Source of the DNA: Methylophilus sp. Leaf416
Lineage (GTDB): Bacteria; Pseudomonadota; Gammaproteobacteria; Burkholderiales; Methylophilaceae
NCBI RefSeq assembly: GCF_001424665.1
Contig: NZ_LMQS01000001.1
Span: 435,225 to 499,224 of the forward strand
Reading direction: 5' to 3'
DNA: 64,000 nt
Shown piece by piece: positions 1 to 64,000 of the stretch. Every line of letters starts with the position of its first letter. The stretch's first letter is position 1. Under the pieces are notes generated by a model. It ran no database searches and was not told the origin of the DNA. It was given only the letters and a program-made list of their open reading frames with translations. Made by a program: the position numbers and the translations under genes.

Positions 1-200
1 GTATATACGGATTCATTCAGGGTAAATCCATCCAGTGTCTGGTTGAGTATGGTGACGGATAGTACAAAAGCTGCACCGACACCGGCGATGGTAATGGCAT
101 GCGCAGTCCAGCGTGGCAGTTGATTGCGGAATAAACCAACGATGGCTGCCGAAAATAACGGCAGCAAAGGGATCAATATCAGGATTTGTTTTATTGTCAT
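1..200 (-). CDS. nuoL: NADH-quinone oxidoreductase subunit L (5' end only)
   Basis: Only the first 66 or so codons lie in the window; the gene runs off the left edge. The reverse strand from position 200 reads MTIKQILILIPLLPLFSAA, a hydrophobic first helix typical of NuoL, the antiporter-like proton-pumping subunit of the complex I membrane arm. It follows nuoK by 4 bases, the standard nuoK-nuoL order. The short length makes the call depend on gene order as much as on sequence. Confidence 0.85.
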   Translation of the reverse strand, partial: MTIKQILILIPLLPLFSAAIVGLFRNQLPRWTAHAITIAGVGAAFVLSVTILNQTLDGFTLNESVY

Positions 201-204
201 GCCA

Positions 205-510
205 CTAGCCTTTTAACTGATCCAGATCATCGACGTTGATAGTGTGAAGATTACGGAATAGCACCACCAGAATTGCCAGTCCAATCGCCGATTCAGCAGC
301 TGCAACCGTCAGGATAAAAAATACAAACACCTGGCCGGCGATATCGTTGAGGTAATGTGAAAAAGCGATGAAATTGAGGTTTACCGCTAATAGCATCAAC
401 TCAATCGCCATCAGCAGGATGATGACATTTTTACGATTGAGGAAAATGCCGATCACGCTAATTGCAAACATCAGCGCGCCCAAAATCAGGTAATGAGACA
501 AGCCGACCAT
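205..510 (-). CDS. nuoK: NADH-quinone oxidoreductase subunit K
   Basis: This 101-residue, three-helix membrane protein is the usual size of NuoK, an MrpC-like part of the complex I proton channel. Family glutamates sit inside the helices: one in the [14 protein letters not shown] stretch (about residue 37) and one in the [10 protein letters not shown] stretch (about residue 73). Both are known to matter for proton pumping in the family. The gene lies 2 bases after nuoJ and 4 before nuoL, so translation is probably coupled. Confidence 0.97.
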
Positions 511-512
511 GG

Positions 513-1142
513 TTATTTTTTCTCCTCGGCAACAGGTGTTGGCGCTGGCGGTTCAACTTCGGCAGGCATGGAAACAATTCTCAGCCTGTCATTACGCTTC
601 ACTTTCACCTGCTCGGATGGGTTCATGGATTTGTTATCCTTGCGCTCACGCAGGGTCAGCACAATGGCGGCGATCATGGCGACCAGCAACACAACAGCGG
701 CTAACTCGAAAGGTAACAAATAGTCGGTATACAGCACTTTACCCAATGCCGCGGTATTGCTGTAATTGGCAGGTAACTCTACCGCCTGGCTTGGTTGCAG
801 GTTTTTGTCAGCCAGCACCAGTGTCATTTCAACCACCATCAGCAAACCAATAAAACCTGCCATTGGCAGATATTCCCAAAAACCTTCACGTAATTTGTCG
901 AGGTTGATATCCAGCATCATGACCACAAACAGGAACAACACCATCACCGCGCCGACATAGACAAGGATCAGCGCGATAGCGAGAAACTCTGCCTCAAGCA
1001 ATAACCAGATACCGGCTGCGGTAAAAAACGACAATACCAGGAACAATGCCGCATGCACCGGGTTGCGAGTAGTAATCACGCGGATGCCGGAAAACAGCAG
1101 GATAGCTGCCAGCACATAAAAAACAATATCAGTAAATACCAT
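513..1142 (-). CDS. nuoJ: NADH-quinone oxidoreductase subunit J
   Basis: This 209-residue protein has five predicted membrane helices in its first 170 residues and a polar, proline-rich tail ending in EEKK. It is the NuoJ subunit of the complex I membrane arm. The [15 protein letters not shown] stretch (about residues 62-76) is the conserved helix 3 that carries the family pi-bulge. The C-terminal tail of about 40 residues is variable across the family. The gene lies between nuoI and nuoK with an 17-base gap to nuoI. Confidence 0.96.
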
Positions 1143-1159
1143 AATTTTCCTGTCCGCGC

Positions 1160-1651
1160 TTAGCGATAAGCCTTGTCCTGAGTGCGATCGGCAGCAATTT
1201 GCGCCTCATATTTATCGCCCACTTCCAGCAACATTTCTTTGGTGTAAATCAGGTCGCCGCGCTGCTCACCGTGATAATCAAAAATTCGCGTTTCAACAAT
1301 GCTGTCTACCGGGCAAGACTCTTCACAGAAGCCGCAGAAAATACACTTGGTCAGGTCAATGTCATAACGCGTAGTACGCCGGCTGCCATCTTCACGCTGG
1401 TCAGATTCAATAGTGATTGCCATCGCCGGGCACACTGCTTCGCACAATTTGCAGGCAATGCAGCGCTCTTCACCATTCGGGTAGCGGCGCAATGCATGCA
1501 AACCACGGAAGCGGTTCGATTGCGGTGTGCGCTCTTCCGGGTACTGGATAGTGATTTTCTTGGCAAAGAAATAGCGTCCGGTCAGAGCCATGCCTTTCAG
1601 CATTTCCCATAACATTAAACTGCCTAATGTATTTTTAATCGCGTTCAACAT
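1160..1651 (-). CDS. nuoI: NADH-quinone oxidoreductase subunit I
   Basis: NuoI carries two [4Fe-4S] clusters (N6a and N6b) that pass electrons from NuoG towards NuoB. With the start [10 protein letters not shown] at 1651 the protein has 163 residues, normal for the family. Cluster ligands are visible as Cys64, 67, 70, 74 and Cys103, 106, 109, 113. A longer frame open to 1744 would add 31 residues unlike any NuoI and would overlap nuoH, so that extension was dropped. The gap to nuoH is 35 bases. Confidence 0.96.
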
Positions 1652-1686
1652 GGTAAGGTTTCCAAATTCTTTGTCCGTACATCCTA

Positions 1687-2715
1687 TTAATGGAACAGGT
1701 ACGCCCACTGGGTCTGCATCATGGCGGCAACTACGACAATCCACACCAGCGTGATCGGAATAAATACTTTCCAGCCCAGACGCATGATCTGGTCATAGCG
1801 GTAGCGCGGGAAGGTCGCACGGAACCACAAGAATAAAAATAATAAAAATGCGACTTTGGCTAACAGCCACAAAACACTGTCTGGCAAGAATGGTACTGGT
1901 GACAACCAGCCGCCTAGGAACATCAGTGCGGCCAGCATGGACACCAAAATCATGTTGGCATATTCCGCCAGGAAGAAGACCGCGAAAGCCATACCGGAAT
2001 ATTCCACATGGAAGCCAGCCACAATCTCCGACTCACCTTCAGCGACGTCAAACGGTGCGCGGTTAGTCTCCGCGACGGCACTGATGAAATACACAATAAA
2101 CAGCGGGAACAATGGAATAAAGTACCAGTGCCAGAAACCACCCTCCTGCCCCATGACAATCTTGCCCAGGTTGAGGGAGTTTGCACACATGAGCACACCG
2201 ACAAGCGTAAAGCCCATGGCAATTTCATAAGAAACGATTTGTGCGGCAGAACGTAAAGATCCCAGGAAAGCATATTTGGAGTTGGATGCCCAACCGGCAA
2301 TAATCACGCCATAGACCGCGACTGAAGTCATGGCCAGGATATACAACAAACCAGCATCGATATTAGCTAACACCAGTGTCGCATCAAACGGTATCACAGC
2401 CCAGGCGGCAAAGGCAGGTGCAATTGTCAGGATAGGGCCAATAAAAAACAACACTTTATTCGAAGCGGTAGGCAGGATGATTTCTTTGAATAACAGTTTT
2501 AATGCATCTGCCACAGGTTGCAACAAACCGAATGGACCAACACGGTTAGGCCCGATACGCACCTGCATATAGCCAATCACCTTGCGCTCGAAATAGGTCA
2601 GGTAAGCTACGCATACCATCAAAGGCAGCACGATGGCGACAATTTTCACCAGTGTCCATGACACCAGTTGTACTTCCGGCCAGTAGGATCCAAATAAGTC
2701 AGCGAAGAATTGCAT
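1687..2715 (-). CDS. nuoH: NADH-quinone oxidoreductase subunit H
   Basis: This 342-residue protein with about eight membrane helices is NuoH, the ND1-like subunit that forms the quinone-binding site at the junction of the two arms of complex I. Visible family signatures are [20 protein letters not shown] near residue 42 and the [15 protein letters not shown] loop near residue 216, which is rich in conserved acidic residues facing the quinone chamber. It starts 1 base after the nuoG stop codon. Confidence 0.98.
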
Positions 2716-2716
2716 G

Positions 2717-5149
2717 TTATGCCATCTCCGTCAGTTGTTTTTCGTAAATCGCCACTTGCTCGACTGCCGCTTTTTCAATCGTAATATCACCCATCAGATC
2801 ACCCAAACCGACTGTCAGCGGATGTGCTGCGGCTACACGCACGCAACCTTTTGCCACATGATTATCTGCGCGCACTTTCAGCACCGCGCTGCCTTTGCTC
2901 TGGCGGACAACCACAATATCGCCATCCTGCAAGCCTAATTCGGCCAGCTGGTCGCCGTGAATACGTGCCATCGGGCGGATGTTGTATTTGGTCTTTTGTA
3001 GTGGTGCAGAGCGACGCACGATAGGGTCAAATTCGTACTGCGGCACTTCACCGATACGCTGCAAACCTGTCTTCTTGATATTCACCTGGATTTCAACCAG
3101 CTCTTTCAGGTTGTTGTTCAGACTGCGCCAGACTACGGCAGAAGGCTTCTCACCATTGAACAGTGCGTTTTTAACCTCTTCCGAACTGTTGTAATCAAAA
3201 CCGGAAAGTCCCAGTGTATTCGCTAACACACGCAATACCTTCCAGCCAGGACGACATTCGCCTAACGGACGTGTCACAGCCTGGAAGCTTTGTACACGCC
3301 CTTCCATGCTCATAAAAGTACCGGAAGTTTCAGTAAATGGTGCAATCGGTAACAGGATATCGGCGTTTTCAAGGGCAGAAGACTTGTAAGCTGTTAATGC
3401 CACTACACACTCGGCTTTAGCCATCGCCTCGTTAGCCAATGCCGCATGCTGGCAATCCAGTTCTGGTTCGATATTCAATAACAGGTAAGCTTTACGCGGT
3501 ATTTCAATCATGGCGCGCGCATGCATACCGGTGGCTGAAGGCATGACGCCTATCATATGCATACCGGTACTATTCGCTGCCGGAGGCAAAATACCGCCCT
3601 TGGCACCACTGATACCGCCAATCGCTTCCGCCATACTATACATCTCGGTAAAACGCGGATCACTCAATGCCATATTGCCCAGGAAAATACCGACCTTAGG
3701 CGCAATCAGGATCAGGTCCTCACGGATACCGGCCAGGCTTTCCGCAATTTTTTGCGTATTTGGGCGTATCTTGATTTCTTCCAGCAACTCATTCAATGCC
3801 GGTGGCAAACATAGTGACAGTTTTTGCAGACCGGACATGGCTTTCAGAATCTGTCCCAAAACATTGACCATATCATTCGGGCGCACAATCACTTTGTGCG
3901 CAATATCCATCAATGGATCATTGTCCAGCGGGCTGACAATACTGAGCTCGGCACCATTCGCCACCGCTTTACGGATACGCTGTGCCAGCAATGGGTGTTC
4001 ATTACGGATATTGGACCCGATCAACAGGATACGGTCCAGCTCTTCAACTTCCTGGATATTACAGCCCATCCATGGCGTACCGGTACGCTTACCATCGAGA
4101 CGGAAATCCGTCTGGCGCAATCGGTAATCGACGTTGCCGCAACCCAAGCCATCAGCCAGTTGCTTGATCAGGTAACCTTCTTCCATGGTGCTGTTTGGGG
4201 AAACCAGCACGCCGAGCGCCTCGCCACCATGTTGTTTGGTAATGTCTTTGAGCTGGCCTGCAGCAAATTCCAGCGCTGTTTTCCAATCTGTTTCCTGCCA
4301 TTGCCCGTTGTGCTTGATCATCGGCACTTTCAGGCGATCCGGACTGTTCAGGCCTTCGTAAGAGAAACGGTCGCGGTCAGATAACCAGCATTCGTTGATT
4401 GACTCTTTTTCACGCGGCAGTATGCGCATGACTTTGTTATCTTTAACATGCACTTCAACATGGGAGCCAAGGCCATCATGCGGGGCAATTGAAGGACGAC
4501 GTACTAACTCCCAGCTACGTGCAGAATAGCGGAACGGCTTACTGGTTAACGCGCCGACCGGGCATAAATCAATGATGTTGCCGCTTAATTCTGAATTAAC
4601 TGATTGATCAACGTAAGCAGTAATTTCTGCATGCTCACCACGGTTGACCAGGCCCAACTCCTGCATACCGCCAACTTCCTTAAGGAAGCGCACACAACGA
4701 GTACACTGAATGCAGCGTGTCATATCGGTACTAACAAGCGGGCCGATATTTTTGTTGAACACCACGCGTTTTTCTTCTGTGTAACGTGAACCGGAAGCGC
4801 CATAGGCGACTGCGATATCCTGCAAATCACATTCACCGCCCTGGTCACAGATCGGGCAATCCAGCGGATGATTGATCAGCAAAAATTCCATCACGCTTTT
4901 TTGTGCTTCAACGGAAGATTTGCTGCGTGTAAAAATCTTCATGCCATCGGCGACCGGTGTGGCACAGGCAGGCAAAGGTTTATTGAATTTCTCCACCTGT
5001 ACCAGGCACATGCGGCAGTTTGCAGCTACAGACAGTTTCTTGTGATAGCAGAAACGCGGGATGGCAATGCCTACCGCATCCGCAGCATCAATAATGGTGC
5101 TGCCGTGTTCGACCTCTAGTGGTTTGCCATCAATTTCAATATTTAACAT
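2717..5149 (-). CDS. nuoG: NADH-quinone oxidoreductase subunit G
   Basis: This 810-residue protein is the large iron-sulfur subunit of the complex I peripheral arm. The N-terminal ferredoxin domain has the [2Fe-2S] ligands Cys34, 45, 48 and 62. A His/Cys [4Fe-4S] motif follows ([18 protein letters not shown], about residues 94-111), then a [10 protein letters not shown] motif near residue 147. The remaining 600 residues form the molybdopterin-oxidoreductase-like fold, which binds no cofactor in complex I. A 50-base gap separates it from nuoF. Confidence 0.97.
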
Positions 5150-5199
5150 GTCTGCAATCTCTAAAATTTATTTGTTGAGCTGGTCTCAAAAATAGATTT

Positions 5200-6534
5200 T
5201 TATTTACCGTCGATCATGGATTTTCCATGCTGTATGTAGTACTCAAACTCGGGGCGGAAATGCTTGATAAAGCTCAACACCGGCGTTGCTGCCGCATCAC
5301 CCAGCGCACAAATTGTGCGACCGGAAATGTTGTTGCTTAAATCAGTCAGCAAATCCAGATCTTCCATTTTGCCTTTGCCATTCACGATGCGCTCGATAAT
5401 GCGATATACCCAACCGGTGCCTTCGCGGCATGGCGTACATTGGCCGCAGCTTTCTTCGTAGAAAAAATAGCTTAATCGTTTAAGCGTTTTAACCATGCAA
5501 GTGGTTTCATCCATCACAATCATCGACCCTGCACCCAGGCTGGAACCGGCTTTACTCAAGCCATCGTAATCCATGGTGGCATTTTCAATCGCACTGGCTG
5601 GCATAACCGCCGTAGAAGGTCCACCAGGAATAACCGCTTTTAGTTTTCGACCTTTCCAGATACCACCGGCCATTTCGAGCAAGTCCTTAAAAGGCGTGCC
5701 CATTCTGATTTCGTAGTTACCTGGTTTGTTGACATGGCCTGAGACTGAAAACAATTTACTGCCGCCGGAATTAGGCACACCCAGGTCTGCAAACGCCTGG
5801 CCGCCGTTCTGCATAATCCACGGAATCGAGGCGTAGCTCTCGGTATTATTCACATTGGTAGGCTTGCCAAATACCCCATAACTGGCCGGGAATGGCGGTT
5901 TAAAACGTGGCTGGCCTTTTTTACCTTCAATGGATTCGATCAAGGCGGTTTCTTCGCCACAGATGTAAGCACCGTAGCCATGCACTGCGTATAAATCGAA
6001 ACTGAAATTGGTGCCAAACAGGTTTTCCCCTATATAGCCCGCTTCACGCGCTTCGGCCAATGCCGCTTCGAATATTTCGTAATCCTGCCATATTTCACCG
6101 TGGATATAGTTATAACCTACGCGCGCGCCCAATGTGTAGGCGGCAATCGCCATACCTTCAATCAACTGGTGCGGGTTGTAGCGGATAATGTCACGGTCTT
6201 TGAAAGTGCCTGGTTCACCTTCATCGGTATTACACACCAGATACTTGGTGCCATCGTAATAACGTGGCATAAAGCTCCACTTCAATCCGGTCGGGAAACC
6301 GGCACCGCCGCGTCCGCGCAGGTTAGAGACTTTTACCTGGCTGATGATTTCCGGCGCTTTGATTCCCTCAGTAACTAATCGTTTGAGTTGAACATAACCA
6401 CCCAATTTTTCATAGGTCGCCAGTGCAGCAGGATTTTCTTCAGTCAGTGTGCGTAAGGTGACCAGGGTCTGCCCCGCCAGGTCTGTTTTGACCACAGGCG
6501 CTTTGTTTGCAGGGGTATTTGAAGTGCTTGCCAT
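5200..6534 (-). CDS. nuoF: NADH-quinone oxidoreductase subunit F
   Basis: NuoF is the NADH-oxidising, FMN-binding subunit of complex I. The 444-residue protein shows the glycine-rich NADH/FMN motif [13 protein letters not shown] at residues 74-86, a second loop [15 protein letters not shown], and the [4Fe-4S] (N3) ligands in [12 protein letters not shown] plus a later Cys in TICALGD. Length and all motifs are normal. It lies 11 bases after nuoE, so the two are probably translated together. Confidence 0.98.
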
Positions 6535-6545
6535 GACCCGTTCCT

Positions 6546-7025
6546 TCAGCCCTTGTTTAACTCATTGATGAGCGCATCCACTTTTTCAGTGGTGAGAAAC
6601 TCATGCATTTGACTGTTGTTCACATGCAGCAACGGCGCACCGCCGCAACATCCCATGCACTCTCCTTCTTTGAGGCAGAATTTGCCATCAGCAGTGACTT
6701 CATTAAAACCAACTCCAAGCTTATGTTGCAGGTGTTCGACAATCTCATCCGACCCGCGCAACATACAGGAGATATTGGTACAGATGGTGATCTTGTGTTC
6801 ACCCACCGGCTCCAGCTCATACATATTGTAGAAAGTAGCCACTTCAAGTGCAGCAATTTCCGGAATACGCAGATACTTCGCTACTTCTGAAATACTCTCC
6901 TTGGACAGCCATCCGCGCTCCATTTGCACAATACGCAAGGCTGACATCACAGCAGCCTGGCGCCTGTCTTTGGGATACTTACCCAGTTCGTATTCAATTT
7001 TCTCTATCGATTCTGCACTTAACAT
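6546..7025 (-). CDS. nuoE: NADH-quinone oxidoreductase subunit E
   Basis: This 159-residue thioredoxin-fold subunit holds the [2Fe-2S] cluster N1a of complex I. Ligand cysteines are visible in [11 protein letters not shown] and in [17 protein letters not shown]. Upstream helices ([17 protein letters not shown]) match the usual N-terminal bundle. It sits between nuoD and nuoF, with a 78-base gap to nuoD, the largest gap inside this operon. Confidence 0.97.
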
Positions 7026-7103
7026 GCTTGTACCTTAAATATCTTTTCGACTTATCCAGTGTGAAATCCGGGCCATCTTATCGATCCGATTACCTATCGA
7101 CTT

Positions 7104-8357
7104 TTATCTATCAATTTCGCCGAACACAATATCTTGTGTACCAATAATCGCCACCAAATCGGCAATCATATGCCCTTTGGTCATTTCATCCAGCGCTGCC
7201 AGATGCGCAAACCCTGGCGCACGAATTTTCAAGCGATAAGGCTTGTTGGCGCCATCGGAAACTATATAAATACCAAACTCACCTTTAGGATGTTCAATGG
7301 CGGCATAAGCCTCGCCTACAGGCACGTGAAAACCTTCGGTAAACAACTTGAAATGGTGGATCAAGTCTTCCATATTGGTTTTCATGCCTTCGCGGTTAGG
7401 CGGTGCAATCTTATTGTCACTGGTGATTACCGGACCAGGATTCACGCGTAACCAGTCTATACATTGCTTGATAATCCGGTTGGACTGACGCATTTCTTCC
7501 ACACGCACCAGGTAACGGTCATAACAGTCACCGTTCACACCCAGTGGAATATCAAAGTCCATTTTGTCATAGACTTCATACGGTTGTTTCTTACGCAAAT
7601 CCCAGGCAATCCCTGAACCACGCAACATCGCGCCAGTCAGTCCCAACGCTAATGCACGTTCAGGTGTTACTACACCAATACCGACCGTACGCTGTTTCCA
7701 GATACGGTTATCGGTCAGCAACGTTTCGTACTCATCCACATACGTCGGGAAGCGGTTGGTAAAGTCTTCAATAAAATCAAGCATGGAACCCTGGCGGTTC
7801 TCATTGAGTTTCTTGATTTCTGCATCGCTGCGGAATTTAGTCGTTTCATGCTGCGGCATTTTTTCCGGCAGGTCACGGTATACACCGCCAGGGCGGTAAT
7901 AGGCTGCATGCATACGCGCGCCGGAAACCGCTTCGTAAACGTCAAACAAATCTTCACGCTCACGGAACGCATACAGGAATACTGTCATCGCTCCCACGTC
8001 CAGCGCATGAGCACCCAGCCATAACAGATGGTTTAGGATACGGGTAATTTCGTCAAACATGACGCGGATATACTGCGCACGGACAGGCACTTCCAATCCG
8101 AGCATTTTTTCAATCGCCATCACATAAGCATGCTCATTGGCCATCATGGATACATAATCCAGACGATCCATGTAGGGCACGCTCTGCAGGTAAGTGCGGT
8201 TCTCGGCCAGTTTTTCCGTGGCCCTATGCAATAAACCAATGTGCGGATCTGCACGCTGAATCACTTCGCCATCCAGCTCAAGCACTAAACGCAACACACC
8301 ATGCGCCGCAGGGTGCTGCGGGCCAAAGTTCATGGTGTAATTCTTAATTTCAGCCAT
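7104..8357 (-). CDS. nuoD: NADH-quinone oxidoreductase subunit D
   Basis: NuoD is the 49-kDa-type subunit that lines the quinone pocket of complex I. It descends from [NiFe]-hydrogenases but has lost the metal site. The 417-residue protein starts [20 protein letters not shown], which includes the quinone-pocket His pair region. Later family blocks such as [16 protein letters not shown] and [14 protein letters not shown] are intact. It is a separate gene from nuoC, unlike the nuoCD fusion of enterobacteria. Confidence 0.98.
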
Positions 8358-8383
8358 ACTAAAAATTCCCTAGCTTGCCAGAT

Positions 8384-8980
8384 TTAGCCATGATGTTTTC
8401 CTTCATCACGAATCAGGCGCGGTACATTATTGCGTTGATCAATCGAAACGGGTTGATAAACCACACGTTGCTGTACCGGGTCATAACGCATTTCTACATT
8501 GCCGATCATGGGGAAATCTTTACGGAACGGATGGCCGACAAAACCATAATCCGTCAGCAGGCGACGTAGATCCGGGTGGTTTTCAAACATCATGCCGTAA
8601 AGGTCAAACGCTTCGCGTTCAAACCAGTTGGCAACCGGCCAGACATCAACCAATGTAGGAAATAACGGAAAGTCATCATCCGTCGCAAACGCACGGATAC
8701 GCACGCGCTGATTCAAACTCACAGATAACAAATGTAACACCACCGCAAAACGTGGGCCTTCCCAACGCCCGTCAGCATAGTCAGAATAATCCACACCACA
8801 CAAGTCAATCAGCTGCTCGAATTTGAGTTCCGCGTGCGTTTTCAATTTATCCGCTACGGCCAGCAAATGTTTAACATGTACTTCTACCGTAATCTCGCCC
8901 AGCTTTTGTTCCAGCTTGATCACGCCATCACCCAGTGCTAACTTGAGCTGTGCGGATAAATGTTCGAGTTTTGCGGACAT
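8384..8980 (-). CDS. nuoC: NADH-quinone oxidoreductase subunit C
   Basis: This 198-residue protein is the 30-kDa-type peripheral-arm subunit of complex I. The family signature is visible as [36 protein letters not shown] (read in two blocks, about residues 125-160). NuoC has no cofactor and clamps NuoD and NuoB together. It lies between nuoB and nuoD with gaps of 43 and 26 bases. Confidence 0.97.
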
Positions 8981-9023
8981 AGTTTGATTTCTTGGCTGAG
9001 TTTTTTAGATTCTGGTGAGCGTA

Positions 9024-9503
9024 TCAGGTTCGGGCAATCGTATTGGTACGTTTGATTTTTTTCTGTAGCTGGATAATGCCGTACAGCAGAGCCTCTGCAG
9101 TTGGCGGACAACCTGGCACGTAAACATCGACCGGCACAATACGGTCACAGCCGCGCACTACCGCATATGAATAATGGTAATACCCACCACCATTGGCACA
9201 GCTACCCATAGAAATAACCCAGCGAGGTTCGGCCATCTGGTCATAAACCTTGCGCAACGCAGGAGCCATTTTGTTTACCAGCGTGCCAGCAACAATCATC
9301 ACATCCGATTGCCGCGGGCTGGGGCGGAATACGATACCAAAGCGGTCCAGGTCATAACGCGCCGCGCCGGCATGCATCATTTCTACCGCACAACACGCCA
9401 GGCCGAACGTCATCGGCCACAAAGAGCCGGTACGTGTGTAATTGATCACCGTATCCAGTGTGGTGGTGACAAAGCCTTTTTCCAGTACGCCTTCAATGCT
9501 CAT
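9024..9503 (-). CDS. nuoB: NADH-quinone oxidoreductase subunit B
   Basis: NuoB binds the terminal [4Fe-4S] cluster N2, which reduces quinone. The 159-residue protein shows all ligands: the tandem Cys37-Cys38 in [17 protein letters not shown], a Cys in [12 protein letters not shown] (about residue 102) and one in [14 protein letters not shown] (about residue 132). The length is typical. It follows nuoA by 15 bases. Confidence 0.98.
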
Positions 9504-9518
9504 AATGCACCAATCCTA

Positions 9519-9875
9519 TTAGTCCCATTCCAAGGCGCCCTTCATCCATTCAAAGATGAAGCCGACCACCAGCACAAACAAGAAAACCATCATCGCCCAA
9601 AAACCAGCCTGGCCAATTTCCTGGATCACGATCGCCCAGGGGAAAAGAAAAGCAATTTCGAGATCAAACAGGATAAACAGGATGGCGACCAGGTAATAAC
9701 GCACATCAAATTTCATGCGCGCATCTTCAAACGCTTCAAAGCCACATTCATAAGGAGAGTTTTTTTCCGCATCAGGGCGATGCGGAGAGACGAGTTTACC
9801 AATAATAAGCGGCCCCAGGCCAACGCCCAAGCCCACCAGGGTAAACATCAAAATCGGGAAATAATTTTCTAACAC
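9519..9875 (-). CDS. nuoA: NADH-quinone oxidoreductase subunit A
   Basis: NuoA, 118 residues, has three membrane helices and the conserved loop [26 protein letters not shown] (seen in two blocks near residues 42-66), whose Cys is close to the quinone tunnel. It is the first nuo gene. Upstream are 147 bases without an obvious promoter, then tRNA-Leu, secG and tpiA on the same strand. This order recurs in betaproteobacteria, so nuo may be partly read through from those genes. Confidence 0.97.
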
Positions 9876-10022
9876 TGATTTGCCTTAATCGATCATGTTA
9901 ACAAGTCATTTCACTGCAAACCCAAAGGTCTGGCAACTACACAACAAACACGCCCAAGCAAACACTTCCCAACCAGCCGACGTCGCGAAACCTTGAATTA
10001 ATAGATCACGCATGAACATCGC

Positions 10023-10107
10023 TGGTGCCGTCGGCGAGACTCGAACTCGCACAACTTTCGTCACTACCCCCTCAAGATAGCGTGTCTACCAATTCCACCA
10101 CGACGGC
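10023..10107 (-). tRNA. tRNA-Leu (anticodon GAG)
   Basis: Read on the minus strand, the 85 bases begin GCCGTCG and end CGACGGC-A-CCA, giving a perfect 7-bp acceptor stem, discriminator A and an encoded CCA end. The D-arm region is GTGGAATTGGTAGACAC, typical of tRNA-Leu. The anticodon stem CTATC/GGTAG encloses loop TTGAGGG with anticodon GAG. A long variable arm precedes the T-arm GCGAG-TTCGAGT-CTCGC. It lies 6 bases downstream of secG. Confidence 0.97.
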
Positions 10108-10113
10108 TAAAAA

Positions 10114-10458
10114 TTAATTGGGAATATCTTTGGGTGTATTTTCAACCGGCTTGGCAGGTTCAACTGCCTCGCCTTTGGCCGGAGCCTGTTGTGTCAGCGG
10201 GGATTTAACCACGCTGCCAGAACCCGCTTTATTACTGGACAAAAATGCCAGCGTCAAACTGGTTGCAAAAAATACTGTAATAAAAATCGATGTCAGCTTG
10301 CTGAGCAAATTGGAAGAGCCGGAAACCCCGAACAAACTACCTGAGGCGCCACTTCCAAACGCTGCACCCATGTCAGCGCCTTTGCCGTGCTGTAATAAGA
10401 CCAGGCCAATCACTGAAGCTGCTGCCAACACATGAATGACAAGAATGACGTTTTCCAT
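10114..10458 (-). CDS. secG: Protein-export membrane protein SecG
   Basis: This 114-residue protein has two membrane helices (about residues 4-24 and 54-74) around the conserved loop LLQHGKGADMGAAFGSGASGS, characteristic of SecG, the accessory subunit of the SecYEG translocon. A proline- and alanine-rich tail follows, variable in the family. The tpiA-secG-tRNA-Leu order is common in proteobacteria. Confidence 0.96.
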   Translation of the reverse strand: MENVILVIHVLAAASVIGLVLLQHGKGADMGAAFGSGASGSLFGVSGSSNLLSKLTSIFITVFFATSLTLAFLSSNKAGSGSVVKSPLTQQAPAKGEAVEPAKPVENTPKDIPN

Positions 10459-10523
10459 ATTCCTTAATCCGATAATGTAATAACAATGATGCTTTTGGCA
10501 CGTTTGCTATTGAGTTAGAGGTG

Positions 10524-11306
10524 CTATTTTACAGGAACGGCCTGACATATTTTTATAAATTGCCCAACATCTAGCGAGCAACGGCCGATCAGCGCACCAT
10601 CTATTTCCTTCTGATTTAATAATTGTACCGCATTTTGTGGACTTACGCTCCCTCCGTAGAGGATTTTTAAGCTGGCAGAGGCCGATTTATCGGCATTCGC
10701 TACTGACTCGCGAATAAACTGGTGCATGGCGACCGCCTGCTCTGCAGTCGCGGCCAAGCCAGTACCAATCGCCCAAATCGGTTCATAAGAAACAATGGTA
10801 TCGGCAAATGCTTCGCCACCAAACAGGCGAATAATTGTTTCTAACTGCCGACCCACCACACGCTCCATGACGCCGGCTTCGCGCTCAAGCAGAGTTTCAC
10901 CGACGCACAAAATCGGCTTCAGGCCATGGCGTTTGGCTACCATCATTTTTTCAGCGATATTCTCATCCGACTCACAATACGCCGTACTGCGTTCGGAATG
11001 CCCGATAATCACATATTGCGCGCCAAAATCGCGCAGCATACTCGCACCGACTTCACCGGTATAAGCACCTTGCTCGAACTTGGCCAGATTCTGTGCACCC
11101 CAGCCTATCCGTGAATTGGACAGCAACGATTGTGCCTGCGCCAGATATGGATACGGTACGCAAACTACAACATCTGTTTGCGTAAGCGAAGTTAAGCCTT
11201 CCAGGTAGCCCTCAATCAATGCCTGGTTAAAAGCCAGGCTGCCATGCATTTTCCAGTTGGCAACAATTAACTTATGGGGCTTTGTGTTTGAATCAGGTTG
11301 AGACAT
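10524..11306 (-). CDS. tpiA: Triose-phosphate isomerase
   Basis: The enzyme interconverts dihydroxyacetone phosphate and glyceraldehyde 3-phosphate. The 260-residue protein has the complete catalytic set: Lys in VANWKMHGS, His in VIIGHSERS, Glu in SYEPIWAIGTG, and the phosphate-binding ILYGGSVSPQN loop. About ten extra residues (MSQPDSNTKP) precede the usual start. It is the first gene of the tpiA-secG-tRNA-Leu group, 65 bases upstream of secG. Confidence 0.98.
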   Translation of the reverse strand: MSQPDSNTKPHKLIVANWKMHGSLAFNQALIEGYLEGLTSLTQTDVVVCVPYPYLAQAQSLLSNSRIGWGAQNLAKFEQGAYTGEVGASMLRDFGAQYVIIGHSERSTAYCESDENIAEKMMVAKRHGLKPILCVGETLLEREAGVMERVVGRQLETIIRLFGGEAFADTIVSYEPIWAIGTGLAATAEQAVAMHQFIRESVANADKSASASLKILYGGSVSPQNAVQLLNQKEIDGALIGRCSLDVGQFIKICQAVPVK

Positions 11307-11444
11307 GCAGAAATTAACTCACAATGTACGGAGCGTTAGCCCATTGAATTTGCTTTGCGCGAATTCTACGCCCGCACACCGTGAGCGACAAGTCTGGTGA
11401 TAAAACTTAGGTATAAAGCCAGGCAATAAGACCCGGCAACATCA

Positions 11445-12524
11445 TTAAGCGCTCAAGAACGGATAATCAGTATATCCCTTGTCAGTGCCACCATAGAATG
11501 AAGAAGGGTCGGCTTCATTCAGTGGAGCATCTTTCGCATAGCGCGTAACCAGGTCAGGGTTCGCGATAAATGGCACACCGAAAGCCACGGCATCCGCATG
11601 CCCACTGGCAATCACTGCATTGCCACGCGCTTTGTCATAGCCAAGATTGGCGATATAGCCATTGTTGAACAGTTTACGCAGTGCCTCAAAATCGAACGGC
11701 TCAGCTTCACCGCCCCCATGAATGCCGCCTTCAACCGCATGCAAATATGCCAGATCAAACTGATTCAATGCCTGTGCAACATAATTGAAAGTCTTTTGTG
11801 GCTGGCTGTCTTTCATATCATTGAACGGATTCACCGGCGAAATACGCACACCCACTTTGTTCGCTCCAATAGTGTCCACTACCGCTTGCACCACTTCCAG
11901 CAATAATCGGGTGCGATTCTCTAGAGACCCGCCATAAGCATCCTCGCGCTGATTTGATCCATCTCTCAAAAACTGGTCTAGCAGATAGCCATTTGCTGCA
12001 TGCACTTCAACCCCATCGAAACCCGCCGCGATGGCGCAACGCGTCGCATGTACATAATCTTGTACTATGGTGGGCAGCTCATCCAGCTCGAGGGCGCGTG
12101 GAGTGACATAATCCTGCAAACCTTGATAAGTAAACGCCTGCCCTGCCGGTTTGATTGCTGAAGGAGCTACAGGCTGAGACTGGTTGGGTAATAAACTAGG
12201 ATGTGAAATACGGCCTACATGCCACAACTGGATGACGATTTTGCCACCTTGTGCGTGGACGGCATCGGTCACTTTTTTCCAGCCGGCAATCTGTGCATCG
12301 GTATAAATACCTGGCAAGGCCGGGTAACCATGCGCCATTGGTGAAATCGGCGTCGCTTCTGTAATAATCAGGCCAGCTGTGGCGCGCTGCTCGTAGTATG
12401 TCACATTCATCGCCTGCGGCACGCCGCCCTCACCTGCACGGTTCCGCGTAAGAGGTGCCATCACTACGCGATTTTTTAATGCGATTGCGCCCAGTGTTAA
12501 TGGGGAAAATAAATCTAATGCCAT
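11445..12524 (-). CDS. Old yellow enzyme family alkene reductase (NemA-like)
   Basis: This is an FMN-dependent NAD(P)H ene-reductase of the N-ethylmaleimide reductase/xenobiotic reductase group. It reduces activated C=C bonds, maleimides and nitro esters. The start at 12524 (MALDLFSPLTLG) has GGAG six bases upstream; the ATG at 12536 lacks a site. The FMN-binding strand LKNRVVMAPLTRNRA, the active-site WHVGRISH and the GFDGVEVHAANGYLLDQFL block are present. It ends a cluster with yceI, a flavodoxin-like gene and pirin, all divergent from a LysR regulator. Confidence 0.92.
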   Translation of the reverse strand: MALDLFSPLTLGAIALKNRVVMAPLTRNRAGEGGVPQAMNVTYYEQRATAGLIITEATPISPMAHGYPALPGIYTDAQIAGWKKVTDAVHAQGGKIVIQLWHVGRISHPSLLPNQSQPVAPSAIKPAGQAFTYQGLQDYVTPRALELDELPTIVQDYVHATRCAIAAGFDGVEVHAANGYLLDQFLRDGSNQREDAYGGSLENRTRLLLEVVQAVVDTIGANKVGVRISPVNPFNDMKDSQPQKTFNYVAQALNQFDLAYLHAVEGGIHGGGEAEPFDFEALRKLFNNGYIANLGYDKARGNAVIASGHADAVAFGVPFIANPDLVTRYAKDAPLNEADPSSFYGGTDKGYTDYPFLSA

Positions 12525-12568
12525 GCTTATCTCCAATACTTACATTTTACGAATCTTAAAACGAATAT

Positions 12569-12598
12569 ACGGAAGCCTGACCAAACCAGGCTTCCGTA
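12569..12598. terminator. Strong hairpin between the YceI and OYE genes
   Basis: A 12-bp stem TACGGAAGCCTG and its exact complement enclose a 6-base loop. Neither side has a convincing T-run: the minus side continues TATTCGTTTT. It may be an attenuator or a processing site that lowers expression of the OYE gene relative to YceI, rather than a full terminator. Confidence 0.55.
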
Positions 12599-12619
12599 TT
12601 CATATTGCTAATTACTGTG

Positions 12620-13192
12620 TTATTTAGCTTTAACGCCTTCAATCAACAAGGTCACTTCAATCTCATCGCCTACTGGTGAGTTGGCACCAGTCGCCCAGCC
12701 ATAACCGTAATCTGAGGCTTTCAGAGTTACATGCCCCTCAAAACCTGCGCGTTGCCCACCCCATGGATCAGAACCGTATCCTAATACGCGAACAGGGATA
12801 TCCACTTGTTTGGTGACGCCATGCATGGTCAACTTGCCCTGTAAAATGGCCTGATTCTGGTTTGAAGCAGTAATCTTGGTGCTTTCGAACTGAATCTGTG
12901 TGTATTTGGCGGCATCCAGATACTTGTCGGCTTTGATATGCTCATCGCGCTTGGCTAAACCAGAGTTCACACTCGCAACATTAATTGTCGCGCGCACGGT
13001 AGCTGTATTCAAGTTGGCCGGATCAAGCGTAATCACACCCGTCACATCATTAAAAGTGCCGGAAGTTTTGGCAACCACATGGCGGATGCTGAAATTGGCA
13101 AAACTATGTGCAGCATCAATATTGTAGGTTTCGGTTGCGGCCCAGGCTTGTGAAGCTGCCAACAGACTTACAGCTAAGAGTAACTTTTTCAC
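12620..13192 (-). CDS. YceI family periplasmic protein
   Basis: This 190-residue protein has a signal peptide (MKKLLLAVSLLAASQAWA, cleavage after about residue 18) and a YceI lipocalin-like domain. The domain begins TYNIDAAHSFANFSIRHVV and includes the HGVTKQVDIPVRVLGYG block. YceI proteins bind long isoprenoid or polyprenyl ligands such as ubiquinone precursors in a hydrophobic barrel. A quinone link fits the neighbouring flavodoxin-like and OYE genes, but this is inference. Confidence 0.93.
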   Translation of the reverse strand: MKKLLLAVSLLAASQAWAATETYNIDAAHSFANFSIRHVVAKTSGTFNDVTGVITLDPANLNTATVRATINVASVNSGLAKRDEHIKADKYLDAAKYTQIQFESTKITASNQNQAILQGKLTMHGVTKQVDIPVRVLGYGSDPWGGQRAGFEGHVTLKASDYGYGWATGANSPVGDEIEVTLLIEGVKAK

Positions 13193-13217
13193 TTTAATTT
13201 CTCCCTAATTTGGATTG

Positions 13218-13790
13218 TTATTTAGATTCAGAAAACCGTTTGGCAATCGTAGCAACGCGCTCACCCAAATGCTCGGCAGTTAATAGATCACTAGGAATCG
13301 GTCCAAACTCTGGCCCCTGATCGGCATTCGCCTGCGCCATCGCGCCCAAGAAGCCACCCAAACGATTTAAATCGTTGACCGACCCTTTACTGTTATTGTT
13401 CCCCGGCAATAAATCCTGTCCTACCCAGATCATGCCGTGTTGTGCTGCAAACACTGCTAACTGTATTAATGTACTAAGCTTGTCCCCGCTTTGGCTGGCA
13501 GAGGTGGTGAAGCCAGCTGCAATCTTGTCTTTCCACTCGCGGACATACCATTTCTCCGAACTGGCTTCCATAAAAGCTTTAAAAGCAGCTGACGCTGAAC
13601 CCATATAAGTCGGGCTACCAAAAATAATCGCATCACTTGCTTTAAGTGCATCCCATTGCTGCTGGGCTTCTTCTGCAGTAAAAAGATGCAGTTTTACGCC
13701 TGCCACTTTCTCGACACCGCGCGCAACCGCTTTGGCTTGCTCTGCGGTATGGCCATAACCACTGTGATAAACAATTGAAACTTGAGTCAT
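13218..13790 (-). CDS. Flavodoxin-like NAD(P)H:quinone oxidoreductase (WrbA-type fold)
   Basis: The 190-residue protein starts with a phosphate-binding FMN loop (VYHSGYGHTAEQAKAV) and carries the second FMN loop IIFGSPTYMGSASAAFKAF, which places it in the flavodoxin/WrbA family. Family members reduce quinones by two electrons using NAD(P)H and FMN. It is downstream of the pirin gene by 39 bases and upstream of yceI by 25. Whether it is true WrbA or a broader NADPH-dependent FMN reductase cannot be settled by eye. Confidence 0.88.
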   Translation of the reverse strand: MTQVSIVYHSGYGHTAEQAKAVARGVEKVAGVKLHLFTAEEAQQQWDALKASDAIIFGSPTYMGSASAAFKAFMEASSEKWYVREWKDKIAAGFTTSASQSGDKLSTLIQLAVFAAQHGMIWVGQDLLPGNNNSKGSVNDLNRLGGFLGAMAQANADQGPEFGPIPSDLLTAEHLGERVATIAKRFSESK

Positions 13791-13829
13791 GTTGTTACTC
13801 CCTTCATATTAAATAATGAATGTTAAAAC

Positions 13830-14540
13830 CTATTTTTTATTGCCAGGTAAATCAAACCACAACACTTCACTTTCTTCGTGCGCGCGCATTTCCAGTTTAG
13901 TCGCATCTTCAATTTTCAGCGCATCGCCAGTGGCTAATCGCTCACCATTGATCTCAACTGCACCGCGGGCAACATGCATATAAGCGCTGCGGCCTTCGCT
14001 CACTTCCAGAGGCAGGCTATGTTCTGCCTCAAGCACGGTGGCGCACAAAGTCACATCCTGGTGAACTTTCAATGAACCATCCCAGGCATCAGGCGAGGCG
14101 ATCAAAGCCCAGCGATTCAATTTATTCTCTACAGAAATCGTTTTTTCTTCATAGCCTGGCGCCAGATTCAAAGTCGCAGGCTCAATCCATATCTGTAATA
14201 AATGCGCGGTGGTTTTGTCAGAGGCATTCATCTCACTATGACGCACGCCAGTACCGGCCGTCATGCGCTGCACATCACCGGCACGAATGACGGACCCATT
14301 ACCCATGCTGTCGGTATGACGTAGCTCACCCGCCAGCATATAAGTAATGATTTCCATATCCTGATGGCCGTGCATGCCAAAGCCGGTTGCCGGGGCGACT
14401 TTATCGTCGTTAATCACGCGTAATACTGAAAACCCCATATGGGCCGGATCGTAATAACTGGAAAATGAAAAGCTGTGAAAGCTTTCCAGCCAGCCATGAT
14501 TGGCGTAGCCACGTGTGTTTGAAGGGCGAATGTTCAACAT
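13830..14540 (-). CDS. Pirin family protein
   Basis: The double-cupin pirin fold is clear: MLNIRPSNTRGYANHGWLES, then FGMHGHQDMEIITYMLAGEL with the metal-binding His/His/Glu set, and HLLQIWIEP. Several bacterial pirins act as quercetin 2,3-dioxygenases or redox-responsive regulators. The start at 14540 has GGAG eight to nine bases upstream; a longer frame open to 14618 runs into the divergent promoter and adds unrelated residues. It is the first gene of the OYE cluster. Confidence 0.93.
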   Translation of the reverse strand: MLNIRPSNTRGYANHGWLESFHSFSFSSYYDPAHMGFSVLRVINDDKVAPATGFGMHGHQDMEIITYMLAGELRHTDSMGNGSVIRAGDVQRMTAGTGVRHSEMNASDKTTAHLLQIWIEPATLNLAPGYEEKTISVENKLNRWALIASPDAWDGSLKVHQDVTLCATVLEAEHSLPLEVSEGRSAYMHVARGAVEINGERLATGDALKIEDATKLEMRAHEESEVLWFDLPGNKK

Positions 14541-14594
14541 TTTATTCACTCCGTTTGAAAGATTAAATGTATGATAAAAAAACACTAACCCCAT

Positions 14595-14617
14595 TGATAG
14601 CAAAACATTTTGCATCA
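14595..14617. promoter_or_regulatory. Palindrome between pirin and lysR genes (candidate LysR operator)
   Basis: The arms are TGAT-A-GCAAAA and TTTTGC-ATCA, with 2 bases between them and one unpaired A. It sits 28 bp upstream of the LysR start and 54 bp upstream of the pirin start. Divergent LysR pairs usually carry the operator in this gap. No other strong inverted repeat is present there. Confidence 0.6.
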
Positions 14618-14645
14618 CTTGTTCAATTTTTTTGATTAAGCATTT

Positions 14646-15563
14646 ATGAGCCTCAAACTCAGCATTGAAGCGCTGGAAGTAATTGACATGATCGCGCGCA
14701 AAGGCAGCTTTGCGGCAGCAGCAGAAGCTTTATACCGCGTGCCTTCTGCACTCACCTACACGGTACGCAAGCTTGAGGAAGATTTAGGCATAGAGTTATT
14801 TGATCGTAGCGGCCACCGCGCGACCCTAACAGCAGCGGGCGCAGAATTGCTTAAAGAAGGCCGTTATTTGCTGGACGCGGCCCAGACGCTGGAATGCCGA
14901 GTGCGCAGGATAGCCACTGGCGTTGAAACCGATATTGCGATTGCTATCAGCGACCTGTTCGATTTTCAGCCTATTCTGAATTTACTACAAACGTTCTACC
15001 AGCAGGGATTTGGCACCCGGGTTAAACTTCTGCGTGAGGTCTATGGTGGTAGTTGGGATGCTCTGCAAACCAACCGCGCAGATATTTCAATCGGTGCACC
15101 GGGTGATTCCCCACCCGGCAATGGTTTTGGCACTCATTTGCTAGGGCAACTGGAATTTGTGTTTGCCATTGCACCACATCACCCGTTGGCAGCGCTGCCT
15201 GAACCATTAGACGCCAATGATATTGTGCAGCACCGGGTAGTCGCTGCAGCGGATAGCTCACGCAACCTGCCTCCGCGCACCTCCGGCATACTTTCCGGTC
15301 AGGATACCCTGACCGTGCCGGACATGCAGACCAAGCTGCAAGCACAGATATCCGGTATTGCGATCGGCTATTTACCAAAACAAATGGCGCAAACCGCAGC
15401 CGATAAAGGGCTGCTTCTGATCAAGCAAGTGGCGGAACCCAAGCCAGTAGCGCCGACTTTTATTGCCTGGCGGCATCAACGCCCTGCCGATATGGGCAAA
15501 GCCATACAATGGCTACTCAAGCAACTCTCAGAACTCACTTTGGAGCAATTACTCACCAAATGA
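14646..15563 (+). CDS. LysR family transcriptional regulator
   Basis: The 305-residue protein has an N-terminal winged helix-turn-helix (ALEVIDMIARKGSFAAAAEAL, then RKLEEDLGIELFDRSGHRATLT, residues 8-65) and a substrate-binding-like effector domain. It is divergent from the pirin-flavodoxin-YceI-OYE genes, so it probably controls that cluster and itself. The effector is unknown; an electrophile or quinone would fit the target genes. Confidence 0.93.
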   Translation: MSLKLSIEALEVIDMIARKGSFAAAAEALYRVPSALTYTVRKLEEDLGIELFDRSGHRATLTAAGAELLKEGRYLLDAAQTLECRVRRIATGVETDIAIAISDLFDFQPILNLLQTFYQQGFGTRVKLLREVYGGSWDALQTNRADISIGAPGDSPPGNGFGTHLLGQLEFVFAIAPHHPLAALPEPLDANDIVQHRVVAAADSSRNLPPRTSGILSGQDTLTVPDMQTKLQAQISGIAIGYLPKQMAQTAADKGLLLIKQVAEPKPVAPTFIAWRHQRPADMGKAIQWLLKQLSELTLEQLLTK

Positions 15564-15599
15564 TTTATCATTTGGGCTGGATTGCCTAACGGAAAAAGC

Positions 15600-16537
<938 letters not shown>

Positions 16538-16591
16538 CGCTTGCCGGGCTCAAAAGATCCAAACAAGTTAACGTACCTGACGCATAAAAAT

Positions 16592-16612
16592 AAACCCGCC
16601 GAGGGCGGGTTT
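16592..16612. terminator. Bidirectional terminator between tadA and a PEP-CTERM gene
   Basis: A 9-bp perfect stem (AAACCCGCC with its complement) has a 3-base loop and A/T tracts on both sides. It can serve both the plus-strand tadA transcript and the minus-strand PEP-CTERM transcript that converges on it. Confidence 0.88.
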
Positions 16613-16633
16613 ATTGGTCACTGCCTGGATGAA

Positions 16634-17440
16634 TTAAGCAGATTTACGGCGGCGAACGATACTCCCGATCATTGCCAAACCAGCCATCATCATGGCATAA
16701 GTTTCAGCTTCTGGCACCATAGTCACAGCGAAACCGCTCAGGAACATATCCTGACGGATACGGCCACCTTCTGAAGATGATGCACCTTGTACGATGTGTA
16801 CAGCGTTCGATGTCCATTCAACAATTGAGTTATTTGCACTGAACTTGATCAGATACAAACCACTGTTAGGATTATCTTCGCCCAAGCTTACGTCTGTTCG
16901 GATCGCTACTTTGTCTGCATCAAAGTATGCGCCTGTAGCAGCCGTACCAGCATTGTAGGAGGCAATGTAATCAGAACGAGAAGGATCACGCAAACGATAG
17001 CCAGCCTCTGCACCACTATAGATACCGGATGCATAAGTCCATGCTGCACTTAAATCACCGGTTGCGTCGGCGAAACCGCTACGCACAATAGAGTTGATTT
17101 CAGTAATACCATGGTCATCATTGGTTAACTGGAAATAGGTACCGATGATGTAGGAGTTACTTGAAGCTTCATACCAGAAAGAATCCACAAACTGTCCAAC
17201 AATCTGGCTTGTACTGCCAGCAACTGGCGAGTAAACATCCGTAGTGACAGAGTTCTTCAGTGTCCAGGAAGATGGCAAATCATTAATAAAGAACGGATCA
17301 GTTGCAGGGTTGTTGGTACTGCCTGGGGTACGGGCGCCATTGTTAGAGATAGTGGTGAAATCACCTGCGTATGCAGAACCTACAGCTGCAAAAGTAATCG
17401 CAGCGGCTGCCAAAGATTGTTTCAAAAGAGTAGCTTTCAT
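16634..17440 (-). CDS. PEP-CTERM sorting-domain protein A
   Basis: The 268-residue protein has a signal peptide (MKATLLKQSLAAAAITFAAVGSAYA) and a C-terminal PEP-CTERM tail: VPEAETYAMMMAGLAMIG followed by RRRKSA. Proteins with this tail are processed and anchored by exosortase EpsH/XrtA-type enzymes and are linked to exopolysaccharide. The start at 17440 has GAGGAAAT upstream. The middle is homologous to the upstream neighbour: compare DNPNSGLYLIKFSA here with GNPWSGLYLVKTDA there. The function of the mature domain is unknown. Confidence 0.88.
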   Translation of the reverse strand: MKATLLKQSLAAAAITFAAVGSAYAGDFTTISNNGARTPGSTNNPATDPFFINDLPSSWTLKNSVTTDVYSPVAGSTSQIVGQFVDSFWYEASSNSYIIGTYFQLTNDDHGITEINSIVRSGFADATGDLSAAWTYASGIYSGAEAGYRLRDPSRSDYIASYNAGTAATGAYFDADKVAIRTDVSLGEDNPNSGLYLIKFSANNSIVEWTSNAVHIVQGASSSEGGRIRQDMFLSGFAVTMVPEAETYAMMMAGLAMIGSIVRRRKSA

Positions 17441-17474
17441 AGTATTATTTCCTCGCAATTAAGATATTTAGATG

Positions 17475-17506
17475 GCGGGGTAGCCTTGGCTCCCCGCTCT
17501 TTTTTT
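17475..17506 (+). terminator. Hairpin with T-run pointing to the plus strand, between two minus-strand genes
   Basis: The stem is GCGGGG-T-AGCC paired with GGCT-CCCCGC around a 2-base loop, followed on the plus strand by TCTTTTTTT. The flanking PEP-CTERM genes are both on the minus strand, where no T-run follows the hairpin. It is either a stable leader or spacer hairpin in the minus transcript or the end of an unseen plus-strand (antisense) transcript. Confidence 0.6.
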
Positions 17507-17540
17507 CATGGCATTTATAATTTTAAGTATGTCTATGCCA

Positions 17541-18395
17541 TTATTTTGATTGACGACGACGTGCGGCTGCGCCTGCTACGCCAAGGCCGGCCAACATCAA
17601 GGCATAAGTTTCTGCTTCCGGTACAGGAGTGGCAATGAAACCAGTCATGAATCCACCGACTACAGACTGACCCTCTTCACCAGCTTGATAGTAACCAATG
17701 GCGTTAGCGCCGAGGCCATAATTCACAGCATCGGTTTTTACCAGATACAAGCCAGACCAAGGGTTACCTTCTGAAACGCTGATATCAGCCTTTTGACGAA
17801 CAATACCGTTGGTGTAATCTACAACTGGGTCATAAGTAAAATCATTTGTCTGGCCGGCCTGATACATACGCAAATCAAAGTCGGACAGGAATGTCCAGGC
17901 GACTGAAGGATTATCACCTGCGCCCTGGCGATATAGGTAGTTAACTTCCTGATCGTTATCAACCAGGTTCATATAACGCGTACCAAATACCAGTTTGCCG
18001 TCGGCGCTGTCACGGTAGACATAATCAAACACGGTTGCCTGGGCAATACCAGGTAGCAAAGTTACGTTTTCAGTCACGCGCCAGTCAACCAGGGTCAATG
18101 TACCTGTTGAAATCGTTGGATTACCGGTAGTAGTTGCAAAGGTTCTATAATTCAATGCAGATGCAACCACACCATTGTCTGAACCGTACTCATAACCACT
18201 CAGATAAGTCGTTGAGGTCAGATTTTCAATGTAGAAAATGTCCCTGTTCGGATTATTGATACCGTTTTTCAAACCACCATTTGCTAGGGAAAGGTCTCCG
18301 CCCACACCTTGTGTTAAGGATACAAAATTCCCTGCATAAGCACTGTTTACGCTTAATGCAAGCATACTGGCTAACAATATTGCCTTTAACTTCAT
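17541..18395 (-). CDS. PEP-CTERM sorting-domain protein B
   Basis: The 284-residue protein has a signal peptide (MKLKAILLASMLALSVNSAYA) and ends VPEAETYALMLAGLGVAG plus an Arg-rich RRRQSK tail, the PEP-CTERM sorting signal. The ATG at 18395 is preceded by AAGGAG at good spacing; a GTG one codon earlier is too close to that site. It is a tandem paralogue of the downstream PEP-CTERM gene, 100 bases apart. Both mature regions share NNP-N(R/A)DIF-type, SGLYL and WTF/WTY blocks. Surface or matrix role is inferred only from the sorting signal. Confidence 0.87.
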   Translation of the reverse strand: MKLKAILLASMLALSVNSAYAGNFVSLTQGVGGDLSLANGGLKNGINNPNRDIFYIENLTSTTYLSGYEYGSDNGVVASALNYRTFATTTGNPTISTGTLTLVDWRVTENVTLLPGIAQATVFDYVYRDSADGKLVFGTRYMNLVDNDQEVNYLYRQGAGDNPSVAWTFLSDFDLRMYQAGQTNDFTYDPVVDYTNGIVRQKADISVSEGNPWSGLYLVKTDAVNYGLGANAIGYYQAGEEGQSVVGGFMTGFIATPVPEAETYALMLAGLGVAGAAARRRQSK

Positions 18396-18645
18396 CACTA
18401 ATCTCCTTTATTTAAAGAATATTTGTTTTCAATCTAATTCCAGTTGTCATGGCTAGATAACAAAACTAATTACCTGCTGCATTTTTAAAACAATCTATTG
18501 ATCTCTACCAGCTTCGTCTTTAACAGGTGGCAAAACCTGTGCCAGCGGTTTTCCGGTTATCAGAAATTTACAAAAGAAATTTACTGCGACAGGAGAATTT
18601 ATAAGTAATTGATAAATAATGATTAAATTTTTATAAATTTAAATT

Positions 18646-18678
18646 TTTCTTTAAATTTTATTAACAAATTTAAAGAAA
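18646..18678. repeat. Perfect 13-bp AT-rich inverted repeat
   Basis: TTTCTTTAAATTT at 18646-18658 is the exact reverse complement of the 13 bases at 18666-18678, with a 7-base spacer. Twenty-four of the 26 stem bases are A or T. It may be an operator or a cruciform-prone site upstream of PEP-CTERM gene B; it is not followed by a clean T-run. Confidence 0.7.
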
Positions 18679-18750
18679 GTTCTTAATAAAAAATCAATCC
18701 ATAATAATGGTTGTTATAAACCACCGATTGGTTGCCGAAAACAACCAAGA

Positions 18751-18780
18751 AAAAAAACCAGCAATCAATGCTGGTTTTTT
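18751..18780. terminator. Terminator of the TonB-dependent receptor gene
   Basis: A stem CCAGCA/TGCTGG (18758-18763 with 18769-18774) has a 5-base loop and is flanked by seven A and six T. It lies 16 bases past the receptor stop codon on the minus strand and has the A/T symmetry needed to work in both directions. Confidence 0.85.
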
Positions 18781-18795
18781 ATCTCATCTTCACTT

Positions 18796-21366
18796 TTAAT
18801 CTTTAAAGGCTTTGTTTTTCCAATCCCAATCAATTGAAAGCCCTATCCATGCTGCTCTGGGCGCACCAGGACCAATGAATGTTGTATTGTTCCAGTTGTT
18901 AGAGTTAGTTTGAAATTGGCCTGCAGAATTGAATGGATTTCTTCCTAAATCACCCGCGGTGGCGTATTCTCGATCAAAAATATTATCCAATTTCAAGAAC
19001 ATTTTCACACCTGGATTAAATTGATAATTGGCTCGCAGATGGAATACTGCATAACCTGATGTCGTACCTTCACCAATATAGTTATATCTTTCAGTAGAAA
19101 TTCGACCTCGTGGTTGGTGATCATTATTTTCATTCCCCCTAACAAAAGCGGAAGAATGCATAACCATTGATAGAGTTGCATCAAATTTATCAGAAAATCT
19201 GTGGCTCCAGCTTGCCTGTAAAATATGATTTGGCATACCTGGCAATTGATCTCCAGACTCGACCGTTACGTAAGCCTGTGCTGCCGCAGCAACAATTTGC
19301 GAATTAGTACTATTTGCGTCATTGATGATCCTTTGCGAGGATTCAAACGTAGCCCTCATAAAGGTATAGTTTAGACTGAACTTATCATTATCTACCCCCC
19401 CTTTAACACCCATTTCTATCCCTTGTCGTAAGGTTGACCCAAAATTATCAAATACACCGCGATTTCTCCGACCTAACGGAACAAACAAAATATCATCCTT
19501 CAATTCAGTTCGGAACAATCCGATATTCCAATCCCAACCTTGAGTTTCACCTCTGAAACCAGTTTCATATGAGGTGGAACGTACCTGTTTTAAATATGGA
19601 TCCGAAGATAATGAAGTGGGTATAGAACAACCAACTTGATAATTTTGACTTCCAACTGCGGCAGTTGCATTTTTATCATTTGCGCACCCAAGTTCAATCA
19701 CGGTAGGTGTTCGTGCCCCTCGACTTACATTCCCATAAGTAGTTAAGTCTTTTCTTACTTCCCAAGTTACCCCTAGGGATGGATTAAAGCTACGATAGTC
19801 ATAATCTCCCGTACTACATGCATAACGACCACGAGTTGGAGAAACATCGCCACGCACCAAGCATTTTTGCTTTAGTGGATTGTAATCATCATCCGTAAAT
19901 GCATGCAGTTCCTTACCATTATCTGAAATAAGTGTATTTTTAACGTTTGTCCAATTTAAGCGTGCTCCGAGAGTTAAATGCAAATCATCGGTTGGCGACC
20001 AAGTATCCGAAATAAAAGCACTTTTTGTTTTGCTACTACCCTTCAAATTATTTCTATCTACAATGTAGTAAGCACCATAAAAACCGTTGTCTTCAAAAAA
20101 ATCTGTATTTGTTGTTGGTCGTACTACATGATTATCATCAATTTCACCCATTTGCTGAGATTGTAAGAAGCCGATTCTATTGCTATCTATAGATACGCCA
20201 GCAACAACTTGATGCTTATCAAAATCAAAAGAAGACTGAAACATTCCCCCACCACTGATTTGATTGAGAGCAGTGTAGTTAAACATCCCATTCAACTTAC
20301 CGGCATCATCCACTCCATCTCCATCAATATCATTTCCCCATTGAGAAATTAATGCTCGATATGGATCATAGACATCTCCGCTTATCGCAGATTGATCTAA
20401 GCGCCGCTTGTATAGCGACCCGGATAGAGTAACGTTATCATTAACATACCAACTCCCATTTAACGCATAATGTTCAAGTGTACTTTTCACTTGATCAGGT
20501 GAGGTATAGACTTGAGTCCTATCTCGTTCAGCTATTTCAAATGGAATCATGCCATTACCGACAAGAGCAGTGTCCACATTCATAGCAGTAAAATTCAATT
20601 CACCAGCATCTAACCTTACTGATGCTTTGTTGAAAAGTTGACGTACATTCGTTGGAGAATTATCACGCCAGCCATCCTCCTTAAAATGATTATAGGCCGT
20701 GAATAAAGCAAATCTCTCACCATGTAAACCATTTGAAAATTGTGCTTGCTCCCTGCCCCATGAACCAAAAAGATATTGCGACCTTAGATAGTTATCTGAA
20801 AAACCATCTTTAGTACGAATAGCTAATGCACCACCGATGGTATTTAAACCAAACAATGGATTAGACCCTGGGATTAGATTAAGACTGGAAATAGCATTCA
20901 TGGGAATTAAATCCCAGTTGACTACCTCACCAAACGCTTCATTAATACGAACACCATCCAAATAAACCGAAATGCCTTGTGGCGTACCTATAGATGGTGA
21001 AGCCGTAAAACCACGAAAATTTAAATCTTGTTGAAAAGGGTTCCCAGCATAATCATTCGTTGTGACCGATTGCATATTCCCATTCATAAACTCCGTCACA
21101 TTGAGTGCTTTTGTTTCTTCAATCTCTTTTGAAGTTGCGCTTTGTATATTAGTAGTGGCCGTTGCCTTATCGATGGGAACCCCAGGCAAAGGGGTAATGA
21201 TTCTCTGACGCTTTGCCTTTACTTCAATTTCATCAAGTAGGATTGTTGCATTTGGCTCTGCCGCTTGGGAATTGTTGTTTGAAGGCTCGGCATCCAACTC
21301 CGCCCCAATCAAAACTCCAGAATAAGTTGCCATTAGCAACACTAACTTCAATTTATTATTTAACAC
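18796..21366 (-). CDS. TonB-dependent outer-membrane receptor
   Basis: The 856-residue protein has a signal peptide, a TonB box-like segment (LLDEIEVKAKR, about residues 43-53), a plug domain (NFRGFTASPSIGTPQGISVYLDG in two blocks, then NTIGGALAIRTKDGF), and a long 22-strand type barrel. The GTG at 21366 is chosen because GGGGGAG lies 4 bases upstream and the signal peptide then begins MLNNKLKL. The substrate is unknown; no heme or siderophore operon is adjacent. The gene is visibly more AT-rich than its neighbours, which may indicate recent transfer. Barrel end lacks the usual final aromatic residue. Confidence 0.9.
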   Translation of the reverse strand: MLNNKLKLVLLMATYSGVLIGAELDAEPSNNNSQAAEPNATILLDEIEVKAKRQRIITPLPGVPIDKATATTNIQSATSKEIEETKALNVTEFMNGNMQSVTTNDYAGNPFQQDLNFRGFTASPSIGTPQGISVYLDGVRINEAFGEVVNWDLIPMNAISSLNLIPGSNPLFGLNTIGGALAIRTKDGFSDNYLRSQYLFGSWGREQAQFSNGLHGERFALFTAYNHFKEDGWRDNSPTNVRQLFNKASVRLDAGELNFTAMNVDTALVGNGMIPFEIAERDRTQVYTSPDQVKSTLEHYALNGSWYVNDNVTLSGSLYKRRLDQSAISGDVYDPYRALISQWGNDIDGDGVDDAGKLNGMFNYTALNQISGGGMFQSSFDFDKHQVVAGVSIDSNRIGFLQSQQMGEIDDNHVVRPTTNTDFFEDNGFYGAYYIVDRNNLKGSSKTKSAFISDTWSPTDDLHLTLGARLNWTNVKNTLISDNGKELHAFTDDDYNPLKQKCLVRGDVSPTRGRYACSTGDYDYRSFNPSLGVTWEVRKDLTTYGNVSRGARTPTVIELGCANDKNATAAVGSQNYQVGCSIPTSLSSDPYLKQVRSTSYETGFRGETQGWDWNIGLFRTELKDDILFVPLGRRNRGVFDNFGSTLRQGIEMGVKGGVDNDKFSLNYTFMRATFESSQRIINDANSTNSQIVAAAAQAYVTVESGDQLPGMPNHILQASWSHRFSDKFDATLSMVMHSSAFVRGNENNDHQPRGRISTERYNYIGEGTTSGYAVFHLRANYQFNPGVKMFLKLDNIFDREYATAGDLGRNPFNSAGQFQTNSNNWNNTTFIGPGAPRAAWIGLSIDWDWKNKAFKD

Positions 21367-21543
21367 ACTGTCTCCCCCATTTGGCAAAGGCAGTGCAAAA
21401 ATCAATCCACCAAAATTACATTTTTTTTACTATTAAAATCATATAGTTACTTATTAATTTATCTTTACAGCCACATATTTTTGGCTGTATGAAACCAGTG
21501 CGGTTATAAATAACCATTAATGAAAAGGCTTTAACCAATAAAA

Positions 21544-21570
21544 AAACCCGCCGTAGCGGGTTTCTTTTTT
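21544..21570. terminator. Terminator of the Bax-inhibitor-1-like gene
   Basis: The stem AAACCCGC/GCGGGTTT has loop CGTA, A-tract before it and TTTCTTTTTT after it. It lies 19 bases beyond the stop codon of the minus-strand YccA-like gene and has A-tract symmetry for both directions. Confidence 0.85.
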
Positions 21571-21588
21571 ATTGCTAGTTATTAGTGC

Positions 21589-22275
21589 TTAATCACGGTT
21601 ACCTAGCAAAGCCAGCAAGATGTTTAACAAGTTAACAAACAAGTTATAAACATCAAGGTACAGATTCAATGTCGCCATTACATAGTTAGTCTGGCCACCA
21701 CGTACAATCTGGTTTACGTCATACAAAATGTAAGCTGAGAAAATAAGTACTGATACACCAGAGATAGCCAATGACAATGCTGGAATCTGGAAGTATAAGT
21801 TTGCTAAACCGGCAACAATCACCAGAACCAAGCCAACCATCAGGAATTTACCAATGCCACTGAAGTCACGTGCCGGGGATGAGCCGATACCAGCCAGTGT
21901 TAAAAAGGTAATCCCTGTACCCGCTGCAGCCAAACCTACAATCTCGGCACCATTACGTAAATGCAATGCATACTGGAGAATTGGGCCAAGCATAATGCCG
22001 AATGCGAATGTCATTGCCAACAGCAGCCACACACCAATACTGCTATTCTGGTTAACAGCAATCAGTTTGAACATACCAAACATCACAGCCAGAAAGCCGA
22101 TTGCGAATATGAACGGATGCGCCGCCAAAAATCCAAAATTCATTTGCAGGCCTACATAGGCGCCAATGACGGTTGGGATCATACTCAAGCCGAGTAGTGC
22201 ATATGTGTTGCGCAACACGCGGTTCTGCGTATCGGATACATTACCCTCACGACCTAAAACTTGCATATCAGACAT
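21589..22275 (-). CDS. Bax inhibitor-1/YccA family membrane protein
   Basis: The 228-residue protein has seven predicted membrane helices and the family ending (ILYDVNQIVRGGQTNYVMATLNLYLDVYNLF in two blocks, about residues 183-213), including the conserved Asp residues that form the pH-sensitive pair in bacterial BsYetJ-type proteins. AGGAAG precedes the ATG. Bacterial members are calcium-leak channels or FtsH-interacting proteins; the precise job here is not known. Confidence 0.94.
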   Translation of the reverse strand: MSDMQVLGREGNVSDTQNRVLRNTYALLGLSMIPTVIGAYVGLQMNFGFLAAHPFIFAIGFLAVMFGMFKLIAVNQNSSIGVWLLLAMTFAFGIMLGPILQYALHLRNGAEIVGLAAAGTGITFLTLAGIGSSPARDFSGIGKFLMVGLVLVIVAGLANLYFQIPALSLAISGVSVLIFSAYILYDVNQIVRGGQTNYVMATLNLYLDVYNLFVNLLNILLALLGNRD

Positions 22276-22400
22276 AATGTTTTCTTCCTCTCAAATAAAA
22301 CGTTATTACTTTTAACTTCTAAACCTTTAACTTTCAAGAACTAAGATAAGGGCAAATGGACAAAGTTTCAAGTTTAATCATCACTTTTAGACTATTTATC

Positions 22401-23300
22401 CTAAATTTTCCAGATGGCATAAATCACTAGTGCGATTAGCAGGATTCGGGTGATTTGATAAACTGTCCGGTTCCAGCGTTTGAAGCGGCGACGATATTGT
22501 CCAACTACCCAGGCGTAGTGAAACAGGCGGTTAATCACGCCGGTCTGGTCACCATCTTCATTGGGTGAGCTGGCCGCTGTCACAATGGTATTAGCTAAAA
22601 AACGATTCACAGACTGTGCCCAGCGATAACGCATTGGACGCTCGATATCGCAAAACAGGATGATGCGGTTTTCATCAGTTTTGTTATAGGCTTCATGGAT
22701 GTAAGTTTCATCAAACATCACCGCTTGTCCATCGCGCCAGCTGTAATTTTCGCCATCAACCTTGATATAGCACAAGTCATTATTCGGCGTTGCCAATCCC
22801 AAGTGATAGCGCAATGATCCTGCATACGGGTCGCGGTGCGGATTCAAGTGCGCACCTGGTGGCAGTTCGGCAAACATGGCGGCTTTGACGCTGGGGATAC
22901 TTTGCAGCAAAGCCACTGTTTGCGGGCAATAAATGCTGGCGGAAGGATGCTCCGCGTCATACCACTTCAGGTAAAAACGTTTCCAGCCGGTTTTGAAAAA
23001 TGAATTGAAACCGGCATCGTTATTGTTTTTAGCGGCGGCAATACGTTCCTGGTCGCGCACATGCAGGGCTTCCTTGAGGATGTCCTGCCAGCGGTCGCTG
23101 ATCACTTTCAGTTCTGGGAATTCGCTGACTTGCACGTAAGGCGTCGTCGGTGCTTTTGAAAACAGGTATAAAAACACATTAAAGGGCGCCACAATGCCTG
23201 AGTGATCAAACAGTTGCCTGTAAAACTTATGCCGCACCTTGCCGCGAAAGTGCACGTAGCTGACAGAGGCTAAAAATATCCCTAAAACAATCCATTTCAT
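22401..23300 (-). CDS. lpxO: LpxO-like lipid A / aspartyl beta-hydroxylase
   Basis: The 299-residue protein has an N-terminal membrane helix, the family start HFRGKVRHKFYRQLFDHSG, and an aspartyl/asparaginyl beta-hydroxylase cupin. The Fe(II) ligands are visible in HLNPHRDPYAGSLRYHLG and DETYIHEAYNK, and a 2-oxoglutarate Arg lies downstream (ENRIILFCDIERPM). LpxO adds a 2-hydroxyl group to a lipid A secondary acyl chain using O2 and 2-oxoglutarate. The C-terminus has a second hydrophobic helix (ITRILLIALVIYAIWKI). Weak ribosome site. Confidence 0.85.
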   Translation of the reverse strand: MKWIVLGIFLASVSYVHFRGKVRHKFYRQLFDHSGIVAPFNVFLYLFSKAPTTPYVQVSEFPELKVISDRWQDILKEALHVRDQERIAAAKNNNDAGFNSFFKTGWKRFYLKWYDAEHPSASIYCPQTVALLQSIPSVKAAMFAELPPGAHLNPHRDPYAGSLRYHLGLATPNNDLCYIKVDGENYSWRDGQAVMFDETYIHEAYNKTDENRIILFCDIERPMRYRWAQSVNRFLANTIVTAASSPNEDGDQTGVINRLFHYAWVVGQYRRRFKRWNRTVYQITRILLIALVIYAIWKI

Positions 23301-23383
23301 AGCAATTACCGATGATTGAGCTTGAAAAATTACTTTTTAATTAAGTGCTTAGCTTACTTTATCCTGGCGTGATTAGAAAGCCT

Positions 23384-24430
23384 TCACGCAAACAAATCTG
23401 CTTCCTTTAAGCCCACCAGCGCAACCCGTTTTACGGCATCTACATAATCAGCTGATTCACGTAGCGCAATCATATCTGCCGGGTGATGCGCGCCGTGCAT
23501 ACGCGCTAAGCGCGCAATCGTTTGTGCAGAAATGCTCCATTCGAGGTTTTCCAGTAACTCATCCGCCAGATCTGGGCGGTTGCACAACAACACCATATCG
23601 CAACCGGCATTCAGCGCCGCCAGTGTGCGTGCTGTCACATCGCCCGCTACGGTCGCGCCTTCCATACTCAAATCATCGCTAAAAATCACGCCGTTAAACC
23701 CCAGGCGCTCACGCAATACTTTTTGCAACCAGCGCGGCGAGAAACCGGCAGGTTTTTCATCCACTTTAGGATAAATCACATGTGCGGGCATAATCGCATG
23801 CAAACCCTCATCAATCATCTGGCGGAAAGGTTGCATGTCGTTTTGCGCAATCTGGTCAAACTCACGATCATCCACCGGAATACTGACATGTGAATCAGCT
23901 ACCACAAAGCCGTGCCCGGGAAAGTGTTTGCCAACTGCCGCCATACCGCCTTTTTTAAGGCCCTGCATCAAATGAAAGGCTAATTCATTAATTGCCTGCG
24001 GATCGCGGTGAAAGGCACGGTCGCCGATGACCAGGCTATCGCCGTAATCCATATCCAGCACGGGGGTAAAACTGAAATCCACTCCATGTGCACGCAACTC
24101 AGCTGCCAGGATATATCCGGCCTCTACTGCCAACTCTTTCGCTTTACGCGGATTTTTGTCCCAGATATGGCCAAACTCTCGCATGGGTGGAATTTTTGTA
24201 AAGCCTTCGCGAAAGCGCTGCACGCGCCCGCCTTCATGATCGACCGCAATCAATAATGGCGGCTGGCGCACGGCATGAATGCTGGCGGTCAGTGCTTTTA
24301 ACTGCTCACCATTCTCAAAATTACGCGCGAACAGAATCACGCCACCCACCAGCGGGTGTTGCAAACGGCGGATGTCATCAGCAGTGAGTTCTTTGCCAAC
24401 AACATCCAGCATGACGGGACCTAAAGACAT
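23384..24430 (-). CDS. nagZ: Beta-N-acetylhexosaminidase NagZ
   Basis: NagZ removes GlcNAc from anhydromuropeptides in the cytoplasm during peptidoglycan recycling. The 348-residue GH3 barrel shows the signature KHFPGHGFVVADSHVSIP, whose Asp-His dyad supplies the general acid/base, and the nucleophile Asp in VIFSDDLSMEGA. AGGAAACTTT precedes the ATG. It lies downstream of a methyltransferase gene and the peptide-permease operon on the same strand, all of which suits murein recycling. Confidence 0.95.
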   Translation of the reverse strand: MSLGPVMLDVVGKELTADDIRRLQHPLVGGVILFARNFENGEQLKALTASIHAVRQPPLLIAVDHEGGRVQRFREGFTKIPPMREFGHIWDKNPRKAKELAVEAGYILAAELRAHGVDFSFTPVLDMDYGDSLVIGDRAFHRDPQAINELAFHLMQGLKKGGMAAVGKHFPGHGFVVADSHVSIPVDDREFDQIAQNDMQPFRQMIDEGLHAIMPAHVIYPKVDEKPAGFSPRWLQKVLRERLGFNGVIFSDDLSMEGATVAGDVTARTLAALNAGCDMVLLCNRPDLADELLENLEWSISAQTIARLARMHGAHHPADMIALRESADYVDAVKRVALVGLKEADLFA

Positions 24431-24478
24431 AAAGTTTCCTGATGTTTTCTATGAATGATTTAACCTGTTTGGCCCAGG

Positions 24479-25606
24479 CTAGCTCAATTTTAAACGATAA
24501 AGGCTGGTTACTTCTTTTGATCTTGCAGCAAAAAGCGGGTCCTGCTTATCCTGTGATTTACCATGTTTAGGCTGCGTGTCTAAACGCTCAATCACTTGCA
24601 AGCCAGCTTCAGCGATCCAGCCTGTTAAATCATCTGGTTTGCGCAAGCCAATCAGCTCCGCCAGATTTGACATGACCAGCCAGGCCTCACCATCCGGGTT
24701 TAAATGCGCTTTAACACCACTTAAAAAACCCTTCAGCATCCTGCTATCGGGGTCATATACCGCCTGCTCGATCGGCGTGTTGGCCTTAGCTGGCAGCCAC
24801 GGCGGATTACACACTATTAAATCGGCTTTGCCTTCCGGAAACAGGTCTGCTTCAACAATCTGAATATTGGTAAGCATATTCAGTTGCTGTACATTGTCTG
24901 CAGCGCAGATTAAAGCGCGTGGACTGGTATCCGTAGCAATGACATTTTTTACGCCACGTGTCACCAAGACGGCGGCGATGACACCGGTACCGGTGCCTAT
25001 ATCCCATGCAACCTGAGGATTATTGAGTAGCGCCTGGTCAATCAGTTCTAGATACTCACCACGTACGGGCGAATACACCCCGTAATGGGCGTGGATATTG
25101 GCATTCAGCGCGTTGATGGGGACGCCCTTTTTACGCCATTCATACGCGCCGACCATACCTAACAGCTCACGCAACGAAAGTACCAGGCGTGCGGGTAATT
25201 TGTCTTTTTTCTCATCAACAATCAATGCGCCCTGCACTGCCGCTTTCACATCCGGTGCACGCGGTAAATCACATTGCCCGTATTTAAGCTCAATCAACAC
25301 TTTGTTCGTGATGTTGGCACGGTCGATCTGGCGTGCACGGTGCTGGTGAAAACTCTCCAGCATCGTAGCGGCAGGTTTGACCGGTTTGCGATCTACACGT
25401 CGCGTAATCGCCTGCAATAATTGTTTGGCATTTTGAAAATCGCCACGGTAAAGTAAAGCGGTGCCTTCGCAGGCCAGACGATAGGCCTCGTCTGCTTTTG
25501 TCGTGTCATCTGCGATGACTACGGCTTTTGGCGGCAGATTGCCTGCTTCTGACTGCCAGTCAGCAGCTTGTGTTTTGTTTTTTTCGTACCAGTTAACTTG
25601 GTTCAA
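24479..25606 (-). CDS. Class I SAM-dependent methyltransferase
   Basis: The 375-residue protein has a Rossmann methyltransferase core with motif I DIGTGTGVIAAVLV (about residue 217) and the catalytic NPPW motif in VCNPPWLPAKANTPIEQ (about residue 278). NPPY/W motifs mark N-methylation of amide or exocyclic amino groups (PrmC/RsmC-like). The N-terminal 190 residues are not a known domain and contain a TPR-like helix pair. The start is TTG, with GGAA upstream. The substrate is unknown. Confidence 0.8.
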   Translation of the reverse strand: MNQVNWYEKNKTQAADWQSEAGNLPPKAVVIADDTTKADEAYRLACEGTALLYRGDFQNAKQLLQAITRRVDRKPVKPAATMLESFHQHRARQIDRANITNKVLIELKYGQCDLPRAPDVKAAVQGALIVDEKKDKLPARLVLSLRELLGMVGAYEWRKKGVPINALNANIHAHYGVYSPVRGEYLELIDQALLNNPQVAWDIGTGTGVIAAVLVTRGVKNVIATDTSPRALICAADNVQQLNMLTNIQIVEADLFPEGKADLIVCNPPWLPAKANTPIEQAVYDPDSRMLKGFLSGVKAHLNPDGEAWLVMSNLAELIGLRKPDDLTGWIAEAGLQVIERLDTQPKHGKSQDKQDPLFAARSKEVTSLYRLKLS

Positions 25607-25653
25607 TGGGGTTCCGATAGGTATATGGATAAAAATAGGACGGATGGCACACG

Positions 25654-26346
25654 TTAAAGTTTGAACGGGCTAAAGTCCGTATGCGTGTCGTAGTAATCTT
25701 CATTTTCTGCACGCTTCAGAAACGCAACGATTTTATAAGTAACTGGCGTAAAAGCAATTTCAACCAGCACTTTGGCGACAAATTGCGCCAACACGATTTG
25801 CGGCATCATAGCATCCGGAAACTCTCCAGAACCATAAAATGCCAGAGGAAAAAACAATATCGTATCTACCGCTTCACCAAATAGTGTCGAGCCTATGGTA
25901 CGACTCCATAACCAGCGCCCCTTGGTGAGGATTTTCATTTTGGCCATGACAAATGAGTTCACAAACTCTCCTGCCACAAATGACACTAATGAGGCGATGG
26001 CAATACGTGCTGTCGAACCAAATACCGATTGATAGGCAGCCTGATCGTGCCATTCAGGCGCCGGTGGAAGTGCTACTATGACCCATGCCATCAGGCTGGC
26101 AAAAGCCAGGCAAATAAACCCGGTCCAAATCACCCGCCGGGAGGCGGCATAGCCATACACTTCAGTGAGGATATCTCCAAAAATAAAGCTGATCGGGAAA
26201 AACATAATGCCCGCACCAAACGTCAGCGCACCCATCAACGGCATATGAATCTCGGTGATCTTACCTGGGCCAATAATATTGGAGCCGACCAGCACCACGG
26301 CAAAAGCCGCCATGATCAGGTCGTAATAACGATATTGCTTTCTCAT
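25654..26346 (-). CDS. yhhQ: Queuosine precursor transporter (YhhQ/VUT family)
   Basis: The 230-residue protein has six membrane helices and the VUT/ECF-S-like signature GDILTEVYGYAASRRVIW near residue 57. YhhQ imports preQ0/preQ1 for tRNA queuosine synthesis. Its start overlaps the end of the DppC-like permease by 4 bases, which indicates translational coupling. Queuosine import is unrelated to peptide uptake on present knowledge, so the association is odd. Confidence 0.9.
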   Translation of the reverse strand: MRKQYRYYDLIMAAFAVVLVGSNIIGPGKITEIHMPLMGALTFGAGIMFFPISFIFGDILTEVYGYAASRRVIWTGFICLAFASLMAWVIVALPPAPEWHDQAAYQSVFGSTARIAIASLVSFVAGEFVNSFVMAKMKILTKGRWLWSRTIGSTLFGEAVDTILFFPLAFYGSGEFPDAMMPQIVLAQFVAKVLVEIAFTPVTYKIVAFLKRAENEDYYDTHTDFSPFKL

Positions 26347-27140
26347 GATCTGGATTCGCTTCGAACATCCAGTTTGTCACGCAGCACATCGCCACCCAGG
26401 TTAATCGCGAGAATTAGGCTCATCATGCATACACCTACTGTCAACACATAATGCGGGGCTACCAGCATAAACCTGACTGCATCCCGTAGCATGGCACCCC
26501 ACGAAGCATTCGGTGCTTGTATACCTAGCCCCAGAAAAGATAGTGACGCTTCTGCGATCATGACGCTGGCCATGCTGTAAGCGGCTTCAACCAATAAAAT
26601 AGAAATCAGCAGCGGCAATATATGCAACAGCATCACCCGTAATGAACTGGCACCAAGTGACTCTGCCGCCAATACATGCAATCGTTCCCGCAATGCCAGC
26701 GTTTGCCCACGGGATAATCGCGCATAAGTCACCCAGCCTGTGAGGCATAAGGCGAGGATCAAATTATTAATACCCGCGCCTAATACCGCAGCAAATGCAA
26801 TCGCCAGTAAGATACCGGGAAATGCCAGGAAAATATTGGTAAGCTGCATCAAGGCATGATCGAGTTTTCCGCCCTTGTAACCGGCGATCAAACCAATACT
26901 GATGCCTATGGTCATGGTCACTGCGGTGACTATCACGGTGACCATAAAAGAAACTTCTACGCCGCGGATCACACGCGCCAGGATATCGCGACCGAGGTCA
27001 TCTGTACCTAACCAATGTTGCAGGCTGGGCCATTGCAGAATCGCTTCAAGATCGGTGTGATTGGGGTTTGTGCCAACGATATGAGCCATGATGACTGCAA
27101 ACAGCCAGAAAGCCAGCGTAGACAATGAAAAAGTTTTCAT
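26343..27140 (-). CDS. ABC transporter permease (DppC/OppC-like)
   Basis: The 265-residue protein is the second inner-membrane permease of a di/oligopeptide importer. The binding-protein-dependent transport motif is visible as YARLSRGQTLALRERLHVLAAESLGAS, with the EAA loop Gly. Around six helices are predicted. It overlaps the DppB-like gene by 4 bases upstream and yhhQ by 4 downstream. The substrate cannot be told; the adjacent L,D-transpeptidase suggests murein peptides. Confidence 0.92.
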   Translation of the reverse strand: MKTFSLSTLAFWLFAVIMAHIVGTNPNHTDLEAILQWPSLQHWLGTDDLGRDILARVIRGVEVSFMVTVIVTAVTMTIGISIGLIAGYKGGKLDHALMQLTNIFLAFPGILLAIAFAAVLGAGINNLILALCLTGWVTYARLSRGQTLALRERLHVLAAESLGASSLRVMLLHILPLLISILLVEAAYSMASVMIAEASLSFLGLGIQAPNASWGAMLRDAVRFMLVAPHYVLTVGVCMMSLILAINLGGDVLRDKLDVRSESRS

Positions 27141-28048
27141 CGTGCGCCTCTGGTGCGAGGGTCAAGCCAGCGATAAGCGAGATCTGTTGCCTGGTTGATC
27201 AGCACATAGCTCAATGCGATCACCAGCACACATGCCTGTGTCACCGGGTAATCGCGCTTCTCTATACTATCCACCAGCAGGCGACCTATGCCGTTCCAGC
27301 TGAAAATGGTTTCGGTAATCACAGCACCCGCCAATAGACTACCCATTTGCAAACCGACGATGGTGACCAGGGGCAGCAACGCTGCACGCAATGCATGTTT
27401 TAATAAAACCTGCCGTTCGCTCAGGCCTTTGGCACGAGCAGTGCGGATATAGTCTTCGTTCAACACTTCCAGCAGGCTGGTGCGTGTCATGCGTGTCAGA
27501 ATGGCACTCAGGCCTAAGCCTAGGGTCACCGCTGGCAAGATAATGGAGGCCGGACTGCTCATACCACTAACCGGCAACCAGCCTAACCATACCGCAAATA
27601 CCAGCATCAACACCGGCCCCAGCCAGAATGCGGGCATGGCGGCGAGACGGATACTCACCATGGTCACCATGACGTCCTGCCAATGTCCGGCTTTCAGGGC
27701 TGACCATATCCCCAGCGGAATACCTATTAATAAGCCTATGCTCAATGCAGTGAATGCGAGTATCAGTGTTGCGGGATAAGCCTGTGCCAGCAATTGCGTG
27801 ATGGGTGTTTGGGTATGAATAGAAACGCCAAAATCCCCTTTAAGGATGTTCGAAACATATTGCCCAAACTGCATATACAAAGACTGATCCAGGCCAAGCT
27901 GGACTTTAAGCAACTCGCGATCTGCCGGGCTGGCGGATTCGCCCAGCATGACATCGACCGGGTCGCCGGGCACCATATGTAACAAGGCGAAGGTCAGACA
28001 GAGTACGCCAATGATCACTGGCAATAATGAGGTGAGGCGTTTAATCAT
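27137..28048 (-). CDS. ABC transporter permease (DppB/OppB-like)
   Basis: This 303-residue permease has the N-terminal signature LTFALLHMVPGDPVDVMLGESASP and the EAA loop EVLNEDYIRTARAKGLSERQVL (two blocks), both typical of DppB. It forms the channel with the DppC-like partner. It overlaps the L,D-transpeptidase gene by 8 bases. No ABC ATPase (DppD/F) gene lies within the window, so the energy-supplying subunit must be elsewhere. Confidence 0.93.
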   Translation of the reverse strand: MIKRLTSLLPVIIGVLCLTFALLHMVPGDPVDVMLGESASPADRELLKVQLGLDQSLYMQFGQYVSNILKGDFGVSIHTQTPITQLLAQAYPATLILAFTALSIGLLIGIPLGIWSALKAGHWQDVMVTMVSIRLAAMPAFWLGPVLMLVFAVWLGWLPVSGMSSPASIILPAVTLGLGLSAILTRMTRTSLLEVLNEDYIRTARAKGLSERQVLLKHALRAALLPLVTIVGLQMGSLLAGAVITETIFSWNGIGRLLVDSIEKRDYPVTQACVLVIALSYVLINQATDLAYRWLDPRTRGAR

Positions 28049-28628
28049 TCACACCATGGGGAATAGATTGACCTTCTACCCCCCGAGCTTCTGTCTGTTG
28101 ATCATTTTGTAATTGATTAAGCCGCTTTTGATCTTGTGGCGCTTGATCATGAATATTCACGGTAGTACCGACCGGCACCTGGTCAAATAGCGCAATTAAA
28201 TCAGCATTGCGCATGCGTACACAGCCATGCGAGCCGGGCGCACCAAACGCAGTCGCCTCCGGCGAGCCGTGTATGTAAATATAACGCTGCATGGTATCGA
28301 CATTTCCCAGGCGATTTTTGCCAGGCTCTGTGCCACTTAACCAAAGAATGCGGGTTAATATCCAGTCACGCTCAGGGAATTGCTCCTTTAATTCAGGCGT
28401 AAATATTTCTCCAGTCGGCCGGCGACCTCTAAATACCGTATTCTCAGGCACATCAGCACCAATTTTGGCACGGATAATATGGCTGCCCAATGGCGTACAA
28501 CCGCTATCTTTGACACACCCAACGCCATTAGCGGCAGTGGAAACTGCATAATGGCTAAGCTGCTTGCCGCTGTCGTCAAACAGCGTCAAAGTCTGTGCCG
28601 GGATGGATATTTCAATGTGCATAAGCAT
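28041..28628 (-). CDS. L,D-transpeptidase (YkuD domain)
   Basis: The 195-residue protein has the YkuD catalytic motif HGSPEATAFGAPGSHGCVRM (His, Ser, Cys), so it would make or trim peptidoglycan 3-3 cross-links or related amide bonds. No signal peptide is visible at the start (MLMHIEISIPAQTLTLFDD), so export is uncertain; a cytoplasmic role or an unusual export route is possible. It is the first gene of the peptide-permease operon. A second ATG two codons later could be used. Confidence 0.88.
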   Translation of the reverse strand: MLMHIEISIPAQTLTLFDDSGKQLSHYAVSTAANGVGCVKDSGCTPLGSHIIRAKIGADVPENTVFRGRRPTGEIFTPELKEQFPERDWILTRILWLSGTEPGKNRLGNVDTMQRYIYIHGSPEATAFGAPGSHGCVRMRNADLIALFDQVPVGTTVNIHDQAPQDQKRLNQLQNDQQTEARGVEGQSIPHGVND

Positions 28629-28746
28629 TATTCTAAGCGATTTGCCGGGGATTTGCCTTGAGAATGGCCGCTGATTTAATGGCAGCTCTATCTCACGCGG
28701 TAAATTACATTACAATCTTTGCCATTACGTTTAATGAGTTTTGCAT

Positions 28747-29436
28747 ATGCCGCATCACGAAATGCATTTTTTACAGCGCAGCGGCTGGTTAAGGGCTTCA
28801 GTGCTGGGCGCTAACGATGGCATTATTTCCACCGCCAGCCTGTTGATGGGTGTCGCGGCGGCAGGTGCTGGCAATCATGCATTGTTGATTACCGGTATTG
28901 CAGGAATGGTCGCTGGCGCACTTTCGATGGCGACTGGTGAGTATGTATCTGTCAGTTCGCAAACGGATATCGAGCAAGCGGATCTTGCCCGTGAAGCCAG
29001 GGAATTGCGGGAAGACCCGGATAGTGAACTGCGCGAGCTGACAGGCATTTACGTCCAGCGCGGATTACCCCAGGAGCTTGCGATTCAAGTCGCACAGGCA
29101 CTTTCGCATCATGATTCACTGGCCGCGCATGCACGCGATGAACTGGGGTTGCATGACTTTAACCAGGCCAACCCTTTGCAGGCAGCAATGGCTTCGGCGC
29201 TGGCATTCACCAGTGGTGCCGCCCTGCCCTTGCTCATCGCCTGGCTGGCGCCTCATGCGCAAGTGCAGCTATGGTTAATCTGCAGTACCTTGCCGTTTTT
29301 GGGATTACTGGGTGCAGTGGCTGCGAAGGCCGGTGGTGCCAGTGTGTGGAAAGGAATGAGCCGTGTTGTGATTTGGGGTGCACTGGCTATGGCCGCAACT
29401 GCCCTGATTGGCCATTGGTTCGGGGTAAACCCTTAA
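28747..29436 (+). CDS. VIT family iron/manganese transporter
   Basis: The 229-residue protein carries the CCC1/VIT1 signature: GWLRASVLGANDGIISTASLLMGVAAAG and AGALSMATGEYVSVSSQTDIE, five membrane helices and an acidic metal-binding helical hairpin (about residues 75-130). Bacterial VIT-like proteins export or store Fe2+/Mn2+. A TTG two codons earlier is a poorer start. Its stop codon abuts the stop codon of the convergent binding-protein gene with no bases between. Confidence 0.9.
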   Translation: MPHHEMHFLQRSGWLRASVLGANDGIISTASLLMGVAAAGAGNHALLITGIAGMVAGALSMATGEYVSVSSQTDIEQADLAREARELREDPDSELRELTGIYVQRGLPQELAIQVAQALSHHDSLAAHARDELGLHDFNQANPLQAAMASALAFTSGAALPLLIAWLAPHAQVQLWLICSTLPFLGLLGAVAAKAGGASVWKGMSRVVIWGALAMAATALIGHWFGVNP

Positions 29437-30891
29437 CTATTCATCGGATGGCTGGAACACAACTTTGGCCAGCCCATCCCAATTACCGTCTGGCATCGGC
29501 TGGTAGGCTTCGACACTGCTGCGGTAAGCTGCGAACTGGCCTTCATACCAGAGCGGTATATACGGTAACTGTTCATGAATGCGGCGGGTGACTGCTGGCC
29601 AATCTTCATTTTTCAGCAAGGTATCCAGTTCAGCATCCCGGTAACCGCCACGGTTAAAGCCTTGGGGTGGCGCACTGCCTGAACCAAACACTTTGCTATA
29701 GATTTCTGGGGTTTTAATACCCACCCAGGTCAGCCCTGATAGCTGAAAATTACCTTTTTGCACATCGGCAAAGAAAGTCCCCCAATCCAGGCTTTTAATC
29801 TGTAAATCAATGCCTGCTGCCTGCATTTGTGCCTGCAAAATCGTGGCCAATCGCACGCGTTGGGGGTCGGTGCTGGTTTTGTATACCAGCGTTAGCGGTA
29901 GTTTGATGCCTGCTGATTGCAATAGCTGCCTGGCCAGTTCCGGCTGATAGCTGTAAGGCTGTAATGCAGGATTACCAGCATAATGTTCTGGCGGCAGGAT
30001 GGCATTCGCCTGCCGGCTGTGGCTGACCATGACCTTGTCAATAATTGCCTGCGTATCAATGGCATAGGCAATGGCACGCCTGACCCTGACATCGCGCAGG
30101 AATTCAGCCTGCACATTCAAGCCGAGATACGAATAGTTGGCACCAGCCACGGTTTGCACTGTGATATCTGGCTGTTTTTGCAGGTATTTCACCAGTTCAG
30201 GCGGCAAATCTCCCTGAATGAGGTCCGCTTCACCTCGCTTGAGTTTTAGCACACGAACATTTGGGTCCTTGACTTCATTGAAGCTGACTTTGAGACCGTC
30301 ACTCAGCCTGACTAGCTCAAGCTCGCTATCCCAGCAATTAAGTTTGAATGGGCCACTGCCAACAGGTGCATGACCAAAATCATGCCCCGCTGTAATCAGT
30401 TCAGCGGGTAAGATACCGATAATCAGCCTGGCCGGGAAATGGGGATCCGGGCGGCTAAGCTCAAAATCAATGGTGTGTGAATCCGGCGTGCTGATCTGTT
30501 TGATATGCTTGAATTCAGCAGTGTGTGGCGAGTTTTTGAGTTGCAACAAACTTTCATAAGTAGCTTTCACGTCGGCAGCGGTCAATGGTTTGCCATCATG
30601 AAAGACTGCCAATGGCCGCTGAAGCTGAAAGCGGTAATGCAGTGCATCCTGCATTTGCCATGAAGCTAACCCTGGCACCTCATGCGAAGCCGAATCAAAC
30701 TCAACCAGCCGCTGATAAAGCAGATGATTAACCCGCTCCGAAGCGGCATCTGTGGCATACCTTGGATCCAGGTTAACTGGCGCTTGTGCGATTGCAAACA
30801 CCAGCGCGCGCGGCTCAGTGTCTGACTGGCAGCCTGACAACACCAGCGCAATCGCTAATAAGCTATAGCCTGCAACTCTTCTCAACAACAT
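29437..30891 (-). CDS. Peptide ABC transporter substrate-binding lipoprotein (DppA/OppA-like)
   Basis: The 484-residue protein is a family 5 extracellular solute-binding protein. It has a lipobox (ALVLSGCQSD), the family start FAIAQAPVNLDPRYATD and hinge blocks such as FKLNCWDSELELVR and RAIAYAIDTQAI. The ATG at 30891 has GAAGG eight bases upstream; a TTG five codons earlier is weaker. It is separated from the permeases by the opposite-strand VIT gene but is the only candidate partner. Confidence 0.9.
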   Translation of the reverse strand: MLLRRVAGYSLLAIALVLSGCQSDTEPRALVFAIAQAPVNLDPRYATDAASERVNHLLYQRLVEFDSASHEVPGLASWQMQDALHYRFQLQRPLAVFHDGKPLTAADVKATYESLLQLKNSPHTAEFKHIKQISTPDSHTIDFELSRPDPHFPARLIIGILPAELITAGHDFGHAPVGSGPFKLNCWDSELELVRLSDGLKVSFNEVKDPNVRVLKLKRGEADLIQGDLPPELVKYLQKQPDITVQTVAGANYSYLGLNVQAEFLRDVRVRRAIAYAIDTQAIIDKVMVSHSRQANAILPPEHYAGNPALQPYSYQPELARQLLQSAGIKLPLTLVYKTSTDPQRVRLATILQAQMQAAGIDLQIKSLDWGTFFADVQKGNFQLSGLTWVGIKTPEIYSKVFGSGSAPPQGFNRGGYRDAELDTLLKNEDWPAVTRRIHEQLPYIPLWYEGQFAAYRSSVEAYQPMPDGNWDGLAKVVFQPSDE

Positions 30892-30920
30892 GTCAAATGC
30901 CTTCAAGCAACTTCGCTAAA

Positions 30921-32279
30921 TCAAACGCGTTCAAACACAGCGATTGATTCCACATGTGCGGTGTGCGGGAACATATTCATGACACCTGCGGCTTTCAACT
31001 GATAGCCTTTAGACTGGGTCAAAATCGCTACATCACGTGCCAGCGTAGAAGGATTACAGGATACATAGACGATTAACTGAGGCGCGCCTTGGCCATCATC
31101 CGGCAATGACTTGATCAGCTCCATCGCGCCATCACGTGGCGGATCAATCAGCCATTTATCAAAATAACCCAGGCCTTGCAGCAGTTCCGGCGTCATATCA
31201 AACAGGTCAGACTCAGCAAACTCGACATTACTGATGCCATTTAAATGGGCATTTTCAATCGCGCGTTTAACCAATGCCTGTGCGCCTTCTACACCGTAGA
31301 CTTGGGCACCACTGCGGGCGATTGGCAACGTGAAGTTTCCCAGGCCACAGAAAAAGTCGGCAATGCGCTCACCCGCTTTGGGTTGCAACAATTGCATGGC
31401 GCGACGGATCATCACCCGATTGATACCCGGGTTTACCTGGGTAAATTCTATCGGGCTGAACGGGTATTCCAGGTTGTATTCAGGCAGGCTGTAATGCAGG
31501 CGGTCACTGTGGCCAAATAAGGGCTTGGCGGTGTCCGGGCCTTTGGTCTGCGTCCAGAATTGCACGCCATGCCGTTCCTCAAAAGCTTGCAACAAAGGCA
31601 AGTCACGCTCTTCGAGCGCTTCCAGGATACGCAGAAGTAATACAGTGGCATCTTCGCCGACTGCCAGTTCAATCTGAGGCAGTGACTGCCTGACGCTTAA
31701 CTGCCCTATCAATTCCTTTAGTGGCACAATCAGGTCAGAAATGGCTTTAGGCAGCACCTGGCAGCTATCCATAAACGTGACATAGCTAGTACCTTTTTCA
31801 TTGAAGCCTACCAGTACGCCGCCTTTTTTCTCTACGTACTTGACTCGCAGACGCGCTTTGTGACGGTATTGCCAGGGCGTACCCTGGATTGGTGGCAGTA
31901 TTTTTTCAGGCTTAATACGGCCAATGTGCCATAAATCTGCTTCCAACAACCTTTGCTTGGCAGCCACTTGTGCAGAAAACTCCAGATGCTGCATGGCACA
32001 GCCGCCGCACGTGCCGAAATAGACACAGCCTGGGGTAACACGCTGGCTGGAAGGTTTAAGCACTTCCAGCGTGGCAGCGACTTCGTAGGTAGCTTTTGAA
32101 TAATGCGACGCAAAGCGCACTTTTTCAAATGGCAATGCGCCTTCGATGAAAACGACTTTGCCATCGACATGCGCGACCCCTCGACCTTCCTGGTCCAGGG
32201 ATTCGATGACGGCGATGCGGGATGTTTGTTTCGCCATGGACGCTGGCGACAGGCGGGTTCTTTGACGGTTGCTTCTCAT
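30921..32279 (-). CDS. rlmD: 23S rRNA (uracil(1939)-C5)-methyltransferase RlmD
   Basis: The 452-residue protein has a TRAM domain ([23 protein letters not shown] in two blocks), the iron-sulfur Cys set [18 protein letters not shown] motif [14 protein letters not shown] and the catalytic Cys in [13 protein letters not shown]. The ATG at 32279 ([12 protein letters not shown]) or 32237 (MAKQTSR) fit the family length; neither has a strong ribosome site, and a frame open to 32399 overlaps the divergent gene. It is 29 bases upstream of the binding-protein gene. Confidence 0.95.
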
Positions 32280-32344
32280 AGCTGTTATTTTACCTGAATT
32301 GGGCTTACAATCCTTCACGAAGCACTGCAAATAAGGGAGACCAT

Positions 32345-32851
32345 ATGTTAAAAAAATGGAGTCTATGTATTGCTCTGGTGATGGCAGTTTGCTCCGCAAC
32401 CTGCCTCGCAGATGTCGCCATCCAGCAGGATGAACATGGTGTGGATTATGTGACTGGTGGAATCGGCTCGGAAGAAGTTGAGGCGCTGGAAGCGTTTAAA
32501 AAGCAATTCAACCTGTATTTCCTGTTTTCGGAAGGTAAAATTGGCCGGCTGGTAGATGGCGTCAGTATCACTATCATTGATGCCAAAAAACAGACCGTAT
32601 TCAGCCTGGATCAAGCGGCCCCCAGATTACTGCTCAATCTACCTAATGGCAAATATTCCATTATTGCCAGCTACCAGGGAAATACCCAGCGTTACACTTT
32701 CACCAGCAACGCAAAAAAACATCAGCGTGTGATTCTGAACTGGAAGAATGCCAATCTCGATGAAGATTCACGCGAAGACCACAGGGAGGAAGACGCGGCG
32801 CCTGATGAAATTAAAAACGATACCAGGGCCGCATTGCCTGGCACTAGCTGA
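32345..32851 (+). CDS. Secreted protein of unknown function
   Basis: The 168-residue protein has a signal peptide ([22 protein letters not shown]) and GGGAG ahead of the ATG. A central stretch of about residues 68-120 ([39 protein letters not shown]) resembles a carboxypeptidase-regulatory or transthyretin-like beta fold, as in CNA-B-type domains. The tail is highly acidic ([17 protein letters not shown]). It is divergent from rlmD with about 65 bases between. No reliable family name. Confidence 0.7.
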
Positions 32852-32869
32852 CTTTAAGCTGCCGATCCT

Positions 32870-33658
32870 TTAAGCTGAGCTAACTGGGGTCCAGGCCGCT
32901 AGAAATTGTTGCCAGTGCGTGCCGGCGTAACTAGTCAAGGTCTCACGCGTCACGCGGATTTCTTCTTCATATTCCGCTTCGCTTAAATGGCCGCGCATTT
33001 TCAGAAAACGCAAATAAACCAAATGGGTATTGGCAACATCGGTTTCACAGTAATCGCGTATCGCCTTGATTTCACCATTTAAATACGCTTGCCACACTTT
33101 GCTGCCGTCCATGCCCAGTTTACCGGGGAAGCCACATAACTGTGCCACCTGATCCAGAGGCGCATTGGCACGGCCGCTATACATTGCCAGCACATCCATC
33201 AGATCCAGGTGACGCATATGGTAGCGGCTGATGTAGTTATTCCATTTAAATTCTTTATCATCCTCGCCCAGATCCCAGTAACGGGGCGCAGTAATGCCGT
33301 GCACCATGGCGCGATAGTGCAAAACCGGCAAATCAAAACCAGCACCATTCCAACTGACGATATTTGGCGTGTATTTTTCAATGCCGTCAAAAAATCGCTG
33401 GATGATTTCTGCTTCAGAGGAATCTTCGTCGCCCAAGGTCCAAACCTTGAACTGGTTGCCTTCACGCAAAGCACAGGAGACAGCGCATACACGTTGCAAA
33501 TGATGCGGTAGAAAATCATTACCGGTTTGCTGTCGGCGTTGGTGAAAAGCGATATTGGCTACGTCAGCATCACTCAAACCGGAAGGAAGGTCGTGCAATT
33601 GACGTATACCGTCAACATCGGGAATAGTTTCGATATCAAACACAAGGCTGCGAAGCAT
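32870..33658 (-). CDS. Predicted 3'-5' exonuclease (PolB-type exonuclease domain)
   Basis: The 262-residue protein shows the DnaQ-like exonuclease motifs I (VFDIETIPD), II (SWNGAGFDLPVLHYRA) and III (RDYCETDVANTHLVY), so the DEDDy acidic set is present. It is related to the family-B DNA polymerase proofreading domain but has no polymerase. It probably degrades single-stranded DNA or RNA 3' ends. The ATG at 33658 begins MLRSLVFDIET; a longer frame adds unrelated Cys-rich residues. Confidence 0.9.
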   Translation of the reverse strand: MLRSLVFDIETIPDVDGIRQLHDLPSGLSDADVANIAFHQRRQQTGNDFLPHHLQRVCAVSCALREGNQFKVWTLGDEDSSEAEIIQRFFDGIEKYTPNIVSWNGAGFDLPVLHYRAMVHGITAPRYWDLGEDDKEFKWNNYISRYHMRHLDLMDVLAMYSGRANAPLDQVAQLCGFPGKLGMDGSKVWQAYLNGEIKAIRDYCETDVANTHLVYLRFLKMRGHLSEAEYEEEIRVTRETLTSYAGTHWQQFLAAWTPVSSA

Positions 33659-33840
33659 AAGAGCCACAATCCGGCAGGATTGCCTACAAAATAATATGGT
33701 CGTAACCATATCACAGGCAATGGCTACCTCACTAGCCGAAAATCCTCGTCTTTGAGCAATTTAAAGACTTTGGGGAATTAATTCACCAGTCAATTGTTCA
33801 CAGGCATTGGCCTTAAAACCAGCCAATCACCTGCTAAAAA

Positions 33841-34320
33841 TCAGGCAATTTCCAGCTGTAAAATATCCTGATCATTATTTTCCTGCAGCCATTCCGCAGG
33901 CGCTTTGTGCAATCGGATCGGCGTTTTCATCTCGTCCCCTTCAAACGTCAGGATGGCGTAGCTAATATCCTCTGGCGCTTCAATGGGGGTGAATTTACCA
34001 AAACCAAAATCAGCATTACGCATGACTTGCCAGGCACCTACCGGCTCGGTGTATTCAGGCTTGGAAAAATAATGTGCGATTTGCTTGTCAGTCGCAGTTT
34101 TGAGCACGCAATCATTTTCGCGTGACATCACCGACCAGCGATAATCCAGACCGTCGGCAATCGGCTGCAACTGCAAGATATACCAGTGCAAATTTTCACG
34201 CACCAACTGTATCAACGATCGCACGCGGCCAGTTTGCTGATTCAGGATATAGTAGATCCCGGAATCTTCCTGTCGGATAGGTTGGCCCAGACGAGGTAGA
34301 ACGAAAAGATTATTTGCCAC
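33841..34320 (-). CDS. Uncharacterised protein
   Basis: The 159-residue soluble protein starts at GTG (34320), with AAGGAG six bases upstream, much stronger than an ATG start 13 codons earlier. It has no signal peptide or membrane segment. Readable features are RLGQPIRQEDSGIYYIL at the start, WSVMSRENDCVLKTATDKQIAHYF in the middle and EEWLQENNDQDI-like acidic ends. I do not recognise the family. It lies between the exonuclease and YdbL genes on the same strand with gaps of about 180-200 bases. Confidence 0.7.
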   Translation of the reverse strand: MANNLFVLPRLGQPIRQEDSGIYYILNQQTGRVRSLIQLVRENLHWYILQLQPIADGLDYRWSVMSRENDCVLKTATDKQIAHYFSKPEYTEPVGAWQVMRNADFGFGKFTPIEAPEDISYAILTFEGDEMKTPIRLHKAPAEWLQENNDQDILQLEIA

Positions 34321-34520
34321 AACAAACTCCTTCCATTGCAATATGCACTTAGTTTGCATGCAATGACCATGCCTGAAATTTAAATAAAGTGCTTTTACCC
34401 CTTTGTTTTTTGATTTGTTGTAGCGGCAAAAATATTACTCAACTACTCTTTAACGCATGGTCATTTCATAAAACTTGAATAATCTATTTTCTTTACAAGG
34501 CCTTAGCGCGATGCAGACAA

Positions 34521-35003
34521 TTACTTCCTGGCCCACTGTCCGTCGCGCTGTACCATCCAGCCTGCTTGCGCTCTATCAATCCAGCGCTGGGCGAATGTGC
34601 GTTGTATCTCACCTTCCCACTCCGGGTGACCATTTGCGGCAGCAATTCCCTGATATAGCTTTGCGCGGTCAGCATTTTCATCTTTCACCAGCGCGGTCAG
34701 CGCACTACGTTGGGACAATGGCACCAATCCGGCATCCTTCACGGCGACAAATCCATCAGCAGTCAATCCCACTGCGCCCGATAGATAATGCGGTGATAGC
34801 AATTGATGACGGTTTTGCATACTGGCTTTTACTGCAGCAACAGCGGGCGTGTTTACATCAAGGTCGGCTGCTGCATGTACCTGCATCGACAACAATCCAA
34901 ATATCATGACAAATATCAGGTGCTTAAAGTTGTGATAACAATCAAGCGTAAATAGTTGCAATTTCCCTAACCATGGTTTGCGTATTTTGATGATTGAACT
35001 CAT
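34521..35003 (-). CDS. YdbL-family (DUF1318) secreted protein
   Basis: The 160-residue protein has a long positively charged N-terminus and a signal peptide ending MQVHAAAD. The mature part has the DUF1318 pattern: LSPHYLSGAVGLTADGFVAV, then LVKDENADRAKLYQGIAAANG and RWIDRAQAGWMVQRDG. It overlaps the YnbE-like gene by ATGA (4 bases). E. coli YdbL is made from the ydbH-ynbE-ydbL operon and modulates the YdbH-YnbE bridge. Confidence 0.85.
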   Translation of the reverse strand: MSSIIKIRKPWLGKLQLFTLDCYHNFKHLIFVMIFGLLSMQVHAAADLDVNTPAVAAVKASMQNRHQLLSPHYLSGAVGLTADGFVAVKDAGLVPLSQRSALTALVKDENADRAKLYQGIAAANGHPEWEGEIQRTFAQRWIDRAQAGWMVQRDGQWARK

Positions 35004-35299
35004 GGTGCAGACTCCTGATTAACTGATAGTGTCACTGCTGGTGTGGCTGCAGGGACATTGCTTTCTTTAGGGGTTGGGTTGGGCGCCTTATCCGGATTAT
35101 GCGAAGGAGCTTGGCCAGCAGGTGTTTGCCAGATTTCGTCGATCACTTTATCGGCTGCTTTTTCAGCCGCCGCGGCAGGAAAGTAGATATTGATCGTGAC
35201 GCAAGCGGTCAATCCGCACGCGGCAACTGCCAGTAAACATCCATTTACCCAATGCCGGTATGGTTTAGCAAAAGCGAGTTTCAATCTGGTTCCTTTCAC
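35000..35299 (-). CDS. YnbE-like outer-membrane lipoprotein
   Basis: This 99-residue lipoprotein has a lipobox (GLTACVTINIYF; Cys near residue 33) after a Leu-rich signal. The mature INIYFPAAAAEKAADKVIDEIW block is followed by a Pro-rich tail of about 35 residues. E. coli YnbE is a small lipoprotein that caps the YdbH bridge in the outer membrane. The operon position after ydbH and before ydbL supports this role; sequence likeness to E. coli YnbE itself is modest. Confidence 0.75.
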   Translation of the reverse strand: MKGTRLKLAFAKPYRHWVNGCLLAVAACGLTACVTINIYFPAAAAEKAADKVIDEIWQTPAGQAPSHNPDKAPNPTPKESNVPAATPAVTLSVNQESAP

Positions 35300-35333
35300 A
35301 AAATTCCGCTTGTTTTAATCAGTTAAACAAGTT

Positions 35334-37322
35334 CTAGTCGATAATGATTTTACTATTACTATCCGTTACCCGCTGCATGCGTGCCAGCACATCTTTCCAG
35401 CTGACATACCTGGTGTACCCGTTCACATTGACCGAAGGCGCACCTTTGCCTTTGACAATCACAAAGCCATCGGGAATCGCTTCCACCCCACCCATTTTGC
35501 AGATATCACCACGCAATTCACAGCGCAAGCCAATTTTCTCGTAGCCAAATTCTTTAAAGAACCGCAGGAAAGTGCGTTGCAAGGCTGCAGCCGTGCCTTC
35601 CCCACCCAGTGCGGTAATATTCTCAACAGCACGCTGCGATATCTTCTTCTCAAACGGTCCATCGGCAGTCTGAATGACAGCATCCATATATACCGGCTTC
35701 CAGTTTTGCAAACGCAAGTGCCTGATATCGCCTTCCAGCTTGCCGGTAATCGAGCCAAAATTAAATGTACGCGTAATTTCACCCAGGTCTATATCGCGCA
35801 TGGTGAAGTTGGCGTGCAGCTTTGGTACTGCACCTAAGGGGTCATCAATATCCAGGTCAGACATACCGACCATGCCATTAAACAATTTAAACTGCATATC
35901 GCCTGTCATGCGCAATTCGTGGTTGGCATAGGTGATTAAGGGCACCGACCCGGTTATCTGGCCACGCATGGTCGGCCAGTCCAGCGACTGACTGAACTGT
36001 GACATGCTGATAGGCTGCATATCCATTCTCACATGCCAGACCATGCTTTGATTGATCCAGGCAGCGGAAAGATCCTGAAACTCCAGCGCACCATCCAGTA
36101 TCGGCAACTTCAGGCTGGGTGAAGTGATCGAATAACGGTTCACCTCAGCCCACCAGCTGGTGGGCCCCAGCGGGACTTTTAAAACATGACCGGACTGGTA
36201 ACCCATGGCTATCTGTGTTGGTTGCTCATAATCCCACGGGATATTGGCATTAAAATGGCTAAAGCCAAATTTGCCGAGCTGGTCTTCGAGGCTCGCATCG
36301 GTAATATTCAGGTGAAATTTTAATGGCTGCAATCCTTTGGCTTCAAAAGACCAGTCAGCTTTGCCGGAAACTTTCAGGTGACCAAATGCCGAATCGGGGA
36401 TCAATGGCTGGATGAATGCCTGGTAAACGCCGTTAAAATCAACATCACTGGCATCGACCTTTAATAAATCGAATTCTTTGCTGACCAGGTTGACGCGGCT
36501 CTGGCTGTGCAATGTACCTACGCCAGGTAAGTTAAGGGTCGCTTGCTCGACATCAAGATAAGGCTGCCGGTAAAACCCTTTGATTTCAAAGCGCTTGTTG
36601 CCATCGGCAAAATAAAACGGTTGCCAGAATAATTCACCCTGCTGCCAATCGAAAATACCCTGCCAGCGCCAGCCACCCGCTTGTTCATGCGCAGAAAGAC
36701 TGACCTTGCCGGTAAGTTTATCCGCCGCATGCAAGCCTTCTGCATCACTGAACTTTGCCTGGTTTACTGATAACTCCAGGTCTACGCCCCTTGCCATTTC
36801 ACCGCTTTTACCAACCGATTTCCAGGTCGGTGTCACCAGCAACTCAAATGGGATGTTGGAACGGATATCTTGATACAAGCCATCTTCGCAACGCCAGGTT
36901 TGCGTAGCCGCTTGTGCTGGGACCAGACAATGAAGGTGAAACTTGCCCCACACTGCGTCATGCAATGCTTTAACTTCAGCATCCAGGGACAAAGTGGGTT
37001 GCAGGACCTTCTGCCGGTAATCCAGGAAAATGCGTGGATGCCTGACCTGGTATGGCTCCATTTGCAGTTGATCGGAAGTAATCAGCAAGGTCGGGCGCTG
37101 GCTGATATCGAGTGAGATATTCGGTTTATCCAGTTTGGCATCACCCAGTGTCAGGCGTTGGGCATTGATTTTAACCTGTTGTTTGCTGCGTAAATCCAAG
37201 ACGGCATTGGGTTTATCGAGTCGAAACAGGTCGCTGCTGATACTGTCTGCGCTTAAGCTAATTTGGCTGATGGCACAGGCCTGTGCTGACCATAACATCA
37301 GGCTCAGGCACCAGATGCGCAT
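35334..37322 (-). CDS. ydbH: YdbH-like AsmA-family intermembrane phospholipid transport protein
   Basis: The 662-residue protein has a signal peptide or N-terminal anchor (MRIWCLSLMLWSAQACA) and a long beta-groove region. The C-terminal block (FFKEFGYEKIGLRCELRG, then GFVIVKGKGAPSVNVNGYTR) matches the YdbH family. In E. coli, YdbH, TamB and YhdP are redundant bridges for phospholipids to the outer membrane. Its length is shorter than E. coli YdbH (about 880 residues). Its ATG overlaps the cysM stop codon by one base. Confidence 0.87.
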   Translation of the reverse strand: MRIWCLSLMLWSAQACAISQISLSADSISSDLFRLDKPNAVLDLRSKQQVKINAQRLTLGDAKLDKPNISLDISQRPTLLITSDQLQMEPYQVRHPRIFLDYRQKVLQPTLSLDAEVKALHDAVWGKFHLHCLVPAQAATQTWRCEDGLYQDIRSNIPFELLVTPTWKSVGKSGEMARGVDLELSVNQAKFSDAEGLHAADKLTGKVSLSAHEQAGGWRWQGIFDWQQGELFWQPFYFADGNKRFEIKGFYRQPYLDVEQATLNLPGVGTLHSQSRVNLVSKEFDLLKVDASDVDFNGVYQAFIQPLIPDSAFGHLKVSGKADWSFEAKGLQPLKFHLNITDASLEDQLGKFGFSHFNANIPWDYEQPTQIAMGYQSGHVLKVPLGPTSWWAEVNRYSITSPSLKLPILDGALEFQDLSAAWINQSMVWHVRMDMQPISMSQFSQSLDWPTMRGQITGSVPLITYANHELRMTGDMQFKLFNGMVGMSDLDIDDPLGAVPKLHANFTMRDIDLGEITRTFNFGSITGKLEGDIRHLRLQNWKPVYMDAVIQTADGPFEKKISQRAVENITALGGEGTAAALQRTFLRFFKEFGYEKIGLRCELRGDICKMGGVEAIPDGFVIVKGKGAPSVNVNGYTRYVSWKDVLARMQRVTDSNSKIIID

Positions 37323-38215
37323 CAGTCTGGGAAAACTCCGGTCGACAGGTAACGGTCACCGCGGTCGCATACGATGGCGACAATCACAGCGTTATCGACT
37401 TCTTTGGAAAGTTGTAGCGCACTGTATAGAGCCCCGCCGCTGGAAATACCGGCAAAAATACCTTCTTTATGCGCCAGTTTGCGCGTGGTATCTTCCGCAT
37501 GTTTCTGGCTGACGTAACGCAGCTCATCGACGCGTTTGGCATCAAAAATGGTAGGCATGTAGGCTTCCGGCCATTTGCGGATACCGGGAATCTGTGCGCC
37601 ATCTTCCGGTTGCACACCGATGATCTGGATGGCAGGATTCTGCTCTTTAAGAAATTTTGAGGTACCCATGATGGTACCGGTAGTACCCATGCTGGAAACA
37701 AAATGCGTGACTTTACCCTCAGTATCACGCCAGATTTCCGGCCCGGTGCCTTCATAATGCGCGAGCGGATTATCCGAATTACCAAACTGGTCCAGCACAA
37801 TGCCTTCGCCTTCTGCCTGCAGCTTCATCGCGACATCACGCGCCAGCTCCATGCTGCCGTCTTTAGGCGTCAGCACCAGCTCAGCACCATAGGCTTTCAT
37901 GCTTTGGCGGCGTTCAACGGACTGGTTTTCCGGCATTACCAACACCATTTTATAACCACGCATGGCCGCCACCATCGCCAGTGCGATGCCGGTGTTGCCA
38001 CTGGTCGCTTCAATCAGGGTGTCGCCAGGCTTGATATCGCCGCGTTGTTCGGCACGCAGAATCATGCTGTAGGCAGGCCTATCCTTCACCGATCCGGCCG
38101 GATTATTGCCTTCGAGCTTGAGCAAAATGGTATTGCTCTCATTCGGGTTCATGCGTTGCAAGGCGACCAACGGCGTATTGCCGACAAAGTCATCTAAAGT
38201 TTTATATGGTTTCAT
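37322..38215 (-). CDS. cysM: Cysteine synthase B
   Basis: CysM makes cysteine from O-acetylserine and sulfide or thiosulfate using PLP. The 297-residue protein has the PLP Lys44 in NPAGSVKDRPAYSM, the PLP phosphate loop in EATSGNTGIALAM (about residues 68-80) and the SSMGTTGTIMG loop. Starts at MKPYKTLDD (38215); a frame open to 38254 is longer than the family. It is the first gene of the cysM-ydbH-ynbE-ydbL unit. Confidence 0.95.
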   Translation of the reverse strand: MKPYKTLDDFVGNTPLVALQRMNPNESNTILLKLEGNNPAGSVKDRPAYSMILRAEQRGDIKPGDTLIEATSGNTGIALAMVAAMRGYKMVLVMPENQSVERRQSMKAYGAELVLTPKDGSMELARDVAMKLQAEGEGIVLDQFGNSDNPLAHYEGTGPEIWRDTEGKVTHFVSSMGTTGTIMGTSKFLKEQNPAIQIIGVQPEDGAQIPGIRKWPEAYMPTIFDAKRVDELRYVSQKHAEDTTRKLAHKEGIFAGISSGGALYSALQLSKEVDNAVIVAIVCDRGDRYLSTGVFPD

Positions 38216-38409
38216 CACAGACTGACAGAGATTGTGTTCCGGACCCGGAATCAACCGTCATCCAACATTTCAAATTTGAGGAATAATTTAATACACTCGC
38301 CAGCTTAATATATGTAAAATTCCCATATTGTTACTGAGTTAGCTGGTGAAGTACGCATTTTACATAAACTGACCGCATCACAAAAACAATAATTGCCGAG
38401 GAAAAACGG

Positions 38410-39570
38410 ATGTTGAAAAAGTGGCTTAGCCGAGTGCTTGTCGTCATGTTACTTCCGATCCAGCTTTTTCCGAAATTAACCGATACGGTTAACGTTCGTT
38501 ACAAGGTTATTTTCCTCAATAACGTTTTCACCTTTGCTGGCCTTGTTTCCCTTGCAATGAGCGTGATCCGCTGGAATACCAATCCGTTTCTCGGCAAAGT
38601 CGACCTTTTATTCTCCTGTATCGCTTTTATCCTGCTATGGATACTGCACCGCCACCATAAACTGGTTGAATTAATTGCGAGCATTGCCCTCTGGCTATGT
38701 TTCGTACAATTTCTGATCGTGTTTTTTCTCGCCAACGGCAATCCAACTCGAAGCGGTCTGCTATTGCTGGTACTGGCTTCCGCTTTTTACCTCAAAGGTC
38801 GCAAAGCGGGGTATTCGATGCTGGCAATCATACTAGCTCTGGTGGTGGGCAATCATTTAACAGGAATGTTCCCTTCGGAATTCAATAACCTGGATATTCT
38901 CAGCCTGGGGTTTTACATGCTGGCCCAGTTTTTTATTATTCATAACTATGAAAGCCTGCGCGAAACACAAACCAACTACCTGAAAGCGTTAAATACGGAT
39001 CTGGAAGCCCTGGTTAAGCAACGCACCGAACAGCTGGCGGCCGTGAATTCGGCGCTGGAGAAAGAAAAAGAAAACCTGACCAGACTTTCCAGCACGGATC
39101 ATTTAACCGGCTTGAGCAATCGTCACCACTTCGAGACAGTATTTGCCGAATACTCTCCCGCTGCGCGTGGCAAAACGCCTGATGCGCTGATATTGATCGA
39201 TATCGATAATTTTAAAAAAATCAACGACACCTATGGGCATGTGCTGGGTGATAAGGTGCTGAAGAACGTGGCAGCATGCATTAAACAACATAGCCGGATT
39301 TCGGATATTGTCGTGCGCTGGGGTGGTGATGAGCTGATTGTGTATGCGCCTCGCACGTCACTCAAGCAAGCCTCTCAACTGGCTGAAAAGATGCGCAAAC
39401 AAATACATTTACTCAATATTAGCGAGATAGAGTCAATCACCATCAGCGCGGGGGTTGCCGCGATGCAAGCCGGTGATACACTCTCACACTTGCTGCACCG
39501 CGCTGACAATGCGCTGTATGAAGCCAAACAGGCCGGGCGTAACAATGTATATTCGGCTGAGTTAGGCTAA
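38410..39570 (+). CDS. Membrane diguanylate cyclase (GGDEF)
   Basis: The 386-residue protein has about six membrane helices in the first 190 residues, a coiled linker (ALVKQRTEQLAAVNSALEKEKEN) and a GGDEF domain with active site GGDEL and the inhibitory RxxD site (RISD) five residues before it. It should make c-di-GMP and be product-inhibited. GAGGAAAAACGG precedes the ATG. The membrane domain is not a known sensor; the signal is unknown. Confidence 0.9.
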   Translation: MLKKWLSRVLVVMLLPIQLFPKLTDTVNVRYKVIFLNNVFTFAGLVSLAMSVIRWNTNPFLGKVDLLFSCIAFILLWILHRHHKLVELIASIALWLCFVQFLIVFFLANGNPTRSGLLLLVLASAFYLKGRKAGYSMLAIILALVVGNHLTGMFPSEFNNLDILSLGFYMLAQFFIIHNYESLRETQTNYLKALNTDLEALVKQRTEQLAAVNSALEKEKENLTRLSSTDHLTGLSNRHHFETVFAEYSPAARGKTPDALILIDIDNFKKINDTYGHVLGDKVLKNVAACIKQHSRISDIVVRWGGDELIVYAPRTSLKQASQLAEKMRKQIHLLNISEIESITISAGVAAMQAGDTLSHLLHRADNALYEAKQAGRNNVYSAELG

Positions 39571-39618
39571 TGCGCTGTTGGAAAAAAGTACCTGACAACT
39601 CCGGATTTAGTTTTATTT

Positions 39619-40626
39619 ATGATGTTTAGATTCCCTGCCCTTGTTTTAGTCGTTTTCTTGCAGTTGATACTACTAAGCCCTGATTTATACGCGGAGCAAT
39701 GGCAAGCGGTTCAGGGCCGCGAAAAATTCCTGACTGTGTCCGTGGACCTGGACTCTCTGCAAGTCGGCCAGCTCGACGATATGATCCGCTTCAAATTAAG
39801 GGCGGACGATCATGATGACACCATCACTACCAAATACGTGCAGGCATCGTGCAGCGAATTTTCGATAGAAGCAGAACGTGAAGTGGTGTTTCATAAATCC
39901 ACTATGACTTCAGAAACACTGGACTGGAAAAATGATAACGCGTTAAAGAGCAGCGCTGAATCCTCCCAGGCCAGATTGTCATTCTGGGGATATACCCAGT
40001 CTTACGGGCAAGCGATTTCACTGGCATGCCGCAAGGTCGGCAATCGTGCGCCAGAGCGTTTGTTAAGCATGCCTGCTACCAGCGAACAGTGTGCAATGAC
40101 GAACCCGTTACGTAAAGTAGCGTGTGCCAGTCATGGCAGCTGGCGTGCCAATTACAAGTTATATATGTCGCGCTCGCATGATGTGATCCATAACTGCGGT
40201 ATTGCGGAAGACCGCATGACCAAACAGGCGGCATGGTTGTTGAAGAATGTCATGCGCTGCCAGAATGAAAGTTGCGGTAATGAGATTCTGGAGAACTGGA
40301 TACATAAACGCGGCGAAGATATTGCCAGCGTGATTCATATGCCGAAGAATGCCAGCTACAGCTGGAGCAGCCAGCAAGGCCCAGTATGCAAATCGCTCAA
40401 TCAGGCTGATCAGGCGATTGCAAGCATGCAAACTGAAGAGATTTACGCCAAGGCCAAATACCTGGGTTGCGTAAAACGCGAAACAGCCAGACTACGCGCT
40501 GCCAGCATCCCAAATGACATGCTTCCGCAGTTGGCTGAGCAATCATGCGAAAGCCAGTTTCAGGAATGGCATGAGACGATATCCAGGCAATCTGCCATGC
40601 TGGAAAAAACAACATCTCATTATTAA
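39619..40626 (+). CDS. Secreted Cys-rich protein of unknown function
   Basis: The 335-residue protein has a signal peptide (MMFRFPALVLVVFLQLILLSPDLYA) and ten cysteines in the mature part, spaced in pairs (for example CQNESC, QCAMT with VACASHG). This suggests disulfide-linked folding in the periplasm. The first 120 residues resemble the beta-strand start of surface-adhesin-like CNP1 proteins. No family name is offered. It shares a terminator with the convergent dsbB gene. Confidence 0.65.
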   Translation: MMFRFPALVLVVFLQLILLSPDLYAEQWQAVQGREKFLTVSVDLDSLQVGQLDDMIRFKLRADDHDDTITTKYVQASCSEFSIEAEREVVFHKSTMTSETLDWKNDNALKSSAESSQARLSFWGYTQSYGQAISLACRKVGNRAPERLLSMPATSEQCAMTNPLRKVACASHGSWRANYKLYMSRSHDVIHNCGIAEDRMTKQAAWLLKNVMRCQNESCGNEILENWIHKRGEDIASVIHMPKNASYSWSSQQGPVCKSLNQADQAIASMQTEEIYAKAKYLGCVKRETARLRAASIPNDMLPQLAEQSCESQFQEWHETISRQSAMLEKTTSHY

Positions 40627-40628
40627 TG

Positions 40629-40655
40629 AAAAAGGCGCTTTAAAAGCGCCTTTTT
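40629..40655. terminator. Bidirectional terminator between the Cys-rich protein and dsbB
   Basis: AAAGGCGCTT pairs with AAGCGCCTTT across a 3-4 base loop, with A before and TTTTT after. It sits between convergent stop codons (40626 and 40679). Confidence 0.88.
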
Positions 40656-40678
40656 CTATGCCGCCAGCAGAATAATCA

Positions 40679-41182
40679 TTAACGACTGCAACGTCTCGCA
40701 CGGAACAGGAACACTGCATACGTGCCAAAAGCTAAAAAGCTGATCAGCCCCAGTTGCGGCAAGGTCAGACCAAGGAAAGTCCAGTCAATCGCGGCACAAT
40801 CACCGGTACCACGAAACACCAGCGTCAAGGCTTTCTTCAGCGGGAAGTTTTCAAACATATAATCAAACCCCACGCCGCAGTCGGCAATGATTTCGTCTTT
40901 ATGTACTTGCAACCACCAGTGACGAATCGCCACGCCCACGCCGCCCAAAGCAGTCAATACCTCAACCACTGCCAGACCGGAACTTAACCAGGATTTGGGC
41001 GGTAGAAATGCATGCAGTAAAAACAGCACGCCTAAACTCATAAAAATAATGCGCTGTGAAATACACAGTGGACAAGGTTCGAGGTTGTAATGCACCTGGA
41101 TTGCCAACGCCAGCGCGACTATCCCGAAACAGGCCAGAAACCCTAACACGTAACCGCCTTTACCCTTAAACCATTGACACAT
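40679..41182 (-). CDS. dsbB: Disulfide bond formation protein B
   Basis: DsbB reoxidises DsbA and passes electrons to quinone. The 167-residue protein has four membrane helices, the first periplasmic Cys pair in EPCPLCISQR (CPLC) and the second pair in IIADCGVGF and GTGDCAAIDW. All four redox cysteines are present. It converges with a Cys-rich secreted protein gene, which may be one of its clients (inference). Confidence 0.95.
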   Translation of the reverse strand: MCQWFKGKGGYVLGFLACFGIVALALAIQVHYNLEPCPLCISQRIIFMSLGVLFLLHAFLPPKSWLSSGLAVVEVLTALGGVGVAIRHWWLQVHKDEIIADCGVGFDYMFENFPLKKALTLVFRGTGDCAAIDWTFLGLTLPQLGLISFLAFGTYAVFLFRARRCSR

Positions 41183-41288
41183 TGCCTGCTCCTGCGCATT
41201 GAATAAAATTGAATTGTAATGGATTAAGCGCTAATGCGGCTGCTGATGTAGACATGGGCCTGACTTTGATGAATGTTTGAAGCTGGCA

Positions 41289-42356
41289 TCAGGATGCGGC
41301 AGATATTGCATCACTCTCGCGCATGGCTGACTTTTGCCTGACCTCGTGATGTTTCTTTTTATAGTAGTGAGCAACCCGTTTCACATAATCACGTGTTTCA
41401 GGATATGGCGGAATACCTTTATGCCGTTGCACGGCATTTTCGCCCGCGTTGTAGGCTGCAGTCACCAACTCGACATCACCTTTAAAATGGCCGATTAGCC
41501 AGCGTAAATATGAAAGCCCGCCTTTGATATTCTGTTCAGGGTCATAAGCATCTTTAACATGGAACCTGGCCTGCGTGTCCGGCAATAATTGCATCAAGCC
41601 CTGCGCCTTCTTGCGTGAAGTCGCTTTCGGGTTAAAGCCAGACTCCACTGCGATTACCGCCATCGCCAGGTCAACATCTACACCATACTTGGGAGCATGC
41701 TTTTTCACTAACTGATAGACCGGGCCACGTTTGCGGTACAACACTTGTGCCGCAGAATTTTCATGCGCATGCATACATGCTGGCAGTTTTGCCAGTTCGG
41801 CATTGCCCGGCTCTTTATCCAGCCATTCCCTGGCCTCCCTATGTCCTTGTATGGCCGCCAAACTAAAAAAGCGTGCCGCAATATCATGATTCACTTCCAC
41901 ACCTTTGCCAGTGCTGTATAACCAACCCATGGCAAATTGTGCATCCGGGTCGCGCGCCTCGCCCGCGAGCGCACAATAATGCGTGTAGGCTTGCTCATAA
42001 CTGCCAAGGCCCAAGGCATTTTTAGTACCTGAAGCGAGGCTGATTTGCAGCTTGATAAATTGCTTGTAAGCATCATTCTGCATTTTTGACTGCTCACGGG
42101 TATAAGTGGTGTTTGGCTCAATGACTGCTGGCATATCATCTACTTCAATCTCTTTCGCAGGTTGGGATGTAGCAGCTTCATCAATCGCAGGCTCACTTAT
42201 ACCAGGCTGGCTGACGACAGCCTCGTCATCCGCCATAGACGCCAACGACCATAGCGCAAAAAAAGCTATCACCAACCAGGTTGTAAACCAGGTCTTAGTC
42301 GTAAGCAAAATGAATTTATATAGAGAATAGGAATTTGTGTTTTGGCTAGCTCGCAT
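41289..42356 (-). CDS. Lytic transglycosylase (SLT domain)
   Basis: The protein of about 355 residues has a membrane-anchor or signal helix (WFTTWLVIAFFALWSLASMA), a Pro/Ala-rich stretch, Sel1-like helices (DAQFAMGWLYSTGKGVEVNHDIAARFF) and a C-terminal SLT domain. The catalytic Glu lies in MAVIAVESGFNPKATSRKKA; QGLMQLLP and AAYNAGENAVQ follow. It cleaves peptidoglycan to 1,6-anhydro products. Start at 42356 is tentative; no strong ribosome site is present. Confidence 0.9.
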   Translation of the reverse strand: MRASQNTNSYSLYKFILLTTKTWFTTWLVIAFFALWSLASMADDEAVVSQPGISEPAIDEAATSQPAKEIEVDDMPAVIEPNTTYTREQSKMQNDAYKQFIKLQISLASGTKNALGLGSYEQAYTHYCALAGEARDPDAQFAMGWLYSTGKGVEVNHDIAARFFSLAAIQGHREAREWLDKEPGNAELAKLPACMHAHENSAAQVLYRKRGPVYQLVKKHAPKYGVDVDLAMAVIAVESGFNPKATSRKKAQGLMQLLPDTQARFHVKDAYDPEQNIKGGLSYLRWLIGHFKGDVELVTAAYNAGENAVQRHKGIPPYPETRDYVKRVAHYYKKKHHEVRQKSAMRESDAISAAS

Positions 42357-42566
42357 TGTTTGACACCATATTAAATATCGCAATGCCCCACTCTTTAAAA
42401 GACCTCGAGGAGCTGACAAAGTGCCAACTACATTTGTTAAAGAGTGCGAAAAACATGATTAAAATTTGTTTTTATAATTTCTAAATGGCTGGTGGTGTAC
42501 TGAAAACCTTGCCGGTTTTATAGAAAAATAGCCAAACTGCAATCAGCTGTTGGATAATGTAGGCCT

Positions 42567-43793
42567 ATGGCTAGTTTGTTATCGACGTCTTCCAAGCAAC
42601 TCTTGAGTGTCAGTGACCTGACGCGTTTAACTAAAGAATTACTCGAGACCAGTTTTCCGTTGTTCTGGGTCAGTGGCGAAATTTCCAATTTCACCCGTGC
42701 GGCCAGTGGTCACTGGTACTTTTCGCTCAAGGATGCCAAAGCACAAGTCCGTTGCGTGATGTTTAAAGGGCGCAACAGCCTGGTGGAAAGCATGCCGCGC
42801 GAAGGTGATTCGATAGAAGCGCGCGCAACGGTGACACTGTATGAAGCGCGTGGTGATTTCCAGCTGACCATCGAGTTCATGCAACCGGCCGGTTTAGGGC
42901 GCTTGTACGAAGCTTATGAGCAACTAAAACAGCGCTTGCAGGCCGAGGGCTTATTTGACCAGTCTCGCAAGCAACTTATCCCCGGCGACCCGCATACCAT
43001 CGGCGTCGTTACTTCTCCCGATGCAGCGGCGTTGCGCGATGTGATCACGGCGATACGCCGACGCCACCCTGGCATTGCGGTAATCGTTTACCCGACGCCA
43101 GTGCAAGGCAAAGGCTCGGCCGAGCTGATTGCGAATGCCATCCGCCTGGCCGATCAGCGACAAGAAGTTGATACGCTACTGATTTGCCGTGGCGGCGGGA
43201 GTATTGAAGATTTATGGTCATTTAACGAAGAAGTCGTAGCGCGAGCAATTGCCGATTGCCGCCTGCCGACCATCAGCGGCGTGGGCCATGAAACCGATTT
43301 CACCATTGCTGACTTTGTCGCTGATTTGCGTGCTGCCACGCCTACCGCGGCGGCAGAACTGGCCTGCCCGGATCAGTCGCAATTGCGTTTACAGGTTTCC
43401 CAATTACAACAAAGACTGATGCGAGCCATGCAATCCCTGTTGCAAAAACAGGCACAAACGCTGGATTATTTATCGCGCAGGATGATTTCACCGGCGCAGC
43501 AGTTACAGCAGCAAAAGCAATCCCTGGAGCAATGGCAACACCGTTTGCAATTAGCCATGCAACATCTTTTGAATAAACAATTACGGCGGCTGGACCATTT
43601 TTCGACCAGCCTGCAACAGCTGAATCCGCATCAGGTACTGGCGCGTGGCTATGCCATTGTGCAAAAAACGGATGGTCATGCAGTCACAGATTCCCGGCAA
43701 CTGACTTCGCAGGAACCCTTGCATGTCACTTTATACAATGGATCGGCAGAAGTGGTGGTTACCGAGATCCACCAGCCAGATCAGCAATCCTGA
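42567..43793 (+). CDS. xseA: Exodeoxyribonuclease VII large subunit
   Basis: The 408-residue protein has an N-terminal OB fold (FPLFWVSGEISNFTRAASGHWYFSLKD, about residues 30-57), the catalytic region (GVVTSPDAAALRDVI, then LICRGGGSIEDLWSFNEE) and a coiled-coil C-terminal half (QQLQQQKQSLEQWQHRLQL), as in E. coli XseA. The enzyme degrades single-stranded DNA with XseB. xseB is not in the window. The ribosome site is weak. Confidence 0.95.
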   Translation: MASLLSTSSKQLLSVSDLTRLTKELLETSFPLFWVSGEISNFTRAASGHWYFSLKDAKAQVRCVMFKGRNSLVESMPREGDSIEARATVTLYEARGDFQLTIEFMQPAGLGRLYEAYEQLKQRLQAEGLFDQSRKQLIPGDPHTIGVVTSPDAAALRDVITAIRRRHPGIAVIVYPTPVQGKGSAELIANAIRLADQRQEVDTLLICRGGGSIEDLWSFNEEVVARAIADCRLPTISGVGHETDFTIADFVADLRAATPTAAAELACPDQSQLRLQVSQLQQRLMRAMQSLLQKQAQTLDYLSRRMISPAQQLQQQKQSLEQWQHRLQLAMQHLLNKQLRRLDHFSTSLQQLNPHQVLARGYAIVQKTDGHAVTDSRQLTSQEPLHVTLYNGSAEVVVTEIHQPDQQS

Positions 43794-43919
43794 TTACCTT
43801 GCGGATAATTGAAAAATTTACAAACTCTTAACACAGGGCACACAGGCGCGGCTGCAAAAGTCATTGGTTAAGCTGTCAAATTGACAGATAATAAACGTTT
43901 GCTTTACGTAGTTCACACA

Positions 43920-45803
43920 ATGGACAATACAAAAAGTCAGCCTGCGGCATTGCATACCATGGCACTTGCCGCCCTCGGGGTCGTATTTGGTGATATCGGA
44001 ACCAGCCCCCTCTACACGATGAAAGAAGTATTTGCGGTAGGTCATCACCCATTACTACTCACACAAGATAACGTTTACGGTATTTTATCGTTAATAACCT
44101 GGGCACTCCTGCTCATTGTTTCCTTCAAATATGTAGCCTTTATCATGCGGGCGGATAACCGCGGTGAAGGCGGGATCATGGCCTTGCTATCCCTTGCCAG
44201 CCGCTATGCAGGTGGTGAACCGGAGCAAAGAAAGCGCATTATGATGCTGGGTATTATCGGCGCCTGCATGTTTTATGCAGATGGCATGATTACCCCGGCG
44301 ATTTCAGTATTATCCGCAGTCGAAGGCCTGGAAGTCGCCGCCCCGCAACTGGATAACTGGATAGTCCCCATCACCTTGCTGGTCCTGTTTTTACTGTTTT
44401 GGGCGCAGAGTAAAGGCACCGCGGTGATGGGCGCGTTTTTTGGCCCTATCATGCTGACATGGTTTGCGGTGCTGGGTATTTTAGGCGCAATTAACATTAG
44501 TCATCACCCCGAAATTCTCAAAGCACTGAGTCCTTATTACGCTTTCCTGTTTTTTAGTACCCAACCCAAGATTGCGTTTATTGCCTTAGGTGCGGTAGTA
44601 CTGGCGGTCACAGGTGCCGAAGCACTATATGCCGATATGGGGCACTTTGGCCGCAAACCGATACGATTGGCCTGGTTCCTATTCGTATTGCCTGCCTTAA
44701 TCTGCAACTACTTCGGCCAGGGCGCATTGATTCTTTCCGAACCTGACTCTATCCAGAACCCGTTTTATCACCTTGCCCCCGACTGGGCTCTTTTCCCACT
44801 GATTATCCTGGCGACCCTGGCCACAGTGATTGCCTCACAAGCCGTGATCACGGGCGCATTCTCTGTCTCCCGCCAGGCCTTGCAGCTTGGCTTTATCCCG
44901 CGCATGCACGTTGCGCATACCTCTGAACAAACCGAAGGCCAGGTCTATATGCCGAGGGTAAACTGGGGCTTGATGATTGCGACCATGGGGCTGGTACTGA
45001 TTTTTGGCAGTTCCGGTGACCTGGCTGCTGCTTACGGCATTGCCGTGACTGGCGACATGGTGATTACCACCCTGCTGGCAGCAGTGGTTTTCCATCATTT
45101 GTGGGGGTGGAGCAAGTTCAAAACCGCCTGCCTGATTTCACTGTTCCTGGTCATTGATCTGTCTTTCTTTACCGCCAACATCCTGAAAATTCCTGATGGT
45201 GGCTGGGTGCCGCTGTTGATGGGTCTGATCATCTTCACCCTGATGCGCACATGGAAAACCGGCCGCGCTTTGTTATACAGTACCCTCAAATCAGAATCGA
45301 TGGAGCTGGTACCGTTTATTAAAGCGATAGGTGCGCACCCGCCTGCACGCGTCAACGGCGCCGGTGTATTCATGACACCTAACCCGGACGGTGTGCCGCA
45401 TGCACTGTTACACAACCTGAAACACAACAAGGTATTGCATGACAGCGTCGTGATTTTGACAGTACGTTTTGAAGATTACCCTTACACCAACAGGGAAGAA
45501 CGCGTATTGGTTGAGAATCTGGACTTTGGGTTTTATCGCGTCACCATCCGCTATGGCTACATGGATGAACCGGATTTGCCGCGTGACCTGGCATTGACCG
45601 AAGCACAAGGTTTGATACTGGATGCCATGGACACCTCTTTCTTCGTTGGTAAAGAAAGTCTGATTGTGTCTGACAAGCCAGGCATGGCCTTCTGGCGCAA
45701 AAAAATATTTATTGGTTTGTTCAGGACGGCAGAAACCATTACCAACCAGTTCAAATTACCGCCTAACCGGGTGGTTGAATTGGGGTCACAAGTAAAAATT
45801 TAA
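43920..45803 (+). CDS. kup: Kup potassium uptake protein
   Basis: The 627-residue protein has twelve membrane helices and the Kup signature GVVFGDIGTSPLYT. A C-terminal cytoplasmic region follows. It is a K+/H+ symporter for low-affinity or constitutive K+ uptake. The start at 43920 (MDNTKS) gives the normal family length; a TTG 13 codons upstream is unlikely. Confidence 0.95.
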   Translation: MDNTKSQPAALHTMALAALGVVFGDIGTSPLYTMKEVFAVGHHPLLLTQDNVYGILSLITWALLLIVSFKYVAFIMRADNRGEGGIMALLSLASRYAGGEPEQRKRIMMLGIIGACMFYADGMITPAISVLSAVEGLEVAAPQLDNWIVPITLLVLFLLFWAQSKGTAVMGAFFGPIMLTWFAVLGILGAINISHHPEILKALSPYYAFLFFSTQPKIAFIALGAVVLAVTGAEALYADMGHFGRKPIRLAWFLFVLPALICNYFGQGALILSEPDSIQNPFYHLAPDWALFPLIILATLATVIASQAVITGAFSVSRQALQLGFIPRMHVAHTSEQTEGQVYMPRVNWGLMIATMGLVLIFGSSGDLAAAYGIAVTGDMVITTLLAAVVFHHLWGWSKFKTACLISLFLVIDLSFFTANILKIPDGGWVPLLMGLIIFTLMRTWKTGRALLYSTLKSESMELVPFIKAIGAHPPARVNGAGVFMTPNPDGVPHALLHNLKHNKVLHDSVVILTVRFEDYPYTNREERVLVENLDFGFYRVTIRYGYMDEPDLPRDLALTEAQGLILDAMDTSFFVGKESLIVSDKPGMAFWRKKIFIGLFRTAETITNQFKLPPNRVVELGSQVKI

Positions 45804-45897
45804 GTTGGTCAACATGACTGTGTCACACTAGAATGTTATAAAAAATAACCCGTATCCAGTCTGGGTGTATTCCGGTACCGAGAAAGGAAAAACTTTA

Positions 45898-46725
45898 ATG
45901 TCCATGATAACAACCACATCGATCAAAACAACTTCCATCGCCATTTTGTGTGCCATGCTTTCCGCTTGTGCCAGCACCACGAATAACAGCGTATCCGGCG
46001 TGCAGCGCAGCCAGCTGCTGCTGTTGCCGACAAGTACCGTGAACCAAATGTCCTCGCAGTCATACACAGAAACTTTGCAGGTAGCGAAGAAAAATAACAC
46101 CCTCAATGCTGACAAGGCGCTATTGACGCGTGTCACCACTATCTCCAACCGGCTGATTGCGCAGGTAGGTGTTTTCCGCCCGGATGCGGCGCAATGGAAA
46201 TGGGAAGTGAACGTCGAAAAAAATGACCAGCTGAACGCCTACTGTATGCCTGGCGGCAAAATCATGGTGTTCTCTGGCCTGGCTGAAAAACTCAAAGCAA
46301 CTGATGATGAATTAGCCGCAGTGATCGGCCACGAAATTGCCCACGCCCTGCGTGAACACGGTCGTGAACGTATGTCGCAAGCTTATATACAGCAATTTGG
46401 CTTGCAGGCGCTGGCTACCGTAGTGGGCGGTACCGCCGGTAATATGGCGGCACAGGGTGCCGGGCTTGGCAGCCAATTACTGTTCTCCATGCCAAATGGC
46501 AGGGAGCAGGAGCGCGAAGCTGACCGTATGGGACTGGAGCTGGCAGCCCGCGCTGGCTACAACCCGGAAGCGGCGGTAAGTTTATGGAAAAAAATGATGG
46601 CGGCTAATAAAGAAGCGCCACCAGAATTTTTAAGTACCCACCCTTCCAGCGAAAATCGCATTAAGGATTTGCAGGCGCTGACTCCTAAAGTCATGCCACT
46701 CTACCTGGCGGCGAAGTCTAAATAA
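45898..46725 (+). CDS. M48 family metalloprotease lipoprotein (LoiP/YcaL-like)
   Basis: The 275-residue protein has a lipobox (CAMLSACAST) and the M48 zinc motif HEIAHALREHG, with the third ligand Glu in EREADRMGLELA. It is a BepA/LoiP/YcaL-type periplasmic protease facing outer-membrane quality control. AAGGAA precedes the ATG at 45898; a second ATG two codons later is possible. A terminator follows. Confidence 0.92.
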   Translation: MSMITTTSIKTTSIAILCAMLSACASTTNNSVSGVQRSQLLLLPTSTVNQMSSQSYTETLQVAKKNNTLNADKALLTRVTTISNRLIAQVGVFRPDAAQWKWEVNVEKNDQLNAYCMPGGKIMVFSGLAEKLKATDDELAAVIGHEIAHALREHGRERMSQAYIQQFGLQALATVVGGTAGNMAAQGAGLGSQLLFSMPNGREQEREADRMGLELAARAGYNPEAAVSLWKKMMAANKEAPPEFLSTHPSSENRIKDLQALTPKVMPLYLAAKSK

Positions 46726-46769
46726 CTTCCCCCGGCTTGGGATAAGCCTGCCACATTCAATCAGCACTA

Positions 46770-46803
46770 AAACCCCGAAATTAGGTTAAAATTTCGGGTT
46801 TTA
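46770..46803 (+). terminator. Terminator after the M48 gene
   Basis: CCCGAAAT at 46774-46781 pairs with ATTTCGGG at 46791-46798 across a 9-base loop, with AAAA before and TTTTAC after. It separates the protease from dapD. Confidence 0.8.
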
Positions 46804-46829
46804 CTCCTCCCTATCATTTAGAGAACATC

Positions 46830-47657
46830 ATGGATCCACGTCTAAGTATTATCGAGGCGGCTTTTGAAGACCGCGCCAACATCAACCCTGCAAATGCATC
46901 TGCAGAAATCAAGCAAACTGTTGCTTCCATTCTTGATGACCTCGACGCTGGTAAATTGCGCGTGGCCAGCCGTATCGGCGACACCCAGCAATGGGAAACC
47001 CATCAATGGCTGAAAAAAGCCGTGCTGCTGTCTTTCCGCCTGAAAGATAACTACCTGATGGATGATGGCGTTACCCGTTACTTCGACAAAGTGGACCCGA
47101 AATTCGCGGACTATACCGAAGAAGATTTTAAAGCTGGCGGTTTCCGCGTTGTGCCAAATGCCATCGTGCGCAAAGGCTCATTTATTGCTAAAAATACTGT
47201 GTTGATGCCTTCATACGTCAACATCGGCGCCTATGTCGGCGAAGGCTCCATGGTGGACACCTGGGCGACTGTCGGTTCATGTGCGCAAATCGGTAAAAAC
47301 GTACATTTGTCTGGCGGCGTTGGTATTGGCGGTGTGCTGGAACCAGTGCAAGCTGGCCCTACCATTATTGGCGACAACTGTTTCGTCGGTGCACGCTCTG
47401 AAGTGGTTGAAGGCGTAGTGGTTGAAGACAACTGTGTGATTTCAATGGGTGTTTATATTGGCCAATCAACCAAAATCTATGACCGCGAAACTGGCGAAGT
47501 GCATTATGGTCGCGTACCAGCCGGGTCAGTAGTCGTTTCCGGCAACCTGCCTTCCAGCGATGGCAAGTACAGCCTTTATTGCGCAGTGATCGTGAAAAAA
47601 GTTGATGCCAAAACATTAAGCAAAGTCGGCATCAACGAATTGCTACGCGGCATCTAA
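46830..47657 (+). CDS. dapD: Tetrahydrodipicolinate N-succinyltransferase
   Basis: DapD succinylates tetrahydrodipicolinate in the lysine/diaminopimelate pathway. The 275-residue protein has the N-terminal helices and a left-handed beta-helix of hexapeptide repeats ([23 protein letters not shown], about residues 133-155; [16 protein letters not shown]). dapE, for the next acylated steps, is 2.8 kb downstream on the same strand. An upstream 104-bp gap carries a terminator and a likely promoter. Confidence 0.96.
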
Positions 47658-47900
47658 ATTCTGCAGCGGGAATCACTTAAATAATAGTCTCAGGAACGAT
47701 GCGCTGAGACTTAGAAACTTAAGCTCAAGTTATCAGCGCAACCAGTCGTTATAACAGTGATTCTCGTTAATGCATAGGCGAAGACGAGATTTGAGGATGG
47801 AGAAATAGAGTAGCAGTAAATTAATCAGGCTATAAAGCACAAGCAGTAAAGTAGTAGTGTCACAACACCAAAAATCAAAATAATCGTGAATCACTCATTT

Positions 47901-49973
47901 ATGACTACAACGCATCTTTTTGTCCCGATTCTTTTCACACTCAGTGTGGTCGGGTGCTATTTTGCGTTTGAACTGGTAGATCGCCTGCGCAAGGTAGCTG
48001 CCAAAGACCATGACAGCCTGCTCAGGAAAAATGCGATTATTGTCGCCCTGGGCGTATTCCTGTTGCATTGCGGCTATCAAATGTCTGCTGACAATTTCCC
48101 CAGAATTGCCGAACATCCGGTCGACTTCGTCGGCAGCCTGTTATGTGCATACATGCTTTCACTGTCGTTACTCAGTACCGTCAATAAAAAGAAACTGCCA
48201 CTGCGGGAACTGCTATATGGTTCACTGGCCGCAGCACTAAGTGGCTACCTGCTTTCATATTTTTACCAGATCAGCGCTGGCGCAATCAATACGCGTATCG
48301 ATACCTGGACTGCATTATTTGCGTTCTTCCTCTCATGCCTGACTTCTGCCCTCGCGATTGTCACCATGCTGTGGATCAAAAGTTACGAAGGCAAAGCATT
48401 GCAACGCCTCAAAGTCATGTTCTCGGTTGAAATCGCGCTAGGTTTCCTGGCCTCGCATGCGGCGATTAACCTGAGCATACTGCACAACAACATGTTTATC
48501 GGCCAGCCAACTGACCAGGCAGGCAATTACCTGGTACTGCTATTAACGCTGGCGCCGGTTTTGCTATTTATCACCTCATTTATCCTGGTGATTTTTTACG
48601 AGCGGAATGTGGATCTCGCGCAAAGCAAGCTGACTTTCCGCAACACCCAAAGCGCCAACAAAAAATTCCTGGCTTATGACCCTCTGACACAATTGCCCAA
48701 CCGCGATGCACTCAACCAGCATCTGGCTATTAATGCCAAGCGCTGTGACCGCAACGGCGAATCATTGGCACTGGCATATATTGACTTGGACCACTTCAAG
48801 CCGGTTAATGACCAGTATGGCCACCATATCGGTGACCTGCTGTTAATCGAGGTTTCCAAACGCATTAGTAACGCTATCCGTAACTGTGATTACGTCGCCC
48901 GCGCCGGCGGTGACGAATTTATCGCTGTACTCAGCGAAATCGAAAATCACCAGAGCGTAGTCACTGTTATTCAGCGCATCATTGATTCCTTGCGTGAAAC
49001 CTTTGTGATTGAAAATCACGTAATTGAGATTTCCTGCTCTATTGGCATTTCCATGTATCCGCAGGATGGCAATCTGCAAAAACTCAAATTGAATGCAGAT
49101 GCGGCCATGTACAAAGCCAAGGAAAACGGTAAAAACCAGTACCGTTTCTTCGATGCTGAAATTGAGCAGGCTTCTGACGAAATGCAGCAGACTCGGGTGG
49201 AGTTGAAAAAAGCCATTACTGAACAAGAATTCAGGTTGTTATTTCAACCCAAGGTAGATGCGGCCACGCGGCTGGTTCATGGTGCTGAAGCCTTATTGCG
49301 CTGGCAACACCCTACCCGCGGCCTGCTATCACCCACTCACTTTATTGAGGCAGCCGAGCGGTTTGGCATGATTGAAGAAATCAATGCCTGGGTGATTTCG
49401 CAGACCTGCAACACCATCAGCCAGGCCAGGGAGCGTGGCATAGATTTGAGTATCTCAGTGAATTTGTCTAACCAGCAATTCAGGAACAAGCATCTGAGTG
49501 CGCATATACAAGCCATCCTGGAAGAACATCAGGTTGAAGCGCGCAACCTCATTTTAGAGGTGTCCGAAACCACCGCTATCCATCATCAATCGCAGTTTAA
49601 AGAAACATTGCGGCACTTTAAAAAGCAGGGGTTGAAAATCTCGCTAGACGATTTTGGCTTGCATCCTTTCAGCCTGACCCACCTGCAAGATCTGGAGATC
49701 AGCGAAGTAAAACTGGACCGCTCACTGACTAAAGGTGTAGCTGCCTCAAAAATCTCGTTATCGATTGTGGAAGCGATTGTCAAACTGGCACATGCGCTGG
49801 ACTTGAACGTGGTGGCTGAGGGTGTGGAAGATGAAGAACAGCGCCAGGCCTTGGTCAGCATCAACTGCGACCAGATGCAGGGTTACCTGTTCTCGAAACC
49901 GGTTGAGCAAAAATTCCTGTTTGATGTGTTCAGTGAACTACAGTTGAAATCCATCACCAAAAGCCTGTTTTAG
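47901..49973 (+). CDS. GGDEF-EAL c-di-GMP turnover protein (membrane sensor)
   Basis: The 690-residue protein has about seven N-terminal membrane helices (residues 1-230), a GGDEF domain with GGDEF and the RNCD inhibitory site, and an EAL domain (EALLRW, NLSNQQF, LEVSETT, DDFG, VKLD, EGVE, QGY), so both activities look possible. The EAL catalytic set is complete. A GTG at 47886 would add five residues; neither start has a ribosome site. The sensor region has no named domain. Confidence 0.9.
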   Translation: MTTTHLFVPILFTLSVVGCYFAFELVDRLRKVAAKDHDSLLRKNAIIVALGVFLLHCGYQMSADNFPRIAEHPVDFVGSLLCAYMLSLSLLSTVNKKKLPLRELLYGSLAAALSGYLLSYFYQISAGAINTRIDTWTALFAFFLSCLTSALAIVTMLWIKSYEGKALQRLKVMFSVEIALGFLASHAAINLSILHNNMFIGQPTDQAGNYLVLLLTLAPVLLFITSFILVIFYERNVDLAQSKLTFRNTQSANKKFLAYDPLTQLPNRDALNQHLAINAKRCDRNGESLALAYIDLDHFKPVNDQYGHHIGDLLLIEVSKRISNAIRNCDYVARAGGDEFIAVLSEIENHQSVVTVIQRIIDSLRETFVIENHVIEISCSIGISMYPQDGNLQKLKLNADAAMYKAKENGKNQYRFFDAEIEQASDEMQQTRVELKKAITEQEFRLLFQPKVDAATRLVHGAEALLRWQHPTRGLLSPTHFIEAAERFGMIEEINAWVISQTCNTISQARERGIDLSISVNLSNQQFRNKHLSAHIQAILEEHQVEARNLILEVSETTAIHHQSQFKETLRHFKKQGLKISLDDFGLHPFSLTHLQDLEISEVKLDRSLTKGVAASKISLSIVEAIVKLAHALDLNVVAEGVEDEEQRQALVSINCDQMQGYLFSKPVEQKFLFDVFSELQLKSITKSLF

Positions 49974-50062
49974 TTTTTTAGTGCTCCCTTCTCCCGCCGA
50001 ATTAATTACTCCACCTTTGCTGCTGGCTGGTAAAATGGTTTCTTTGACCAAGAATTATCGCC

Positions 50063-50416
50063 ATGAAACTTTACGGCATCCCCAATTGCAGCACTGTCAA
50101 AAAAGCACGCGCATGGCTGGATCAGCATGCAGTCGCTTACGAATTTCACGATTTTAAAAAACTGGGGCTGGATGCTGCCACCGGGCAACAATGGCTAACC
50201 CAGCAACCCTGGGAAAAACTGGTCAACCGCAGTGGCGTGACCTGGCGCAACCTGAGTGACACCGAGAAAAATGCCGTGGTAGATACAGCCAGTGCATTGC
50301 GGCTAATGCAGGAGAAAACCTCAGTGATTAAACGCCCGGTACTGGTCGATAACAATCAGATTCTCACCCTTGGTTTTAACGAAGCCGATTACAACCAACT
50401 CTTTGCCAAAGAATAG
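50063..50416 (+). CDS. Spx/MgsR-ArsC family reductase (YffB-like)
   Basis: The 117-residue thioredoxin-fold protein starts [21 protein letters not shown] (active-site Cys followed by STVKKA) and has the family end [19 protein letters not shown]. YffB-type proteins are glutathione-dependent thiol reductases of unclear substrate; the gene commonly lies next to dapE. It ends 5 bases before the dapE start. Confidence 0.92.
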
Positions 50417-50421
50417 TGATC

Positions 50422-51561
50422 ATGTCAAAAACACTGGAACTCGCCATTGACTTGCTTAAACGCCGCTCCCTGACACCGGAAGATGCCGGCTGCCAGGAAA
50501 CCATGATTGCGCGCCTGGAACCACTGGGTTTCAAGATTGAGCGCATGCGTTTTGGCGAAGTAGATAACTTTTATGCCCGCCGCGGCACTACCGGCCCATT
50601 GCTGGTATTTGCCGGCCATACCGATGTGGTGCCTACCGGCCCGCTGGATAAATGGCATACGCCACCTTTCGAACCGACCATTAAAGATGGCATGCTATAT
50701 GCGCGCGGGGCGGCCGACATGAAAACCTCATTGGCGGCATTTATCACCAGTATTGAAGAATTTGTGGCGGAGAATCCGGATCATCCTGGTTCTATCGGTT
50801 TATTGATTACTTCTGATGAAGAAGCCATTGCCATTGAAGGCACGGTCAAAGTAGTAGAAGCATTGCAGGCACGCGGTGAGACTTTTGACTATTGTATCGT
50901 TGGCGAACCGACCAGTAACAAACTGGTGGGCGACATGATTAAAAATGGCCGTCGCGGCTCATTGTCCGGCACATTGATCGTTAAAGGTATCCAGGGCCAT
51001 ATCGCCTACCCGCACCTGGTGAAAAACCCGATTCACCTGGTGGCGCCTGCCATTAAAGACATGGTGGAAACGGTGTGGGATAACGGTAATGAATACTTTC
51101 CGCCTACCTCATGGCAGATTTCGAATATGAATGGCGGCACCGGTGCGACCAATGTGGTGCCTGGTGAAGTCGAAATCCTGTTTAATTTCCGTTATTGCCC
51201 TGAGGTCGATGGTCAAGGTAGTTCTGAGACCAGCTTGCGTTCACGTGTGCATGCCATCCTGGATAAACATGAACTGGACTATTCTCTGGACTGGGAACAT
51301 AACCAGTCATACATCACGCCGCGTGGTGAGCTGGTTGCCGCCATCAGCCAGGCCATCGAGCAGAATTATGGCATCACTCCGGAACTGTCGACTACCGGCG
51401 GCACTTCTGATGGTCGCTTTATTGCGGATATCTGCAAGGAAGTCATTGAATTCGGCCCGCTAAACGCCACTATCCACAAACTGAATGAATGTGTTGGCGT
51501 AGCGGATATCGAACCCTTGAAAGAGACCTACAAGCGGACCATGCAATTGCTGCTGAAATAA
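50422..51561 (+). CDS. dapE: Succinyl-diaminopimelate desuccinylase
   Basis: DapE hydrolyses N-succinyl-L,L-diaminopimelate to give diaminopimelate. The 379-residue dinuclear zinc protein shows the first metal His in [12 protein letters not shown], Asp in [15 protein letters not shown], Glu-Glu in [10 protein letters not shown], and a final His in [26 protein letters not shown] matches the family start; a GTG two codons earlier was not used. Confidence 0.96.
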
Positions 51562-51574
51562 ACCGAATAAACCT

Positions 51575-52477
51575 ATGACACACACTTTACAAACCATACG
51601 TGACTGGCTGCGCTACGCAGTCAGTCGTTTTGAAAACTCGGATATTTTTTATGGTCATGGCACCGATAACAGCTATGACGAAGCTGTCTGGCTGGTGATG
51701 AGCGCACTGCATCTGCCGCACGATACGCTGGATAATTTTCTTGATGCACGGCTGACGGCAGAAGAAAGCCAGCATCTCGCAACATTGATAGAAAAGCGTG
51801 TCACTGAACATACACCCACTGCTTACCTGGTCAACGAAGCCTGGTTACGCGGATATAAGTTCTATGTCGATGAACGCGTGATTGTACCGCGCTCATTTAT
51901 TGCCGAACTGCTTGAAAATGGCTTGCAGCCATGGGTAGAGTTTCCGGAAATGGTGGAATCGGCTGCCGATATTTGCACCGGCTCAGGCTGTTTAGGTGTG
52001 TTGCTGGCGGAGGCTTTCCCGAATGCGCATATCGATGTGATCGACATCTCTCCGGATGCAATTGAGGTGAGTAATATCAATATAGGACGTTATGGCCTGG
52101 AGCATCAGGTACAAACCGTGCAGTCCGATATGTTTACTGCACTCAAAGGCAGGAAATACGACGTTATTATCAGCAATCCGCCTTATGTGGATGCACCAAG
52201 CATGGCCGAATTACCGGCAGAGTATCGCCAGGAGCCTCAATTGGCGCTAGGCAGTGGTGATGCGGGTTTGGATCACACGCACACGCTGCTTACGCAAGCC
52301 AGTGAATATTTAAATGATGGTGGCGTGCTGGTAGTTGAAATCGGTCATAACCGTGATGCCTTGCATGCGGCCTATCCTGATCTGCCATTCACGTGGCTGG
52401 ATACCAGCGGCGGAGACCAGTTTGTGTTTATTCTGACCAGGGAAGACTTGCTGGAAGCAGGTTTGCTTGCAGAGTAA
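51575..52477 (+). CDS. prmB: 50S ribosomal protein L3 N5-glutamine methyltransferase
   Basis: The 300-residue protein has the PrmB family layout: an N-terminal helical domain, SAM motif ADICTGSGCLGVLLAEAF and the catalytic NPPY in IISNPPYVDAPSM. The FNAHIDVIDIS-type loop and EVSN follow. PrmB methylates Gln150 of L3. It is 13 bases downstream of dapE. Confidence 0.93.
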   Translation: MTHTLQTIRDWLRYAVSRFENSDIFYGHGTDNSYDEAVWLVMSALHLPHDTLDNFLDARLTAEESQHLATLIEKRVTEHTPTAYLVNEAWLRGYKFYVDERVIVPRSFIAELLENGLQPWVEFPEMVESAADICTGSGCLGVLLAEAFPNAHIDVIDISPDAIEVSNINIGRYGLEHQVQTVQSDMFTALKGRKYDVIISNPPYVDAPSMAELPAEYRQEPQLALGSGDAGLDHTHTLLTQASEYLNDGGVLVVEIGHNRDALHAAYPDLPFTWLDTSGGDQFVFILTREDLLEAGLLAE

Positions 52478-52590
52478 AGCTGTTGTTTAAGCTTTACTGA
52501 ATCGGTTTTTTTCAAATACTAATTAGGCTTTTTAACTTGTCTGCCGCGATTAACGCAGTGTCAATTTAGCAAGCCTTGGCTTTATTCCAG

Positions 52591-53700
52591 TTATCCGCGA
52601 CCACGATCCCTATCGCTACGCTTTTTAGCCCCAGAGTTCACGCGGGCATTCTGGCGCGAAGCCTGTTTTAAATCTGAATCCTGGCGAATACGGCGTGTAC
52701 CTGGTGGGGGTGCCGGACGCGCAGGTTTTTCAGTGGGTGCAGCGCCATTCGCTGTTTCCAGCAGGCTGCGGCGTTGTTTGCGCACTTTCGGCACAAATAC
52801 ACTGGTTGCACGGTCTTTTTCACGCGGGCTTAACTGCTTCAGCGGTTTGTTTGGCACCGGCAATCCCACCCATTCCAGAACACCAACCACCTGTTTTTGT
52901 TCCAGTTTAAGCATGGTACCGCGTTTAAGACGTGGCGGTAGATTGATAGGCCCGAAGCGCACACGCATCAAGCGGCTGACCGGTAAATGGAAGGCTTCAA
53001 ACAGGCGGCGAACTTCGCGGTTACGGCCTTCTTTGATCACCACCTGGTACCATTTGTTAACGCCTTCACCACCGGTCGCATAAATGCTCTCGAAATTGGC
53101 CGGGCCGTCTTCCAGTTCAATACCTTGTTTCAGTTGCGCCATCTGGTCTTCAGTCAGCTCGCCCAGAATACGTACCGCATATTCCCGTTCAACTTCATAG
53201 CGCGGGTGCATGAAGTGGTTAGCCAGTTCGCCCGAGTTGGTGAATATTAATAAGCCGCTGGTATTCATATCCAGGCGGCCAATCGCGATCCATTTACCCT
53301 GTTTGATCTTGGGTAATTTATCAAATACGGTAGCACGCCCTTCCGGGTCGTCCTGGCTGACCAGTTCACCTTCTGGTTTATGGTAGAGCAATATTTGTGG
53401 CAATTCCGGTTCAAACGGCAAATGCAGGATGCGGCTATCAAGACGGATGACATCGTGCTCATCAACAGTAGCGCCCACCACAGCGACTTGGCCATTGATG
53501 GTGATGCGGCCGCTACCTATCAGGGTTTCCATATCGCGGCGCGAACCAAAGCCTGCCAGAGCCAGCAGTTTATGCAAGCGATGCCCCGCACGTGCAGGGG
53601 TAGCCGAATCTTCACCCTCCTCTTGCACGACTGGTGGCGGGGTAACGGCCGGACGTTTTGCGGGAGAACCTGGTTTAGGTGTTTTAAATGGACGCGCCAT
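52591..53700 (-). CDS. rluB: 23S rRNA pseudouridine synthase RluB
   Basis: The 369-residue protein has an S4 RNA-binding domain (RLHKLLALAGFGSRRDMETLIGSG) and a RsuA-type catalytic domain with Asp in IGRLDMNTSGLLIFTNSG. It makes pseudouridine 2605. The C-terminal 90 residues are basic and low-complexity (PARPAPPPGTRRIRQD, KKRSDRDRGRG), typical of RluB. Confidence 0.93.
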   Translation of the reverse strand: MARPFKTPKPGSPAKRPAVTPPPVVQEEGEDSATPARAGHRLHKLLALAGFGSRRDMETLIGSGRITINGQVAVVGATVDEHDVIRLDSRILHLPFEPELPQILLYHKPEGELVSQDDPEGRATVFDKLPKIKQGKWIAIGRLDMNTSGLLIFTNSGELANHFMHPRYEVEREYAVRILGELTEDQMAQLKQGIELEDGPANFESIYATGGEGVNKWYQVVIKEGRNREVRRLFEAFHLPVSRLMRVRFGPINLPPRLKRGTMLKLEQKQVVGVLEWVGLPVPNKPLKQLSPREKDRATSVFVPKVRKQRRSLLETANGAAPTEKPARPAPPPGTRRIRQDSDLKQASRQNARVNSGAKKRSDRDRGRG

Positions 53701-53857
53701 GCTTAACCTCTTGAATGAAGGCTCTATTTTACCGTATTTAAGAGCTTCGCCCTAAGGCTAAATCTTGGCCGATTTGAAAACTTAACCTGAAACCCGGCTT
53801 GGCGGCATTCAAGCAGGGCAACACACGGCAGGCAAATCTAATACGTGCGAGATTAGG

Positions 53858-55543
53858 TCACAAAGTCTCGGCATACACCACCTGTAATTGCAGGTTTCTG
53901 GCGCCATTGAATTCGTTGATTTGCAATGCATAGGCCAACGTCACTTTTTCGGGCAACAAGGTAGCCTGCTGGAAATAAATAGCCTCAAACTGTGCGCCCT
54001 GTTTTTGCAAACGCAATTTAAGGTGTTTTTCGCCCAGAATGCGCTGTTGAACTACTTCAAAGTCGTCATAAAACAAAGGCGGCGGAAAGCCCTGACCCCA
54101 CACCTGATGGCTGAGAATTTCTGCGTTTTGCAGGGTCATCTCCTCTATTTCCAGGGCACCGTCGGTTTCCAGCACTTGCTGCAGGATTTCTGCAGTAATC
54201 AACTGCTGTACTACCTGCTCAAAAACCTGCTGGAAACGGACAAAATCATCGGCGCGTATACTGAGGCCTGCCGCCATTGCATGGCCACCAAACTTGATGA
54301 TTAAATCAGGGTGTAACTTGGTCACCAAGTCCAATGCATCACGCAGATGCAAGCCGGCAATCGAACGACCGGAACCTTTAATCAGGCCGTCACCGGCATC
54401 TGCAAATGCAATCACCGGGCGGTGAAAGCGCTCTTTAATGCGTGAAGCAAGAATTCCAATGACGCCTTGGTGCCAGTCTGGCTGAAAAACGCTAATCGTG
54501 TATTGTTCATCCTGAAAATCCTGCGCCAGGTCTGCCATGGCATCCCATTGCATTTCGGCTTCGATTTGTTTGCGTTCAGCATTCAGCGCATGCAATTGCT
54601 GTGCGTACTGCATGGCTTCTTGCGGCGTGGCTGCCAGCAGGCAACGAATACCTATGGTCATGTCATCCAGCCTGCCGGCAGCATTCAGGCGCGGACCTAC
54701 ATAAAACCCCAAATCTTGCGCAGTGACTTGTTCCGGATGACGGCCCGCCAGTTTCAATATTGCCAGAATCCCCGGGCAAGCCTGCCCCTGCCTGATACGT
54801 TTTAAGCCCTGCCGCACCAGGATGCGGTTATTGGCATCCAGTTTGACCAGGTCAGCTACCGTGCCAAGTGCTACCAGGTCGAGCAAACTGCCAAGATGCA
54901 CTGCGTCATCAGTCAGCAAACCGCGCTGCTTCAACTCTGCGCGCAGTCCTATCAGCACATAAAACATCACGCCCACCCCGGCCAAATGCTTGCTGGGAAA
55001 ATCGCAACCACGCTGATTGGGGTTCACGATACAATCCGCCACCGGTGTTTGCTCTGCCGGCAAATGGTGATCGGTGATCAATACCTGCATCCCCAGCGCT
55101 TTCGCCGCGAGTACACCGTCAATACTGGCAATACCATTATCTACCGTTAAAATCACATCCGGCCGCTGCCTGGCGGCCAAAGCGACGATTTCCGGCGTTA
55201 AGCCATAGCCATATTCAAAACGGTTGGGTACCAAAAAATCTACCTGCGCACCCATCATCGCTAAGCCACGCATGGCAACACAGGTGGCGGTGGCACCATC
55301 CGCATCATAGTCACCAATAATCAGGATATGCTTCTTTTCCTGTATTGCATCCGCCAGCATTATGGACATCTCGGTACAACCCGTGAGTGCCTGTGGTTTT
55401 AGCAGATGCGGCATGTCTTGCATTGTCCAGTCATCAACAGACACTGTCCTGGCAGCCAGTAACCGGGCTAATAAGTCAGGCAAGCCTTGCGCCTGCAAGG
55501 CCTCAAATGATGTTGTTGAATATGGTCTTTGCTGAATTTTCAT
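53858..55543 (-). CDS. recJ: Single-stranded-DNA-specific exonuclease RecJ
   Basis: The 561-residue DHH-family nuclease has the motifs IIGDYDADGATATCVAM (I), ILTVDNGIAS (II), VLITDHHLPAE (III, DHH), and the second-domain GSGRSIAGLHLRDAL and KFGGHAMAAGLSI blocks. It degrades 5'-ended single strands in RecF repair and mismatch repair. It follows the unknown 335-residue gene by 26 bases. Confidence 0.95.
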   Translation of the reverse strand: MKIQQRPYSTTSFEALQAQGLPDLLARLLAARTVSVDDWTMQDMPHLLKPQALTGCTEMSIMLADAIQEKKHILIIGDYDADGATATCVAMRGLAMMGAQVDFLVPNRFEYGYGLTPEIVALAARQRPDVILTVDNGIASIDGVLAAKALGMQVLITDHHLPAEQTPVADCIVNPNQRGCDFPSKHLAGVGVMFYVLIGLRAELKQRGLLTDDAVHLGSLLDLVALGTVADLVKLDANNRILVRQGLKRIRQGQACPGILAILKLAGRHPEQVTAQDLGFYVGPRLNAAGRLDDMTIGIRCLLAATPQEAMQYAQQLHALNAERKQIEAEMQWDAMADLAQDFQDEQYTISVFQPDWHQGVIGILASRIKERFHRPVIAFADAGDGLIKGSGRSIAGLHLRDALDLVTKLHPDLIIKFGGHAMAAGLSIRADDFVRFQQVFEQVVQQLITAEILQQVLETDGALEIEEMTLQNAEILSHQVWGQGFPPPLFYDDFEVVQQRILGEKHLKLRLQKQGAQFEAIYFQQATLLPEKVTLAYALQINEFNGARNLQLQVVYAETL

Positions 55544-55569
55544 AAATGATTAAACGCGAGCGAAGGCGA

Positions 55570-56577
55570 TTAAATGGCCTCGGGTAATTTGGAGGTTGGC
55601 AGTGAGGCTTCCAGATGCGCATACAAACTTTCCAGGGTGTAGGCTTTACGCCAGAAGTGCCAGCGATGGCTTTTTTTACAGCTGATCCGCACACTGCGCT
55701 CGGCCACCGGCAACACAATTTCAAGCTGAGACAACTGTCCTTTTTGCCATGCATTGCTAAGCGCATTCCAGTCAACCTGATCAACGCGGTCAACCACCAT
55801 CAATGCGTCCTGATTCGATTGGCCAAGTGCTTCAGCCATTGACAGCTGTTTCACACCCGGCAGCTGGCAGGCGGATAAGCCATCAAATACGTCACCCGAG
55901 CCATAAACCACTTGTGGTGGATGTTGCCATTCCGGCAACGTTGGCACACTCGCAAACCACAAACTGTTAAGCTGCGCCGGCCAGGCTGTTAAACCAGTTT
56001 CGCTGGATAGCTGATGCAACAGCATCTGAATTTCATTCGTCCACTGACGAACAAGTGAGGCATGCTTACCTTGCGGTTGCCACTGGAAAGCCTGCTGATA
56101 TAAACAGTCTTGCGGCCAGGGCGATTGCACATCCAGTTTGCTCAGAGGTTGTATCCACCAGAATCGCTGACCCAGTGTTGGGCACACAATAAAATCTTCT
56201 TGAAAATGTTGCTGCAATCGCTGGGTTAAATACACATAAACTTCAGCAGGTAACTGGATAGTACCTTGTAAGGAAAACGTATCCCGCTGTAAACCGAGAT
56301 GCACAGGCAGCATGCACATTACAGGCGTATCTTTCATCGCATCATTGCTTGCGCGCAGTACGGCTGACACAATTGATGTAGGTGCTGAAGCCTTATCCGT
56401 AACAAGCTTATCCTTAACGCGCAAAGCTGAAAACAAAGCAGCCAGCGGTGTGGCGGAGCTTACTTGCCAGTCAGCCTTTAACAGCATGGAGCACTGTCCA
56501 GTCAGAGACTGCACTAGGCCAGCCGTTTCAGTGGCTGCATCGGAGAGATAATCTGTGATATAAATTTGCTGTATCAT
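55570..56577 (-). CDS. Uncharacterised conserved protein upstream of recJ (phosphoglycerate-mutase-like remote homologue)
   Basis: The 335-residue soluble protein has a block PAQLNSLWFASVPTLPEW (about residues 201-218). In betaproteobacterial relatives the same position often reads like LNSLWFWGxG, in proteins loosely annotated as RpfE or cofactor-independent phosphoglycerate mutase. No catalytic residues of that enzyme were seen. It has an even GC content and no signal peptide. The function is unknown. Confidence 0.6.
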   Translation of the reverse strand: MIQQIYITDYLSDAATETAGLVQSLTGQCSMLLKADWQVSSATPLAALFSALRVKDKLVTDKASAPTSIVSAVLRASNDAMKDTPVMCMLPVHLGLQRDTFSLQGTIQLPAEVYVYLTQRLQQHFQEDFIVCPTLGQRFWWIQPLSKLDVQSPWPQDCLYQQAFQWQPQGKHASLVRQWTNEIQMLLHQLSSETGLTAWPAQLNSLWFASVPTLPEWQHPPQVVYGSGDVFDGLSACQLPGVKQLSMAEALGQSNQDALMVVDRVDQVDWNALSNAWQKGQLSQLEIVLPVAERSVRISCKKSHRWHFWRKAYTLESLYAHLEASLPTSKLPEAI

Positions 56578-56779
56578 GAAAAAACAAATACACTCTTTTT
56601 ACAAAAACGAGCCAACTATATGCAAGACTGGCTTAAGCGGGTCCGCAAAATTTACTGTTGGTATCTTGTGGACTTATACACGATTTAAGAGGGGATGTCA
56701 TGACATTAGCAATACCCATATGCGATAATCATCATCGCACATCCACCACCGTGTTGAACCAACCGAATTACCCGTCACC

Positions 56780-58876
56780 ATGCAATTTTTCCAGCAATTA
56801 AGTATCCAGTCCCGATTATTGTTATTAGTAATCGCGCCGATATTTACCTTATCCTGCTCCCTGCTGATGCTGGATTTCAAAGAGCAGCTGCAACGTGATG
56901 AAGAAAAACTGAGCCAGCATGCGCTGACCACTGCAAAATTTCTCTCAGCCGTTGTGCATAACCAAACAGACCTGCATGGTCGTCCCTATATCGAACGCCT
57001 GCTTAAGGCTAGTCAGCTAGATCGCGAACCTTATCTTTCCCTGATGATTGCGGATGCAGATAAACGCCCGCTGGCACAACTGGGTGCTTCGTTTACCGTA
57101 GGTGATTCATTACCTCGCCAGGACGCTATCGTGATGCAGCAAGCCACGCATGACGTCACTATGGTGAGAGTGTTTACCACTGAACCTAAGCATGCCTTGC
57201 TGGGTTTTGTGTTTGTTGCCATCGATAAAGCAGCTTTGATTGAAGATCACCGCCAGGCGTTTATCAGGAATGTAGGTTACATCACATTAGGGCTGATGCT
57301 GTGCTCAATACTGGTATATTGGGTCAGCCGCTCCATTAGCCAGCCCATTCGCGAGATGACAGCCGCACTGAAGCGCTTCGTGATAGGTAACCAGCACATC
57401 AGCCAGGTGAAAAATACCCTGCCTGAAATTAATTCGCTGCAAACAACGATCAATGAAATCTCGAGAGAGATGCAGCACGTCGAAGCTGACATGCGTCATC
57501 GTATCCAGGATGCCCAGGCACAATTACGTTACCAGGCACGACATGATGCATTAACTGGCCTGGTGAATCGCCAGGAATTGGAAAGACGCCTCCAACAAGC
57601 ATTGGAAGACGTTAAGCAGCACCGTGCAGATCATGTGTTTTGCTACATGGATCTCGACCAGTTCCGCGTCATTAATGACACCTGCGGCCATCCTGCCGGC
57701 GATGAAATGCTGAGACAGATCAGCATGATCCTGAGTCAACGCATACGCGCTGAAGACACATTTGCCAGGCTTGGCGGTGATGAATTCGGCTTACTGCTCA
57801 GCTATTGCCAGGTCGAAAAAGCCATTGAAATCGCCGCTCAATTGCGCCAAATGGTGGAATCATTCCGGTTTATGCATGAAGGCAGGTTGTTTCATACCGG
57901 CATCAGCATAGGTATCGTTGAAGTCACTGCTGACCTGAAAGACGTAGGCCAGATTACCCGGCATGCCGATGCCGCCTGTTATGTGGCTAAAGATAACGGA
58001 CGTAACCAGATACATTTATTCCATCCTGAAGATGATGTGTTACTCAAGCGACATGTGGAGATGGAATGGGTATTGCGCATCAATGAGGCAATAGAACACA
58101 ATGATTTCGTACTGTATTGCCAGGGGATTTTCCCCATGCAACAGAAAGAGTTGCCGCCGTTCTATGAAATTCTGATCCGCAAGCGTGATGAACATGGCGG
58201 CATTATCCCGCCTGCAGAATTTTTACCATCAGCTGAACGCTATCAACTGATGAACAAGATTGATCGCTGGGTTATTCAGCATGCTTTTATGGCTTTGCAG
58301 CCTTTATTCAAAACGCAATCCAGCAACAAACCATTTATCGTCAGCATCAATCTCTCGGGCATGTCTTTAGGCGACCCGACGCTGTTACCTTATATTAAAA
58401 ATTGTTTCAGCAATTACGAAGTTTCTCCCAGTCATGTTTGTTTTGAAGTCACTGAAACTTCAGCCATCATTAATATCGACAACACCATCAAACTGATTAA
58501 CGAATTGAAGCTGATGGGCACGCGCTTTATGCTGGACGACTTTGGCAGTGGCATGTCTTCCTTCAGCTACCTCAAACATTTGCCGGTCGATTTTCTGAAG
58601 ATGGATGGCGCTTATGTGAAAGATATCACCACCAATAAAGTGGATCTGGCGATGGCAAAAGCGATTCAAAGTGTCGCTGAGTCCATGGAAATTGAAACAA
58701 TAGCTGAATACGTTGAAGACCAGGCCACTCTAGACTGCCTGAACGAAATGGGCGTTGCCTATGCACAAGGTTTTTACCTCAACAGGCCGATTCCATTGAG
58801 TGAGGCACTTTCCCGCCATATCGCTACTTCGCAGCCAGCCAAAAAAACAGTCACCACGACTGATACCATTGCTTAG
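56780..58876 (+). CDS. GGDEF-EAL c-di-GMP turnover protein with periplasmic sensor and HAMP
   Basis: The 698-residue protein has two membrane helices (about residues 13-33 and 163-185) enclosing a 130-residue periplasmic sensor, a HAMP segment (SRSISQPIREMTAALKRF), a GGDEF domain (RLGGDEFGLL; inhibitory site RAED) and an EAL domain. The EAL motif reads EIL (YEILIRKR). The metal Glu is kept, as are NLSGMS, FEVTETS, LDDFGSG, LKMD and AQG. EGVE reads EYVE. It may act as a bifunctional enzyme or a phosphodiesterase. Confidence 0.88.
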   Translation: MQFFQQLSIQSRLLLLVIAPIFTLSCSLLMLDFKEQLQRDEEKLSQHALTTAKFLSAVVHNQTDLHGRPYIERLLKASQLDREPYLSLMIADADKRPLAQLGASFTVGDSLPRQDAIVMQQATHDVTMVRVFTTEPKHALLGFVFVAIDKAALIEDHRQAFIRNVGYITLGLMLCSILVYWVSRSISQPIREMTAALKRFVIGNQHISQVKNTLPEINSLQTTINEISREMQHVEADMRHRIQDAQAQLRYQARHDALTGLVNRQELERRLQQALEDVKQHRADHVFCYMDLDQFRVINDTCGHPAGDEMLRQISMILSQRIRAEDTFARLGGDEFGLLLSYCQVEKAIEIAAQLRQMVESFRFMHEGRLFHTGISIGIVEVTADLKDVGQITRHADAACYVAKDNGRNQIHLFHPEDDVLLKRHVEMEWVLRINEAIEHNDFVLYCQGIFPMQQKELPPFYEILIRKRDEHGGIIPPAEFLPSAERYQLMNKIDRWVIQHAFMALQPLFKTQSSNKPFIVSINLSGMSLGDPTLLPYIKNCFSNYEVSPSHVCFEVTETSAIINIDNTIKLINELKLMGTRFMLDDFGSGMSSFSYLKHLPVDFLKMDGAYVKDITTNKVDLAMAKAIQSVAESMEIETIAEYVEDQATLDCLNEMGVAYAQGFYLNRPIPLSEALSRHIATSQPAKKTVTTTDTIA

Positions 58877-58932
58877 TCACTCGTCATCCGCAGCGTGCTT
58901 TAGAGCAATACGGACTTGGCTTCATGTCAGTT

Positions 58933-59331
58933 TCAAAGAAACAGTGTTGTTGCACTTTCTAACGATGCTTGCGTGCGAATATCATCAATTGTGAATATCG
59001 CTTCCTCGCCGATATTTGTCGGAATATCCAGTTCGTTACCCACACTGTTAATACGGATTGAATCAATCGAAATCCCGCTTTCAGTGTAATGTACACCCAC
59101 AATAGCTGCATTCATCACCTGCTGCTGACACTCAGGTAATACTTCATCCATATTGAGCAAAACCACGATAGCCGGTTTGGCATTTGCTGTTGTCAAACCA
59201 TTTTGAGAAATTGAAGAGATCACGTTGGCACTATCGGTGGCCGCCTGGGCGTAAATGGAATGATGCACAGGAAACAGAAAAACAAAAAATACCATGCAAA
59301 AATCGATAGGTCTTTGATGAAATAATTTCAT
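58933..59331 (-). CDS. Secreted protein of unknown function in a Crp-associated unit
   Basis: The 132-residue protein has a signal peptide (about residues 1-30, ending HSIYAQA) and a mature domain of about 100 residues, including AIVVLLNMDEVLPECQQQVMNAAIVGVHYTESGIS in two blocks. It has one cysteine, no lipobox and no known family. The ATG sits 4 bases beyond the stop of the 62-residue peptide gene (overlapping TGATG region), so the two are cotranscribed. Confidence 0.65.
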   Translation of the reverse strand: MKLFHQRPIDFCMVFFVFLFPVHHSIYAQAATDSANVISSISQNGLTTANAKPAIVVLLNMDEVLPECQQQVMNAAIVGVHYTESGISIDSIRINSVGNELDIPTNIGEEAIFTIDDIRTQASLESATTLFL

Positions 59332-59334
59332 ACA

Positions 59335-59523
59335 TCAGGCACCTATCAGAAAAAGAATCAGCGACATGATTGCGACAGGTACAATGACCGCCACCGCACC
59401 AGCACCGGCTAGAAGAACCGCCGTAGAAGTGTTCATGCGACTCACCTTGAGAGAATGACCCTCATGCGTTGGTGGAATTTGAATCCGGTGAGTGTGCTGA
59501 CCTGATAAATGCGATTTCGCCAT
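59335..59523 (-). CDS. Small single-helix membrane protein, unknown
   Basis: The 62-residue peptide starts at 59523 with GTGGAG eight bases upstream. It has a polar His/Lys/Ser-rich first half (MAKSHLSGQHTHRIQIPPTH) and a helix TAVLLAGAGAVAVIVPVAIM at residues 33-58. No homologue is recognised. A longer frame to 59709 was rejected. It is the first gene of a two-gene unit with the secreted 132-residue protein, 56 bp downstream of a Crp-type palindrome. Confidence 0.7.
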   Translation of the reverse strand: MAKSHLSGQHTHRIQIPPTHEGHSLKVSRMNTSTAVLLAGAGAVAVIVPVAIMSLILFLIGA

Positions 59524-59578
59524 GATCAATTCTCCACAAATAGTATTACAGAGTGTTACATTGCTCATTAAAGAATTC

Positions 59579-59594
59579 AGTCTGATAACGTACA
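59579..59594. promoter_or_regulatory. Candidate Crp/Fnr site A (10 of 12 conserved positions)
   Basis: The sequence AGTCTGATAACGTACA matches TGTNCGNTANCGNACA except for two positions in the left arm. Its centre is about 63 bp upstream of the ATG of the 62-residue peptide gene. TAATAC on the minus strand (59543-59548) could be a -10. Confidence 0.5.
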
Positions 59595-59741
59595 CAATCG
59601 ACACACATTCACAGCAACTCCCCAATCTCAAACTCGATTGATTATTGTTTGGATCATCAACTTTCCCGATGCAAACTTTAAGACGGTTTTTCAGATGGAA
59701 AATATTCAAGGCTGATTTACTGCTATTCTAAAACTGGAGTT

Positions 59742-60446
59742 TTAATGAGCAATCATTGTGGACTCATACGTTTGCTTATCCATCTCATAGCAATAACATG
59801 CTTTTTGCAGCAATGCCAGCGGGTTCAATATCTCAATGTGACCCCGGCTGTAATGTACGATTTTAGCTTGCTGTAATTTACTGGCGATATTGTTAATGCC
59901 TGCCCGGCGCACTCCCAACAAAGTCGCCAGTAGCTCCTGGGTGATGGTAAGCGTCGATGTCTGCAGCCGGTCACTATAGGCGAGCAGCAATCGAGCCAGC
60001 CGTTGCTGTACGTTATGCAGGCCATTACACACAGCAGCCTGCGCATGTTGCGCATTCAATACTGCAATATACCGATCCAGACAGATACCGAAGTTTTTGT
60101 TGCTCAACTTGAGGGCATACAAATGCTCTACAGAAATGCGCAGTGCCGTCCCTTGCGCAAGCACGATGGCAGAATACGGCACAAACTGAACACCAAGTGC
60201 TGGCGCGATATCTAACATTCCCTCATTACCAATCAAGGCAATAGCTAATGGCTTATCCAGCGCGTGCTGCAGGATTAAAGCAATGACTCCGCAAGTTGGA
60301 AAATAGATGTATTCAATGGCAATGCCAGGTGCATTGAGTTGTTGTCCTAACGTAAGCTCTACCCATACTCCATACTTTACCAATCGATTTTGGCAACGAC
60401 GATCTAGTTGGTTTATTAGCCTGTTCCAAGTAAGCGCGTGTTCCAT
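59742..60446 (-). CDS. Crp/Fnr family transcriptional regulator 1
   Basis: The 234-residue protein has a cyclic-nucleotide-binding-type jelly roll (LGQQLNAPGIAIEYIYFPTCGVIAL, about residues 33-57, VGNEGMLDI-like loop IGNEGMLDIAPAL) and a C-terminal winged helix (TITQELLATLLGVRRAGI). No Fnr-type N-terminal Cys cluster is present, so it is not an oxygen-sensing Fnr. The ligand is unknown. It is paralogous to the other regulator 230 bases upstream. No ribosome site precedes the ATG; a palindrome lies only 34 bp upstream, so autoregulation is likely. Confidence 0.9.
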   Translation of the reverse strand: MEHALTWNRLINQLDRRCQNRLVKYGVWVELTLGQQLNAPGIAIEYIYFPTCGVIALILQHALDKPLAIALIGNEGMLDIAPALGVQFVPYSAIVLAQGTALRISVEHLYALKLSNKNFGICLDRYIAVLNAQHAQAAVCNGLHNVQQRLARLLLAYSDRLQTSTLTITQELLATLLGVRRAGINNIASKLQQAKIVHYSRGHIEILNPLALLQKACYCYEMDKQTYESTMIAH

Positions 60447-60479
60447 TCAACAAAAATAACATCTATGCAATGTTACGTA

Positions 60480-60495
60480 TGTTCGTTTACACACA
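60480..60495. promoter_or_regulatory. Candidate Crp/Fnr site B (10 of 12 conserved positions)
   Basis: TGTTCGTTTACACACA has two mismatches from the palindrome TGTNCGNTANCGNACA. Its centre is 41 bp upstream of the ATG of regulator 1, so a class II promoter would start transcription at or close to the ATG itself. Confidence 0.5.
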
Positions 60496-60673
60496 TGCGG
60501 AGCATCCCTTCCCGCTTTAGGCATGCTTATCTGTTAGACAGTCACGGCATCTTTAAAGAAAGATGGCCTTAATGAAACCTTACCTAGCTTAGGTTATGAG
60601 GCTTGTATCGGGCTATTACTGGCGCGCATATGTTGCGCAGCAAATATATAAGGAGATGGCAGCTTCAATCAAG

Positions 60674-61423
60674 CTAAATGGTATCGGCTTTTTGATGATG
60701 ATTTCTTTGCATATCCGGGAGTAATCGATCAAATTCTGTTTTAACTACCTGATAGCACTCGCATACTGCCTTTTCCAGCTTGGGTCGGTCCAGTACGCGT
60801 ATGTGCCCACGTGAATACTCTATCATGCCGGCACGTTGCAACCTGCCCGCTGCCTCAGTCACCCCTTCACGTCGTACACCCAGCATATTGGCCATTAACT
60901 CCTGTGTCATATGAAGATCATTTGCAGATAACCTGTCCAGGCTCAGTAATAACCAACGACACAATTGCTGTTCAATCGAATGATGGCGGTTACATACGGC
61001 AGTTTGGGTCATTTGAGTAATTAAGGCCTGTGTGTAGCGCAATAGTAAATGCATCATCGCGCCTCCACGGCTAAATTCCAGTTTTAACAGGCTGGCCCGC
61101 ATTCTATAACCATGGCCTGAACTTTGTACCACAGCACGGCTGGGCGTCGTTTCACCACCCATAAACAATGAAATCCCTAATACCCCTTCATTACCTACGA
61201 CTGCAATTTCCGCGGATGCCCCGCTTTCCAGGACATACAATAAAGACACGATAGAAGTAGTGGGAAAATACACATGCTGGAGCTGACCACCAGACTCGTA
61301 CAGCGTATGCCCCAAGGGCATTGCGACATACTCAAGCATGGGTTCAATTCGGAGATAATCGGATTCTGGCAGCGCCTTCAACAAGTGGTTTTGTTGTGGT
61401 TGTGGAGTGGGCTTGCTAACCAT
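60674..61423 (-). CDS. Crp/Fnr family transcriptional regulator 2
   Basis: The 249-residue protein has a jelly-roll sensor (LGHTLYESGGQLQHVYFPTTSIVSLL, VVGNEGVLGISLFMGGE) and winged helix (HMTQELMANMLGVRREGVTEA, then GMIEYSRGHIRVLD). It is the paralogue of regulator 1: the recognition regions read LGVRRAGI and LGVRREGV. No Fnr cysteines. Its own promoter carries a perfect copy of the palindrome, so autoregulation is expected. Confidence 0.92.
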   Translation of the reverse strand: MVSKPTPQPQQNHLLKALPESDYLRIEPMLEYVAMPLGHTLYESGGQLQHVYFPTTSIVSLLYVLESGASAEIAVVGNEGVLGISLFMGGETTPSRAVVQSSGHGYRMRASLLKLEFSRGGAMMHLLLRYTQALITQMTQTAVCNRHHSIEQQLCRWLLLSLDRLSANDLHMTQELMANMLGVRREGVTEAAGRLQRAGMIEYSRGHIRVLDRPKLEKAVCECYQVVKTEFDRLLPDMQRNHHQKADTI

Positions 61424-61448
61424 ATTCCGCCTTTAGCTGAAAGTTACA

Positions 61449-61454
61449 TGATAG
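61449..61454 (-). promoter_or_regulatory. Candidate -10 element of regulator 2 promoter
   Basis: TATCAT on the minus strand differs from TATAAT at one base. With a start near 61442 the perfect palindrome at 61475-61490 would be centred close to -41, the class II position of Crp-type activators. Confidence 0.5.
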
Positions 61455-61474
61455 TACACCTTACTTATCTCTTA

Positions 61475-61490
61475 TGTGCGATAGCGTACA
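61475..61490. promoter_or_regulatory. Candidate Crp/Fnr site C (perfect)
   Basis: TGTGCGATAGCGTACA fits all twelve fixed positions of TGTNCGNTANCGNACA. Its centre is 59 bp upstream of the regulator 2 start codon. Confidence 0.7.
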
Positions 61491-61635
61491 TTAGGATTCT
61501 TGCATGATGCACAGTGTTAACCTGCCCAAAGCTAACTACATAGATAGTGATGGCGGGATTCACACTTTGACCGAGTCTATCCCAAGCAACATTCTGGTTT
61601 AACTCACGCGCAATCCACACGGAAAAAAGTATAAA

Positions 61636-61658
61636 AAAGCGCCATGCGAATGGCGCTT
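61636..61658 (-). terminator. Terminator after the PEP-CTERM gene C
   Basis: AAAGCGCCAT pairs with ATGGCGCTTT across a 4-base loop. The minus strand continues with a T-run (TTTTTTATAC). It lies 40 bases past the stop codon of PEP-CTERM gene C. Confidence 0.85.
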
Positions 61659-61698
61659 TCTATTTATTATCAAGTCTCAATCCAATGTGATTTCCTTA

Positions 61699-62352
61699 CT
61701 AACCTTTCCTGGTGCGACGTGCACCAATCAAGCCAATCAACCCCAGTCCTGAAAAAACCATCAGGCCGGTTGAAGCTTCCGGTACGGCAGCAGCTGAAGC
61801 AAACCCTTCAGCATTTGAACCGATCCCATTTGATATCACAAAGTTTCCTGATTGATAGTTTGTCGCATTGGTACGGATAATCTGGATGTAACTGGTTGAC
61901 CCAGGTTGAATATCGCCCGTCACCACCGGTACGAAATTAAATCCGATGACACCGGCGTTTGAGCGGTCTGCGTTATCAGAAAACTCACTGCCATTTGCGA
62001 AGATCCCGAAACCAGTTCCAGTCTGATACACATCAACCACACTCGCGCCCAGGCTACTAAAATCAAATCCCGCAAAGCGGTGAACGCCATTCTGGGAGCT
62101 GTCTTCATTGGTGAACTGATAGTAAAAGTCAAAACCTGTGGCGGTTTGATATACGGCAGAACGGGCGGTACCGTTGTAACTGATATTACTGATGGCCGTG
62201 ATAGCACTATCAATCAAAGTGCCACCAAAACCGCTGGCTACGATATCTACGCTAGTGGCCGAAGAATTCGACACGAGTACGGTGGCATGGGCACTACTCA
62301 TTACACCTGCCATAGCAAGGGTAAGGACTAAAATTTTCATTTTCAAATGCAT
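61699..62352 (-). CDS. PEP-CTERM sorting-domain protein C
   Basis: The 217-residue protein has a signal peptide (MHLKMKILVLTLAMAGVMSSAHA) and ends VPEASTGLMVFSGLGLIG with an ARRTRKG tail, the PEP-CTERM signal. The first ATG is chosen because GGAG lies six bases upstream. The middle (SYNGTARSAVYQTATGFDFYYQFTNED in two blocks) is not close to PEP-CTERM genes A and B. It has two candidate Crp-type sites upstream and a terminator downstream. Confidence 0.86.
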   Translation of the reverse strand: MHLKMKILVLTLAMAGVMSSAHATVLVSNSSATSVDIVASGFGGTLIDSAITAISNISYNGTARSAVYQTATGFDFYYQFTNEDSSQNGVHRFAGFDFSSLGASVVDVYQTGTGFGIFANGSEFSDNADRSNAGVIGFNFVPVVTGDIQPGSTSYIQIIRTNATNYQSGNFVISNGIGSNAEGFASAAAVPEASTGLMVFSGLGLIGLIGARRTRKG

Positions 62353-62441
62353 GTCGAGCTCCTTAAGGGGAAGGGATAGCGCAATAAATCAGGTGAACTC
62401 TTGCGCTGATATGCATCATTACTGATTGCAAACGTGAGTTC

Positions 62442-62457
62442 TGTACGCTAGAACACT
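62442..62457. promoter_or_regulatory. Candidate Crp/Fnr site D (9-10 of 12 conserved positions)
   Basis: TGTACGCTAGAACACT keeps the left half site of TGTNCGNTANCGNACA. Its centre is 97 bp upstream of the PEP-CTERM C start; a minus-strand TAATGAT near 62415-62421 would then place it at about -41. Confidence 0.45.
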
Positions 62458-62601
62458 TATCAAAAAAGAGTTCTGGCGTTGGTTGTTTTTTGCCTAATTC
62501 AGTGCAAAAGCAATGAAGACCACCTGGATAAAATTGCCGCTTGAGCTTGGATAAACAGGGTTTATTTTGGGTGATGTTGAGTGATCTTATGCCTGCCCCT
62601 G

Positions 62602-62617
62602 TGTTCGATAGCGTACA
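62602..62617. promoter_or_regulatory. Candidate Crp/Fnr site E (perfect)
   Basis: TGTTCGATAGCGTACA fits all twelve fixed positions. It is 250 bp upstream of the PEP-CTERM C gene, too far for direct class II activation of that gene, and 41 bp before a possible plus-strand start near 62651. Confidence 0.65.
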
Positions 62618-62787
62618 GACACTAATTCAATAACATCTCAATATATGACTTATAAATGTGCTGCAGTTGCCAGAAGATAAATCAATTGCAGAGGACTTTT
62701 AGAAACGTAACTTGTGCTTGTTTAACAGGTGATGAGTTTGTACCACTTAACTCTTTCCCTATGGCTATCCCCTCCATAAGAAAAGGG

Positions 62788-62813
62788 AAATCCCGCTTCG
62801 GCGGGATTTTTTT
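62788..62813. terminator. Terminator between the GH1-like gene and the intergenic region
   Basis: AAATCCCGC pairs with GCGGGATTT around loop TTCG, with a clean run of seven T on the plus strand. On the minus strand the hairpin is followed by CCCTTTTC, a weaker T-run. It lies 75 bases past the GH1-like stop codon and may serve a plus-strand transcript as well. Confidence 0.8.
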
Positions 62814-62887
62814 GCTAGATACGCATTGAAAGATTACAAACCTGTAATGCGCGAAACCGCACACAGGAGAGAAGCCAGTCCAGGTTG

Positions 62888-64000
62888 TTAATTGATAATA
62901 GTGGCAATGACTGGCTTGATTTGCCAATCATGCAAAATGTCTGCCAGTGGCGTATACACTGGTCTTTGACCGGTATTATCAGCATAGCCTAACAACCCTG
63001 CCGGGCAATGCCGGTTATCATCCCAACCTGGATAATCCACCACAGGATAGAGACAGACGCCATCAATCGGAATTCCGGATATTTGCGCTTTAGCCACTTC
63101 ATTAAAAATATAGCTTGCCCAGGCTGCGCGGTTTTCTCCTTCAGCACCCGTTTCCGCCACCAGCATGCGCCGTCCATAGCGCAAATATACTTCAGCCAGC
63201 ATGTCGTACAAAGGCCGGTAAGCCGGCGACGTGGGAGACACTTTTTCACCTCCGATATACCACTGGTTATTGCTGTAATAATTCAGACCGACAATATCCA
63301 GATATTTAGGATCGCCGCCTAAGCCAGGCCATGCTTCACCAATCAGCATATCTAACGCTTCAAATTGTGCTTGTCGATAAGCTTCAGCCTGGCCTTTATC
63401 TCTTGGTCGGTCAATTCTGGGTAATACGTTAATCAACGGCTCAGCGGTGATGAAACGTGCACGAGGGTCTACCTCCCGTATAGCCTCAATCGCAGCGATG
63501 GTAGCACGCACGAGTTGATGTTTCAGCTCCAGTGCGCGTCCCTTCGCTAAAGGATTAAAAAAGGCGACTTCTCCACCGGCCCAGGCCCAAAACGACATTT
63601 CGTTGACTGGGCAAAATAGCGGGATAGTATCTGTTTCATTTTTAATCACGCGTGCCACTTCAGAAGCAAACCGCGAAAACCGTTTCACAAATTCTGGACG
63701 CCAGATGTTCAATCCATCCGGGATGCCATAGTGACTCAGATCCCAGATAACCTGAACTTGAGCGTGATGGGCAGCCTTCACCAGTGGTAAAAAACTTGAC
63801 CAATCATATTCACCTGGCCGGGTTTCAATCAAATGCCATCGCAGGCCATCACGTATGGTTTTAAGCCCATGCGCACTAAGTGCCATGTAATCTTCAAGTG
63901 CCCACCTGTCATGCCTGGTAGAAGCAATCAGGTCCAGCCGTCGCCCATCTCGTCTACGATGTGTCGAACATTCAAACCCGCCCATAAAAAAACTGTTGAA
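62888..64000 (-). CDS. Glycoside hydrolase family 1-like protein (5' end beyond window)
   Basis: The frame stays open through the right edge (reads FNSFF before the first Met), so the start is probably outside. The visible part has the start GGFECSTHRRRDGRRLDL, the acid/base Glu in CPVNEMSFWAWAGG, and the nucleophile Glu in LVAETGAEGENRA. It fits GH1-like beta-glycosidases found in exopolysaccharide or sugar-nucleotide gene sets, and may act on cell-surface glycans. The substrate is unknown. Confidence 0.85.
   Translation of the reverse strand, partial: FNSFFMGGFECSTHRRRDGRRLDLIASTRHDRWALEDYMALSAHGLKTIRDGLRWHLIETRPGEYDWSSFLPLVKAAHHAQVQVIWDLSHYGIPDGLNIWRPEFVKRFSRFASEVARVIKNETDTIPLFCPVNEMSFWAWAGGEVAFFNPLAKGRALELKHQLVRATIAAIEAIREVDPRARFITAEPLINVLPRIDRPRDKGQAEAYRQAQFEALDMLIGEAWPGLGGDPKYLDIVGLNYYSNNQWYIGGEKVSPTSPAYRPLYDMLAEVYLRYGRRMLVAETGAEGENRAAWASYIFNEVAKAQISGIPIDGVCLYPVVDYPGWDDNRHCPAGLLGYADNTGQRPVYTPLADILHDWQIKPVIATIIN

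Follow-up and report, generated by a model that had tools for sequence, protein, structure and literature searches.

Which protein reads a 16-bp palindrome that recurs in the intergenic gaps of one small locus of Methylophilus sp. Leaf416, and what does it control there? The locus encodes two Crp/Fnr-type regulators and a PEP-CTERM protein, and was examined within a 64-kb stretch of DNA, here called the window. A sequence-only reading had proposed five copies of the palindrome. Our scan of the window recovered the perfect copies of TGTNCGNTANCGNACA at 61475-61490 and 62602-62617 and the two-mismatch copies at 59579 and 60480, and each of the five sites lies in a gap between called genes. The fifth, at 62442-62457 (TGTACGCTAGAACACT), has three mismatches rather than the two reported and did not appear in the scan, which was limited to two or fewer. 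Two more two-mismatch places, at 30785 and 62848, had gone unmentioned.

The two perfect copies are the only ones in the whole 2.94-Mb genome. At up to two mismatches the window holds 6 copies against 2.13 expected, a count that 3 of 100 shuffles reach, and the bare number is only mildly unusual. Their placing is unusual: when the 64 kb were scanned with a weight matrix derived from 41 promoters in other genomes, the 12 best entries (six sites, both strands each) all fell within 59579-62863. Across the genome there is no excess of the palindrome at up to one mismatch (10 places vs 13 for a reversed control). A composite pattern of palindrome site plus -10 gave 8 rows vs 9 for the control at up to two mismatches and 75 vs 109 at up to three. 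This locus accounts for six of the 8 rows, with two of its sites counted on both strands; the other two are C1:113004, which is covered by a called ORF and, from the frame read by eye, looks like the coding start of acpP, and C4:373056. A genome-wide regulon in this genome is not supported, since neither palindrome nor composite counts exceed their controls. The description of the regulon as small holds for this genome only, as six relatives show 21-47 composite matches vs 2-13 for the control.

Both regulators carry the Crp-type helix-turn-helix HTH_Crp_2 (PF13545; cut-off 27 bits), with 59.2 bits for regulator 2 (249 aa; 60674..61423, minus strand) and 48.7 bits for regulator 1 (234 aa; 59742..60446, minus strand), which is 36% identical to regulator 2. 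An AF2 model of regulator 2 (pLDDT 84.5) predicts a CRP fold with an effector-like domain and a long dimer helix (Foldseek E 2e-12), which places the protein in the Crp/Fnr superfamily by fold. CRP is alike in fold (best 3d0s, TM 0.70/0.77) at 13-18% identity between regulator 2 and CRP chains, and cNMP_binding (PF00027), the domain considered for cAMP binding, scores below its cut-off in regulator 2 (24.3 vs 27.5 bits) and has no match in regulator 1 in the Pfam search. The fold is likewise shared with FNR (8qto, TM 0.72/0.76), but regulator 2 lacks the N-terminal cluster ligands of FNR, because its first cysteine is C144. Similarity to NtcA is weak both in structures and in the NCBIfam model, where the match of 27.1 bits lies far below the cut-off of 244.95. 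C144, H148, C221 and C223 form a nearly invariant Cys-x3-His...Cys-x-Cys pattern in regulator 2, through which its signal is perhaps sensed. Regulator 2 appears to belong to an uncharacterised Crp/Fnr clade.

The palindrome itself also stands apart from known sites. The classical Crp consensus, TGTGA-N6-TCACA, has inner GA...TC; our consensus of 47 pairs shares with it the outer TGT...ACA arms and the 16-bp length, but has inner CG...CG. That consensus was built without 16 fetched loci skipped by hand, in which no gene with at least two relatives lies within 140 bp of a site, and without any gene having fewer than two relatives. The Fnr site, TTGAT-N4-ATCAA, is not matched either; the sequence-only reading had pointed to a difference from both. 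A LexA-type site is CTGT-N8-ACAG, and this reading was set aside with a spacing here of 10, not 8. RebR of Azorhizobium is described as a novel Crp-Fnr subfamily, and its SELEX palindrome is given as GT(A/G)(A/C)C-N4-G(T/G)(T/C)AC (PMC5527310). It resembles our motif in its GT...AC arms over 14 positions, but requires C at the fifth position where our motif has G, a distinction of consensus letters only. Among open-licence papers we recognised no description of this motif.

The palindrome and regulator 2 travel together across relatives. A site with at most one mismatch lies within 300 bp upstream of regulator-2 relatives at 36 of 80 named loci, while permuted palindromes upstream of the same loci averaged 0.125 (largest 8, for a near-variant). 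The regulator was present in 37 of the 40 motif-bearing genomes among 200 (p=1.7e-19), in 18 of 20 among 61 genomes (p 2.5e-11), and in 32 of 35 among 172 genomes outside the first set (p 2.7e-16); within the genus, the counts were 7/7 vs 1/15 (p 4.7e-5), all of these values ignoring relatedness. The reversed control pattern did not co-occur with the regulator (p 0.68). The perfect motif is missing from 27 of 64 regulator-bearing genomes, and at both orthologues in genome G035 even the best sites carry 4-5 mismatches. Composite matches also exceed the control in three genomes that have no strong full-length match to the regulator (G046, G048 and G050; 15 vs 0, 8 vs 0 and 6 vs 1). In relatives the sites precede BON, CsbD, DUF3309 and lipid genes. 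Regulator and palindrome are found side by side in many related bacteria, close to genes for envelope stress. Gene calls in these relatives are crude and their starts uncertain: in a survey of 90 sites covering 78 of the 80 named loci, 36 sites fell inside called ORFs, some perhaps over-extended. Alignment A3 comprised 47 of the 80 named loci plus the window, from a shortened list with a stop in L201 and L216, and one protein set used 51 of 54 listed. We regard the palindrome as very probably the docking site of the uncharacterised regulator encoded beside it.

What the regulator does at the site is suggested by promoter geometry. A -10-like hexamer stands at a fixed distance from the site, offset 37, in 26 of 44 members of a first set (10 for the next-best spacing). 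The same offset was best, more weakly, in a second set, counted without L177 and L246 because the first set included them (7 of 34 carry A and T precisely where the -10 calls for them). This distance centres the palindrome at -41.5, as in a class II activator promoter, a class assigned here by spacing only. A centre at -41.5 with fixed spacing to the -10 is the known class II activator arrangement, and FNR and CRP promoters include this type. A simple scan found no -35 element with its -10 at the predicted promoters. The motif, its link with this type of regulator, its spacing and its conservation are computational observations.

Three genes of the locus have such predicted promoters, all on the minus strand. 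Before regulator 2, the perfect palindrome at 61475..61490 (29.4 bits with the matrix) is kept upstream of orthologues and is followed after 21 nt by TATCAT (61448..61453; 5/6 to TATAAT), with a predicted start at 61441. Before regulator 1, the two-mismatch site at 60480..60495 is followed by TATTTT (60453..60458). The predicted +1, base 60446, coincides with the A of the start codon, and the mRNA is therefore probably leaderless. The site lies 33-34 bp from regulator 1 in all seven loci where it is nearer regulator 1 than regulator 2, the window included; the second regulators of L066, L067, L069 and L076 have no site at that distance. The PEP-CTERM gene (217 aa; 61699..62352; PF07589 at 21.4 bits, cut-off 20.7) has orthologues in L062-L065 that are 61-67% identical. 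Its probable promoter comprises the three-mismatch site at 62442..62457 (17.8 bits) and AATGAT at 62415-62420, with a predicted start near 62408, and a counterpart of the site lies 81-94 bp upstream in all four orthologues. The conserved copies before these three genes bear out the proposal of a Crp/Fnr-type site for the locus, apart from the assignment of 62602. The minus-strand copy at 59579..59594, 55 bp before a gene for a 62-aa small membrane protein (59335..59523), is not established: it scores 11.5 bits, inside the range of simulated windows, and its -10, AACACT, matches at 3/6. The 62-aa protein has no Pfam match at E<=0.001, and its gene no relatives among the fetched loci.

We consider it likely that regulator 2 is a self-activating class II Crp/Fnr switch with regulator 1 and the PEP-CTERM gene as further targets, and that 62602 is an orphaned promoter. 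A dimer of regulator 2 would bind TNTGTNCGNTANCGNACANA, and the palindrome would occupy the -35 place, centred at -41.5 with the -10 box 21 nt downstream. From this class II arrangement, regulator 2 would activate its own gene through 61475 (positive feedback), its paralogue regulator 1 through 60480 and the PEP-CTERM surface-protein gene through 62442. Direct binding, activation and leaderless translation at this locus are what we infer from sequence.

The site might instead be that of regulator 1, or the two regulators might share it equally and cross-regulate, as first proposed on the strength of nearly identical recognition helices; a site does precede both regulator genes. The helices share LGVRR but carry E in regulator 2 and A in regulator 1 at one position, presumably equivalent to CRP E181 (matched by eye). 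Two genomes with one regulator-2 match and no second at E<=0.001 (G031 and G049) also keep a perfect site, and we hold this alternative to be rather doubtful.

The second perfect copy, at 62602..62617, had been assigned to the PEP-CTERM gene, the nearest called gene starting beside it, which it might drive directly, alone or with 62442. Only two composite matches in the genome are perfect, and this site is one of them, but it lies 249 bp from that start and fits better as a plus-strand promoter pointing away. The matrix gives 30.1 bits on the plus strand vs 22.2 on the minus, and the plus -10, CAATAT (62639-62644; predicted start 62651), matches at 3/6 with A and T in place, against TCAACA at 2/6 toward the PEP-CTERM gene. 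The nearer site, 62442, has conserved counterparts, and direct control from 62602 seems unlikely. In congeners a distal site, to which 62602 would correspond, precedes a divergent operon (a 184-191-aa protein, a BON protein and a CsbD-like protein) that is absent here, which would leave an orphaned promoter that may still yield a short RNA. The hypothetical plus-strand transcript, 62651..62815, would end in a hairpin and T run, weakly indicated by its fold; in the terminator scan this hairpin appeared among the minus-strand entries only, and the plus reading relies on a T run seen by eye. A known or conserved RNA family is not supported by Rfam scores (istR 27.9 and isrB 24.7 bits, below gathering scores of 45 and 35), by the genus search (only short terminator-like pieces, in three others of 22 genomes, its own included) or by the fold (z -1.50, matched by 18 of 200 shuffles).

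A repressor at these sites, with a negative loop, could block the -35 place that a site at -41.5 overlaps; the fixed spacing to the -10 box is nevertheless that of class II activators, and we judge repression improbable. It is very improbable that the palindrome is bound by a different factor inherited along with regulator 2: all the evidence is association, but in many genera the site stands upstream of the regulator gene itself, and its TGT...ACA arms and 16-bp length are Crp-like.

Through these findings many Crp/Fnr regulators that had no assignment gain a DNA site, a geometry for their promoters and probable targets, making their regulons predictable and testable in many genomes. A candidate sensor of four conserved residues emerges as well, along with a regulator gene predicted to be leaderless and driven by an activator, and a PEP-CTERM surface protein linked to a probable stress switch. 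More tentatively, and with lower probability, we can envisage a widespread, undescribed clade in Burkholderiales and neighbours that senses redox or metals through Cys-x3-His...Cys-x-Cys, activates itself in all-or-none class II fashion, and runs an envelope-stress and surface-protein programme with a paralogue made from leaderless mRNA. Of that programme this genome would retain a single locus, where an orphaned promoter would now make a small RNA. If the self-activation is true, the system may act as a two-state switch.

The locus occupies 58.9-62.4 kb of the window (contig C1 435225-499224) and encodes, on the minus strand, a 132-aa protein, a 62-aa protein, the Crp/Fnr-type regulators 1 (59742..60446) and 2 (60674..61423), and a PEP-CTERM protein (61699..62352). 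The sequence-only reading proposed that five copies of a 16-bp palindrome define a small Crp/Fnr regulon here. Both perfect copies that it described (61475-61490 and 62602-62617) were confirmed and are the sole perfect copies in the genome, and our scan also recovered the copies with two mismatches at 59579 and 60480; the copy at 62442, listed with two mismatches, has three. The window holds six palindromes with at most two mismatches against 2.13 expected, a count reached by three of 100 shuffles and thus only a mild enrichment, and no excess over controls was found across the whole 2.94-Mb genome. The case therefore needs more than the Leaf416 genome. An additional copy with two mismatches (TGCGCGAAACCGCACA) lies at 62848-62863, just past the end of a minus-strand gene (62888-63985) that has a weak glycosyl hydrolase family 1 match (20.1 bits, under the cut-off of 22.6). 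A good -10 is absent from both strands at this copy, which is perhaps a relic.

In a survey of regulator 2 orthologues in 60 relatives, a perfect copy was found 54-104 bp upstream of those in loci L062, L063, L064, L065, L066, L069, L071 and L077; other orthologues had one or two mismatches or, like both of those in genome G035, no site. Within 300 bp upstream in 80 named loci, the best copy had no mismatches in 11, one in 25, two in 12, three in six and at least four in 26, while 200 permuted palindromes averaged 0.125 loci at one mismatch or fewer. In the 614,517 bp spanned by 78 of the named loci, the palindrome occurred at 90 places with at most one mismatch, versus one for the reversed motif.

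Motif and regulator also co-occur. Among 61 genomes, 20 contained the perfect motif, 20 a strong regulator 2 relative (E<1e-60) and 18 both; in the motif-only genomes (G015 and G026), the matches fall within called ORFs. Within the genus, the motif was present in 7/7 genomes with the regulator 2 type versus 1/15 without it. Across 200 genomes of the order (motif counted with A at position 17, regulator at E<=1e-40), 40 carried the motif, 64 the regulator and 37 both (p 1.7e-19, a statistic that ignores kinship). The perfect motif was absent from 27 regulator-bearing genomes, and three (G089, G212 and G224) had the motif and no regulator. The reversed pattern occurred in seven genomes, three with the regulator (p 0.68). 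With the 28 genomes common to both sets removed, the regulator was present in 32 of 35 motif genomes (p 2.7e-16, likewise ignoring kinship).

Conspicuous positions in 47 site-gene pairs were T at -2 (33 pairs), A at 17 (41), A at 38 (32) and T at 42 (30). After removal of near-duplicates, the hexamer at offset 37 had A as its second and T as its sixth base in 26/44, against 10 for the runner-up spacing; taken as the -10 box, it places the palindrome centre at -41.5, the class II activator position. Offset 37 was again best in 34 previously unused loci, but more weakly (7/34; mean TATAAT match 2.21 of 6), with the remaining good -10 matches scattered across offsets 34-38. Upstream conservation, co-occurrence and geometry together uphold the palindrome as a true regulatory site, whose nature had been read largely correctly.

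A weight matrix trained on 41 promoters from other genomes scored 62602 (plus strand) at 30.1 bits and 61475 (minus) at 29.4, followed by 60480 (minus, 18.9), 62442 (minus, 17.8), 62848 (plus, 13.9) and 59579 (minus, 11.5); the highest score elsewhere in the window was 9.9. Judged against 12 simulated windows (maxima of 8.7 to 14.4, plus one at 19.4), 61475 and 62602 are secure as predicted sites, the candidates 60480 and 62442 draw support from conservation as well as score, and 59579 and 62848 are not established. With a site-only matrix, 14032 (11.7) was level with 59579.

The assignment of 62602 to the PEP-CTERM gene is probably wrong. A two-mismatch site resembling 62442, with A and T correctly positioned at the -10, precedes four orthologues of that gene (61-67% identity) by 81-94 bp; the L064 and L065 loci are near-copies of one another. 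Farther upstream there is a second site, at 159-187 bp in L063-L065 (one mismatch) and at 201 bp in L062 (two mismatches). In L063-L065 this second site separates the PEP-CTERM gene from a divergent gene (product 184-191 aa), with a divergent-side -10 of CAACAT in L063 and GATTAT in the other two; in L064, a BON gene and a CsbD-like gene (under its cut-off) follow. Because no relative of the divergent protein was found in the Leaf416 genome (best E 0.14) and its two CsbD genes sit away from the locus, 62602 looks like the leftover promoter of a missing divergent gene. A T-tailed hairpin about 165 nt past the predicted plus-strand start could equally serve the gene on the minus strand whose end is at 62888, and a terminator scan reports this hairpin on the minus strand only.

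For regulator 1, all seven loci (window included) whose second regulator is nearer regulator 1 than regulator 2 have their best site 33-34 bp ahead of the start. Five more divergent second regulators showed this site in L075 and lacked it in L066, L067, L069 and L076. The window, L062, L063, L064, L065 and L068 share the order site, 21 nt, TA-initial hexamer, 6 nt, ATG, one base longer in L070, L075 and L186, so that the start codon falls at the predicted +1 or +2. By eye, most regulator 1 loci have no clear Shine-Dalgarno stretch (L063 has AAGG), and we infer that the mRNA is leaderless. That both regulators recognize common sites, as had been suggested, is unproven. In both types, C144, H148 and C221 are conserved in 127/128 sequences and C223 in 128/128; in an AF2 model of regulator 2 (pLDDT 84.5), C144 maps to the end of helix 121-147, and both C221 and C223 map to the start of helix 222-234. 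These residues may have a metal, cluster or redox role. Regulator paralogues at G022:C1:602559, G028:C28:14217 and G060:C14:101344 have an in-frame stop in the searched frame, perhaps merely the normal end, or perhaps marking decayed copies.

Among the Pfam families listed (25 of 41) for 51 proteins downstream of sites in relatives were BON (7), GGDEF, DUF3309 and CsbD (4 each), fatty acid desaturase, PEP-CTERM, EF-hand, ISL3 transposase and three PAS models (3 each), and fatty acid hydroxylase, PRC-barrel and EAL (2 each). In the window, a GGDEF-EAL gene (56780-58876) adjoins the locus, with no site of two or fewer mismatches in front. Composite matches (site plus -10, at most two mismatches, both strands) exceeded the reversed control in G016 (39 vs 9), G028 (47 vs 7), G029 (25 vs 5), G005 (24 vs 13), G043 (22 vs 3) and G041 (21 vs 2), and also in G046 (15 vs 0), G048 (8 vs 0) and G050 (6 vs 1), which have no strong full-length regulator match; Leaf416 gave 8 vs 9. 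A look-alike of the motif (TGTTCGAT[AG]TCGGACAT) in three genomes (L103 5005, L083 4931, L100 4731) was rejected as a coding false positive, since it lies inside a 78-79-aa ORF, presumably the start of acpP. One 23-kb region, G016:C17 226906-249600 (L067, L068), contains six regulator 2 matches and numerous palindromes alongside BON, DUF883, PRC-barrel and holin-like genes, which we read as a dense stress island. Given the families downstream of sites and the cyclopropane fatty acid synthase gene adjoining regulator 2 in L064, we read the predicted targets as a putative envelope-stress programme. Our analysis newly ties the palindrome to one regulator clade, with class II geometry and a probable stress regulon.
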